A stretch of 47,282 nucleotides of DNA, from the NCBI GenBank assembly GCA_012838585.1, contig DUPB01000038.1, forward strand, positions 1 to 47,282, written 5' to 3'. The notes below the pieces were generated by a model. It was not told the origin of the DNA. It worked only from the letters and a program-made list of their open reading frames with translations, and did no database searches. The position numbers were made by a program, and so were the translations under genes. Source of the stretch: Bacteroidales bacterium (GTDB taxonomy: Bacteria; Bacteroidota; Bacteroidia; Bacteroidales; Dysgonomonadaceae). This document shows, one piece after another, positions 1-47,282 of the stretch; position 1 is the stretch's first letter, and every line of letters starts with the position of its first letter.

Positions 1-268
1 AGGAGAGCAGCAAGATGTTGCTCGAATGTTCCACCGGGGTAGAGAGAATGGTATTCCGGTCGTGCGACACCACTTCGGCCGCGGAGTACCTCGTATCCAT
101 TGCCGGCTTGAATATCTCCACCTGTTGCTTCGCGAACTTCGCACGCCGCAATCGCCTTAGCAGCTCTTCGGTTTTACCGGAGAACATCGACCCGCAGATT
201 ACCTCTAGACGGCCCACTTGCTGGCTATCGCGGCGGGGGATATCATGAAAATTGCTATCGTCATACAT
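1..268 (-). CDS. tdk: Thymidine kinase, partial (N-terminal part; runs off the window start)
   Basis: Reverse-strand translation from the ATG at 268: [62 protein letters not shown]...VVSHD; P-loop [14 protein letters not shown] is typical of thymidine kinase. Missing from the ORF track because it has no stop inside the window. Confidence 0.93.
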
Positions 269-288
269 TCCTTATCTTCGTTTAATTG

Positions 289-319
289 CACTGTACCGAG
301 ACGCTCACCCGGTACAGTG
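289..319. other. Perfect 10-bp inverted repeat (CACTGTACCG/CGGTACAGTG, 11-nt loop) between mutS and tdk
   Basis: Read directly at 289-298 and 310-319; no clear U-tract on either side. Confidence 0.6.
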
Positions 320-411
320 GCTATTGTCATTACCGTTGCCAAATATGGCTACCTTGTCGCCAACCTCGTGGAATTCCCATTGCAAGGGTTGTGCGGTTTA
401 TGGGTAACGGG

Positions 412-3027
412 TTACTTTCCTTTAAGTATCTTCTTAATATCGTTGAGCTTGTTCAGCGCCTCTATGGGGGTGAGGTTGTTCACGTCGAGGTCTATGATCT
501 CGTCACGAATATGGCTCAGAACGGGATCGTCCAGTTGGAAGAAGCTCAGCTGGTACCCCTCCCTTTTCTCCACGAAGTCGCGCAACGGCTTCCTTATCTC
601 ATCTTTTCGGTTGGCCGTTTCCATCTGCGCGAGGATCGCCTCGGCCCGCTGGGTGATGCTTGGAGGCATTCCCGCCATCTGGGCCACGTGGATGCCGAAG
701 CTATGTTCGCTTCCGCCCGGTACCAGCTTCCGGAGGAAGATCACCTTGTTATCGACCTCTTTTATGGCCACGTTGTAGTTCTTTACCCGCTTGAACGACT
801 TGGCCATCTCGTTGAGCTCGTGGTAGTGGGTGGCGAAGAGCGTTTTCGCCCGTATCCCCGGGTGTTCGTGGATGTACTCCACGATGGCCCACGCGATGGA
901 TATCCCGTCGTAGGTGCTGGTACCCCTTCCCAGCTCATCGAACAAGACCAAGCTACGCGATGAGAGGTTGTTGAGGATGTTGGCCGCCTCGTTCATCTCC
1001 ACCATGAAGGTCGATTCGCCCATGGAGATGTTATCGGATGCCCCCACCCGGGTGAATATCTTGTCTACCGCCCCGATCTTGGCCGACTCTGCCGGCACGA
1101 AGCTCCCGATTTGCGCCATCAGCGTGATGAGCGCGGTTTGTCGCAGGAAGGCCGACTTCCCCGCCATGTTGGGCCCGGTGATGATAACGATCTGTTGCGT
1201 ATCGCTGTCCAGGTAGGTGTCGTTCGCGATATAGGGTTCATCGGGGGGTAGTTGTAGCTCGATTACCGGGTGTCGCCCGTTCTTGATCTCGATCACGTCC
1301 GACTCGTTCACCTCCGGCCGTATATACCGGTTCTCCCGCGCCACGTTCGCGAACGAGAGCAGGCAGTCGGCCCGCGCGATGACGTTGGCGTTGGCCTGTA
1401 TGGCGGGGATGTACTGGAGCAGGCTCTCCACCAGCGTGGCGTAGATCTCGCTCTCCAGCGCGATGATCTTCTCTTCCGCCCCCAGTATCTTCTCCTCGTA
1501 CTTCTTCAGCTCGTCGGTAATGTACCGTTCCGCGCTCACCAGCGTCTGCTTCCGTGTCCATTCGGGTGGCACCTTCTCTTTATGCGTGTTCCTCACCTCG
1601 ATGTAGTAACCGAACACGTTGTTGAATGCCACCTTGAGCGAGGGGATACCGGTTTTCTCGCTCTCTCGCTGCTGTAGCTGCATTAGGTAATCCTTTCCCG
1701 AGTACGCGATGTCGCGCAACTCATCCAGTTCCTCGTTTACCCCTTCGCGGATGTAGCCTCCCTTGTTCAAGAGGGCGGGAGGGTCGGGCATGACCTCTCG
1801 CTCTATCCGGTCGCGGGCAGGTAGACAGGGATCCAGCTGCTCTCCCATTTGCTGCAGGCTGGGGTTGTCCGAAGCCATGAATGCTTCCTTGATAGGCTCG
1901 ATGGCCGTGAGTGCCACCTTTAGCTGTACCACCTCCCGGGGTGATATCCTTCCCGTGGCCGCCTTGGAGATGATGCGTTCCAGGTCGCCAATCAGCGTGA
2001 GCTGTTTTTCCAGCAGCTCTTTCAGTCGCGGTTCACGGAAGAAGTGTTCCACCACGGAGAGCCGCCTGTTTATCGGCTCCACCTCCTGCAGCGGGAACAC
2101 CACCCAGCGACGGAGCAGCCTAGACCCCATGGGCGATATCGTCTTGTCCAGTACCTCCAGCAGGCTTTTCCCTCCCTCGTTCATTGGCGCGAGCAGCTCC
2201 AGGCTGCGCACCGTGAACTTGTCCAGCCGAACGAACCGCTCCTCCTCGATGCGGGTGAGCGCGTTGATATGTTCAACCTGGGTGTGCTTCGTGATATCGA
2301 GGTAGTGCAGGATGGCACCGGAGGCGATGAGGCCATCCTCCAGATGCTCAACACCAAACCCTTTGAGGCTTTTCGTTTGGAAGTGCGACAGCAGCTTGTC
2401 CCGGCTGGCGCTCTCGGTGAATATCCAGTCGTCCAGCTCCGACAGCAGCCAGTTATGGCCGAAATGCTCTTGAAACTTTTTTCGTTTCCCGTGCTCTATC
2501 AGCACCTCTTTGGGGGAGAAGTTAGAAAGCAGCTTATCCACGTCGTTCCGGTCGCCCTCGGAGGTGAGGAACTCCCCGGTGGAGATGTCGAGGAAGGCGA
2601 TACCGAACCGGTTGCTTTTGTCGAGATGAACCGCGCAGAGGAAGTTGTTTTCCTTGTGGTTCAGCACGTTGTCGTTTATCGAAACGCCCGGCGTCACCAA
2701 CTCGGTGATGCCCCTTTTCACCAGTTTCTTTGCCTTCTTCGGGTCTTCCAACTGGTCGCATATGGCCACCCGTTTCCCGGCCCTCACCAGCTTTGGCAGG
2801 TAGGTGTCCAACGCGTGGTGCGGGAAGCCGGCCAGCTCCACGAAGTGTGCCGCCCCGTTGGCCCTTCGGGTCAACGTGATACCCAGTATCTCCGCCGTCA
2901 GGATGGCGTCGTCTGAAAAGGTCTCGTAAAAATCGCCGACTCGGAACAGCAGGATGGCATCGGGATGCTCCTTCTTAATATCGGCGTATTGCAGCATCAT
3001 GGGCGTTTCCGCTATCTTCTTTCCCAC
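412..3027 (-). CDS. mutS: DNA mismatch repair protein MutS
   Basis: 871 aa; [30 protein letters not shown], Walker [42 protein letters not shown]. Confidence 0.98.
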
Positions 3028-3109
3028 GGGTTTCTCCTCTCGTTATTCACGTTGCATTTGCATGCTATTTTTATTACACGACTGTTTATACAAAAGTAGT
3101 TGAAAAAAA

Positions 3110-3808
3110 TCAATTTTCGAGCAAGAGCCTCCTTAATTCCTCCACCCCTTTTGACGCGCCCATTTTTATATGGTGCACGTCCCGACGGTAGGTTCGCACG
3201 TCCTTGGGATCGATCAGGTAGACGGGCGCGTGGCTCGGCACATCGCCCAGCAGCCCTGCCGCGGGATAGACGTTCATGGAGGTACCGATGATCACGAAGA
3301 TGTCCGCTTTCTGGCAGATGGCTGCCGCGCGGGGGATCAGGGGTACCGCCTCGCCGAACCAGACGATATGCGGCCTCAGTTGGAACCCCTTCTCGCACTT
3401 GTCGCCCATCCGTATGTCGGGTTTCGACGGGTCCACCTCGTAGACGAGTGACGGGTCGCCCGTGGAGCGCACCTTCATCAGTTCGCCGTGCAGGTGCAGC
3501 ACGTTCGTGCTGCCCGCCCTTTCGTGCAGGTCGTCCACGTTTTGCGTGATGATGTGTACCTCGAACTCTTTCTCCATTTCGGCCAGCCCTTGATGCCCCG
3601 CGTTGGGTTTAGCGTTTAGCAGCTCCCTTCTCCGTTGATTGTAGAACTCCTGCACCAGTCCCGGGTTCGCCGCGAACCCCTCAGGGGTTGCCACTTGCTC
3701 TACCGGGTGTTGCTCCCACAGTCCCCCGGAATCGCGAAAGGTGGCGATTCCACTTTCGGCACTCATGCCCGCCCCTGTTAAAACGACTAATTTCTTTTTC
3801 ATATTCAT
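3110..3808 (-). CDS. cobB: NAD-dependent protein deacylase, Sir2 family
   Basis: 232 aa; LTGAGMSAESGIATFRDSGGLW, ITQNVDDLHERAGS, LHGE, IIGTSMNVYPAAGL sirtuin motifs. Confidence 0.93.
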   Translation of the reverse strand: MNMKKKLVVLTGAGMSAESGIATFRDSGGLWEQHPVEQVATPEGFAANPGLVQEFYNQRRRELLNAKPNAGHQGLAEMEKEFEVHIITQNVDDLHERAGSTNVLHLHGELMKVRSTGDPSLVYEVDPSKPDIRMGDKCEKGFQLRPHIVWFGEAVPLIPRAAAICQKADIFVIIGTSMNVYPAAGLLGDVPSHAPVYLIDPKDVRTYRRDVHHIKMGASKGVEELRRLLLEN

Positions 3809-3825
3809 TCGATTATTTTGTTATT

Positions 3826-3895
3826 ACTTAACTTTCGCGTGATTTATGTCAGTCGAGCCTGAAAGCTAATAAACAGTTACAGGCGAAAGTTAAGT
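3826..3895. repeat. 13-bp perfect inverted repeat (ACTTAACTTTCGC / GCGAAAGTTAAGT) separated by 44 bp, upstream of cobB
   Basis: Arms at 3826-3838 and 3883-3895. Confidence 0.7.
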
Positions 3896-4084
3896 TATTA
3901 TTACCCTCTTTACCTTCAAATATAGCCTTTTTATTCCGAATTCGGGAAAAATGGCTTTAAAATCGCTTCGCATTATAAAAGAATAACGTTGCAACTTGGA
4001 GGTGAAAATTGAACTTCGCGTGTGAAAAATCGCATTTTTCGGTGAATAATAACTCTTTTTGATGTTTGTTTCGCGTTAATTTCT

Positions 4085-4092
4085 TACCTTTG
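4085..4092 (+). promoter_or_regulatory. Candidate Bacteroidetes -7 box TACCTTTG upstream of the FKBP gene
   Basis: Matches TAnnTTTG; a TTTG lies upstream at 4065-4068, but the 16-bp spacing is shorter than the usual ~19. Confidence 0.45.
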
Positions 4093-4189
4093 TCGATTGA
4101 TTTTCAAAAAGGGAGATATTTCGACGAATTAATCGTTGTATATTCCAAAAGTACATTATTATTATTAAATTATTAAATATAGACAAACA

Positions 4190-5203
4190 ATGAAGAAGAC
4201 AATGTTAGGCACCTTGGGTGCAGTGGTTGTAATTTCAGTAATGATGGTTTCGTGCGTTGGAGCATCCACGCCGAAGGCCTCGCTGAAGAACGCGGTAGAC
4301 AGCGTTTCTTACGCTTACGGGGTAACCATGGCCGATCAAGGGCTGGTGCAGTTCCTGGAGCAACAGGGCGTGTTGACGAGTTCGTCCAACATTGAGCACG
4401 ATTATCAGATGCGCATTGCCGCTGCAGATTCCACCGAGAAGTTGGCATTGCAGAAAGAGATGGCCGCGAAGGTCGATTCCGTGAACAAATTGAACGCCCC
4501 TCAGCTTGCCCAGTTTATCAAGGGGTTGAAAGATGCGATTAACCTGGAAGAAAAATCGGCCTACGCGCAAGGGCTGGGCATCGGGACGCAGTTCTCGCAA
4601 ATGATGCTCCCGCAAGTCAACACGCTGCTGTACGGCGAGGATGGTGAGCAAAAAGTGAACACCACCCAGCTCCTTTCCGGGCTGATATCCGTGTTGAAAA
4701 AGGAAGAACTGGCCATTAGCACAATGGATGCGAATGCCTACGTCCAGCAAGAGATCGAGAAGGCGCAAGAGGCCGAGCGGATTCGTCAGGAAGAGGAGCT
4801 AAAGATCGAGTACGCTGAAAGCATTGCCGAGGGCGATACCTTTATGGAAGAAAACGGCAAGCGTGAAGAGGTGGTAACGCTTCCCAGCGGACTGCAATAC
4901 GAGATATTGAAGCAAGGAACAGGCGCTGTTCCCACGGAAACCGACCGCGTGAAGGTGCACTACCATGGGACGCTCATTGATGGGACCGTATTCGACAGTA
5001 GTGTAGAGAGGGGCGAGCCCGCCACGTTTGGCGTTACGCAGGTAATTGCCGGGTGGACGGAAGCGTTGAAATTGATGCCCGTTGGTTCTAAGTGGCGCTT
5101 GTACGTGCCTTACGACTTGGCGTACGGGTCGCAGGATCGCGGAACTATTAAGCCCTTCTCGAACCTAATCTTTGAGGTTGAGTTGTTGGGTATAGAAAAA
5201 TAA
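4190..5203 (+). CDS. FKBP-type peptidyl-prolyl cis-trans isomerase, exported
   Basis: 337 aa; N-terminal signal/lipoprotein-like segment (VVISVMMVSCVG), FKBP-N region, C-terminal VKVHYHGTLIDGTVFDSSVERGEPATFGVTQVIAGWTEALKLMPVGSKWRLYVPYDLAYG. Confidence 0.95.
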   Translation: MKKTMLGTLGAVVVISVMMVSCVGASTPKASLKNAVDSVSYAYGVTMADQGLVQFLEQQGVLTSSSNIEHDYQMRIAAADSTEKLALQKEMAAKVDSVNKLNAPQLAQFIKGLKDAINLEEKSAYAQGLGIGTQFSQMMLPQVNTLLYGEDGEQKVNTTQLLSGLISVLKKEELAISTMDANAYVQQEIEKAQEAERIRQEEELKIEYAESIAEGDTFMEENGKREEVVTLPSGLQYEILKQGTGAVPTETDRVKVHYHGTLIDGTVFDSSVERGEPATFGVTQVIAGWTEALKLMPVGSKWRLYVPYDLAYGSQDRGTIKPFSNLIFEVELLGIEK

Positions 5204-5318
5204 GATTCACGATTCGCTTTTGCGGACGTTTTTCACTGCAGCTTATCCATCGCGTGGCATCGTGCACGCTTTGGGATGGGGGGGTTCCCCAGGCTATGGC
5301 AAACGCTAACATGATTGA

Positions 5319-5346
5319 GGCTGCATCGGGGTTTCCCGAGGCAGCC
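5319..5346 (+). other. Strong GC-rich hairpin downstream of the FKBP gene
   Basis: GGCTGCATCGGG (5319-5330) / CCCGAGGCAGCC (5335-5346), one mismatch, 4-nt loop; no long T tract. Confidence 0.55.
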
Positions 5347-5423
5347 ACATTTACGTGTGTACGTTTTATCCGCCTCTTTTTAAAAAAAAGAGCAAAAAAA
5401 TCATTTTTTTAAAGAAAAAGATA

Positions 5424-5431
5424 TATATTTG
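5424..5431 (+). promoter_or_regulatory. Candidate -7 box TATATTTG for the susC operon
   Basis: TAnnTTTG match about 165 bp upstream of susC, implying a long 5' UTR. Confidence 0.5.
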
Positions 5432-5598
5432 TAAATTGCAGGGGGAGAATCGCTTGTGGGAAATGCTGTTGCCGTGTATGTGGTACCACGCCACTCCCAT
5501 GAGTTTGGCCTTTTTGCCTTTAGAAGAGGCCTACCCGTGAGCAAAAATAGACAAGCAGTAAATAGTAACGTGAGTGTTTAATTAATAAAGTAGAGTTT

Positions 5599-8562
5599 AT
5601 GAAGAAAAAACTTATTGCGTTTTTGTCCCTGTTCTTTATTGGAATAGGGTTCCTAGCCGCTCAGACACAAGTACGAGGTACCGTGGTGGATGAGGAGGGG
5701 GAGCCGGCCATTGGTGCCACTATTCAGATTAAAGGAACCATGCAAGGGACGGTGACCGACGTCAATGGCAATTTCAGCCTGTCCGCTCCCTCGGATGGAA
5801 TGTTAGTGGTTTCATACGTTGGCTTTATTACACAGGAGGTGAAAGTTAGCCCAACCGTGAGGGTCGTTCTCCTTTCCGGGACAAGGGCCTTGGATGAGGT
5901 AGTAGTGGTTGCTTACGGTACGGTAACACGGGAAGCCAAGACCGGAGCCGTGAGCACGGTCAGCGGGGCCAATATTGCAGATGCCCCGGTTGTATCGATG
6001 GATAAAGCCCTGGGAGGAAAAATCGCCGGTGTTTCTATCACCGCGAGTTCAGGACAACCGGGTGCGGCCTCTTCCATCCGTATTCGTGGCACCTCCTCCA
6101 TTAACGCGGGGAATAACCCCTTGTGGGTGGTCGATGGTATTCCTGTCTTAACGGGTAACGCCACTTACTTTTTGAACACGGGTAACCTGCTCTCCTCCAT
6201 TAACCCTAATGATATCGAGAGTATTACCGTGCTGAAAGACGCCGCGGCGGCCTCCGTTTACGGTAGCCGGGCAGCCAACGGGGTGATATTGGTGACCACC
6301 AAGAGCGGGAAAGAGGGAAGAACCAGTTTCTCTGCCCGTGCAAGGTACGGGGCCTCGTGGTTGGCCAACGACAACAACTTTGGCGTGATGAGTGCATCAC
6401 AGCTCCTTGATTATCAAAGAGATGCGATCAAGAACATTGGTCAGAACCCCGATGATCCAACGAGCACTTATTATCGTCCCAAGGAGATCTTGAGTCGTCC
6501 GCTAACCAACTGGATGGATCATGTTACCCGAATAGGCAACCTGCAAGAGTACGAGGTTAACGCATCGGGCAGCAACGTCCGGGCCAAGTACTACAGCTCC
6601 CTTACCTACAACCGTACCGATGGCGTGTTCTACGGGGTAGATATGAACAAGGTTACCGGGCGCTTGAACGCCGATTACAAGTTAACGAACAACCTCGAAA
6701 CCGGTACAAGGGTTAACTTTACCTATACCGAAGGAAATGACGTACCGATGCAATCGCTCTATTACGTGAACCCGATATTCGCCGGGATGATGATCCTACC
6801 ATGGACGCCCGCGTACGATGACGAAGGCAAGCACAATGCCAAAATCGCGGAGAACAGCAATTCTAACCCGCGTGCGACTGCCGAGTACGATGATCAATTC
6901 TCAAAGTCGTATCAAATGTTGGGGAATATCTACCTGCAATGGAATCCCATCTCGAAGCTCGCGTTGAAGACCACCAACGCCATCGAGACCATCAGCAGCG
7001 AAGGACGCAGGTACTGGTCGCCGGAGACAAGCAGTGGCGTAGGTATGTTGCAGGCGAGCACGCAGAGTTACGTGCAGTTAACCACGTCGAACACCGCCAC
7101 CTACAACGATGTGTTTTTTGATGATCATCACGTGCGTTTCCTCTTGGGACAGGAGGCTCAGAAGTACACGTCTCGATCCATGTACGCGTATGCTCCCGAC
7201 GTGAACCCCGATATACCCTACATTCAAACGGCACCTCAAACGGATGTTGAAGCGTCGCAATCGCATACCGCCAGAACCATGCTCTCTTTCTTTGGGATAC
7301 TGGATTACAACTATTCCGATAAGTATTACCTGCAAGCCTCCTTGCGTTCTGACGGCAGCTCTCTGTTTGGATCGGAGAACCAGTGGGGAACCTTCTATTC
7401 CGTGGGTGCCTCCTGGAATATTCACCGAGAGGGTTTTATGGAAAGCTTGGATTTCGTGAACCTGCTTAAGTTGCGGGCCAGTTACGGGCTTAACGGGAAT
7501 AACAACATTTCTGCCTACCAGGCTTATGGGGTGTATTCGAACGCCCAATATAACGGGGCTACCGGTATGCTACCCAGCCGCCCCTCGAACCCCTACCTCT
7601 CTTGGGAAAAGAACGGGACCTGGAATATAGGGCTCGACTTGAGGGTGCTGGACAGAATAGACGCGAATATAGATGTGTATAGCCGTAAAACCACCGATAT
7701 GCTGCTGGATAAAAACGTGCCGCAGACAACCGGTTTCTCCACCAACTTTCTCAACATCGGATCGCTTATGAACCGTGGGGTGGAGTTGCAGTTGAGCTAC
7801 GATATTTTCAACACTAACGAATTCGCGTGGGATGTGGGTGCCAACATCGCGTTTAACAAAACCAAGATCACGGACCTGGCCGATAACGAGGAGATTGCTT
7901 ACGCTACGGATGGTCGTTTGCGTCACATGGTGGGCAAATCGCTTTATACCTTCAGGCTCCGTGACTACTACGGGGTAGACCCCACCAACGGGGATGCCTT
8001 GTACCGTGATGAGCAGGGTAACATGACGAACGATTTCAATAAGGCGCGCTACGTGTATCCGGCCTCACCGGAACCCAAGTTCACCGGGGGATTCAACACG
8101 AGCCTGGCTTGGAAAGGGTTCCACTTGGGTGCGTTCTTTGAATTTAAAGGGGGTAACCACGTGATGTTGATCGAGCGTCGCTACCTCGAGTCAGACGGTG
8201 CACAAATGAACAACAACCAGTTGTTAACGGCCCTCAATTACTGGAAGAAGCCGGGAGACACGGGTGTGAATCCCAAGCCGTTGGCTGGAAACACCACCCA
8301 GAGTAACCACTTTAGCACCACCCGCTTTTTGCAACGGGGAGATTATCTTCGCGTGAAAGATGTCACGCTCTCTTACAATTTACCTGGTGAACTATTGGAG
8401 CGCATTAAGGTTAAAGGATTAAAACTTTACCTCAGCGCGCAAAACATCTATACCTTCCATGATGTGGACTGGTGGGATCCCGAGCGCGGGGTAGACGGTA
8501 TAGGATACGGTATTTACCCGATGACCAAGGCATTTATTGGAGGTATTGAACTCTCGTTTTAA
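5599..8562 (+). CDS. SusC/RagA-family TonB-linked outer-membrane protein
   Basis: 987 aa; signal peptide, carboxypeptidase-D-like N-domain (VRGTVVDEEGEPAIGATIQIKGT), plug domain (IRIRGTSSINAGNNPLWVVDGIPV, DAAAASVYGSRAANGVILVTTKSGK), C-terminal LYLSAQNIYTF. Confidence 0.97.
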   Translation: MKKKLIAFLSLFFIGIGFLAAQTQVRGTVVDEEGEPAIGATIQIKGTMQGTVTDVNGNFSLSAPSDGMLVVSYVGFITQEVKVSPTVRVVLLSGTRALDEVVVVAYGTVTREAKTGAVSTVSGANIADAPVVSMDKALGGKIAGVSITASSGQPGAASSIRIRGTSSINAGNNPLWVVDGIPVLTGNATYFLNTGNLLSSINPNDIESITVLKDAAAASVYGSRAANGVILVTTKSGKEGRTSFSARARYGASWLANDNNFGVMSASQLLDYQRDAIKNIGQNPDDPTSTYYRPKEILSRPLTNWMDHVTRIGNLQEYEVNASGSNVRAKYYSSLTYNRTDGVFYGVDMNKVTGRLNADYKLTNNLETGTRVNFTYTEGNDVPMQSLYYVNPIFAGMMILPWTPAYDDEGKHNAKIAENSNSNPRATAEYDDQFSKSYQMLGNIYLQWNPISKLALKTTNAIETISSEGRRYWSPETSSGVGMLQASTQSYVQLTTSNTATYNDVFFDDHHVRFLLGQEAQKYTSRSMYAYAPDVNPDIPYIQTAPQTDVEASQSHTARTMLSFFGILDYNYSDKYYLQASLRSDGSSLFGSENQWGTFYSVGASWNIHREGFMESLDFVNLLKLRASYGLNGNNNISAYQAYGVYSNAQYNGATGMLPSRPSNPYLSWEKNGTWNIGLDLRVLDRIDANIDVYSRKTTDMLLDKNVPQTTGFSTNFLNIGSLMNRGVELQLSYDIFNTNEFAWDVGANIAFNKTKITDLADNEEIAYATDGRLRHMVGKSLYTFRLRDYYGVDPTNGDALYRDEQGNMTNDFNKARYVYPASPEPKFTGGFNTSLAWKGFHLGAFFEFKGGNHVMLIERRYLESDGAQMNNNQLLTALNYWKKPGDTGVNPKPLAGNTTQSNHFSTTRFLQRGDYLRVKDVTLSYNLPGELLERIKVKGLKLYLSAQNIYTFHDVDWWDPERGVDGIGYGIYPMTKAFIGGIELSF

Positions 8563-8629
8563 TGATGAGCAAGGGTTACATCAATCCATTGTATGGCTAT
8601 GAATTGTTAAGTCAATAAAAAAATAAAGT

Positions 8630-10063
8630 ATGAAAAAAATATATCTTTTAATAATCGCGGCAACGCTCTTGGTCGTTTCGTGTGATGATTTCCTTAACCA
8701 GGCTCCCGTTATGCAGCAGAGTACGGAACTCACCCTTGCCACCTACAAAGGTCTGGACAACGCCACGTTTGCCGCCTACGCCCCGTTGGTAAGTACCAAC
8801 TGGTACGGGGCTTCTTTTATCATCGACGCGGAGCTGCGCAGCGGGAACGGGTATCGCGACGTGGATAAAAACTCGGGTCGTTACACGGTTCCCTATAACT
8901 TCTCCTACACTTCTACTTCCACGCCCGCGTTGTGGGGAACCGCCTATTACGTGATATCGGCGGTTAACAACGTGATCGCTGAGTTGGAAGGTAAGGCGGG
9001 AGTAGATGGGGTTACCCAGCAAGACGTGGATAACTTGCACGCGGAGTGCCTTTTCCTGAGGGGACTCGCGCACTTTGATCTCGTACGTACGTACGCGAAG
9101 CAATACACGGTAGATAAAACCTCGTTAGGAGTTCCCTACGTGTTCATCACCGACCCGGCTGGACAACCGGCCCGGGATGATGTTGCAACGGTGTACAACA
9201 ACATCGTTACCGACCTCACCACGGCTGAGGGGCTTATTGCAGACGGCTATACCCGTGGTGGGGTGGCCAGCAAGACCTCCGTTGCCAGCAAGCTGGCTAT
9301 TCAAGCACTGCTTTCCAGGGTGTACCTATACATGGGAGAGTGGCAAAAATCGGCCAATTACGCTACTACGGTAATCAACAGCGGTACGTACGATTTATGG
9401 AAGGCTGATGAGTACGCGGCCGCGTTTAAGGAAGACGCGCAGTCGGGCGGAGAGGTAATATTCGACGTGTACGGCTTGAAGTCCAACAGTTATGACGGGT
9501 ACTGGGACGGTATTAGCTACCTTACCCGGCCCGATGGCTATTCGGATGCCGCCGCGAGCAATGACCTTGTCGAACTCTACGATGATGGCGACGTGAGGGG
9601 CACCATGTTTATTCAGGACCTCAACGAGGCACCGGCGGGAACCTATTGGACCACCAAGTACGCCGGGAAAGATAAGGGAACGCCCGATGTGAGTAACACC
9701 ATCGTGTTGCGTTTGAGCGAGATGTACCTTAACCGGGCAGAGGCGATCACGCGCGGGGCTACCGTTTCGGGAGTGACCGCCGTGTCGGACCTGAACGCGA
9801 TTAGAACGAATCGTGGGGCATCTGAAATCGCTAGCGCCGGTGTGAACGACGTGTTGAAAGAGCGCCGCCTGGAACTTGCTTGGGAAGGGCATCACTGGTA
9901 TGACCTCGCCCGCACCAGGGGAAGCGTGACCCGCGTGCACTACAGCGGGGCGGAAGTGGCCCGGAACATACCGGCCGACAGCCACTACTGGGCACTGCCT
10001 ATCAACAAGAGAGAGCTGGAAGTAAACGAGAACCTCGTTCAGAACCCAGGCTACGATAAGTAA
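8630..10063 (+). CDS. SusD/RagB-family nutrient-binding lipoprotein
   Basis: 477 aa; lipobox VVSCDDFLNQAP, LFLRGLAHFDLVRTYAKQY, LRLSEMYLNRAEA, ERRLELAWEGHHWYDLAR. Confidence 0.96.
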   Translation: MKKIYLLIIAATLLVVSCDDFLNQAPVMQQSTELTLATYKGLDNATFAAYAPLVSTNWYGASFIIDAELRSGNGYRDVDKNSGRYTVPYNFSYTSTSTPALWGTAYYVISAVNNVIAELEGKAGVDGVTQQDVDNLHAECLFLRGLAHFDLVRTYAKQYTVDKTSLGVPYVFITDPAGQPARDDVATVYNNIVTDLTTAEGLIADGYTRGGVASKTSVASKLAIQALLSRVYLYMGEWQKSANYATTVINSGTYDLWKADEYAAAFKEDAQSGGEVIFDVYGLKSNSYDGYWDGISYLTRPDGYSDAAASNDLVELYDDGDVRGTMFIQDLNEAPAGTYWTTKYAGKDKGTPDVSNTIVLRLSEMYLNRAEAITRGATVSGVTAVSDLNAIRTNRGASEIASAGVNDVLKERRLELAWEGHHWYDLARTRGSVTRVHYSGAEVARNIPADSHYWALPINKRELEVNENLVQNPGYDK

Positions 10064-10105
10064 TCGAAGCCCGATAATAATGTTTAACTTGCAAAACAGA
10101 GTAAT

Positions 10106-11008
10106 ATGAATAAAATAATAGTATATATCACTGTGCTGGCAGGTATCCTGTTGTTAGGCGCTTGTAACTTGAACGAATATCCCAAGTTCGACGATGCCGA
10201 TGCATTCGTGGCCTTTCAAGGAACCCGGTTTTCAGTGAACGAGTTCGAGGTAGATGAGAACAACGATACCATTATCCCTACCTTACGTGTCCCGGTTCGG
10301 TTAACTTCGCTAAGCGGGTTGCCTAGCACCGTTGGCTTCAAAGTGATTGATGGTACCGCGGTGGCCGGTAGGGACTTCAAGTTGAAAGGGGGAGCCTCCG
10401 TCCTTAACTTTGATGGCGATGTTGAAAATGCCGTTCGGTATATCGAGTTGGATGTTATCCCGCACATCGGTGAGTTCACTGGAGACCTGGTGTTCAGCCT
10501 TGCCCTTACTAGTTCAGGAGAGGTGAACATGGGGGGTAACGACACGGTCAGCGTGACCATCATGGATAAGGATCACCCGCTATCCGCGATATTGGGTTCC
10601 TACACGGGATCAGGTGATGACGCGTGGGGTGGCGGTGTTTATTCTTGGAGCAACGTGGTGTTTGAAAAAGACGAAAGCGACATCACTAAAATCTGGATAG
10701 TTAACGTCTTTTCTGGTTATCCTTCACCTTTAAAAGTATACGGCGTTGTTAACGAGGAAAAGACGGAGATAAGCGTGCCCGTTACCCAAGACGTGGGGAC
10801 GATAAGCGGATATACTGGTCGTTTTGCCGCGGCAACGATTCCCTACTCGCTATTACCGGATGGGGAGAAGCTGATCTTTAGCATTGATGGAGGTACGGTA
10901 GCGCTAACACAGCCCTATCAGGTAGGGATACAGGCTATTAATCCGTCCACCGGGGTATCAGCCGGGTGGTTCGAGAGGGTAACAGGCCTCAAATACGTGA
11001 AGAATTAA
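10106..11008 (+). CDS. Lipoprotein with a Calx-beta-like domain, SusCD-associated
   Basis: 300 aa; LLLGACNLNEYPKFDD lipobox; VGFKVIDGTAVAGRDFKLKGGASVLNFDGD...VTIMDKDHP is Calx-beta-like. Confidence 0.75.
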   Translation: MNKIIVYITVLAGILLLGACNLNEYPKFDDADAFVAFQGTRFSVNEFEVDENNDTIIPTLRVPVRLTSLSGLPSTVGFKVIDGTAVAGRDFKLKGGASVLNFDGDVENAVRYIELDVIPHIGEFTGDLVFSLALTSSGEVNMGGNDTVSVTIMDKDHPLSAILGSYTGSGDDAWGGGVYSWSNVVFEKDESDITKIWIVNVFSGYPSPLKVYGVVNEEKTEISVPVTQDVGTISGYTGRFAAATIPYSLLPDGEKLIFSIDGGTVALTQPYQVGIQAINPSTGVSAGWFERVTGLKYVKN

Positions 11009-11039
11009 AGCGAGTGATAACGATAAATAATAATACGAA

Positions 11040-12743
11040 TTGAATATGAAAAATATCTTGCTATATCTATCAATCGTCTTGGCGATCCTTGCTGCCGGTT
11101 GTACCACTTTCGAGGTAGAGGACTCTTTAACGTTGCCCGATCCCCCGGCGGTAAAAATCTCTAATATCAACGCCGAGAGCGAGTCCATCTCCTTTAACGT
11201 GTCGCCTGCCGGTGAGGCTGGCTTCTACGCGTGGGTGGTGGTAAAGGGTGAGAAGCCCAATACTGACCTGAAGCCAATGAGCGTGCTTCAGAAAACCGCC
11301 GCGGGAGTCGCGAACGGGATTGCCGATTACTCCAAGACCCGCGACACTCATGTCGTGGTTGAAGATCTTACACCCTACACGGTGTACCAGATTTACGCCG
11401 TCGTGGCGAGTGTCGACGGGGTGGTGAGTGAAGTTAAGAATGCCAGCATCCGCACGAAGGATGATGGGGATAAGCCTGCACCCTCAAAGGTCGGGATTAA
11501 GGATACCACCGTCACGATTACTTTCCATGAGCCGATTCAACGGGGCACGGGGAAGGTGTACGTCTCTTACTTCGCGAAAAACACCCTTTCCGGGGCTAAA
11601 CCGCTGGTGGTTGATCCAGGGTACGAGAAGTTTAACCCACAAGACATTCAAGTGGATGAAGAAAACTTGTCGGTTAGCGGAAACAGCCTGGTGGTGCAGT
11701 TGCCTTCCGCTCCCGCGGGAGCTTACGCCAGCATCACCTACGAGGTCAACGCGGTACGCGATCTTGAGGGGAATGGTTCGAAAGCTTTCGAACAAAAGGC
11801 CGATACCTTGGTGAAAGGTGCTCCATCGGGGGGGATAACCGTGCGGTTGGCTACGACCACGTGGGCTTTACAAAGCGAGTTCGAGGAGATTAACCCCGAC
11901 ACGCTGGTATCGTTTTCCGACTGGAAGAACTTGAAGGTAATCGCCTTGCCTGAAGAGGGAATCACCGCGGCCAAAAAGTTAGCCAAGGTACCTACCTTTG
12001 TCTACAAGGAGCCTGGTAAGTTCACCACGGTCGACGTGAAAAAGTGGGGACTGGTAGAGGGTATCCCCTCGTTCTACCTGCCTGAAGCGCCCGCGTTTGG
12101 AGCGACCGTAGATCTCAATATCCCTGCCGATGCCTTCGAGGACGTGTACGGCAACACCAGCGAGGAGTTGTCGATAAAGGATAACTATCTCTACAGCTAT
12201 GGCTACACGTTGGATGCTATCTTGGGTACCTGGCAAATCCATGGCATTAGTGCCTCTTCCGGTGCCGCGATTGCCCCGGAAACGGTTATTATCGCCGTTG
12301 ATCCCGATTCAGATGATGAGTTTGGAGTGATCATTAAAGGGATGGGCAAGAATATTACCGGTGTAGAAGTTGCTCCGGTATCCGCCGTTTTAGACCCCGT
12401 TTTCGGGACGTTAACCGTTCCAGATTGGCAACTGCTGGTTGAAGGTTGGCAGCATCCCAATCCTACCGTGCCTAAAAGCGACTTTTTATTCGCTACGTAC
12501 AATAGCCCGGCTATCGTGTTCTCGGTCTCCTCACCGGGCAATATAACGGGAGCCAACGACGTATGGGGGTACGGTCTGGCAGATGATGACGGCAACTGGC
12601 TTGGTGCCGTACGCTGGTACGATCCATCCACCACCTGGAAGCGCATATCCATGGAAACTGCTGCCATCCCGCTAGCCGCACCGAGTTCGGTGGTAAGCGA
12701 TGAGGTTCCATTGTTGAAAACGGGACGTACGTTTAACAGGTAA
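11040..12743 (+). CDS. Surface lipoprotein with Ig/FN3-like repeats, SusCD-associated
   Basis: 567 aa; start may be the ATG at 11046; LAAGCTTFEVED lipobox; FN3-like strand pattern and SbsA-like TVTITFHEPIQRGTGKVYVSYF. Confidence 0.7.
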   Translation: MNMKNILLYLSIVLAILAAGCTTFEVEDSLTLPDPPAVKISNINAESESISFNVSPAGEAGFYAWVVVKGEKPNTDLKPMSVLQKTAAGVANGIADYSKTRDTHVVVEDLTPYTVYQIYAVVASVDGVVSEVKNASIRTKDDGDKPAPSKVGIKDTTVTITFHEPIQRGTGKVYVSYFAKNTLSGAKPLVVDPGYEKFNPQDIQVDEENLSVSGNSLVVQLPSAPAGAYASITYEVNAVRDLEGNGSKAFEQKADTLVKGAPSGGITVRLATTTWALQSEFEEINPDTLVSFSDWKNLKVIALPEEGITAAKKLAKVPTFVYKEPGKFTTVDVKKWGLVEGIPSFYLPEAPAFGATVDLNIPADAFEDVYGNTSEELSIKDNYLYSYGYTLDAILGTWQIHGISASSGAAIAPETVIIAVDPDSDDEFGVIIKGMGKNITGVEVAPVSAVLDPVFGTLTVPDWQLLVEGWQHPNPTVPKSDFLFATYNSPAIVFSVSSPGNITGANDVWGYGLADDDGNWLGAVRWYDPSTTWKRISMETAAIPLAAPSSVVSDEVPLLKTGRTFNR

Positions 12744-12782
12744 TGTTTGGCATGTAGTAAGTTGAACATTTGTTTTAATGAA

Positions 12783-12829
12783 CGAAAAGGAGGAGGCATG
12801 CGAAAAGAAGCGGTGCCCCCTCCTTTTCG
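12783..12829 (+). terminator. Hairpin terminator candidate ending the SusCD-lipoprotein operon
   Basis: CGAAAAGGAGGAGGCA (12783-12798) / TGCCCCCTCCTTTTCG (12814-12829), 16-bp stem with one mismatch; T tract lies in the 3' arm. Confidence 0.65.
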
Positions 12830-12832
12830 CGT

Positions 12833-12840
12833 TATATTTG
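12833..12840 (+). promoter_or_regulatory. Candidate -7 box TATATTTG for the downstream protease operon
   Basis: TAnnTTTG match directly after the 12783-12829 hairpin and upstream of the gene at 12995. Confidence 0.45.
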
Positions 12841-12994
12841 CGGGAATAAAGATTTTATGCTACTTTTGTTGATTGGGAATGGCTCTGTCCCGCTCCTTTC
12901 GTGTTGGAAGTCCAGCATGAGGATTGTTTACGTGCGAGGGGATAATTCCAACGCGTTCATGTTAACGGATCATTGAATCATTTAATTGAATCGT

Positions 12995-13669
12995 ATGAAA
13001 CAGCTACTATTAAGTTTTCTTTTCATCTGTGCTGTTATGGGGTCAACGGCACAGGATATAACCACCACGTGGCCCTATCTATACCCCGATTTCAAGGAGG
13101 GAACGGTCTACTTCAACGGCAAGACAACACTGGTGGCACCGTTTAACGTGCACCTGTTGAAAAGCTCGTTGCACTACCTGGATAACGAGCAGGTAAAACA
13201 GGTGACCACCTCCGATATCGCTTTGGTAATCATTGGCGAAGACAACTACTATGCCCGGGATAATCAACTTATGCGTGTCATAAGTGGTGACAGCACAGGC
13301 TTCGTGGCAGAGTTGGTGTTGGCCGATATTGATGCTTTGACGGAAAGCGGGGGTGCTTATGGCTCCTCCTCTAACGTGCAGGCCACCCGCAAGCTCTCCT
13401 CTTTAGAGGTGGGCGGAATCCACGTGACCAACCATGTGGAGTTGAAAAACAATAAAGATAACGGGACGCTACTACCGGTGAAAACTACCTATTACATCGT
13501 AACGAATGACGCGGTCTACCCGGCTACCCGGAAAGGGATGGAGTCGATGTTACCCGACCACGCGAAAAGTGATCTAAGGCGTTATGTTAAACAGCATAAC
13601 GTGAAATGGAACCGCCCGGAGACTTTGCACCTACTGCTTGACTTTTTAAAAGAGTTACCTAACGAATGA
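12995..13669 (+). CDS. Secreted protein of unknown function, coupled to the S8 protease
   Basis: Signal peptide MKQLLLSFLFICAVMGSTAQ; ATG at 12995 preferred over the track's TTG at 12986; ATGA overlap with the next gene. Confidence 0.75.
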   Translation: MKQLLLSFLFICAVMGSTAQDITTTWPYLYPDFKEGTVYFNGKTTLVAPFNVHLLKSSLHYLDNEQVKQVTTSDIALVIIGEDNYYARDNQLMRVISGDSTGFVAELVLADIDALTESGGAYGSSSNVQATRKLSSLEVGGIHVTNHVELKNNKDNGTLLPVKTTYYIVTNDAVYPATRKGMESMLPDHAKSDLRRYVKQHNVKWNRPETLHLLLDFLKELPNE

Positions 13670-16383
13670 AAAAAATCTACTGGTCGCTTGTTTTCGTTGC
13701 ATGCATCGCCTGTTCGAACGAGGAGATAATACAAAAGGAGGAGACTGCACCCGAGGAAATAGAGGTCGTGATACCCCAGGAGTACGAAATGGGATTCGTG
13801 CGCCTGATGGTCACGGATGATCTCTCAGACAAGATGGAGGCCGCCGCGTTTGCCGGTAAATCGCGGACAAAGGCAATGGCGGCAGATCATGTCATTGCAC
13901 AGCTTAAGGTGCGGTCAATGAAACGAACCTTCCCACACTCCGGCCGTTTCGAGGAGCGTTCTCGCAAAGCAGGATTACACCTTTGGTACGATGTGGAGTT
14001 CGACTCGGAAGTGCCGTTGGAAGAGGTCCGCACCCAGCTGTCTGTTATACGGGGAGTTAGAGATGTAGAGTATCGTCCCAAGGCGGTGCGGTATGATAAT
14101 GGGGGTGTTATCGAGGTGGTTCAACAAGTGGCTCAAAACGTGGCCCAACCTGCAGCTACAATGCCTTTTGATGACCCGCGGCTCCCCAGCCAGTGGCACT
14201 ATTATAACGACGGCTCCCTGGGGAGCAGGTTCCTCGCGGGTGCTGATATCAACCTTTTTAACGCGTGGAGCTATACCACGGGTACCCCGGATGTGATTGT
14301 CGCGATTGTAGATGGTGGAATTGATTATACCCATGAGGACCTCGCGGCAAACATGTGGGTGAATCTCGCGGAAAAGAACGGTACCGCAACCGTGGACGAT
14401 GATGGGAATGGCTATAAGGATGATATCCACGGCTACAACTTCGTGGCAGATATTGGGAGGCTGGTCCCGCATAATCACGGGACCCACGTGGCTGGTGTTG
14501 TTGCAGCGGTAACGAATAACGGGAAGGGGATTGCCGGTATCGCGGGCGGTAATGGAAAGGCCAATAGCGGTGTCCGTTTGATGTCTTGCCAAATCTTCGT
14601 GGATGATGATGACCCCTACTCGGGCAATGCCGGTCAGCATGGAGCCACTGCCATCAAATACGCCGCGGATAACGGAGCCGTTATCTGCCAGAACAGTTGG
14701 GGGTACCCTACGCTAACCGAAACTCCTGGTTCTGATAAGGCGGCTATTGACTATTTTATTGCCAACGCGGGCATTGATGAAAACGGCAAGCAGACCGGTC
14801 CCATGCGCGGCGGAATCGTGATATTCGCGGCTGGGAATGAAGACCGCGAAGCGGCCGCACCAGCCAACTACGAGAAGGTGGTGGCGGTCTCCTCCATAGC
14901 CCCGGATTACAGGAAAGCGTACTATTCCAATTACGGGGATTGGGTAGACCTGGCGGCACCGGGAGGGGATGTCAAGAGCTTTGGAAATAGCGGAACCGTG
15001 CTAAGCACGGTGGTAAACGGGTATGGCTACATGCAGGGTACATCCATGGCATGCCCGCACGTGTCGGGCGTGGCCGCTCTTGTTCTCTCTTACCACAAAA
15101 GTAGCGGCTATAATCCAGACATGTTACGCAGCAGGTTGGAAAGCGGCAAATTGAATCTTGATGGGTATAATTCGAGCTACAAAGGAAAGTTAGGGGGGTT
15201 GGTGAATGCTCACGCTGCCCTGGCATCCGGCAGTACCCGACCGCCCAATACCATCAGAGTACTAAATAGCAACGTGCAGTCGAATATAGTTACGCTAAGT
15301 TGGACTGTTCCCAGTGATCCGGATGATGGCAAGCCTTCGGGATTCAACGTTTACGTTCGTAAAACCTCGTTGACAGGTATCAACGTGAAAAATCCTCCTG
15401 CAGATGTGGAGATCCGTACTTTCCCCATTGGAAACTTTAATCCAGGAGATCAGTTTGAGGTGCAAGTTCAGGGACTTGATTTTGATACGCGTTACTATTT
15501 CGCGGTGGCCGCCTTTGATTTTTCCGGGAACTTTTCGTCCCTCTCACCTCAGGTTTCCCAAACCACTTTATCGAATCTCCCTCCCACGATTACCGTGTTG
15601 GATAGTACAAACGCCATAGTGAGAGCTCACCAGACCGTAGTGCTTCGGTTTACCGGAAGCGATCCGGACAATCACGCGATTTGGTGGAGCGTTGATCCCC
15701 TCATAGAGGGTGTCTCCTTGATTGACATGGGGGGTGGTCAGGTCCAGCTGAGCATCATCGGCAAGCAGGTGTCCCCGGGGAAGTATAACCTGGAACTGCT
15801 CTTGGAGGACGAGTACGGTGCCTTTGCCAAGGAGATTGTCCGTTTCCAGGTCTTCGAGAACCAGCCCCCCGCGATTGTTGACAACTTGAATGACTTGCCC
15901 ATTGACGGGTTAAGTAAGGAGATCTCTTTCTCGATCCCTGATCACTTTGTGGATCCTGATGGTGAGCTGCTTCGGTTTACCGTTGAGAATTCCGCGCCAC
16001 ATGTCGTGAATGTGAATGAAAACGGAGGACAACTCTACATCGTCTCCCTTGCTTACGGCCTCGCGCGTGTAACCGTTACCGCCACGGATGCGATGGGCTT
16101 GTCCGTTTCGCAACAGTTCAGCGTTCTTGTCCGGGATGGGTCGCAAGAGATCGATATATACCCTAACCCGGTGAAAGATGTTGTATGGATAAGGACGGCA
16201 GAAAACCAAAACTCGGTTGTTACCATTTATAATAGTGCAGGGGTAAAGGTCTTTGAAAATGAGGGGAACATCTCCCCTTTTGCCCCGCTGAAAGTCGACA
16301 TGTCCTCCTTTAGTGCCGGGGTCTATAGCGTTACTATCGCGTACTCCGGGAAAAACATATACAAGCAGATCGTAAAGTTATGA
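13666..16383 (+). CDS. S8 (subtilisin-like) serine protease with FN3/cadherin-like domains and a T9SS C-terminal sorting domain
   Basis: 905 aa; Asp VIVAIVDGGIDYTHEDL, His NHGTHVAGVVAA, Ser GTSMACPHVSGVAAL; C-terminus IDIYPNPVKDVVWIRT...VTIYNSAGVKVFE...AGVYSVTIAYSGKNIYKQIVKL. Confidence 0.95.
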   Translation: MKKIYWSLVFVACIACSNEEIIQKEETAPEEIEVVIPQEYEMGFVRLMVTDDLSDKMEAAAFAGKSRTKAMAADHVIAQLKVRSMKRTFPHSGRFEERSRKAGLHLWYDVEFDSEVPLEEVRTQLSVIRGVRDVEYRPKAVRYDNGGVIEVVQQVAQNVAQPAATMPFDDPRLPSQWHYYNDGSLGSRFLAGADINLFNAWSYTTGTPDVIVAIVDGGIDYTHEDLAANMWVNLAEKNGTATVDDDGNGYKDDIHGYNFVADIGRLVPHNHGTHVAGVVAAVTNNGKGIAGIAGGNGKANSGVRLMSCQIFVDDDDPYSGNAGQHGATAIKYAADNGAVICQNSWGYPTLTETPGSDKAAIDYFIANAGIDENGKQTGPMRGGIVIFAAGNEDREAAAPANYEKVVAVSSIAPDYRKAYYSNYGDWVDLAAPGGDVKSFGNSGTVLSTVVNGYGYMQGTSMACPHVSGVAALVLSYHKSSGYNPDMLRSRLESGKLNLDGYNSSYKGKLGGLVNAHAALASGSTRPPNTIRVLNSNVQSNIVTLSWTVPSDPDDGKPSGFNVYVRKTSLTGINVKNPPADVEIRTFPIGNFNPGDQFEVQVQGLDFDTRYYFAVAAFDFSGNFSSLSPQVSQTTLSNLPPTITVLDSTNAIVRAHQTVVLRFTGSDPDNHAIWWSVDPLIEGVSLIDMGGGQVQLSIIGKQVSPGKYNLELLLEDEYGAFAKEIVRFQVFENQPPAIVDNLNDLPIDGLSKEISFSIPDHFVDPDGELLRFTVENSAPHVVNVNENGGQLYIVSLAYGLARVTVTATDAMGLSVSQQFSVLVRDGSQEIDIYPNPVKDVVWIRTAENQNSVVTIYNSAGVKVFENEGNISPFAPLKVDMSSFSAGVYSVTIAYSGKNIYKQIVKL

Positions 16384-17300
16384 GAAAAAGTTGCCTCGTT
16401 ATCCTAATGCCCTTGTTGTTCGCTCTTCCTGACGCGTACGGGCAGAGTGTCTCCTTTTTAAATAGTCCCGTGGATGCCCGCTTGGCGGCATTAGGGAATA
16501 CAGGCTACGTCCTTTTATCGCCTTTCGCGGTGCAACATAACAGCGCGGCCATCACGTTGGAAGGAAAGCCTTCCCTGGGGATAGGTGCCACCTTCCTGAA
16601 GTGGCAGCCCAAGGCATCCGATGCCACGCTCTTTAACGCCGCGGGTTATAAGGCGTTCAACAAGTGGGGGATAACAGCAGGGGTGCGATCCAATAAATTC
16701 AACGAGATTATAAAGACAGACGATCATGGGACACCCCGTGGTAGCTTTGTGCCATCTGAACTCGACCTCTCCCTGGGGTTGGCTTTTCGGGTGAACACGC
16801 GTATTTCGTTGGGGATGTCGTTTCGACACCTCTCCTCGAAGCTGGATGATGATGCTGCCACCTCCGCCATCGCGTCAGATCTGTCGTTTCTATACCACCG
16901 GGATGATTTACGCTTGGGCTTAGGGGTCTCCAATATCGGTTCGAAAGTTGATTACGGACGTGAAAAGTACACGTTGCCTACCCGGCTAAAGTCGGGCGTA
17001 GCCTATCAATTGTTGGACAAACAGCCACATGCCCTTTTGGCAACGGCAGACCTGTTTTATCAAATAACGCCGGGATACAGTGGCTTGGCAAGCGGTCTTG
17101 GAGCAGAGTATAGTTATAACAACCTGCTCGCTTTTAGGGCAGGCTATCATTTCGAGGGTAAGGATGTTGGGCCTTCCTACGCGACTGTGGGGGGCGGGCT
17201 GCAGTTTGCCGGGGTTTCTTTGGATTTGGCTTACATGATCGCGGGAAGTGGCAACCCGATGGCGCAGACCTTGATGTTTTCCCTGAAATGGTCAAATTAG
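16380..17300 (+). CDS. PorV/PorQ-family outer-membrane protein (type IX secretion associated)
   Basis: 306 aa; signal peptide then SVSFLNSPVDARLAALGNTGYVLLSPFAVQHNSAAI and a beta-rich remainder (GITAGVRSNKF..., LRLGLGVSNIGSKVDYG); starts inside an ATGA overlap with the protease. Confidence 0.8.
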   Translation: MRKSCLVILMPLLFALPDAYGQSVSFLNSPVDARLAALGNTGYVLLSPFAVQHNSAAITLEGKPSLGIGATFLKWQPKASDATLFNAAGYKAFNKWGITAGVRSNKFNEIIKTDDHGTPRGSFVPSELDLSLGLAFRVNTRISLGMSFRHLSSKLDDDAATSAIASDLSFLYHRDDLRLGLGVSNIGSKVDYGREKYTLPTRLKSGVAYQLLDKQPHALLATADLFYQITPGYSGLASGLGAEYSYNNLLAFRAGYHFEGKDVGPSYATVGGGLQFAGVSLDLAYMIAGSGNPMAQTLMFSLKWSN

Positions 17301-17374
17301 GTTCTTGACAATAAAAAATATCCTAATCAAAGCCATTTGAATAAAAAAAATATGTACATTTGCAGGCTGAAAAT

Positions 17375-17450
17375 GACTCCGTAGCTCAGTCGGTAGAGCA
17401 ATTGACTCTTAATCAATGGGCCGAGGGTTCGAATCCCTCCGGGGTCACCA
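17375..17450 (+). tRNA. tRNA-Lys (anticodon CTT), CCA encoded
   Basis: Acceptor GACTCCG/CGGGGTC, D-arm GCTCAGTCGGTAGAGC, anticodon loop in TTGACTCTTAATCAA, T-arm GAGGGTTCGAATCCCTC, terminal ACCA. Confidence 0.97.
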
Positions 17451-17712
17451 TGTTAATAGAGACTTGCAGGCGATGTCCCGCAGGTCTTTTTCACATGTGA
17501 GTGTATTTTGTCGTTCACAAATAGGTCATTTTATCGCGTATGTAGCCATCAGGCTTATCAAAAAAAGAGGTAAAACAGGATAGGGAAGGAAAATAACGCG
17601 TGGGAAAATAAAAAAAAAGGAAAAAGCTTGTTTTTCACCAAAAAATTGCGAACTTTGTAAAAAAAACTGTGTTATAATTGAAAAGTATATCCATCAACTA
17701 AGTTTTATACAT

Positions 17713-18819
17713 ATGAAGAAAGTATTTACACTGATTACGGCACTATTCGTGCTATCGTTCGCGAGCTTCTCACAAGAGGACACTCGCCAGATTAAAGAGC
17801 CTGAGAAAACGGTATTTAAGCCGCACGCGTTCTTGCAACTGCAAGGTGGGGCTGCTTACACCCTGGGCGAGGCCGAGTTTACAGATCTGATCTCTCCGGC
17901 CGCATCGTTGCAAATAGGGTATCGCTTTTCGCCTGTTTTTGGTATGCGCCTTGGCGGTACCGGTTGGATAGGCAAAGGTGGCTGGGTATCTCCCGCACAG
18001 CTGTACGAGTTTAACTACGTGGAGGGGAGTTTAGACTTCTTGGTTGACTTGGCATCGGCTTTCGCAGGGTTTAACCCAGATCGCGTGGTAACACCCTACA
18101 TCTTTTTAGGAGGTGGCGGTGCGTACGGATTTAACAACGATGAGGCTAATGCACTCAACACGAGCGGCTACCAGTTGGATCTACTCTGGCAAGACAGCAA
18201 GATTTTCTGGGCTGCCCGTGGTGGTTTGGGACTTGACTTCCGCCTTGGTGATGCCGTGAGCCTTATGCTGGAGGGGAATGTGAACATGCTGCCGGATGAC
18301 TTCAACTCGAAAAATGCGAATCATCCTGACTGGCAGTTCAACGCGTTGGCTGGTATCAAGATTAACTTGGGCAAGAGCGTGGAAAGGATCCCGCCGGTTT
18401 ACTACGAGCCGAAACCCGCACCTGCGCCTGCACCTAAACCCGCACCCAAACCCGCACCCAAACCCGAACCCAAGCCGGCGGTTGTTTTGGAGATGCCTGT
18501 ACTGCCAAGCATACACTTCGCATTTGATAGCGATGTGGTGGATACAAAAAAGTACGCTACAGAACTGTCAACGATCGTTTCGGTGCTGAAGGAGTTCCCG
18601 AACCAGAACGTGGATATTATCGGGTACACTGACCACCATGGTCCCGATGCGTACAACGATGGCCTCTCCTTGAGAAGGGCTGAAGCAGTTAAGAAGTACC
18701 TCGTGGAACAAGGTATCAGCGCGTCGCGCATGAAAACCTCCGGTGAAGGTAAAGACACGAAGACGGAAGGACGTGATAGACTTACCATTAAGGCCCGTCG
18801 CGTGGATGTGACCAAGTAG
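17713..18819 (+). CDS. OmpA-family outer-membrane protein
   Basis: 368 aa; beta-barrel N-half, PKPAPAPAPKPAPKPAPKPEPKPA linker, C-terminal IHFAFDSDVVD...VDIIGYTDHHGPDAYNDGLSLRRAEAVKKYLVEQGIS. Confidence 0.95.
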   Translation: MKKVFTLITALFVLSFASFSQEDTRQIKEPEKTVFKPHAFLQLQGGAAYTLGEAEFTDLISPAASLQIGYRFSPVFGMRLGGTGWIGKGGWVSPAQLYEFNYVEGSLDFLVDLASAFAGFNPDRVVTPYIFLGGGGAYGFNNDEANALNTSGYQLDLLWQDSKIFWAARGGLGLDFRLGDAVSLMLEGNVNMLPDDFNSKNANHPDWQFNALAGIKINLGKSVERIPPVYYEPKPAPAPAPKPAPKPAPKPEPKPAVVLEMPVLPSIHFAFDSDVVDTKKYATELSTIVSVLKEFPNQNVDIIGYTDHHGPDAYNDGLSLRRAEAVKKYLVEQGISASRMKTSGEGKDTKTEGRDRLTIKARRVDVTK

Positions 18820-18849
18820 CTTTTTTTTCAATAGCTTGCTAAGCGAATA

Positions 18850-18885
18850 GAGTAGGAGGAAAACGAATCGGTTTTCTTCCTACTC
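18850..18885 (+). terminator. Terminator-like hairpin downstream of the ompA-like gene
   Basis: GAGTAGGAGGAAAAC / GTTTTCTTCCTACTC, 15-bp stem with one G-U pair, 6-nt loop, T-containing tail. Confidence 0.7.
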
Positions 18886-18953
18886 TTGTATTAAGTTGCT
18901 ACATCTATTGTATGTTCATGCTAGCTGCCTGTTTAACTGTATGTTCAAGAAAT

Positions 18954-20132
18954 ATGAGTCAAGGGTTTAAAAAGATACTAGTGACCTTGTCGGCTGTCGC
19001 GGTGATGGCTGTCGCGGTGATGAACAGCTCCTGCAAGCGTGGGAATGTTTTTAGGGTCGAGGGGCAGTTGGAGGCAGCCAAGGGGGATACCCTTTACTTG
19101 GAACAGAGGGGATTGGCTGGAATCGTTAAACTCGACTCCGTGGTGTTGAAAGCGAACGGGCACTTCGTCATGGAGCAGCCGGCTCCCCCCAACCCGGAGT
19201 TTTATCAATTGAGAATTGGCCAACAGGTGACTTTGTTCGTGGTGGATTCTACCGAGACGTTACGTGTGACCGCGAATGGTGACGACCTCTACCATTCGTT
19301 CAAGGTGGCCGATTCGCCGGCGAACGATCGGCTCAGGTGGGTGGACGAACGTACCATGCAGGTAGCCGATGCGATTGAAGCGCTGAAAGCCCGATACGAG
19401 GCCAAGGAGTTAGGTGATGAAGCGTTTGTGGAACAATTTGAGGCCTTGATTCAAGAGTACAAGGAAGAGGCCTCGAAGGTCATCATAGGAAATCCCTCGA
19501 GCGCAGCGGCTTACTACGCGGTATTTCAAAAAATAGGAGATTACCTGGTTTTTGACCCGTATGATAAACGGGATTACGCGATGTTTGGCGCGGTGGCCAC
19601 CTCCTGGAATTACTATTACCCGGAAACAGAGCGGACGAAGCACCTGTATGATTTCGCGATGAACGCGTTGCGTACCCGAAAGCAACGGGAACAACAAAGC
19701 ACGCTGCTTGAGAATATTCCCGTAATCGAAGCCCCGGGGTTGCTTGATATCGAGCTGAAAGGGGTGAGCGGTAAACGGATCTCCCTCTCATCGCTTAAGG
19801 GGAAAGCGGTGCTGCTTGATTTCGTGGTCTACAACGCGGAGTTCTCACCGGGGCATAACATGAGGTTGAACACGCTCTATGAGCGCTACAAGGGCAAGGG
19901 TTTGGAAATCTACCAGGTGTCGTTTGATCCGGATGAGCATTTTTGGAAAATCTCGGCGGCCAACCTGCCATGGATCACAGTGAGAGACCCGGGAGCGATG
20001 AATGCCGCGCTGCTCTCTACCTACAACGTGAGCGTGATCCCTACCGCCTTCGTGATCAACCGAGAGGGAGAGATCGTCAAGCGGGTGGAGGATTACGAGC
20101 AATTGGCAGCCGCGATTGAAAAGGTGTTGTGA
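18954..20132 (+). CDS. TlpA/AhpC-TSA-like thioredoxin-fold lipoprotein with DUF4369-like N-domain
   Basis: Upstream start at 18912 also possible; VMNSSCKRGNVFRVEG lipobox, FRVEGQLEAAKGDTLYLEQRGL, C-terminal LKGKAVLLDFVVYNAEFSPGHNMRLNTLYERYKGKGLEIYQVSFD. The Cys pair of the CxxC site is absent (NAEFSP). Confidence 0.85.
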   Translation: MSQGFKKILVTLSAVAVMAVAVMNSSCKRGNVFRVEGQLEAAKGDTLYLEQRGLAGIVKLDSVVLKANGHFVMEQPAPPNPEFYQLRIGQQVTLFVVDSTETLRVTANGDDLYHSFKVADSPANDRLRWVDERTMQVADAIEALKARYEAKELGDEAFVEQFEALIQEYKEEASKVIIGNPSSAAAYYAVFQKIGDYLVFDPYDKRDYAMFGAVATSWNYYYPETERTKHLYDFAMNALRTRKQREQQSTLLENIPVIEAPGLLDIELKGVSGKRISLSSLKGKAVLLDFVVYNAEFSPGHNMRLNTLYERYKGKGLEIYQVSFDPDEHFWKISAANLPWITVRDPGAMNAALLSTYNVSVIPTAFVINREGEIVKRVEDYEQLAAAIEKVL

Positions 20133-20220
20133 CTTTTTGGCCGGTAGCACCCCTAAGATAGGGAAGCGCTATGGAGGGATAACCGCGATAGAACCAGGCA
20201 AGAAAAACGGGTGAAAATAA

Positions 20221-20251
20221 TTTGCGGGTTTGGAATAAAGTATTATCTTTG
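20221..20251 (+). promoter_or_regulatory. Bacteroidetes-type promoter for greA: TTTG - 19 bp - TATCTTTG
   Basis: TTTG at 20221-20224, TATCTTTG at 20244-20251, spacer exactly 19 bp. Confidence 0.7.
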
Positions 20252-20279
20252 TGACTAGTACATCATGGAAAAGGAGGAG

Positions 20280-20319
20280 TTCCGATCTGATTCAAAGAGA
20301 TCGGAATTCTTTTTCTTTT
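20280..20319 (+). terminator. Intrinsic-terminator-like hairpin inside the greA leader (attenuator candidate)
   Basis: TTCCGATCT (20280-20288) / AGATCGGAA (20298-20306), 9-bp perfect stem, then TTCTTTTTCTTTT; lies between the greA promoter and its SD. Confidence 0.7.
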
Positions 20320-20336
20320 GTTCAAGGAGGAGTGAT

Positions 20337-20807
20337 ATGGCTGTTACCTATATGACCGAAGAGGGACTTCGGAACTTGCAAGAAGAGCTGATCGATTTGG
20401 AATCGGTTCAGCGACCCGCGATATCGCGTCAGATAGCCGAGGCGAGAGACAAAGGCGATCTTTCGGAGAACGCGGAGTATGACGCCGCCAAAGAGGCGCA
20501 GGGCTTGCTGGAGGCGAAGATAGCGCGGCTGAAGGAGCTGATCGCGACGGCGAGGCTGATTGACGAAAGCAGGATCGGGACAGACGAGGTCAAGATCATG
20601 AACAAGGTCACCATCAAGAACGTGAAGACGAAGAAGCAGATGACCTACACGCTGGTTTCGGAGAGCGAGGCCGACCTCAAGAGTGGTAAGATCGCGGTGA
20701 ACACGCCTATCGCGCAGGGATTGCTGGGCAAGAAGGTGGGCGACGTGGTGGAGATTCAGGTGCCATCGGGCATCTTGACGTTCGAGGTAATGGATATATC
20801 CGTGTAA
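20337..20807 (+). CDS. greA: Transcription elongation factor GreA
   Basis: AVTYMTEEGLRNLQEELIDLESVQRPAISRQIAEARDKGDLSENAEYDAAKEAQGLLEAKIARL...; ATG at 20337 follows AAGGAGGAGTGAT; the track start at 20265 lies in the leader hairpin region. Confidence 0.97.
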   Translation: MAVTYMTEEGLRNLQEELIDLESVQRPAISRQIAEARDKGDLSENAEYDAAKEAQGLLEAKIARLKELIATARLIDESRIGTDEVKIMNKVTIKNVKTKKQMTYTLVSESEADLKSGKIAVNTPIAQGLLGKKVGDVVEIQVPSGILTFEVMDISV

Positions 20808-20840
20808 GGAAAGGAAACCGTGTAAGGAAAGGAGAGTAGT

Positions 20841-21239
20841 ATGGCAACGATATTTAGCAAAATTATAGCCGGGGAGATACCTTCCTATAAAGTGGCGGAG
20901 GACGAGCGTTTCTTCGCGTTTCTTGACATTAACCCCGTGGCTAAAGGGCATACCTTGGTCGTTCCCAAGCAGGAGACCGATTACCTGTTCGACCTGGATG
21001 ACGAGTGGCTCTCTGGCCTGGCACTCTTCTCCAAGAAGGTGGCGCTGGCCGTGAAGAAGGCCGTGCCGTGTAAACGAGTGGGGGTGCTGGTGATGGGGCT
21101 GGAGGTGCCGCACGCCCACGTTCATCTGATACCGATACAAAATGAGGGGGACTTGAACCCCGCCAAGCCGAAGCTATCACTCACCGAGGAGGAGTTCGAG
21201 AAGATAGCGGGCGACATCCAATCATTTTTCATGGCCTAA
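20841..21239 (+). CDS. HIT-family hydrolase
   Basis: 132 aa; IFSKIIAGEIPSYKVAEDERFFAFLDINPVAKGHTLVVPKQ and histidine triad HAHVHLIP. Confidence 0.96.
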   Translation: MATIFSKIIAGEIPSYKVAEDERFFAFLDINPVAKGHTLVVPKQETDYLFDLDDEWLSGLALFSKKVALAVKKAVPCKRVGVLVMGLEVPHAHVHLIPIQNEGDLNPAKPKLSLTEEEFEKIAGDIQSFFMA

Positions 21240-21253
21240 CCCGCCGTGGCGGG
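21240..21253 (+). other. GC-rich hairpin after the HIT gene
   Basis: CCCGCC-GT-GGCGGG, then CGTACTGTTTT. Confidence 0.5.
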
Positions 21254-21438
21254 CGTACTGTTTTGCCCGTTACCTGTTGTTGTTCGCACGCTCCGGGAGT
21301 AACTCCCCCGGTGAGGGTGATTCTTTGTACCGTTCTTATCCCCTGACGACCCGGGGGGCCGCCCCTGCCCGATCATCGCTCTCCTACGATGGCATGCTAT
21401 TTGCAAAAGAGAGGTAGAGACCATTTAGATTCTACGAT

Positions 21439-23337
21439 ATGATGATACGAAAAGGAGAGATTGGGGTATCCACGAGCAATATTTTCCCCATAATCAAGAA
21501 GTTTTTATACAGCGACCACGAGATATTCGTGCGAGAGATCGTGTCGAACGCGGTGGACGCGATCCAGAAAATGAAGACGCTGGCCGACGTGGGCGACTAC
21601 AAGGGCGAGCTGGGCGACCTGGCCGTGAGGGTTGCTATAGACAAGAAGAAGAAAACGTTGACCGTTTCCGATAGGGGCATCGGGATGACCGCCGAAGAGG
21701 TGGACAAGTACATCAACCAGATCGCCCTTTCGTCGGCCAACGACTTCCTGGAGCAGTACAAGGAGAACGCGAACGCGATCATCGGCCACTTCGGGTTGGG
21801 CTTTTACTCGTCGTTCATGGTGTCGAAAAGGGTAGAGATTATCACGAAATCCTACCAGGATGAAGCACCTGCCGTGAAGTGGGCCTGCGATGGCTCGCCG
21901 GAGTTCACCATGGAGGAGGTAGAGAAGTCGGACCGGGGTACCGATATCGTGCTGCATATGGATGAGGAGCACGTGGAGTACCTGGAGGAGGCCAAGATAG
22001 AGGCGCTCTTGAACAAGTACTGCAAGTTCTTGCCGGTTCCCATCGTCTTTGGAAAGAAGAGGGAGTGGAAAGAGGGCAAGATGGTCGATACGGATGAGGA
22101 CAACGTGATTAACCAGACCGAGCCGCTCTGGAAGAAACAGCCAGCGGGGCTCAAGGATGATGACTACCTGCAGTTTTACCGCGATTTGTATCCACACTCG
22201 TTCACGGAGGAACCGATGTTCTGGATTCACCTGAACGTGGATTACCCGTTTCACCTCACCGGTATACTCTACTTCCCCAAGATCAAAAGCAACTTAGACC
22301 TGCAACGCGACAAGATACAGCTCTATTGCAACCAGGTATTCGTGACCGATTCGGTAGAGGGGATCGTCCCCGAGTTCTTGACGCTGTTACATGGGGTAAT
22401 CGATTCGCCCGATATACCGCTTAACGTCTCTCGTTCTTACCTGCAGAGCGATAACAACGTCAAAAAAATATCGAACCACATCACCAAGAAGGTGGCGGAC
22501 AGGCTGGAAGAGCTTTTCAAGAAGGATCGTGCGCTGTATGAAGAGAAGTGGGAGAGCCTGAAGCTGTTCGTGGAGTACGGGATGCTTACCGAGGAGCGCT
22601 TCGTGGACCGGGCGATGAAATTCTTGTTGCTGAAGAACAGCGAGGGTAACTACTTCACGCTGGATGAGTATAAGACGCTGGTGGAAGCCAGCCAAGAGAA
22701 CAAGGAGGGCGAACTGCTCTTCCTTTATTCCGACGACCTGGAGGAGCAGCACACCCCCGTGAGCGCGGCCAAGGAGAAGGGGTATGATGTACTTCTGATG
22801 GACGGCCAGCTGGACGTGCACTGGATGGGACTGTTGGAGCGGAAGAGGGAGAAGACACGTTTCGTGAGGGTGGATAGCGACACGGTGGAGCATCTCATCG
22901 AGAAGGGTGAGGCGACCAAGGTGGAGTTGACCGACGAGCAGCAGGAGATCCTGGGCGAGGCGGTGAAAGCGGTACTTCCACCTATCGAGAAGACGGAGTT
23001 CAGCGTGGAGTTCAAGGCACTGGGTGAGCAGGGTGTTCCCGTGCAAATCACCAGGAACGAATTCTCCAGGAGGATGAAGGAGATGGCGGCCATGCAGCAG
23101 CAGATGGCGTTCTACGGAGAGATGCCCGATATGTGCCAGGTGGTGCTGAACGTGGATGACCCGAGGCTGAAAACGTGGATGACCGAAAATGAGAACGTGG
23201 AGAAAGAGAAGGTCGTGGAAAAAGCGAAAAACGACGACCGCTTGAAACAGATGATCGACTTGGCATTGCTCTCCAGCGGTATGTTAAAGGGAGAGGCGCT
23301 GAGCGATTTCGTGAAGCGTAATTTCGAGACGATATGA
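21439..23337 (+). CDS. htpG: Molecular chaperone HtpG (Hsp90)
   Basis: 632 aa; FLYSDHEIFVREIVSNAVDAIQKMK, VSDRGIGMTAEEV, IGHFGLGFYSSFMV. Confidence 0.97.
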   Translation: MMIRKGEIGVSTSNIFPIIKKFLYSDHEIFVREIVSNAVDAIQKMKTLADVGDYKGELGDLAVRVAIDKKKKTLTVSDRGIGMTAEEVDKYINQIALSSANDFLEQYKENANAIIGHFGLGFYSSFMVSKRVEIITKSYQDEAPAVKWACDGSPEFTMEEVEKSDRGTDIVLHMDEEHVEYLEEAKIEALLNKYCKFLPVPIVFGKKREWKEGKMVDTDEDNVINQTEPLWKKQPAGLKDDDYLQFYRDLYPHSFTEEPMFWIHLNVDYPFHLTGILYFPKIKSNLDLQRDKIQLYCNQVFVTDSVEGIVPEFLTLLHGVIDSPDIPLNVSRSYLQSDNNVKKISNHITKKVADRLEELFKKDRALYEEKWESLKLFVEYGMLTEERFVDRAMKFLLLKNSEGNYFTLDEYKTLVEASQENKEGELLFLYSDDLEEQHTPVSAAKEKGYDVLLMDGQLDVHWMGLLERKREKTRFVRVDSDTVEHLIEKGEATKVELTDEQQEILGEAVKAVLPPIEKTEFSVEFKALGEQGVPVQITRNEFSRRMKEMAAMQQQMAFYGEMPDMCQVVLNVDDPRLKTWMTENENVEKEKVVEKAKNDDRLKQMIDLALLSSGMLKGEALSDFVKRNFETI

Positions 23338-24284
23338 ATAAAGCGTATGACGCAACCTACTCTCCCTTTAGGTCGTTCACCCGGGAGGAGTGGAAGAAGC
23401 TGGAGGAGCACCCCATGTTCCCGATTACCGGCATCGACCTTACCAAGTTGCAGGCCATGAACGAACCATTGACCATGGAGGAGGTGGAGGATATTTACAT
23501 CCCCTTGGTCCGGCTACTGCAGATTCACGTTGCCCACTACCGCAACCTGCACGACGAGCGGGACCGCTTCTTCCAGAACGCGAGCAAGCCGATTCCCTAC
23601 ATCATCGGGATAGCGGGGAGTGTGGCCGCTGGCAAGAGCACCACGGCACGGGTGCTGCAGAAGCTCTTGTCGATGACTCCAGGACAGCCCCGGGTAGAGC
23701 TAATTACCACCGATGGGTTCCTCTACTCCAATAAGGAGCTGGAGCGGCGGGGTATCTTTAACAAGAAGGGTTTTCCCGAGAGCTACGATACAAGACGTTT
23801 GGTCGGCTTCCTCGCTGGCGTTAAATCGGGGCGCGATGTGCTGGAGGTACCGGTCTACTCGCACCTCGCCTATGACGTGCTGGAAGGCAAGAAGCAGGTG
23901 ATCGATCGGCCCGACATTTTGATCGTGGAGGGGATTAATGTGCTACAGGTATCGATGAGCAAGAAGGCGAGGCGGCAGGTGTTCGTGTCGGATTTCTTCG
24001 ATTTCTCCATCTACGTTGACGCGAGCGAGAAAGATCTTAGGGAATGGTACCTGCGGCGGTTCGAGAAGTTGCAGCAGACAGCCTTCCAAGACCCGGACTC
24101 CTACTTTCATCCCTACGCCTCGCATCCGATGGAGGAGCTGTTAGAGCTTGCCAACCAGGTGTGGGATGAGATCAACCTGCCCAATTTGACCCAGAATATT
24201 TTGCCGACCCGATTCAGGGCCGATCTGATCCTGGAAAAGGGTGAATGTCATTTTGTCAGAGGGGTACGTATCCGAAAGATTTAG
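23334..24284 (+). CDS. coaA: Type I pantothenate kinase
   Basis: 316 aa; YIIGIAGSVAAGKSTTARVLQ, ELITTDGFLYSNKELERRGIFNKKGFPESYD, ILIVEGINVLQ; ATGA overlap with htpG. Confidence 0.96.
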   Translation: MNKAYDATYSPFRSFTREEWKKLEEHPMFPITGIDLTKLQAMNEPLTMEEVEDIYIPLVRLLQIHVAHYRNLHDERDRFFQNASKPIPYIIGIAGSVAAGKSTTARVLQKLLSMTPGQPRVELITTDGFLYSNKELERRGIFNKKGFPESYDTRRLVGFLAGVKSGRDVLEVPVYSHLAYDVLEGKKQVIDRPDILIVEGINVLQVSMSKKARRQVFVSDFFDFSIYVDASEKDLREWYLRRFEKLQQTAFQDPDSYFHPYASHPMEELLELANQVWDEINLPNLTQNILPTRFRADLILEKGECHFVRGVRIRKI

Positions 24285-24343
24285 TCCTATCAGTTTTATT
24301 AACACTAATTAATCGTTTTTACGGGGAACGGGTACGTTTCATT

Positions 24344-24365
24344 CAGATATATCTGCATATATTTG
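24344..24365 (+). promoter_or_regulatory. Perfect 12-bp palindrome CAGATATATCTG just upstream of a TATATTTG -7 box (ECF sigma gene promoter region)
   Basis: Palindrome 24344-24355; TAnnTTTG match at 24358-24365. Confidence 0.5.
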
Positions 24366-24400
24366 TATGACAACAATCGACATTTAACACATCACGCTTA

Positions 24401-24931
24401 ATGTCATCGCTTATGAAGACAAAAATAGCTTTCGAGAAACAACTACTGAGCTTACAAGACAACATGTTTAATTTCGCGTTATCGCTCACGGCCGACCGGG
24501 AAGAGGCGAAGGACCTACTGCAGGAGACCACGCTTCGGGTGCTGGATAACCGGGAGAAGTATTACGAGAACGTGAACTTCAAAGGGTGGGTGTTCACCAT
24601 CATGCACAATATATTCGTGAATAACTACCGGAAGTTGGTCAGAAGCCAAACCATTGTAGATAGAACGGAAAACCTGTACCACCTTAACCTGCCGCAAGAT
24701 TCGGGGTTCGATACACCCGATGGAGCGTACACCATCAAGGAGATCAACAAGGCCATCAACAGCTTCACGGACGAGTACAAGGTACCCTTCTCCATGCACG
24801 TGTTAGGGTACAAGTACGAGGAGATCGCCCGGCACCTGGAGCTGCCACTCGGTACGGTTAAGAGCCGCATTTTCTTCGCCAGGAAACGGCTGCAGGAGAT
24901 GCTGAAAGATTTCAGGTACTACGCGGAATAA
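24401..24931 (+). CDS. RNA polymerase ECF-type sigma factor
   Basis: 176 aa; start may be 24413; LTADREEAKDLLQETTLRVLDNREKYYENVNFKGWVFTIMHNIFVNNYRK, EEIARHLELPLGTVKSRIFFARKRLQEML. Confidence 0.93.
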   Translation: MSSLMKTKIAFEKQLLSLQDNMFNFALSLTADREEAKDLLQETTLRVLDNREKYYENVNFKGWVFTIMHNIFVNNYRKLVRSQTIVDRTENLYHLNLPQDSGFDTPDGAYTIKEINKAINSFTDEYKVPFSMHVLGYKYEEIARHLELPLGTVKSRIFFARKRLQEMLKDFRYYAE

Positions 24932-24943
24932 TTCATTTATTTA

Positions 24944-25079
24944 TTTTCTTCTTTCAGGCTCGACTGACGCAAACATTTGCGATAAGCCGAACGCAGAGTC
25001 AAGCTTGCTTGAACTATGCTGAGGCGAGCAAATATCTACTGAGTGAATTTTGCGAGGTCTTCGCACTGAAAGAAGAAAA
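24944..25079. repeat. Intergenic structured repeat, copy A (short form)
   Basis: 24951-25055 matches 42334-42438 at 104/105; bounded by perfect 14-bp inverted arms TTTTCTTCTTTCAG / CTGAAAGAAGAAAA. Confidence 0.9.
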
Positions 25080-25100
25080 AGATATCAAATCACCAGAAAG

Positions 25101-27593
25101 TTACGAAACATCTTTTGATACTTTTTCTTTTGTAGGAATGGTGAATCGTTTGGGGTTTTTCACTTTCTCCTTCATCAACGCCAGATCCAGCACCTCCCGT
25201 ACGTCATCCACGTAGTGAAAGCGAAGTCCTTTCACGTATTCCGGCTTGACTTCATCCACATTTCTCCTGTTCTCTTTGCTGAGGATAATATCCTTGATTC
25301 CTGCCCGCTTGGCCGCGAGGATCTTTTCACGTATGCCACCCACGGGTAGAACCTTCCCACGGAGGGTGATTTCGCCTGTCATAGCCAGATTGGCTCGTAC
25401 CTTTCGTTGGGTGTAAGTCGATGCGAGCGAGGTGATCATGGTGATTCCCGCCGATGGTCCATCCTTTGGAATGGCTCCCTCGGGAACGTGGATGTGCGTG
25501 TTCCAGTGCTCGAACACTTCAGGGTTGATGCCCAACTCTTCCGCGTGCGCGTGCACGTACTCCATGGCGAGCATGGCCGACTCCTTCATCACCTCTCCCA
25601 GGTTACCGGTTATGGTGAGCTTCGACCCCTTACCGCGGCTCACGGAGCTCTCCACGAAAAGGATCTCCCCGCCGACGGCGGTCCAGGCCAATCCCGTTAC
25701 TACCCCGGCGTACTCGTTACCCTGGTAGCGCTCTTTACTGTACTCTTCAACACCCAGGTAATCCTTAAGATCGCCCACCCTTAATGATTTGGGATAAGGT
25801 TCCCCGGTCGCTATCTTACGTGCCACGCGGCGCATCACCTTGGCGATCTTTTTGTTGAGTTCACGCACGCCCGACTCGCGGGTGTAATGCTCAATGATCC
25901 GCTGCAGGGTAGGCTTGGGTATCTTGAACGCGCCCTTCTTGATCCCGTGGTTATTCAACTCTTTGGGCACCAAGTGGCGGTGGGCTATCTCCACCTTCTC
26001 CTCGGTGATGTAGCCACCCACGTTAATCAACTCCATCCGGTCGAGTAGGGGTTGAGGAACCGCGCTCAAGTTGTTCGCCGTGGCAATAAAGAGCACCTTC
26101 GACAGGTCGTAGGGTATGGATAGGTAGTTGTCGTGAAACGCCGAGTTCTGCTCCGGGTCAAGCACCTCGAGTAGCGCTGAAGAGGGATCACCCCGGAAGT
26201 CGCTGCCGATCTTATCCACCTCGTCTAACACGAACACGGGATTAGACGACCCGGCCTTTTGCAGGCTGTGGATAATCCGCCCGGGGATGGCACCGATGTA
26301 GGTGCGGCGGTGACCCCGTATCTCGGCCTCGTCATGCAGGCCACCTAGTGATATGCGGACGTACTTGCGGTTGAGCGCCTCGGCAATCGATTTCCCTAAA
26401 GAGGTCTTGCCCACGCCCGGGGGACCGTAGAGGCAGAGGATGGGCGACTTAAGGTCACCCTTCAGCTTCAAGACAGCCAGGTGCTCGATAACCCGCTCCT
26501 TCACTTTCTCCATGCCAAAGTGGTCTCGGTCAAGGATCCTTTGGGCATTCGTCAAGTTAAAGTTGTCTTGGGTGTACTCGCCCCAGGGAAGCTCCAGGAT
26601 GGTTTGGAGGTAGCCGTACTGCACCGAGTAGTCGGGCGATTGCGGGTTGAGTCGCTCCAGCTTGGTTACCTCCTTCTCGAAGGTTTCGCTCACCTCGGCG
26701 CTCCACTTTTTCTCCTTCGCCTTCTCCCTGAACTCGTTGATCTCAATCTGTTGGGCGTTACCCCCCAATTCCTCCTGAATGGTCCTGATCTGTTGCTGCA
26801 AGAAGTACTCTTTCTGTTGCTGGTTGAGGTCCTCGCGGGTCTTCATCTGGATGTTCAGTTTAAGCTCCAGTACTTGTGCCTCGCGGTTAAGGATCATCAG
26901 CAGCCGGTAGGCCTGCTCTTTCTCGTCATTGATGCTCAGCAGCTCCTGTTTCTCGCGACTCTCTATCGGCAGGTTGGTGCCGCAGTAGCTGATCAGCATA
27001 CTGGAGAAAGCCTCGCTGCGAAGCGTGCTCAGTAGCTCTTTCGGGGGATCTCCCAATAGGTGAAACATATGCAGCATGGCGTCGCGGATCGAGTCGAGGA
27101 TGGCGTTGAACTCCTTATCGTCCTTCGGTGCCGGGATTGACTCGCGGATTTTGTAGGTAGCGGTAAAAAAGGGGCTCACTTGCGTGATCTCGAGCCACTC
27201 GAACCGCTGCTTGGCTTGAACGATAATGCTGTAGTTGTTGTCGCCTAGCTCGATAACGCGAATCACCTCCGCGATAACACCGATGCGGTAAAGATCCTCC
27301 CTGCCAGGGTCTTCCACGTCGATATCCTTTTGGCAAACGAGTCCGATATAGCGCTGTTTGCCGCCCAATGATTTCACCAGGTCGATTGACTTTTTCCTGC
27401 CTACCGAGATGGGGATGGTGCTTCCCGGGAAGACAATGGTGTTTCGCAAGGGGAGTATGGGGAGCGTCTCCTGAAGGAGCGATTCATCAATATCGGTATT
27501 ACCCTCGATGAAGTCACTGCCGATAAACGAGATAATTTCTCCCGTCGGTTCGTTATCACTGAATGTATTTTTTTTGAATGGATTCATTTGCAT
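25101..27593 (-). CDS. lon: ATP-dependent endopeptidase Lon
   Basis: [41 protein letters not shown], catalytic [11 protein letters not shown]; start set at MQMNPFKK although the ORF extends to 27668. Confidence 0.97.
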
Positions 27594-27898
27594 ATGTCTT
27601 ATTTTTTTCAAACGGGATAGTGCTCCCTTTTGTTTGAAGCATAGTATATCGTTCAAAATCCGTGCCAAAAGGGCGAAGGGTGCGCTTCCTTGCTGTTTGT
27701 CCTTAGGGCATCTACTATTTGAACTTACAGTAGCGCGATATTGTTTTTTTATGTACGTTTTTTCATCTATTTTTGTGGGAAAAGATAAACCGCGACTCTA
27801 AACCGATGCTTTTCCCCCGAGAGATTTGCCTCGTGGTTGGATGACACCTAACACGGGAAACAGGTAGGTTGAGGCTTATTTCATTTTAAACATTAGAA

Positions 27899-29530
27899 AT
27901 GATGAGAAGAATTGTGTTGCTAAGCTTGATGATGGTGGTTACCACGTTGTTCGTTTGGGGCATGGATACGGTGCATGTGAAGCAGACCCGGATCCCCATC
28001 CTGATTGACCGGGTGGATAACGTGCTCTTTTACCTCCGCGTTGATGCACAAGAGGCGGAGGTATTGGATGAGGTTGTCCTGCGCTTCGCGGAACCGGTGA
28101 ACCTCGATGAGGTGGAGGCGGTGAAGCTCTATTACAGTGGGACGGAAGCACCACAGCGTGCGGGACAACTGCACTACGCGCCGGTACACCAGTACGTGTC
28201 GAGCCACGTGCCGGGGAAGACGCGGTGCGCCAACCCCTCCTACTCGCTCAAGGTGGAGGAGGTGATCGCCCCGGTGAACGAGGTGACCTTCTCGCCGGGT
28301 TATAAGCTGTTTCCCGGCATCAACTACTTCTGGGTGAGCCTGCAGATGATACCGAACACGTCACTCCTCTCGACCATCGATGTGGAGTTGAGTTCGGTGA
28401 AGCTGGACGGGCAAGAGGCGCCGCTAGCCTTTGCCGCGGAAAGGGCAACACACCGGATGGGTATCGGCGTGCGCCATGCCGGCGATGATGGCTCGGCCGC
28501 GTACCGTATCCCTGGCTTGGTCACTTCTAAAAAGGGCAGTTTGTTGGGCGTGTATGACGTGCGGTATAACAGCAGCGTGGACCTGCAGGAGTACGTGGAC
28601 GTGGGGTTGAGCCGGAGCACCGATAAGGGGCAGACCTGGGAAAAAATGCGGTTGCCGCTTAGCTTCGGGGAGCATGGGGGAATGCCCAAGGCGCAGAACG
28701 GCGTGGGCGACCCTTCTATCCTGGTGGACGACGTGACCGGGGCGATATGGGTGATCGCCGCCTGGACCCATGGTATGGGTAACGGGCGCGCGTGGGTGAA
28801 CTCGATGGACGGCAACGGTAAGGAGACCACCGCGCAGCTGGTGTTGGCGAAGAGCACGGACGACGGTAGGACCTGGTCGGCCCCCATCAACATCACCGAG
28901 CAGGTAAAGGATCCCTCGTGGAATTTCTTGCTGCAGGGACCGGGTATGGGAATCACCATGGCCGATGGCACGCTGGTCTTCCCCATCCAGTTTATCGACC
29001 CGGAGCGTGTGCCTCACGCCGGCGTGATGTATAGCAAGGATCGTGGGGAGAGCTGGACCATTCATGAGCCGGCCCGCTCCAACACCACCGAGGCGCAGGT
29101 GGCCGAGGTGGAGCCCGGGGTGCTGATGCTGAACATGCGGGATAACCGGGGTGGTAGCCGGGCTGTCGCCGTGACAAGCGACCTTGGGAAAACGTGGAGA
29201 GAGCACCCGTCATCGAGAAGCGTCTTGCAAGAGCCGGTTTGCATGGCTAGCCTTATCGCCGTGAAAGCAGAGGATAACGTGCTGGGGAGAGATCTCTTGC
29301 TCTTCTCCAACCCGAACTCTACGAAGCACCGCCACTTGATCACCATCAAGGCGAGCCTGGATGGGGGACTCACTTTCCCCAACGAGTACCAGGTGATGTT
29401 GGACGAAGACTCGGGCTGGGGCTACTCTTGCCTGACGATGATCGATAGGGAGACGGTGGGCATCCTCTACGAGAGCAGCGTGGCGCACATGACCTTCCAG
29501 GCGGTTAAGTTGACCGATATCGTGAAGTGA
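27899..29530 (+). CDS. Secreted exo-alpha-sialidase (BNR-repeat, GH33-like)
   Basis: 543 aa; signal peptide, YRIPGLVTSKKGSLLGVYDVRYNSSVDLQEYVDVGLSRSTDKGQTW, Asp-box SKDRGESWTI and TSDLGKTWRE, YESS near the C-terminus. Confidence 0.93.
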   Translation: MMRRIVLLSLMMVVTTLFVWGMDTVHVKQTRIPILIDRVDNVLFYLRVDAQEAEVLDEVVLRFAEPVNLDEVEAVKLYYSGTEAPQRAGQLHYAPVHQYVSSHVPGKTRCANPSYSLKVEEVIAPVNEVTFSPGYKLFPGINYFWVSLQMIPNTSLLSTIDVELSSVKLDGQEAPLAFAAERATHRMGIGVRHAGDDGSAAYRIPGLVTSKKGSLLGVYDVRYNSSVDLQEYVDVGLSRSTDKGQTWEKMRLPLSFGEHGGMPKAQNGVGDPSILVDDVTGAIWVIAAWTHGMGNGRAWVNSMDGNGKETTAQLVLAKSTDDGRTWSAPINITEQVKDPSWNFLLQGPGMGITMADGTLVFPIQFIDPERVPHAGVMYSKDRGESWTIHEPARSNTTEAQVAEVEPGVLMLNMRDNRGGSRAVAVTSDLGKTWREHPSSRSVLQEPVCMASLIAVKAEDNVLGRDLLLFSNPNSTKHRHLITIKASLDGGLTFPNEYQVMLDEDSGWGYSCLTMIDRETVGILYESSVAHMTFQAVKLTDIVK

Positions 29531-29651
29531 CCGGGAAAACGTTGTAGGTTGAACCAGTCACGTGAAAGTGGCCAATATATATCGTGTAAAAAAGGGATGA
29601 ATCGTTTCCGCGGGAGCGTTTATCAATGTAATATCACAACTACTTTAATAA

Positions 29652-30197
29652 TTGGAAAAAGTGAAAGATACCATTACCATTAAGGACAAGCAGTTCGAGT
29701 TGTTTATCGAGCAGCAGGTGATAGAGGAGGGAGTCAAGCGGGTGGCCAAGCAGATGAACGCCGACCTGGATGGGAAGGATCCCCTTTTCGTTGTCGTGCT
29801 GAACGGGGCGTTCATGTTCGCGGGTGAGCTGATGAAAGAGGTGGCCATCCCCTGCGAGATTACCTTCGTCCGGCTGGCTTCGTACCAGGGAACGGAGACC
29901 ACCCACCAGGTGCAGGAGCTGCTGGGGTTGAACGAGAGCATCAAGGGGCGCGTGGTGGTGATCGTGGAGGACATCGTGGATAGCGGGAACACCATGGTAG
30001 CCCTGATTGCCGAGCTGATGAAGCACGAACCCGCCGAGGTGAGGATTGCCACCCTGCTCTTTAAGCCGGCCGCGTTGAAGCAGAAGCTCTCCCCCGATTA
30101 CGTGGCGCTTGAGATTCCCAATGATTTTATCGTGGGGTACGGGTTGGATTACGATGGCTACGGGAGAAACATCAAGGATATCTACAAGGTCAAATGA
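29652..30197 (+). CDS. hpt: Hypoxanthine phosphoribosyltransferase (TTG or GTG start)
   Basis: 181 aa; VVVLNGAFMFAGELMKEV, VVVIVEDIVDSGNTMVALI, DFIVGYGLDYDGYGRNI; no upstream in-frame ATG. Confidence 0.93.
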   Translation: MEKVKDTITIKDKQFELFIEQQVIEEGVKRVAKQMNADLDGKDPLFVVVLNGAFMFAGELMKEVAIPCEITFVRLASYQGTETTHQVQELLGLNESIKGRVVVIVEDIVDSGNTMVALIAELMKHEPAEVRIATLLFKPAALKQKLSPDYVALEIPNDFIVGYGLDYDGYGRNIKDIYKVK

Positions 30198-30209
30198 GGT
30201 GGAGGTGAG

Positions 30210-31187
30210 ATGAGCGACAAGATTTCACGTTACGAGGCCAAAATTGACGAGGCGGTAAGGAGGGTGTTGGAGGGTGAGCAACCGGGTACGCTGTTCGAAC
30301 CTGCCCGTTATATCCTGGAGCTGGGAGGCAAGAGGCTCCGCCCGTTACTGGTGCTGCTGTCGGTGGACCTGTTCGAAGGGGATACCACGATGGCCCTTTA
30401 CCCAGCCGTGGCTATCGAGGTGTTTCATAACTTCTCGCTGGTGCATGACGACCTGATGGATCGGGCCGCGATACGAAGGGGGCACCCCACGGTGCATGAG
30501 AAATGGAATGCTAACGTGGCCGTTCTTTCAGGCGACGCGATGGTGTTTGAAGCCTACAAGCAGCTAGCGCGGGTTCCCTCTAAACTCTTGCCTGCCGTCT
30601 TAGAGCTCTTCTCGACCACCGCCATGGAGGTATGCAAGGGGCAGCAGTACGATATGGACTTTGAAGGCCGCGACCAGGTGACCGAGGGGGAGTACCTCGA
30701 TATGATCCGGCTGAAGACGGGCGTGCTGATCGGATGCTCTCTCAAGATGGGGGCCATCCTGGCCGAAACATCCCCGGGGAATGCCAACGCGTTGTATGAC
30801 TTTGGCATGAACATGGGGCTCGCTTTTCAGCTGAAGGACGACCTGCTGGATGTGTATGGCGACCCGCTAACGTTTGGGAAGCGAATCGGGGGCGATATTC
30901 TCTGCAACAAGAAGACTTACCTGCTCATTAAGGCGTTGGAGAACGCCAACCCCGCGCAGCGGGCAGAGCTCAACAATTGGCTGAACGCGGTGGATTGCCA
31001 GCCTGAAGAGAAGATCGCGGCGGTTACCAAGGTGTACAATGAGTTAAACCTCAAGGCTATAGTCGAAAAACTGATTCAAGACTACTACCATGCGTCGTTG
31101 GAATGCCTCGCGCTGGTGCAGGTGACGGATGACCGCAAGCAGCTGTTGGTCGACTTGGCCGAGGGACTCATGTACCGGGAGAAGTAG
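30210..31187 (+). CDS. Polyprenyl synthetase (trans-isoprenyl diphosphate synthase)
   Basis: 325 aa; GGKRLRPLLVLLS, LVHDDLMDRAAIRRGHPTVH, QLKDDLLDVYGD. Confidence 0.95.
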   Translation: MSDKISRYEAKIDEAVRRVLEGEQPGTLFEPARYILELGGKRLRPLLVLLSVDLFEGDTTMALYPAVAIEVFHNFSLVHDDLMDRAAIRRGHPTVHEKWNANVAVLSGDAMVFEAYKQLARVPSKLLPAVLELFSTTAMEVCKGQQYDMDFEGRDQVTEGEYLDMIRLKTGVLIGCSLKMGAILAETSPGNANALYDFGMNMGLAFQLKDDLLDVYGDPLTFGKRIGGDILCNKKTYLLIKALENANPAQRAELNNWLNAVDCQPEEKIAAVTKVYNELNLKAIVEKLIQDYYHASLECLALVQVTDDRKQLLVDLAEGLMYREK

Positions 31188-31191
31188 TGGA

Positions 31192-32037
31192 ATGGATAGC
31201 GCTATGGACTGTATCGACACGCACGCTCACCTCTTCGTGGAGGCGTTCCACGGGGAGGTCGACGCGGTGGTGGCCAGGGCGAAGGAGGCCGGCTTAAAGA
31301 AGGTGCTTCTACCCAATATAGACGAGGCCTCCATCGAGGAGCTTAAGCAGCTCGTGACCCGCCATCCCGGTTTCGTTCATCCCATGATGGGATTACACCC
31401 CACCAGCGTTACCAAAGAGTGGCGAAAGCAGTTGGATAGGGTGTATGACGAGTTGACGGGGTGTGCCCCGTTCGCCGGGGCGACACGCGGAGGTGCGGAC
31501 GGCGGAGGCGGAGGCTGGAGGGCTGCGGGCTACGTGGCCGTGGGTGAGGTGGGGATCGACCTCTACTGGGACGACTCGCTAAGGGGGGAGCAGATCGCCG
31601 CGTTCGAGCAGCAACTGGAATGGAGCCGGGAGCTGGACTTGCCGCTCTCCATCCACTTTAGGAACGCGACACGGGAGGTGGTGGAGAGCATTCGCCGGGT
31701 GGACGAAAACTCGCTCCGGGGGGTGTTCCATAGCTTTGGGGGCGACCGGGAGGAGCTGGAGCTGCTCCTCTCTTTGAAGCATTTCATGGTGGGGGTGAAC
31801 GGGGTGGTGACCTTTAAAAACTCCGGGCTGGCAGACACGCTGAAGTATTGCCCCCGCGATAGGGTGGTGGTGGAGACCGATTCGCCCTACCTGGCACCCG
31901 TACCTTACCGGGGTAAGCGGAACGAGCCCGCCTATCTACCGTACGTGATTCGTGCCATCGCGGAAACGTGGGGAGTGGATGCGGCAACGGTGGCGGAAAT
32001 CACTACCCGCAACGCCATCGCTCTTTTTGGAATATAA
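31192..32037 (+). CDS. TatD-family metal-dependent hydrolase
   Basis: CIDTHAHLFVEAF, MMGLHPTSV, VGEVGIDLYWD, HFRNATREV, VVETDSPYLAPVPYRGKRNEPAYLPYV; ATG at 31192 preferred over the track's 31129. Confidence 0.94.
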   Translation: MDSAMDCIDTHAHLFVEAFHGEVDAVVARAKEAGLKKVLLPNIDEASIEELKQLVTRHPGFVHPMMGLHPTSVTKEWRKQLDRVYDELTGCAPFAGATRGGADGGGGGWRAAGYVAVGEVGIDLYWDDSLRGEQIAAFEQQLEWSRELDLPLSIHFRNATREVVESIRRVDENSLRGVFHSFGGDREELELLLSLKHFMVGVNGVVTFKNSGLADTLKYCPRDRVVVETDSPYLAPVPYRGKRNEPAYLPYVIRAIAETWGVDAATVAEITTRNAIALFGI

Positions 32038-32224
32038 CTTCCCTCCTGTCTGCTGATTTAAAACGGGAAGGGCATTCTGCGAATCTTTGATTGCCGCTGT
32101 TAATGTTTATTCGAGTTAACCCGTTTTCCTGTCGGTTTAACGAGAACAGGGTGAGAAAATGCGCTTCGCGGTAGTTTTTTTGCGATAAATTGATTACTTT
32201 TGTCGCTCGAGTATGAAATGATCA

Positions 32225-32312
32225 GGAGAGATGCTCGAGTGGTTGAAGAGGCACGCCTGGAAAGCGTGTATACGCCAAAAGTGTATCGCGGGTTCGAATC
32301 CCGCTCTCTCCG
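32225..32312 (+). tRNA. tRNA-Ser (anticodon GGA), CCA not encoded
   Basis: Acceptor GGAGAGA/TCTCTCC, anticodon arm CACGC-CTGGAAA-GCGTG, long variable arm, T-arm GCGGG-TTCGAAT-CCCGC; followed by CGG rather than CCA. Confidence 0.95.
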
Positions 32313-32349
32313 CGGAAGATATTAGCCATTAACTTGTTGTGAAAAACGC

Positions 32350-35280
32350 GTGCATTTATTCCTTGCAAGGTTATGGCGTTTGTTTGATATGGTAGACCTG
32401 AGAGGAAAATACATTCTGCGTGGTGTGGCGTTGCTGTTTGGTGCAGTGTTGCTGCTTGTCAATGCTTGCCAGCGGGATGATGGGGATACAGATGAGGCCT
32501 ATAAGAAGGCATTCTTATCGAAGATATACGCCTTACGAAACAACGAAGATTCACTGAAACTTCTCCTTAACAAGTGTATAGAGCGGGATGATGATGCCGG
32601 TGCGATCATTGCCTACCGTCAGTTGGGCAAGTACCAGCGCGATAATGCCCGCTTCTCCGATGCCATCGCTTCGCATCAGGAGGGTCTCAACCTGGCGCTG
32701 AAGGTGCGGGACACGCTTGAAATCGTGCAGGCGCTTAACAACTTGGGGACCGATTTTCGCCGGATCGGCGTGCTGTCGGAAGCCAGTAGCTACCACTACC
32801 AGGCCCTCTCTTATTCCGAGGGCTACTCTAAGGTCAACGAACCCGGCACGGGCATGAAGAACCGGGTGGTGTCGCTTAACGGGCTGGGGAACATCAGCCT
32901 TACCCTTGGTTACCTTGACGAGGCGGAGAAATATTTCAGGGGTGCGCTGAGAGACGAGATTATCCTTTCAAGCACTCTGGGACAGGCTATCAACTACGCC
33001 AACATCGGGGCTATCTTTGAACTTCGGCAACAGTACGACTCGGCCAGGGTTTATTACGAGCACTCAATGGAGCAGAACGTGTTGGCCAAATCCGATATGG
33101 GTATTGGGCTATGTCATATTCACTTCGGCGACTTGCACGCCATCGAGGGGCAGTATGACCTGGCGAAAGAGGAGTACGCCAAAGCGCTATCACTGATGCA
33201 GCATATATCCGATTCGTGGCACTGGCTCGTGGCTGGTTTGGCTATCGCTGAGGTTAGTTTGCAGACTAATGACCTGGTGGAGTTTAAGAAGTACATCCGG
33301 GAGACCGAGCAGGTAGCACGAGAGATTCAATCGCTCGAGCACCTGGCTAAGGTACATGGGCTCTGGCATGACTACTACCTGCTGCAAGGTGACTATGCCA
33401 ACGCCATGTCACACTACAAACGGAGTGTTGCTATGCGCGACACCATCCAGGGTGTGCAGCGAAGCAACGTCTACCTCGATATGCGGGTGAACTACGAGCG
33501 CGACCGCAACGAGCGGTTAGTTGCTCGTATTGAGGCCGAGGCTGCCGCCAGGGAGAGCCGCCGGGCGTACATCTCGTACGTGCTCATTGCCATCATACTG
33601 ATCGGGGGTAGCGTCATGGTTGTACTCTACTACGCGTACAAGGAGCGAAGCAGGAGTAATAAGCTCTTAAAGGAGATGGAGCGTACCCGCTCCGACTTCT
33701 TCACCAATATCACCCACGAGATACGTACCCCCCTCACCGTTATCCAGGGTTTTAATAAGCGGTTACAAGAGAATGATGCCATCACCGAGAAGGAGAGGGA
33801 GGCCTACCGGAAAGCCATTGACCGTCAGAGCAACAACTTGTTGAACATGGTCAACCAGCTACTAGGTGTTGCCAAGGTGAGTAGCGGGAATGATAAACCG
33901 GATTGGCGGCATGGCGATATGGTTCCTTACCTGCGGATGGTGGCTGAGACGTTCCGGTTGCACGCGAGGGCTAACCACCTTGATTTAATCTTTTACACCG
34001 ACCAGGAATCGCTCCACATGGACTTCGTGCCCTTCTACGTGGATCGGATCGTGAGTAACCTGCTCTCTAATGCTATCAAGCACTCCAAGCCCGGCGACAA
34101 GATACACCTCATCTTCACCCGTCGGAAAGGGTACGATGAGGTAATCCTGCGGGTTACCGACACCGGCGAGGGAATTCCCCCGGAAGATCTGGAACGCATT
34201 TTCGAGATGTTTTACCAAAGTAGTCAATCGGAATACGCGAACGGCAGTGGAATAGGCCTCGCCTTCGTGCAGCTCATGGTGGAACGGATGGGGGGCACGG
34301 TGGTAGCCGAGAGCGAGTTGGGAAAGGGTTCCACGTTCACGGTCACCTTGCCTATTAAAAATGCCCGCCTCCCGTTTATCGTACCTTTGGAACCGACTAG
34401 ACCGGGTGAGGTGGTTCAAACGAATCAAAGGAGTAAACCTGATAGGTTGGACGTCACCTCGGTAGCAACCCGATCTCCCGCGGACAGGGAATCCGATAAG
34501 GTCGCTGCTGACCCTCCCTTGATTCTCGTGGTGGAGGACAACAAAGATGTAGCCATGTACGTGAAGTCGTTGCTCAACGAGAGTTATCGTGTGCTTACCG
34601 CGTCTAACGGGCAGGAGGGCTTTGAGTTGGCGGAAGCCAATGTCCCTGACCTCATTGTCACCGACGTGATGATGCCGGTGAAAGACGGTTACCAGCTCTG
34701 TCAAGAGCTTCAGGGTAGCCGCCTACTCAACCACGTGCCCATCATCATGCTTACCGCGAAGGTGGGTGATGAGGACAAGGTGAAAGGACTGAGTTACGGT
34801 ATACACTCCTATTTGAAGAAACCCTTTTACCCCGAGGAGCTTACGCTCTTGATCGCCAATATTCTTGATAGTCGAAAACGTTTAAAGGAGAAGTATTTAA
34901 ACGTGATTATCAACCGGGCGAAAGACGAAAAGCTTAAGTCCGATGAAAACGTGCTATTCCTGCAAACCGTTACCGACCTAATCCATGCGTCTATTGCCGA
35001 CCCCAACCTGTCCATTTTCTCCTTGGCCGAGGAGATGTCCATGAGCTCTTCGCAGCTGAACCGTAAGATGAACGGCATTACCGGTTACTCTACCATCTCG
35101 TACGTATTAAAGGTGAAGTTACATAAGGCCCGCAAGATGCTTACTGAAACCGATCGAAAGATCGCCGACGTGTCGGAGGCCTGTGGCTTTCAAGACTCCA
35201 GTTACTTCTCCAGGGTATTCAAGAAAGAGTTCGGCTTTACCCCCTCGCAAATCCAACGAAGACCTGAAAACGGAAACTAA
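32350..35280 (+). CDS. Hybrid two-component regulator: N-terminal TPR sensor, TM helix, histidine kinase, receiver, AraC-type HTH
   Basis: 976 aa; start may be 32389; TPR-like repeats; TM YISYVLIAIILIGGSVMVVLYYAY; H-box FFTNITHEIRTPLTVIQGF; DTGEGIPPEDLERIFEMFYQ; receiver LILVVEDNKDVAMYV...LIVTDVMMPVKDGY; AraC HTH ...ACGFQDSSYFSRVFKKEFGFTPSQIQRR. Confidence 0.96.
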   Translation: MHLFLARLWRLFDMVDLRGKYILRGVALLFGAVLLLVNACQRDDGDTDEAYKKAFLSKIYALRNNEDSLKLLLNKCIERDDDAGAIIAYRQLGKYQRDNARFSDAIASHQEGLNLALKVRDTLEIVQALNNLGTDFRRIGVLSEASSYHYQALSYSEGYSKVNEPGTGMKNRVVSLNGLGNISLTLGYLDEAEKYFRGALRDEIILSSTLGQAINYANIGAIFELRQQYDSARVYYEHSMEQNVLAKSDMGIGLCHIHFGDLHAIEGQYDLAKEEYAKALSLMQHISDSWHWLVAGLAIAEVSLQTNDLVEFKKYIRETEQVAREIQSLEHLAKVHGLWHDYYLLQGDYANAMSHYKRSVAMRDTIQGVQRSNVYLDMRVNYERDRNERLVARIEAEAAARESRRAYISYVLIAIILIGGSVMVVLYYAYKERSRSNKLLKEMERTRSDFFTNITHEIRTPLTVIQGFNKRLQENDAITEKEREAYRKAIDRQSNNLLNMVNQLLGVAKVSSGNDKPDWRHGDMVPYLRMVAETFRLHARANHLDLIFYTDQESLHMDFVPFYVDRIVSNLLSNAIKHSKPGDKIHLIFTRRKGYDEVILRVTDTGEGIPPEDLERIFEMFYQSSQSEYANGSGIGLAFVQLMVERMGGTVVAESELGKGSTFTVTLPIKNARLPFIVPLEPTRPGEVVQTNQRSKPDRLDVTSVATRSPADRESDKVAADPPLILVVEDNKDVAMYVKSLLNESYRVLTASNGQEGFELAEANVPDLIVTDVMMPVKDGYQLCQELQGSRLLNHVPIIMLTAKVGDEDKVKGLSYGIHSYLKKPFYPEELTLLIANILDSRKRLKEKYLNVIINRAKDEKLKSDENVLFLQTVTDLIHASIADPNLSIFSLAEEMSMSSSQLNRKMNGITGYSTISYVLKVKLHKARKMLTETDRKIADVSEACGFQDSSYFSRVFKKEFGFTPSQIQRRPENGN

Positions 35281-35300
35281 CGTTTTGGCTTGCCCCCACT

Positions 35301-35352
35301 CTCTTCTCTCTTCTCTCTTCTCTCTTCTCTCTTCTCTCTTCTCTCTTCTCTC
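35301..35352 (+). repeat. Heptanucleotide microsatellite (CTCTTCT) x7 plus CTC
   Basis: Seven perfect units, 21 bp after the regulator's stop codon. Confidence 0.98.
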
Positions 35353-35400
35353 GATAGGACATGCAATATATTAAAAGACAATCTATTAGTCTTTATTTGC

Positions 35401-35469
35401 GCGTGAAAAGTCCTAATCGCCTTGAATGTTAACGCGTGAAAAGTCCTAACTGACGCGTGAAAAGTCCTA
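35401..35469 (+). repeat. Three direct repeats of GCGTGAAAAGTCCTA(A)
   Basis: Copies start at 35401, 35434 and 35455 (spacings 33 and 21 bp). Confidence 0.95.
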
Positions 35470-35633
35470 CAACTTCAAGACGGGATAAGTTATTTTTGCT
35501 AAGAACGTATTGATTGGTAATTCTTGCCGTTGCATGCGTAATTCTACTTGAAGAGGCTGTGAAGCAGAATCAGCAATTAATAATTGAGTTTAAAAGCAAC
35601 ATCTTATTTATTAACCATTTAACAATTCAAAAA

Positions 35634-36011
35634 ATGAACAATGTAATTGACAATTTCAAGCAAGTTGTAATGGACAAGTACGCCGATTTTACTGGTAGGG
35701 CCAACCGGAGAGAGTATTGGCTTTTCGTACTGGCCGTGATCGTAATTAGCCTGGTCTTGTGGCTGTTTATCACCGTTTTCGCCAAAGTTAAGCTGCTCTA
35801 TATCCTATTCGCGATACTATACGGGGCGGTATCTTTGGCGCTGTTGATACCCTCGCTGGCAGTGGCCGTGCGCCGCTTGCACGACATAGGTAAGGGTGGC
35901 GGGTGGATATTCATCAGCCTTATACCCATTATCGGTGCAATTTGGCTTTTAATTTTGCTGATTATGAAGGGTGAGCTGGATGAGAACCGCTTCGGAAAGC
36001 CGGTGAACTAG
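35634..36011 (+). CDS. DUF805 family membrane protein
   Basis: MDKYADFTGRANRREYWLFVLAVIVISL ... AVAVRRLHDIGKGGGWIFISLIPIIGAIWLLILL; ATG at 35634 preferred over the track's 35514. Confidence 0.92.
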   Translation: MNNVIDNFKQVVMDKYADFTGRANRREYWLFVLAVIVISLVLWLFITVFAKVKLLYILFAILYGAVSLALLIPSLAVAVRRLHDIGKGGGWIFISLIPIIGAIWLLILLIMKGELDENRFGKPVN

Positions 36012-36031
36012 GTGGAGTCGAATTAAAGCTG

Positions 36032-36068
36032 GGACAAAGGCAAAATTTTACCAAGCTTGCTTTTGTCC
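36032..36068 (+). terminator. Terminator-like hairpin after the DUF805 gene
   Basis: GGACAAAGGCAA (36032-36043) / TTGCTTTTGTCC (36057-36068), 12-bp stem with one G-U pair. Confidence 0.5.
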
Positions 36069-36154
36069 TAGCTTGCATGTGAAATCTGTCGCGTGCCACT
36101 TTAAGATAGTTCAACTATTCACTGTACAAATTGTATTTTTCAATTTTTCAAACT

Positions 36155-37312
36155 ATGGCTCTATTTAAAAAATTGAGATCGGAGTTCATCGATATTATCG
36201 AGTGGACCGATGAAACGAGCGACACCATGATTTGGCGCTTCCCGCGCTATCAGTCGGAAATAAAGAACGGCGCGCAGCTCACTGTACGCGAAACGCAGGT
36301 GGCCGTGCTGGTGAACGAGGGGCAGTTTGCCGACGTGTTTCAGCCGGGGCGGTATGAGCTCACTACCGCCAACATGCCTATATTGACCACTATTAGGGGG
36401 TGGAAGTACGGGTTTAACTCACCCTTCAAGGTAGATGTTTACTTCGTGAACACCAAGCAGTTCCTCAATCAGCGCTGGGGTACGGCTAACCCCATCATGA
36501 TGCGCGACCCCGAGTTCGGTCCCATCCGAATGCGGGCCTTCGGTTCGTACAACTTTCGGGTGCAGCCCGATCCTATCCCCTTTATCCGCAACGTGGCGGG
36601 AACCAGCGGTGATTTCACCACGGAAGGTATCAGCGAGCAGCTCCGCAACTTCGTGATCACCAAGTTCACCGACTACCTGGGCGAATCGAAGATAGCGGCG
36701 CTCGACCTGGCGGCCAACCTCAACGAGTTTTCGGATGAGCTCACGCTGGCCCTGAAAGATGACTTCGCCGAGTACGGTATCGAGCTCACCCGTTTTCTGG
36801 TGGAAAATATATCGCTGCCTGAAGCGGTGGAAGAGGCACTTGACAGGCGTACCAGCATGGGGGTTATCGGCAACATGACCGCTTATACCCAGATGCAGTT
36901 CGCCGATTCGTTGAAAGACGCGGCCAACAACCCCGCCGGTGGAGGAAACCTCGCGGGCGACGCCATGGGCGCTGGCATCGGCCTGGCTATGGCTGGACAG
37001 ATGGCACAGCAGATGGTGAATCCACAGGGTGGACAGTTCAATCCCAACGCGCCGCAGCAACAGCCGCCTCATTTCGTACCGCCGCAAGGAGGAGCCACGC
37101 CGCCACCCATACCGCCTCAAATCATGTACCACGTGGCCATCGGTGGCGTGCAGCAGGGACCGTTTCCTGAAGTACAACTCCAACAGATGGTTCAGCAAGG
37201 GCAGCTCACCCCCGACACGTTGGTCTGGACGCAAGGTATGCCCGCTTGGGCTGCTGCGAATAGTGTACCCGCGATTGCACGGTTTTTCGGAGCGGTACCG
37301 CCACCGTTATAA
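36155..37312 (+). CDS. SPFH-domain protein with a C-terminal GYF-like domain
   Basis: ALFKKLRSEFIDIIEWTDETSDTMIWRFPRYQSEIKNGAQLTVRETQVAVLVNEGQFADVFQPGRYELTTANMPIL; C-terminal YHVAIGGVQQGPFPEVQLQQMVQQGQLTPDTLVWTQGMPAWAAANSVPAI. Confidence 0.9.
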   Translation: MALFKKLRSEFIDIIEWTDETSDTMIWRFPRYQSEIKNGAQLTVRETQVAVLVNEGQFADVFQPGRYELTTANMPILTTIRGWKYGFNSPFKVDVYFVNTKQFLNQRWGTANPIMMRDPEFGPIRMRAFGSYNFRVQPDPIPFIRNVAGTSGDFTTEGISEQLRNFVITKFTDYLGESKIAALDLAANLNEFSDELTLALKDDFAEYGIELTRFLVENISLPEAVEEALDRRTSMGVIGNMTAYTQMQFADSLKDAANNPAGGGNLAGDAMGAGIGLAMAGQMAQQMVNPQGGQFNPNAPQQQPPHFVPPQGGATPPPIPPQIMYHVAIGGVQQGPFPEVQLQQMVQQGQLTPDTLVWTQGMPAWAAANSVPAIARFFGAVPPPL

Positions 37313-37417
37313 TATCAAGCCACAGTGGCCGCCGTCTAAAGCAGCGGCCACTGTATAACGTTGTGTTTATCTTTGATAAATTTCCTCTACAAAAAACCAA
37401 TCGTATGAAACCGATAG

Positions 37418-37575
37418 GTTCATTAAAATCAGACTATTTCTCGCCACGGCATAGTCCAAGTAAACTTGTCCTCTGCTCGTTTGGCTTAACGAAATAGTTC
37501 ATTAAAATTAGACTATTTCTCGCCACGGCATAGTCCAAGTAAACTTGTCCTCTGCTCGTTTGGCTTAACGAAATA
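37418..37575. repeat. Tandem duplication, 2 x 79 bp, of an intergenic repeat unit (copies C1, C2)
   Basis: GTTCATTAAAAT(C/T)AGACTATTTCTCGCCACGGCATAGTCCAAGTAAACTTGTCCTCTGCTCGTTTGGCTTAACGAAATA twice; one substitution between units. Confidence 0.97.
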
Positions 37576-37610
37576 GTTCCATACACTGAACAGTAAAATA
37601 TACGAATCGC

Positions 37611-38570
37611 ATGAAAAAAATAGTCGCCCTCTTGATTCTCGCGTTTGCCGTACAAGGCGCGGCGGTAGCGCAAGTAAACTTGAAAAGAATCGGCAACCAG
37701 ATTAAAAGATCGGCCGAGCAACAAGTGGAACAAAAGGTAAGAGAAAAAGTGTCGGAAAAAGCCGTGGAAACAGAGACAGAAACGACAGAACAAGCTGAAA
37801 CGGAAGTAGAAGCAGTTACAACGACCGAGCAATCTGAAGCAACGAAAGAGGCTGAAAGCGAAACGGTACAACCGGTGACTACTGAAGCCGAGCAGGAGCC
37901 TGATGACCGTCCCGCCCCCACGGGTGATAAACTGAAAGACAAGTATAACGGTCTGTTCTATCGAGTCAAGAAGTCGAAAGAAGCCACGGATATTCATAAA
38001 AAGCACGAGCAATTCCAGATTGCCTCCACGATGCGTAATTTCTTTATAGAAAGGGGCGATTTCTCGGAAAACGATGAGCAGTTCGAGGAGTTGACCAACG
38101 CGTTGAAACCTTTGTATGACGAGCTCAAGCCACATAATTTTGAAAAGTTAGAACCGATAAAAACCATCGATGAGATCAATGCCGGAAAATATGCCAAGCT
38201 CGATAAAGAGTATGGAATAAACTTTCGTTATTACGGCGATGATGCGGCTAGTTTAAAGGGTTTGGCGGAAAAAGAGTTCCGGGCAAAAATGTCAGGTTCT
38301 TACGACATCGTTTACTCCGATTTCAAACATGGCTGGATTGTCAATGAAGAGAGAAGCGGGCAACAAGTGGTGGCTCATGTTAAAAGGTTACGCTACGTGA
38401 TTATTTACCACAAGAATGGAAGTTACTACGCTGCTGAAGCCCTTTTCTCTCAGCGGGCTCCCATTCTCGGATCCTATACCCCGGTGGATTGGCCTAGCGT
38501 GGGATTCTATCAAGACCCACTTGATAGCGGCTATGTAAAAAATCATTTGTTGAAAAAAGCGGCCAAGTAA
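37611..38570 (+). CDS. Secreted protein with Glu/Thr-rich region, unknown function
   Basis: 319 aa; signal peptide MKKIVALLILAFAVQGAAVAQ, ETETETTEQAETEVEAVTTTEQSE region, globular C-half. Confidence 0.75.
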   Translation: MKKIVALLILAFAVQGAAVAQVNLKRIGNQIKRSAEQQVEQKVREKVSEKAVETETETTEQAETEVEAVTTTEQSEATKEAESETVQPVTTEAEQEPDDRPAPTGDKLKDKYNGLFYRVKKSKEATDIHKKHEQFQIASTMRNFFIERGDFSENDEQFEELTNALKPLYDELKPHNFEKLEPIKTIDEINAGKYAKLDKEYGINFRYYGDDAASLKGLAEKEFRAKMSGSYDIVYSDFKHGWIVNEERSGQQVVAHVKRLRYVIIYHKNGSYYAAEALFSQRAPILGSYTPVDWPSVGFYQDPLDSGYVKNHLLKKAAK

Positions 38571-38602
38571 TCAACGAGCCATATAGCTAAAAAACAGTCA
38601 TT

Positions 38603-38627
38603 AAACACCTTGTGGATGTTTTTTTAC
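38603..38627 (+). terminator. Weak terminator candidate
   Basis: AAACACC...GGATGTTT with a bulge followed by a T run (TTTTTTTA). Confidence 0.4.
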
Positions 38628-38669
38628 ACATGAAAGGTTCCATATACTGAAAGATAAAGATGTAAGCGT

Positions 38670-39341
38670 ATGAAAACAAAACTCATCACACTATTACTTA
38701 CACTTGCCTGTTTCGTGAATTATGCCGAGGCGCAATCTTTGGATATGCTTAAACGTAAGGCGGCTAGCAAAGCGAAGCAAGAAACCACCAGAGCGATACG
38801 AAAAACCGTTGGAGCAGGCGTTCCTAAATCAGTAGAATTAGGTTCGATTCCCGCTACTTTAGAAGAGTTCGATGCCAAGTATAACGTGATAGCCATGACA
38901 CCGGAAGGAGCCATTGCCATGTTTTTGGCAGCGATGGACATTTACGCGCGGAACGAAGAGTTAGGCGCGAAATGTTTCGGTCTCTGCTTTCATCCGGAGA
39001 ACCGTAACGGTGATTTACCCAACAATCATTTTTTAAGCTTTATGCGCTCACGTTTTCATTATGGCGACGGACAACCGTGGATAGCCCGTTCCTACTTTGA
39101 AGGAGCGAAACCCGATAACGGTTATACCCCAAAAGAACCCCTCACGTTAAAAATGAAAAGCCGTGCAAACGACGATGATTACCTGACCAGCATGGATGCC
39201 GATGTGGAAAAACGTTGGCTTCAATCGTCGGGTGCCGACAGCGAGCGTGCCGTTCAGGTGCTTCGCGTTCGCGGGGAAGAGCTCTATTACATATTCGAGT
39301 ATGGAGGTTTGCCTTCGCAGGTACGTAAGCCGAGAAGATAG
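38670..39341 (+). CDS. Secreted protein, uncharacterised domain shared with the product at 43935 (possibly DUF6935-like)
   Basis: 223 aa; signal peptide; TPEGAIAMFLAAMDIYARNEELGAKCFGL ... RSYFEGAKPDNGYTPKEPL ... VLRVRGEELYYIFEYGGL parallels 43935-44714. Confidence 0.7.
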   Translation: MKTKLITLLLTLACFVNYAEAQSLDMLKRKAASKAKQETTRAIRKTVGAGVPKSVELGSIPATLEEFDAKYNVIAMTPEGAIAMFLAAMDIYARNEELGAKCFGLCFHPENRNGDLPNNHFLSFMRSRFHYGDGQPWIARSYFEGAKPDNGYTPKEPLTLKMKSRANDDDYLTSMDADVEKRWLQSSGADSERAVQVLRVRGEELYYIFEYGGLPSQVRKPRR

Positions 39342-39397
39342 GGGAGGGGAGTCCGACTTATAAACATGACAAACTTGATAACTTTCAACTTGTAACT

Positions 39398-40486
39398 ATG
39401 AACGAGATAAAACAACCCGTGACCGATGTGTTGCAGACCAAGTGTCGCGGTTGCGGTGGAATGACGGAGTTCTCGCCCAAGGACCAGACCCTGAAGTGCG
39501 TCTATTGTGGCTCTTCTACCGTACTGGACCTTACGCCGGCAAAAGTAAAGGAGAACGACTTCGGGTATTGGGCCGCGCGTAGCGATGAAGACCTGGCATC
39601 GGAGAGCATTGAGGCTACCGAGGTCAGGTGCAAGCAGTGCGGTGCCGTCACCACCCTGCCTCCCGAGCGGGCATCAAGTAACTGCGCGTTCTGCGGCACT
39701 CCGCTCATCCTCAACGAGGCGGTGATCAACCGGTTCTGGCAGCCCAACTACATCTTGCCGTTCAAGGTGGACAAGCGGGAGTGTGGCGGGATATTCCAGA
39801 AGTGGCTGGGCAAGAAATGGTTCCTGCCCAGTCAGCTGAAAAAGGGAAACGTGCAGACGGAACGCTTTAAAGGTATTTACATGCCTTTCTGGACCTACGA
39901 CGCCGATACCTCAACGAACTACAGGGGCGAACGGGGTATTAACCGCACGGTTACCTCGCGCAACGCTAAAGGCGAAGAGGTAAAGAGAACGGTGACCGAC
40001 TGGTACAACGTGTCGGGACGGGTGAACCTGCATTTCGATGACATCGTTGTCCCCGCTTCCGATAGCCTGCCGCCCAAGATAATGAACCGGCTCACCAACT
40101 GGGATCAGATGAACTGCGTGCCCTATCGCCAGGAGTTCCTGGCGGGATTTATGACCAATATATATAATATCGATTTTCGCGATGGGGTTCACGTGGCGAA
40201 GGAGAAGATGGAGCAGGTGATCGAAGACAATATCAAAAGCGATATCGGTGGCGATAAACAACGCATCCGGAGTAAAGATGTGTTTTACCAGAACCTGATG
40301 TTCAAGCTACTGTTGTTGCCAATATGGGTCAGCGCCTTTCGCTACAACGGCAAGCTCTACCAGTTCGTGGTGAACGGCCGTACCGGGCAGGTTACCGGTG
40401 AGTACCCGAAAGATACGATGAAGATCATCATGCTCGTCGCGGCTATAATAACGCTTATCGCGGCCTTGATGCTGATATTCGGGTAG
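39398..40486 (+). CDS. Protein with two N-terminal zinc ribbons and a C-terminal TM helix
   Basis: 362 aa; CRGCGGMTEFSPKDQTLKCVYCGS and CKQCGAVTTLPPERASSNCAFCG; C-terminal IIMLVAAIITLIAALMLIFG. Confidence 0.88.
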   Translation: MNEIKQPVTDVLQTKCRGCGGMTEFSPKDQTLKCVYCGSSTVLDLTPAKVKENDFGYWAARSDEDLASESIEATEVRCKQCGAVTTLPPERASSNCAFCGTPLILNEAVINRFWQPNYILPFKVDKRECGGIFQKWLGKKWFLPSQLKKGNVQTERFKGIYMPFWTYDADTSTNYRGERGINRTVTSRNAKGEEVKRTVTDWYNVSGRVNLHFDDIVVPASDSLPPKIMNRLTNWDQMNCVPYRQEFLAGFMTNIYNIDFRDGVHVAKEKMEQVIEDNIKSDIGGDKQRIRSKDVFYQNLMFKLLLLPIWVSAFRYNGKLYQFVVNGRTGQVTGEYPKDTMKIIMLVAAIITLIAALMLIFG

Positions 40487-40547
40487 AGGACTCTTTTCGT
40501 GACGAACGAAAAGGTAGGAAGTAAGAAGAAAAATATAAAGGATAGAT

Positions 40548-41138
40548 ATGAGTAATCGAATGGTATCGCTTTTTTTCCTGTTTCTCATCCTGTTGCTTTT
40601 GGGTGCATTTGTTTGGGGCACCTACAACCGGTTGGTAAAGCGGGAAGAGGCGGTGAAAGAGGCGTGGTCGCAGGTGGAGAACCAGTACCAACGCCGGGTC
40701 GACCTGGTGATGAACCTGGTGGAGACCGTGAAAGGGTACGCCGAGCATGAGCAGGAGACCCTGTCGCGGGTTGTAGAGGCACGGGCCGAGGCCACGCGGA
40801 TGATGGTGGATGCTGAAAACCTGAACGCCGAATCGCTGGAAGCGTTTGGCAAGGCGCAGGAAGAGCTATCGGGCACGCTATCGCGATTGATGTTGGTAAT
40901 CGAGCAGTATCCCGACCTGAAGGCCAATGAGAACTTCATCATGCTGCAGGGTCAACTTGAAGGCACGGAAAACCGCATCGCCTTCGAGCGGAAGGAGTTC
41001 AACGAGACGGTGAACAGGTATAATGTCTGTCGGCGCAGGTTCCCGAGAAACCTAGTAGCCAGGCTGCTTGGTTTTAAACGGCAACCATACTTCGAAGCCG
41101 GGAGCGGTAAGGAAACGGTGCCCGATGTGCAATTTTAA
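40548..41138 (+). CDS. LemA family protein
   Basis: 196 aa; N-terminal TM, YNRLVKREEAVKEAWSQVENQYQRRVDLVMNLVETVKGYAEHEQETLSRVVEARAEA ... YPDLKANENFIMLQGQLEGTENRIAFERKEFNETVNRYN. Confidence 0.97.
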   Translation: MSNRMVSLFFLFLILLLLGAFVWGTYNRLVKREEAVKEAWSQVENQYQRRVDLVMNLVETVKGYAEHEQETLSRVVEARAEATRMMVDAENLNAESLEAFGKAQEELSGTLSRLMLVIEQYPDLKANENFIMLQGQLEGTENRIAFERKEFNETVNRYNVCRRRFPRNLVARLLGFKRQPYFEAGSGKETVPDVQF

Positions 41139-41202
41139 ATTCGTTCTGAAAAAACAAAAAGTGATAACAATGTATGTAAAGGATTAAAAAGGTAACCGTT
41201 AG

Positions 41203-42282
41203 ATGAAAACGTCAATTGTAAAATTTATTGGAGTAGTCTTGCTCCTGTTGATGGTGACGGGTCTGCAGGCTCAAAACCGGTACCGGGTGGAAGATGTCCC
41301 CAACGTGCAACTGCAGGACTACACCCGCTACGTGAGTGACCCTGAAAACGTGCTGGACATAGGAGATGTTTTGCTGTTGGACGAGCGGTTGGCCTGGCTG
41401 CGCGATTCATTGACCCTGGAAACCGCCATCGTGGTGCTCCCGGCGATCGATACCCGTCAGTATGGGTCGGCCAAAGAGTTCGCCACCGAGCTGTTTAACC
41501 GTTGGGGCATTGGCGACAAGGAGATCCACAACGGGCTGCTTATCCTGCTCCTCACGGCGGATGGCGAGCGCGAAATAGTGTTTGAAACCGGTTACGGCAC
41601 GGAGAAGGTGCTGACCGATGGCTACTGTAAGCTAATCCAGGTTCAAAAGATGGTTCCCTTTCTCAAAGAGGGAGCGTATGGCGAGGGACTCATCGTTGGG
41701 GTGGAGGAGGTGGAGAAGATATTCAAAGGCACCTCAGAGTTTCAGGTAAAGAAACCACTCTTGAGCCCTGGCGGGAAACTGACTTTAATCTGGCTGGTAG
41801 GCGGGTTAATCATCATCTTTATAGTAGAGTGGGTACGCAAAAAACGGATAGTGGGGAGCGATGATCCTTTCGTGAATGCCGCGAAGTACCAGTCGCTTTC
41901 GGGTATCGGTTGCGTGATGGCCACCCTCTTTTTCCCCTCTTACTTTCTCTACATGCTATACAAAGCGATAGCCAAAAAGGAGGATATGCCGCGGCTCAAT
42001 TGCGAAAAGTGCGGAGCCAAAGGCAAGGTGGTATTGAAGTATAAACCTCAGGTAGAGCAGAAAGCCATTCCCGGGCAAGATGGGCTGAAGCGGTATCACT
42101 TTATCTGCAAAGCGTGCAACCATGGGTATAAGGTGTTGGTGCCCTACAAGTACGAGGCGCCACAGACCTCATCGGGTGGTGGTAGTAGTTATAGCAGTGG
42201 CAGGAGTAGCAGTAGTAGTTCGCGCGGTGGCTCTTGGGGAGGTGGGCGTAGTGGTGGTGGTGGTGCCAGCACAAAATTTTAA
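41203..42282 (+). CDS. TPM-domain (YgcG-like) membrane protein with Ser/Gly-rich tail
   Basis: 359 aa; signal peptide, YVSDPENVLDIGDVLLLDERLAWLRDSLTLETAIVVLPAIDTRQYGSAKEFATELFNRWGIGDKEIHNGLLILLLTADGEREIVFETGYG; TM; SSSSSRGGSWGGGRSGGGGASTKF. Confidence 0.93.
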   Translation: MKTSIVKFIGVVLLLLMVTGLQAQNRYRVEDVPNVQLQDYTRYVSDPENVLDIGDVLLLDERLAWLRDSLTLETAIVVLPAIDTRQYGSAKEFATELFNRWGIGDKEIHNGLLILLLTADGEREIVFETGYGTEKVLTDGYCKLIQVQKMVPFLKEGAYGEGLIVGVEEVEKIFKGTSEFQVKKPLLSPGGKLTLIWLVGGLIIIFIVEWVRKKRIVGSDDPFVNAAKYQSLSGIGCVMATLFFPSYFLYMLYKAIAKKEDMPRLNCEKCGAKGKVVLKYKPQVEQKAIPGQDGLKRYHFICKACNHGYKVLVPYKYEAPQTSSGGGSSYSSGRSSSSSSRGGSWGGGRSGGGGASTKF

Positions 42283-42319
42283 TCCGTAGTTCAATCTTAT
42301 TAAGTTTTACTTTCACATG

Positions 42320-42650
42320 TTGCTGTTTTCTCGCTTTCAGGCTCGACTTACGCAAACATTTGCGATAAGCCGAACGCAGAGTCAAGCTTGCTTGAACTAT
42401 GCTGAGGCGAGCAAATATCTACTGAGTGAATTTTGCGACCCATCATCTGCTCGATTGCTAAAAGAAAAAAACTCTGCTTCGCAGCACTTTTGCTCGCAAC
42501 AGCATAACATGAACAAGTTCATTTCTGCACGTCTTGCTTAACGCAAAAGTTCGGCTTAGCCTCAGACAGTTTTTCTTTTTCACGCGATCTTCGCAGGATG
42601 TGTCCCCGTAAAAGTTTGCGAGGTCTTCACGCTGAAAGCAAAAACAGCAA
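42320..42650. repeat. Intergenic structured repeat, copy B (long form, two inverted half-units)
   Basis: Left 105 bp matches copy A; termini TTGCTGTTTTCTCGCTTTCAG / CTGAAAGCAAAAACAGCAA are imperfect inverted repeats; right half contains an inverted diverged core. Confidence 0.88.
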
Positions 42651-42726
42651 TTAAAACATGCGAATATTCAATATCATCAGAAGAAGCTAATAACAAAAGA
42701 ATTAAACCTCATAAAATTTTAAAAGT

Positions 42727-43797
42727 ATGAAAAAGATATTTATTGGCGCAGTATGTACCATGCTGTTACTATGCACAGCATTACAAGCGCAACAGAAAGA
42801 GAAAGTGATCCTCGATACCGATATGGTAGAGGTATTTGACGATGGCGTCACCATGATGATGCTGGCCAAGGCACCCAACATCGACCTGTTGGGGGTAACC
42901 GTGGTGGTTGGTAATACATGGGTAAATGAGGGAATAGCCTACGGTATACGGCAACTGGAAGTGATTGGCAGAACGGATATACCGGTAGTTCCCGGTATTC
43001 GTCAGCCGTTATACCCCGACCGCTTTGAAACCATTAAAAACGAGCGTATCCTGTTTGGTATTGGTGACGCGTACGTGGGGGCTGCCGGTTACCCCGAGCC
43101 CAAGACGTGGGAATCGGTTTACCTGCAGAAGTACGGCAGCGAGCCCACGGTGAAACCATTGGATATGAAGGCGATAAATTTCATTATCGAGCAGGTGAAG
43201 CAGAACCCCAACGAGATAACCATCATCGCCATCGGAACCTGCGTGAACCTGGCAACCGCCGTGCGCGTGGCACCCGAAATCGTTCCGCTTATCAAGCGGG
43301 TGATTTACATGGGAGGTTCCTTCTTTAAACCGGGGAATACCACGCCCACGGCCGAGTTCAACTGGTGGATGGATCCGGATGCCGCCAAGATATGCGTGCG
43401 TACGCCCTTCAAGGAGCAGGTTATCGTGGGGTTGGACGTGTGCGAGACCATGCCGTTCCGCAAAGACAAGTACGAGGAGATCATTTCCATTACCAAGAAC
43501 CCGGAGTTGAAGAACATGCTCAACCGTAATTTCCTGAAGACGCTCTTTATCGAGGATCCCAACTACGTGCACTATATCTGGGACGTGATTGCCGGTGCCA
43601 TCATGATTGATCCCACGCTCATTACCGGTGAGGTTACCCGTTACGTGGACGTCAACTCGCAATTCGGTTTCTCTTACGGTCAATCCCTGGCGTTCGACGG
43701 GAACCAGCCGGTGGGAAGTCAGCTGGCTCGCATCATCCTTACCGTCGATAGCGACCGCGTGTGGAAAATGGTAGAGGAGTATTGCAGTAATTTTTGA
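42727..43797 (+). CDS. Secreted nucleoside hydrolase (IUNH-like, variant metal-site loop)
   Basis: 356 aa; signal peptide MKKIFIGAVCTMLLLCTALQAQ; KVILDTDMVEVFDDGVTMMMLAKAPNIDLLGVTVVVGNTW; ITIIAIGTCVNLATAV; YMGGSFFKPGNTTPTAEFNWWMDPDAAKI. Confidence 0.9.
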   Translation: MKKIFIGAVCTMLLLCTALQAQQKEKVILDTDMVEVFDDGVTMMMLAKAPNIDLLGVTVVVGNTWVNEGIAYGIRQLEVIGRTDIPVVPGIRQPLYPDRFETIKNERILFGIGDAYVGAAGYPEPKTWESVYLQKYGSEPTVKPLDMKAINFIIEQVKQNPNEITIIAIGTCVNLATAVRVAPEIVPLIKRVIYMGGSFFKPGNTTPTAEFNWWMDPDAAKICVRTPFKEQVIVGLDVCETMPFRKDKYEEIISITKNPELKNMLNRNFLKTLFIEDPNYVHYIWDVIAGAIMIDPTLITGEVTRYVDVNSQFGFSYGQSLAFDGNQPVGSQLARIILTVDSDRVWKMVEEYCSNF

Positions 43798-43813
43798 TGC
43801 GTTAAAAGTTGAA

Positions 43814-43905
43814 TTTTCTTAGGAGCGAGAGCAGAACTGAGCTTGCTTAAGCTTTGCCGAGCGACGACAGAAAAGGCTGCGAAGCTGAAAGTTTGCAAGG
43901 TGGAG
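43814..43905 (+). repeat. Diverged member of the intergenic repeat family (copy D)
   Basis: GCGAGAGCAGAACTGAGCTTGCTTAAGCTTTGCCGAGCGACGACAGAAAAGGCTGCGAAGCTGAAAG resembles the core of copies A/B. Confidence 0.65.
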
Positions 43906-43934
43906 TTAAAACAGGTTCGATGAGTTAAAAAAGT

Positions 43935-44714
43935 ATGCATATGAAAAAGGGTGTTTTACTATTTATAGCGTTGGCAATCGTGATGTTGTTCGCCTGCTTA
44001 TCTTGTGAGAAGAGTAGTGACAATGGTCAAGACCCCGTGGAAAATGGAGGGGAACAGCCTGATATCCCCGATGTGGTAGACAATGATCCCATCACCGGCA
44101 CCGTAACGGGAACGTACACCGTGCCCACTCAAAAATCGACCGATGGAGGCACGGTAACGGTAAGTCGTACGCCCCGCTCGGTGGCTAAATTCAAAGAGCT
44201 GCGCGGGCAGATTGCCAAGGAGCCTCACGGCGCGGCCGCCTGTTTCGTGGTGGCGCTCCATATGTTCATGGAGAACCCAACGGTGGGAGAAGAGTGTTTG
44301 GCCCTATCGGTAACCCCCAGTCAGCGCGACGCTAAGAATCCCAAGCGGCTGGCATCGGTCCGGCAGATTCTTTACGACCGCTACTACAAGAAAGATTCGG
44401 GTGCCAATATCTACTCGCCGTGGATCCCGTACTGCTACATCGAGGGCTTTCAGGTTGCCCCCGGCTGGAAAAAACCCAACCCGCCCTACAAGATGATCTT
44501 CGGGCATAACCCCGGGAAAGACAACATCGACCAGTCGGCCAGCGGCACCTTCCATGGCTATTCCATCCCCATGACCATCGATGCTTTCAATAACACCACC
44601 AGCACCCAGAGTCGCCACAGGAACATCACGGCTGTAAAAATCAAAGGTGAGGAGCAGTACGTGTTGATAGATTTCGATGATTTAATTAACACCGCCTCCT
44701 ACAAGAGGCCTTGA
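43935..44714 (+). CDS. Lipoprotein, uncharacterised domain shared with the product at 38670 (possibly DUF6935-like)
   Basis: 259 aa; start may be 43941; LFACLSCEKSSDNG lipobox; GAAACFVVALHMFMENPTVGEECLAL ... YCYIEGFQVAPGWKKPNPPYKMIF ... VKIKGEEQYVLIDFDDL. Confidence 0.72.
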   Translation: MHMKKGVLLFIALAIVMLFACLSCEKSSDNGQDPVENGGEQPDIPDVVDNDPITGTVTGTYTVPTQKSTDGGTVTVSRTPRSVAKFKELRGQIAKEPHGAAACFVVALHMFMENPTVGEECLALSVTPSQRDAKNPKRLASVRQILYDRYYKKDSGANIYSPWIPYCYIEGFQVAPGWKKPNPPYKMIFGHNPGKDNIDQSASGTFHGYSIPMTIDAFNNTTSTQSRHRNITAVKIKGEEQYVLIDFDDLINTASYKRP

Positions 44715-44938
44715 TGACTAAAATACAGGTTATGAAAGTAACGATAAATAAAATAGAGATAGAAATATTTCAGGGCGCGATGGTAGGCGATGCCATACGC
44801 GCCTACTATTCGCTTCACGGGCAGCGGGCACCTTCGCCCCTGCCCGAAGCGGAAGACGCCTACGGCAACCGCGTGGCACATGATGGAGCTCTAACGGAGG
44901 GGAGTCGGCTGACGGTTAATGTAAGTTTTCTCGACTAA
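44714..44938 (+). CDS. Small (~74 aa) protein, possible beta-grasp (ThiS/MoaD-like) fold
   Basis: ATG overlaps the preceding TGA (TGATG); core MKVTINKIEIEIFQGAMVGDAIRAYYS...AYGNRVAHDGALTEGSRLTVNVSFLD; lacks a C-terminal GG. Confidence 0.65.
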   Translation: MTKIQVMKVTINKIEIEIFQGAMVGDAIRAYYSLHGQRAPSPLPEAEDAYGNRVAHDGALTEGSRLTVNVSFLD

Positions 44939-45013
44939 ACGTGGCCCTGCTTTCGCCTGAATGTAGAAGAACAGGTGAGAAGCACTTGAAATTTTAATAC
45001 ATGGAGGCATAAC

Positions 45014-46489
45014 ATGAAAAAGAAAACACTATTAAGTTTGCTCACGCTGCTGGCCCTTGCAGGATGCGGGACAAGCAAAAGCGGTTCGCTTAAATCGGTT
45101 TCAGAAAAGATAGTGGCAGACAGGGAGGTAACCCTGTTGGCGGTAAACGATATGCATGCAGCCATCGACAATTTCCCGCGGTTCGCGTTCATGGTGGATA
45201 GCCTGCGTGCTCTCTATCCCGATATGCTGCTGGTGACGGCAGGCGACAACCAGACGGGAAACCCCATTAACGACCAGTTTCAGGAGAAAGGGTGGCCCAT
45301 GATCGAGTTGATGAACGCCGTGAGATTCGACCTCTCGGCGGTGGGCAACCACGAGTTCGACGTGGGGGTTCATAACCTTGAGAGACACACCCGAGATGCT
45401 CGTTTCGATTTCTTGTGTGCCAACCTGACACCACCCGAGGGTGTGGGGATTGATATCAAGCCTCATAAGGTTATCACCCTGCCCAACGGCGTTAGGGTGG
45501 TGTTCACCTCGGTGCTGCACCTCAATAACGGTGGCATTCCCGACACGCACCCCGACAACGTGAAAGGATTTTCGTTCCAACCGCCGCTGGAAACAGCCAA
45601 AGCGCTTGTCCACCTGCGCGATAGCGGCGACCTGTTCATCATGCTCAACCATTTCGGTTTCGAGGGCGATGTGGAGGTGGCGCAAGCGATGCCCCCGGGC
45701 ACGGTCCACCTTATTATCGGCGGCCACTCGCATACCAGGGTAGAGAAGGAGCAAATCCATAACGGCATCATGATCACCCAAGCCGAGAACAAGCTGAAGT
45801 ACGCCACGCTCATCCGCCTAGCCGTCCGTCTCGACGGAGAAATCGTTCGTTCCATGCAACTGCTCCCGGTGGGCAAGGTAGGCAGCGAGAGGGCCGATAT
45901 CCGCGCTATGGTCGATGAGTATAACAAAAACCCGAGGCTGAGGGAGAAGATTGCCGAGGCCACCGAAGCCTTTACCTCCTACGAGCAGGTGGGCTACCTG
46001 ATGGTGGATGCCGTTAGGGCAGCTACGGGAGCCGATATCGCGCTGACGAACCCGGGCGGTGTGCGCATTGACCACCTGCCAAAGGGCGATGTGAGCGTGC
46101 TTGATGTCTACTCGATGGACCCGTTCGGCAACGACGTGGTACTCTTCAAGCTCACGGGTAACGAAATACGCGCGTTGATGCTTAGCGCCTTCGAGCTGGA
46201 CGAGCGTCTGCCCATATACCCGTCGGGAATGCATACCCGCTACCTTCTGGCGGACGACGGTGCCCTCAAGGATGTGGTGCTCCAGACCACCCAAGGCACC
46301 AAGCTCGATATGGACAGGGTATACAGCGTGGCCATGAACAGTTACATGGCATCCGTATACCGCTATGAGCATCAGGACCCGGGCACATCGCTCTTCCGCC
46401 CCTCGGCCGAGAGCATCATCGGCTACCTGCGAGAGTTACAAAAGATACCTTCTTATGGTGAAGAGAAAAGGGTGTTTTTCAGCAATTAA
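45014..46489 (+). CDS. 5'-nucleotidase / 2',3'-cyclic phosphodiesterase-like lipoprotein
   Basis: 491 aa; LLALAGCGTSKSG lipobox; VTLLAVNDMHAAIDNFPRFA, VTAGDNQTGNPIND, SAVGNHEFDVG, MLNHFGFEGD, IIGGHSHTRVE; C-terminal ALTNPGGVRIDHLPKGDVSVLDVYSMDPFGNDVVLFKLTGNEI. Confidence 0.93.
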   Translation: MKKKTLLSLLTLLALAGCGTSKSGSLKSVSEKIVADREVTLLAVNDMHAAIDNFPRFAFMVDSLRALYPDMLLVTAGDNQTGNPINDQFQEKGWPMIELMNAVRFDLSAVGNHEFDVGVHNLERHTRDARFDFLCANLTPPEGVGIDIKPHKVITLPNGVRVVFTSVLHLNNGGIPDTHPDNVKGFSFQPPLETAKALVHLRDSGDLFIMLNHFGFEGDVEVAQAMPPGTVHLIIGGHSHTRVEKEQIHNGIMITQAENKLKYATLIRLAVRLDGEIVRSMQLLPVGKVGSERADIRAMVDEYNKNPRLREKIAEATEAFTSYEQVGYLMVDAVRAATGADIALTNPGGVRIDHLPKGDVSVLDVYSMDPFGNDVVLFKLTGNEIRALMLSAFELDERLPIYPSGMHTRYLLADDGALKDVVLQTTQGTKLDMDRVYSVAMNSYMASVYRYEHQDPGTSLFRPSAESIIGYLRELQKIPSYGEEKRVFFSN

Positions 46490-46572
46490 CAATGTGCAAT
46501 TAGCGAAAGTGCTGCGAAGCGGAAAGTTTATCAAGCTACAAAACATAAAGGATTTAGATAAAAACAAACGAT

Positions 46573-47282
46573 ATGAAACGAATTTTTACCATTATCACGT
46601 TGCTGGCGACGATCATCTTCGCCGGCTGTACCGACCTCGATGACGTGTACCGTCAGTTAGACGAGCAGAAGGATAAGCTCGCCGCGTTAGAGGCACGGTT
46701 GAGAACTGTAGAGCAATTAATGAACAGCGCCAACTCGGAGATCACCTCCATCAAGGGGCTGGTAGACGCCATGAACAAGAAGGTGAGCGTGGTCTCTTAC
46801 AAGGAGCTGGACGACAAGAGCGGCTACGAGCTCACCATGAGCGACGGCAGCAAGATCACCCTGAAGCATGGCGCCAAGGGCGAGAAAGGCGACCAAGGCG
46901 AGAAGGGCGACCAGGGTAAGAAGGGCGAGGATGGCATCACGCCCGTGGTCAACGTGAAGCGGCATACCGACGGTTTGCTCTACTGGACCATCAACGGCGA
47001 GTGGCTGCTTGATGCCAACGGGAACAAGGTGCCGGCAGAAGGCAAGAATGGAGAAGATGGCCAGCAAGGTGCACCCGGAGCCAACGGCATAACGCCTCTG
47101 CTAAGGATTAACGCTGAGTTCCATTGGGAGATGAGCCTCGATGAAGGCAAAACGTGGCAACTTGTGAAGGATGCCGACGGCGACCCAATACCGGCGCAAG
47201 GCCCCAAGGGCGACAAGGGCAAGGATGGGCAAGACGGCGACGCCAACCTTACCATCACCGAGACCGACGACGCCATCATCAT
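46573..47282 (+). CDS. Lipoprotein with coiled coil, DUF4988-like domain and collagen-like Gly-X-Y segments; truncated by the window end
   Basis: MKRIFTIITLLATIIFAGCTDLDDVYRQLDEQKDKLAALEARLRTVEQLMNSANSEITSIKGLVDAMNKKVSVVSYKELDDKSGYELTMSDGSKITLKHGAKGEKGDQGEKGDQGKKGEDG...; not in the ORF track because it has no stop. Confidence 0.85.
   Translation, partial: MKRIFTIITLLATIIFAGCTDLDDVYRQLDEQKDKLAALEARLRTVEQLMNSANSEITSIKGLVDAMNKKVSVVSYKELDDKSGYELTMSDGSKITLKHGAKGEKGDQGEKGDQGKKGEDGITPVVNVKRHTDGLLYWTINGEWLLDANGNKVPAEGKNGEDGQQGAPGANGITPLLRINAEFHWEMSLDEGKTWQLVKDADGDPIPAQGPKGDKGKDGQDGDANLTITETDDAII

Follow-up and report, generated by a model that had tools for sequence, protein, structure and literature searches.

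REP, BIME and REPIN sequences are short, bulged, intergenic palindromes present in high copy number, in several subfamilies per genome and in clusters, which are moved in trans by a separate protein, TnpA-REP (RAYT). The ends of IS200/IS605 elements (IS608, ISDra2) have subterminal hairpins with a guide sequence at the hairpin foot, and insertion takes place 3' of a fixed short motif, with no duplication. Integron attC sites are recognised by their fold rather than by their sequence, and are inserted without a scar in same-direction arrays. MITEs, including BrickBuilt of P. gingivalis, are non-autonomous, intergenic and palindromic, and in this case from the Bacteroidales contain tandem units (PMC4596501). 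Mitochondrial double-hairpin elements and the yeast GC clusters (e.g. GC42) are short intergenic hairpins that show presence/absence polymorphism and merging, by a mechanism that is unsettled (PMC4478555).

We analysed a stretch of 47,282 nucleotides (the window) from a genome of the GTDB genus Proteiniphilum (G000; 3.24 Mb in 278 contigs, 99.7% complete), in which related repeats occupy four places, A to D. We consider it probable, at about 80%, that these are copies of a short, non-autonomous, hairpin transposon-like mobile family, moved in trans by a putative enzyme acting on the folded strand. The traits listed above for REPs, IS200/IS605 ends and attC sites recur in this family, mobilisation in trans, recognition by fold and a guide at the hairpin foot being putative here. 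It is best read as REP- or MITE-like, with an anatomy closest to that of the mitochondrial double-hairpin elements, which also join a large and a small hairpin in one mobile unit. This likeness is one of design only. The mitochondrial elements and GC clusters are organellar, with shorter, GC-rich units, and no sequence relation is expected. The yeast GC clusters have AG at their flanks (PMC4478555), which resembles the GA next to the two-hairpin units. As with MITEs, presence/absence is polymorphic, the 79 nt hold no ORF and the unit's stems are its ends on one side, but no target site is duplicated beyond a shared (G)A. BrickBuilt, for its part, has 23-nt tandem repeats, small inverted ends and a reportedly limited host range (PMC4596501), whereas the two-hairpin family is order-wide. 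REPs form inverted pairs; our units, in contrast, have two hairpins, a length of about 79 nt and an architecture conserved throughout the order, and they form same-direction 79-nt arrays and nest. They differ from IS200/IS605 in having no transposase gene in the unit or linked to it, and from attC in that we read no R''/R' boxes and found no integron integrase and no cassette genes.

The earlier note on this DNA had not recognised the repeats as a named family. In agreement with this, neither the window (at the gathering threshold) nor site B (up to an E of 1) had a match in Rfam, and the open-licence literature yielded REP, REPIN, BIME, P. gingivalis MITEs, FopS sRNAs and mitochondrial hairpin elements, with no description of the two-hairpin family.

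Copies in the window and their common structure

Comparison of repeats within the window confirmed that A and B are nearly identical (104 of 105 positions between 24951-25055 and 42334-42438) and showed that 37418-37575 is a 79-nt tandem pair with 99% identity. The proposed kinship of all four places was borne out by a single covariance model (R1), which matched each of them. Genome-wide E was ~1e-18 to 1e-20 for A (24973-25035, plus strand), B (42356-42418, plus strand) and C (37433-37498 and 37512-37577, minus strand), while the match to D (43815-43873) was weak (E 0.008); the subfamily of D (IV) has stronger members elsewhere, e.g. at loci L027 and L132.

The unit is about 74-79 nt long and consists of an imperfect main hairpin of 59-66 nt and, directly 3' of it, a tail of 11-13 nt forming a mini-hairpin. 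The earlier note had overlooked the tail, which belongs to the unit. On the model strand, a typical unit reads ACTATTTC-GTTAA-GCC..GCAGAG-CAAG-N4-CTTG-ACTATGC..GGC-GA-GAAATAGT; the tail is, order-wide, often C-NNN-GAA-N'N'N'-AA, and the right end of the unit is (T)GA. Unpaired bases of the main hairpin are conserved and its stems covary freely. At least four subfamilies occur in G000: I (ACTATTTC/GAAATAGT, site C), II (CTTTTGC/GCAAAAG), III (ATATTTGC/GCAAATAT, sites A and B) and IV (ATTTTCTTAGG, site D).

Both hairpins covary strongly, in support of the pairing. We aligned 21 hand-picked units with MAFFT, no structure being given, and then drew the 24-pair hairpin on them. In this alignment 92.5% of the cells were paired, compared with 81.4% after shuffling and at most 42.4% with slid partners; 54 cells showed double changes (15.8 after shuffling), and 14 pairs carried them. 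Later alignments gave 217 double-change cells against 61.5, 340 against 108.9 (G000 alone) and 326 against 100.2 (named genomes), but they were fitted to the covariance model and thus lean towards it. The mini-stem of 3 bp was formed in 40 of 65 order-wide tails, where 2000 permutations gave a mean of 7.7 and a maximum of 19. Conserved pairing with changing arm sequence, as first proposed from the window, therefore lies far above chance.

Site A, between a sigma-70-family gene and lon, which are convergent, holds a subfamily III unit (24973-25046, plus strand, R1 E 1e-18 genome-wide) made of a main hairpin (24973-25035) and a tail (25036-25046, CTACTGAGTGA). It separates the left half (24944-24972, plus strand; TTTTCTTCTTTCAG GCTCGACTGACGCAA) from the right half (25047-25079, plus strand; ATTTTGCGAGGTCTTCGCA CTGAAAGAAGAAAA) of a host palindrome that recurs with and without units in G000; the halves pair, and the right one belongs to a repeat family (D5) common to B.

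Site B, which has a TPM-domain gene on one side and a nucleoside hydrolase gene on the other, is a composite of nested palindromes (42320-42650), three layers deep, with two units in opposite orientation. Its outer arms are TTGCTGTTTT (42320-42329) and AAAACAGCAA (42641-42650), and the next layer is GCTTTCAG (42333-42340) and CTGAAAGC (42632-42639). The subfamily III unit (42356-42429, plus strand) has its hairpin at 42356-42418 and its tail at 42419-42429. The other one, of subfamily II (42473-42550, minus strand; hairpin 42486-42550, tail 42473-42485; R1 E 2e-17), interrupts an inner host palindrome (42438-42620, plus strand; ACCCATC..AAAAGAAAA / TTTTCTTTTT..GGATGTGTCCCCGTAAAAGTTTGCG), which is found without that unit at L022, L014 and other loci.

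Site C, flanked by a band-7 gene and an ORF that has no Pfam match, is a head-to-tail pair of subfamily I units on the minus strand (R1 E 8e-20 for each): the first (5') covers 37499-37577 (hairpin 37512-37577, tail 37499-37511) and the second (3') 37420-37498 (hairpin 37433-37498, tail 37420-37432). Site D is a subfamily IV unit (43813-43888, plus strand), ATTTTCTTAGGAGCGAG..GACAGAAAAG with the tail GCTGCGAAGCTGA. A further copy of a host palindrome, without unit, had escaped the earlier note; it lies at 3843-3893 (minus strand), is 78% complementary to 42306-42356 and is related to the empty-site matches described below. The intergenic stretch 35388-35469 also contains GCGTGAAAAGTCCTA in three imperfect copies, with spacings of 33 and 21 nt.

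This anatomy corrects two earlier descriptions in part. The outer arms do pair and differ from copy to copy, but only those of C (ACTATTTC/GAAATAGT) are the unit's own stem, those of A and B belonging to host palindromes. Similarly, B does contain a unit of the same kind as A, but it is no single copy, as the composite also holds the minus-strand unit.

Abundance and genomic context

The further copies that the earlier note had proposed to look for are numerous: 28 matches were obtained in G000 by a BLASTN-type search with copy A and 133 with R1 (E up to 0.1, 150 candidates scored). With the covariance model at one threshold throughout, the family was present in 35 of 39 genomes of the genus, with 79-122 copies each in G000, G007, G015, G021 and G030; the four genomes with zero copies (G005, G008, G027 and G036) serve as a negative control. 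The model also matched 35 of 246 sampled Bacteroidales genomes (28 of 166 genera), which is a lower bound, since few candidates were scored per genome and the filters were strict. A 27-base core pattern matched at least 118 stretches among 85,462 species genomes. These were labelled Bacteroidales, except for one 'Delongbacteria' bin, which may be contaminated, and a small number of records named 'uncultured bacterium'. Phage and plasmid records gave no family matches, and 3 of 2.9 million viral contigs did. Many contigs of G000 (C9, C16, C34, C132, C182 and others) start or end within ~250 nt of a unit, which suggests that the repeats break the assembly.

Nearly all units examined in G000 (116 of 121) lie outside called ORFs, and several of the remaining 5 overlap short, doubtful ORF calls. 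Between same-strand genes, 33 units were oriented with the transcript and 35 against it (p = 0.90); 16 units lay between divergent and 11 between convergent genes. The flanks listed had no U-tract. Of the earlier suggestion of a structured RNA or terminator under pairing constraint, the constraint thus stands, while the orientation counts and flanks speak against a terminator or cis-RNA. Copies at L041, L050 and L054 share neighbouring genes and have conserved positions in several species. At these loci and at L044, in four genomes of the genus, members are bordered by direct repeats similar to the complement of the -7 promoter box of Bacteroides (TACAAAnnTA).

A lagging-strand bias is expected of IS608-like elements. 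No such bias was seen in a small sample from G015, a complete relative, where the orientation relative to replication was 18:11 (p = 0.26; counted over matches with E <1e-3 in 80 stretches of 20 kb at even spacing, each array as one; origin near position 1 and terminus near 2.28 Mb, by skew).

Target sites, nesting and empty counterparts

The base preceding the unit (-1) was A at 91% of the insertion sites, compared with 29% in the background (p ~1e-28 after removal of duplicate contexts), and base -2 was G at 58%. Empty sites and orthologues showed no duplication beyond one or two shared bases, (G)A. Because this left target matches the (T)GA right end of the unit, a new unit can land behind an old one, which accounts for the head-to-tail arrays with a period of 79.

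Units also nest in other palindromes, in either orientation. The host is GCTTTCAGGCTCGACTGACGCAA..TTTTGCGAGGTCTTCGC.CTGAAAGC around subfamily III units (A, B), ACCCATC..AAAAGAAAA..TTTTCTTTT..GGATGTGTCCCC around the subfamily II unit of B, and of the GTATGGAACC / GGTTCCATAC type around many subfamily I units (C). Subfamily II units were likewise found inside subfamily IV hairpins, at CTTGA^RCTTTG (L125, L127 and L141). In the relative G286, the orthologue of window 42711-42727 (L158) has a palindromic element of ~112 nt immediately upstream of the nucleoside hydrolase start codon; it has GTATGAAA on both sides, is absent in G000 and G030, and is of the type that hosts subfamily I units at other places.

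A related empty site in which nothing was left behind was found, in the DNA stretches compared, for 53 of 102 merged units or arrays (both flanks abutting, no gap within 12 columns); as hosts recur, these 53 are not all independent. The block removed had a near-constant length in each subfamily, mostly the hairpin plus 13 nt (I), 12-13 nt (II), 11-12 nt (III) or 12 nt (IV). For example, the subfamily III unit of site B, flanked by CGACTTACGCAA^ATTTTGCGACCC, has a scarless empty counterpart CGACTAACGCAA^ATTTTACGACCC in L104, and its subfamily II neighbour has one in L022. With both units removed, site C reads GTGTATGGA^ACCTATCGG when aligned to GGTGTATGGA^ACCTATCGG of L086, and over GTGTATGGA^ACCTATCGG it is exactly the L086 sequence. 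The empty site of L113, CCTTGGGA^ATGATTATT, is identical in G286.

Between related genomes, units were gained or lost as exact 79-nt blocks or multiples thereof. The orthologous site of L124 has no unit in G286, one (79 nt) in G030 and two in G000. L098 is empty in G030 and filled in G286 and G000, while L100 is filled only in G000 (two units; 0 in both G030 and G286). Three units were found against none at L099 (compared with G030) and at L088 (compared with G286), and one against two at L094 (compared with G030); L087 is filled in all three genomes. At the orthologous sites, composite B is missing almost in full, both in G030, with 97-99% identity of the flanks, and in G286, with 88-89%; the simplest reading is that it was inserted in G000. 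In G030, site A is deleted. Its orthologue in G286 has identical outer arms, an inverted inner layer and a different subfamily III variant at the same centre. Site D is present in G030 and absent from G286.

Some absences could be exact deletions. The place where a unit stood at the L143 site is marked by remnants of 13-14 nt (ACTTTTTTAATGA and ACTATTTTTAATGA, at L301 and L312); they look like products of deletion across the hairpin, the way in which units decay. The clean empty sites differ from such footprints. With more than 130 copies, related empty sites without scars and orthologues with 0, 1 or 2 units, the idea of a non-autonomous element inserting into stem-loops is strongly supported, and none of the three outcomes named beforehand as speaking against the earlier proposals (no further copies, no significant covariation, no empty/filled polymorphism) occurred.

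The putative mobilising enzyme and other explanations

The enzyme that we postulate would recognise the folded single strand through the shape of its stems and its unpaired bases rather than through its sequence, which would explain the concerted change of the stems. It would cut after (T)GA at the end of the unit and after (G)A in the target, and join the ends directly. An HUH-type or similar strand-transferase appears the likeliest class, given that no target bases are duplicated and that the mini-stem occupies the foot of the hairpin, which in IS200/IS605 and REP elements is the place of the guide tetranucleotide. Read on the complementary strand, the main hairpin has one half of the mini-stem at its foot, the position of GTAG in REPs, and by analogy with the IS608 and REP systems (PMC8266576) the covarying mini-stem is possibly a guide-site pairing.

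The mobilising enzyme was not found with RAYT, Y2 and integron integrase profiles or among ORFs near copies; the transposase or relaxase with matching ends that the earlier note had proposed to look for did not turn up there. PF01797 (REP-associated tyrosine transposase) had no match in the five genomes with 79-122 copies, the E. coli control being positive. It matched in 6 of the 39 genomes of the genus and was absent from most high-copy genomes; the matches that were translated look like IS200-type TnpA or remnants, with no R1 match in their loci. NF047646 was above cut-off in none of the 39 genomes, again with a positive E. coli control, and the IS91-type Y2 search gave no match, its positive control being silent as well. 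The integron integrase model TIGR02249 was above cut-off in 0 of 39, with only the scores of general tyrosine recombinases, which are found in all but one genome of the genus. No mobility gene recurred among the ORFs near copies, the recurring ones looking like ordinary chromosomal genes. An ORF of 803 aa between two copies at L141, considered as an autonomous partner, looks by reading like a membrane permease.

A motif scan of the loci examined disclosed two REP-type transposases near hairpins. The one at L201 (2500-4020) has several palindromes of ~120 nt (GGATTTGTAATCC..GGATTACAAATCC type) on either side. Its motifs (NHLH, WQ, YIHMNP) fit TnpA subclass 2.6, and it was the only such gene met. 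The flanking palindromes (GGATTACAAATCC type) are unrelated to the two-hairpin units, so that we rejected it as the mobiliser; at the other end of the locus, a two-hairpin unit sits within a palindrome of this type. The second (L319, 3740-4384) contains a nine-residue unit (SNELHSPDN) repeated in tandem and in frame, which looks as though a palindromic repeat had entered the gene and multiplied there. It was discarded as a REPtron, as there was no further strong family match near it.

These searches bear directly on the idea that the family consists of REPs moved by a RAYT, perhaps of the Bacteroidetes subclass 2.6, whose gene has been lost or has diverged beyond detection. The intergenic location, high copy number and bulged hairpin would suit it, and Quentin et al. 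(2018) described 'atypical secondary structures' on the flanks of subclass 2.6 genes, with further copies at other places in the genome; REPs of this subclass are also said to lack the GT[AG]G tetranucleotide (PMC6006769). That set was retrieved with PF01797 (PMC6006769), which makes our negative result with this model informative. CTAC or CCAC, the complement of GT[AG]G (CTAC being GTAG on the other strand), stands at the hairpin foot in 17 of 102 own units and in 2 of 65 order-wide tails, so that GTAG is absent from the foot of most units. With no RAYT in the genus by two models in the sense given above, and no REPtron arrangement at L201 or L319, we regard this explanation as unlikely. Movement might also need no dedicated enzyme, if slippage, template switching or gene conversion between palindromes let one arm template the other and so changed the arms in concert. 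The footprints at the L143 site look like slippage across a hairpin and the host layer of site A is inverted in G286, but exact 79-nt boundaries at unrelated unique sites and the strong preference for A at -1 are not what such events would produce, and we hold it to be improbable.

That the units are structured cis-RNAs (terminators, mRNA stabilisers or regulatory leaders) kept by selection on the transcript is very improbable. Strong covariation in two hairpins, conserved internal-loop bases and the conserved positions of L041, L050 and L054 would fit, but the balanced orientation, the lack of U-tracts and of an Rfam match, the scarless presence/absence between relatives and the nesting do not. 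We give still less credence to gene-less integron-like cassettes, in which a tyrosine recombinase would recombine an attC-like hairpin in single-stranded form. Scarless insertion, same-direction tandem arrays and recognition by hairpin shape would agree with it, as would the widespread tyrosine recombinases; against it stand the TIGR02249 result, the absence, by reading, of an RYYYAAC..GTTRRRY pair around the hairpin, and a target that is (G)A and not GTT.

We therefore keep to a hairpin transposon-like family moved in trans. Its units look selfish, with effects on nearby genes as side effects. Tentatively, and with some doubt, they may form a class of bacterial mobile DNA in its own right, with two-hairpin units spread over the order and inserted without scars by a shape-reading strand-transferase that is neither a RAYT nor an integron integrase. 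Rfam and the open-licence literature searched appear to lack this high-copy, order-wide family of a major gut and digester lineage. It adds hairpins to many intergenic regions and, with many copies at contig ends, probably breaks assemblies. Bacterial cases that reveal insertion boundaries, empty sites and stem covariation together are rare, and this is one; it is also a bacterial counterpart to the mitochondrial double-hairpin elements, whose mechanism is likewise unsettled. With it, one can test directly which enzyme moves REP-like palindromes in the absence of a REP transposase.
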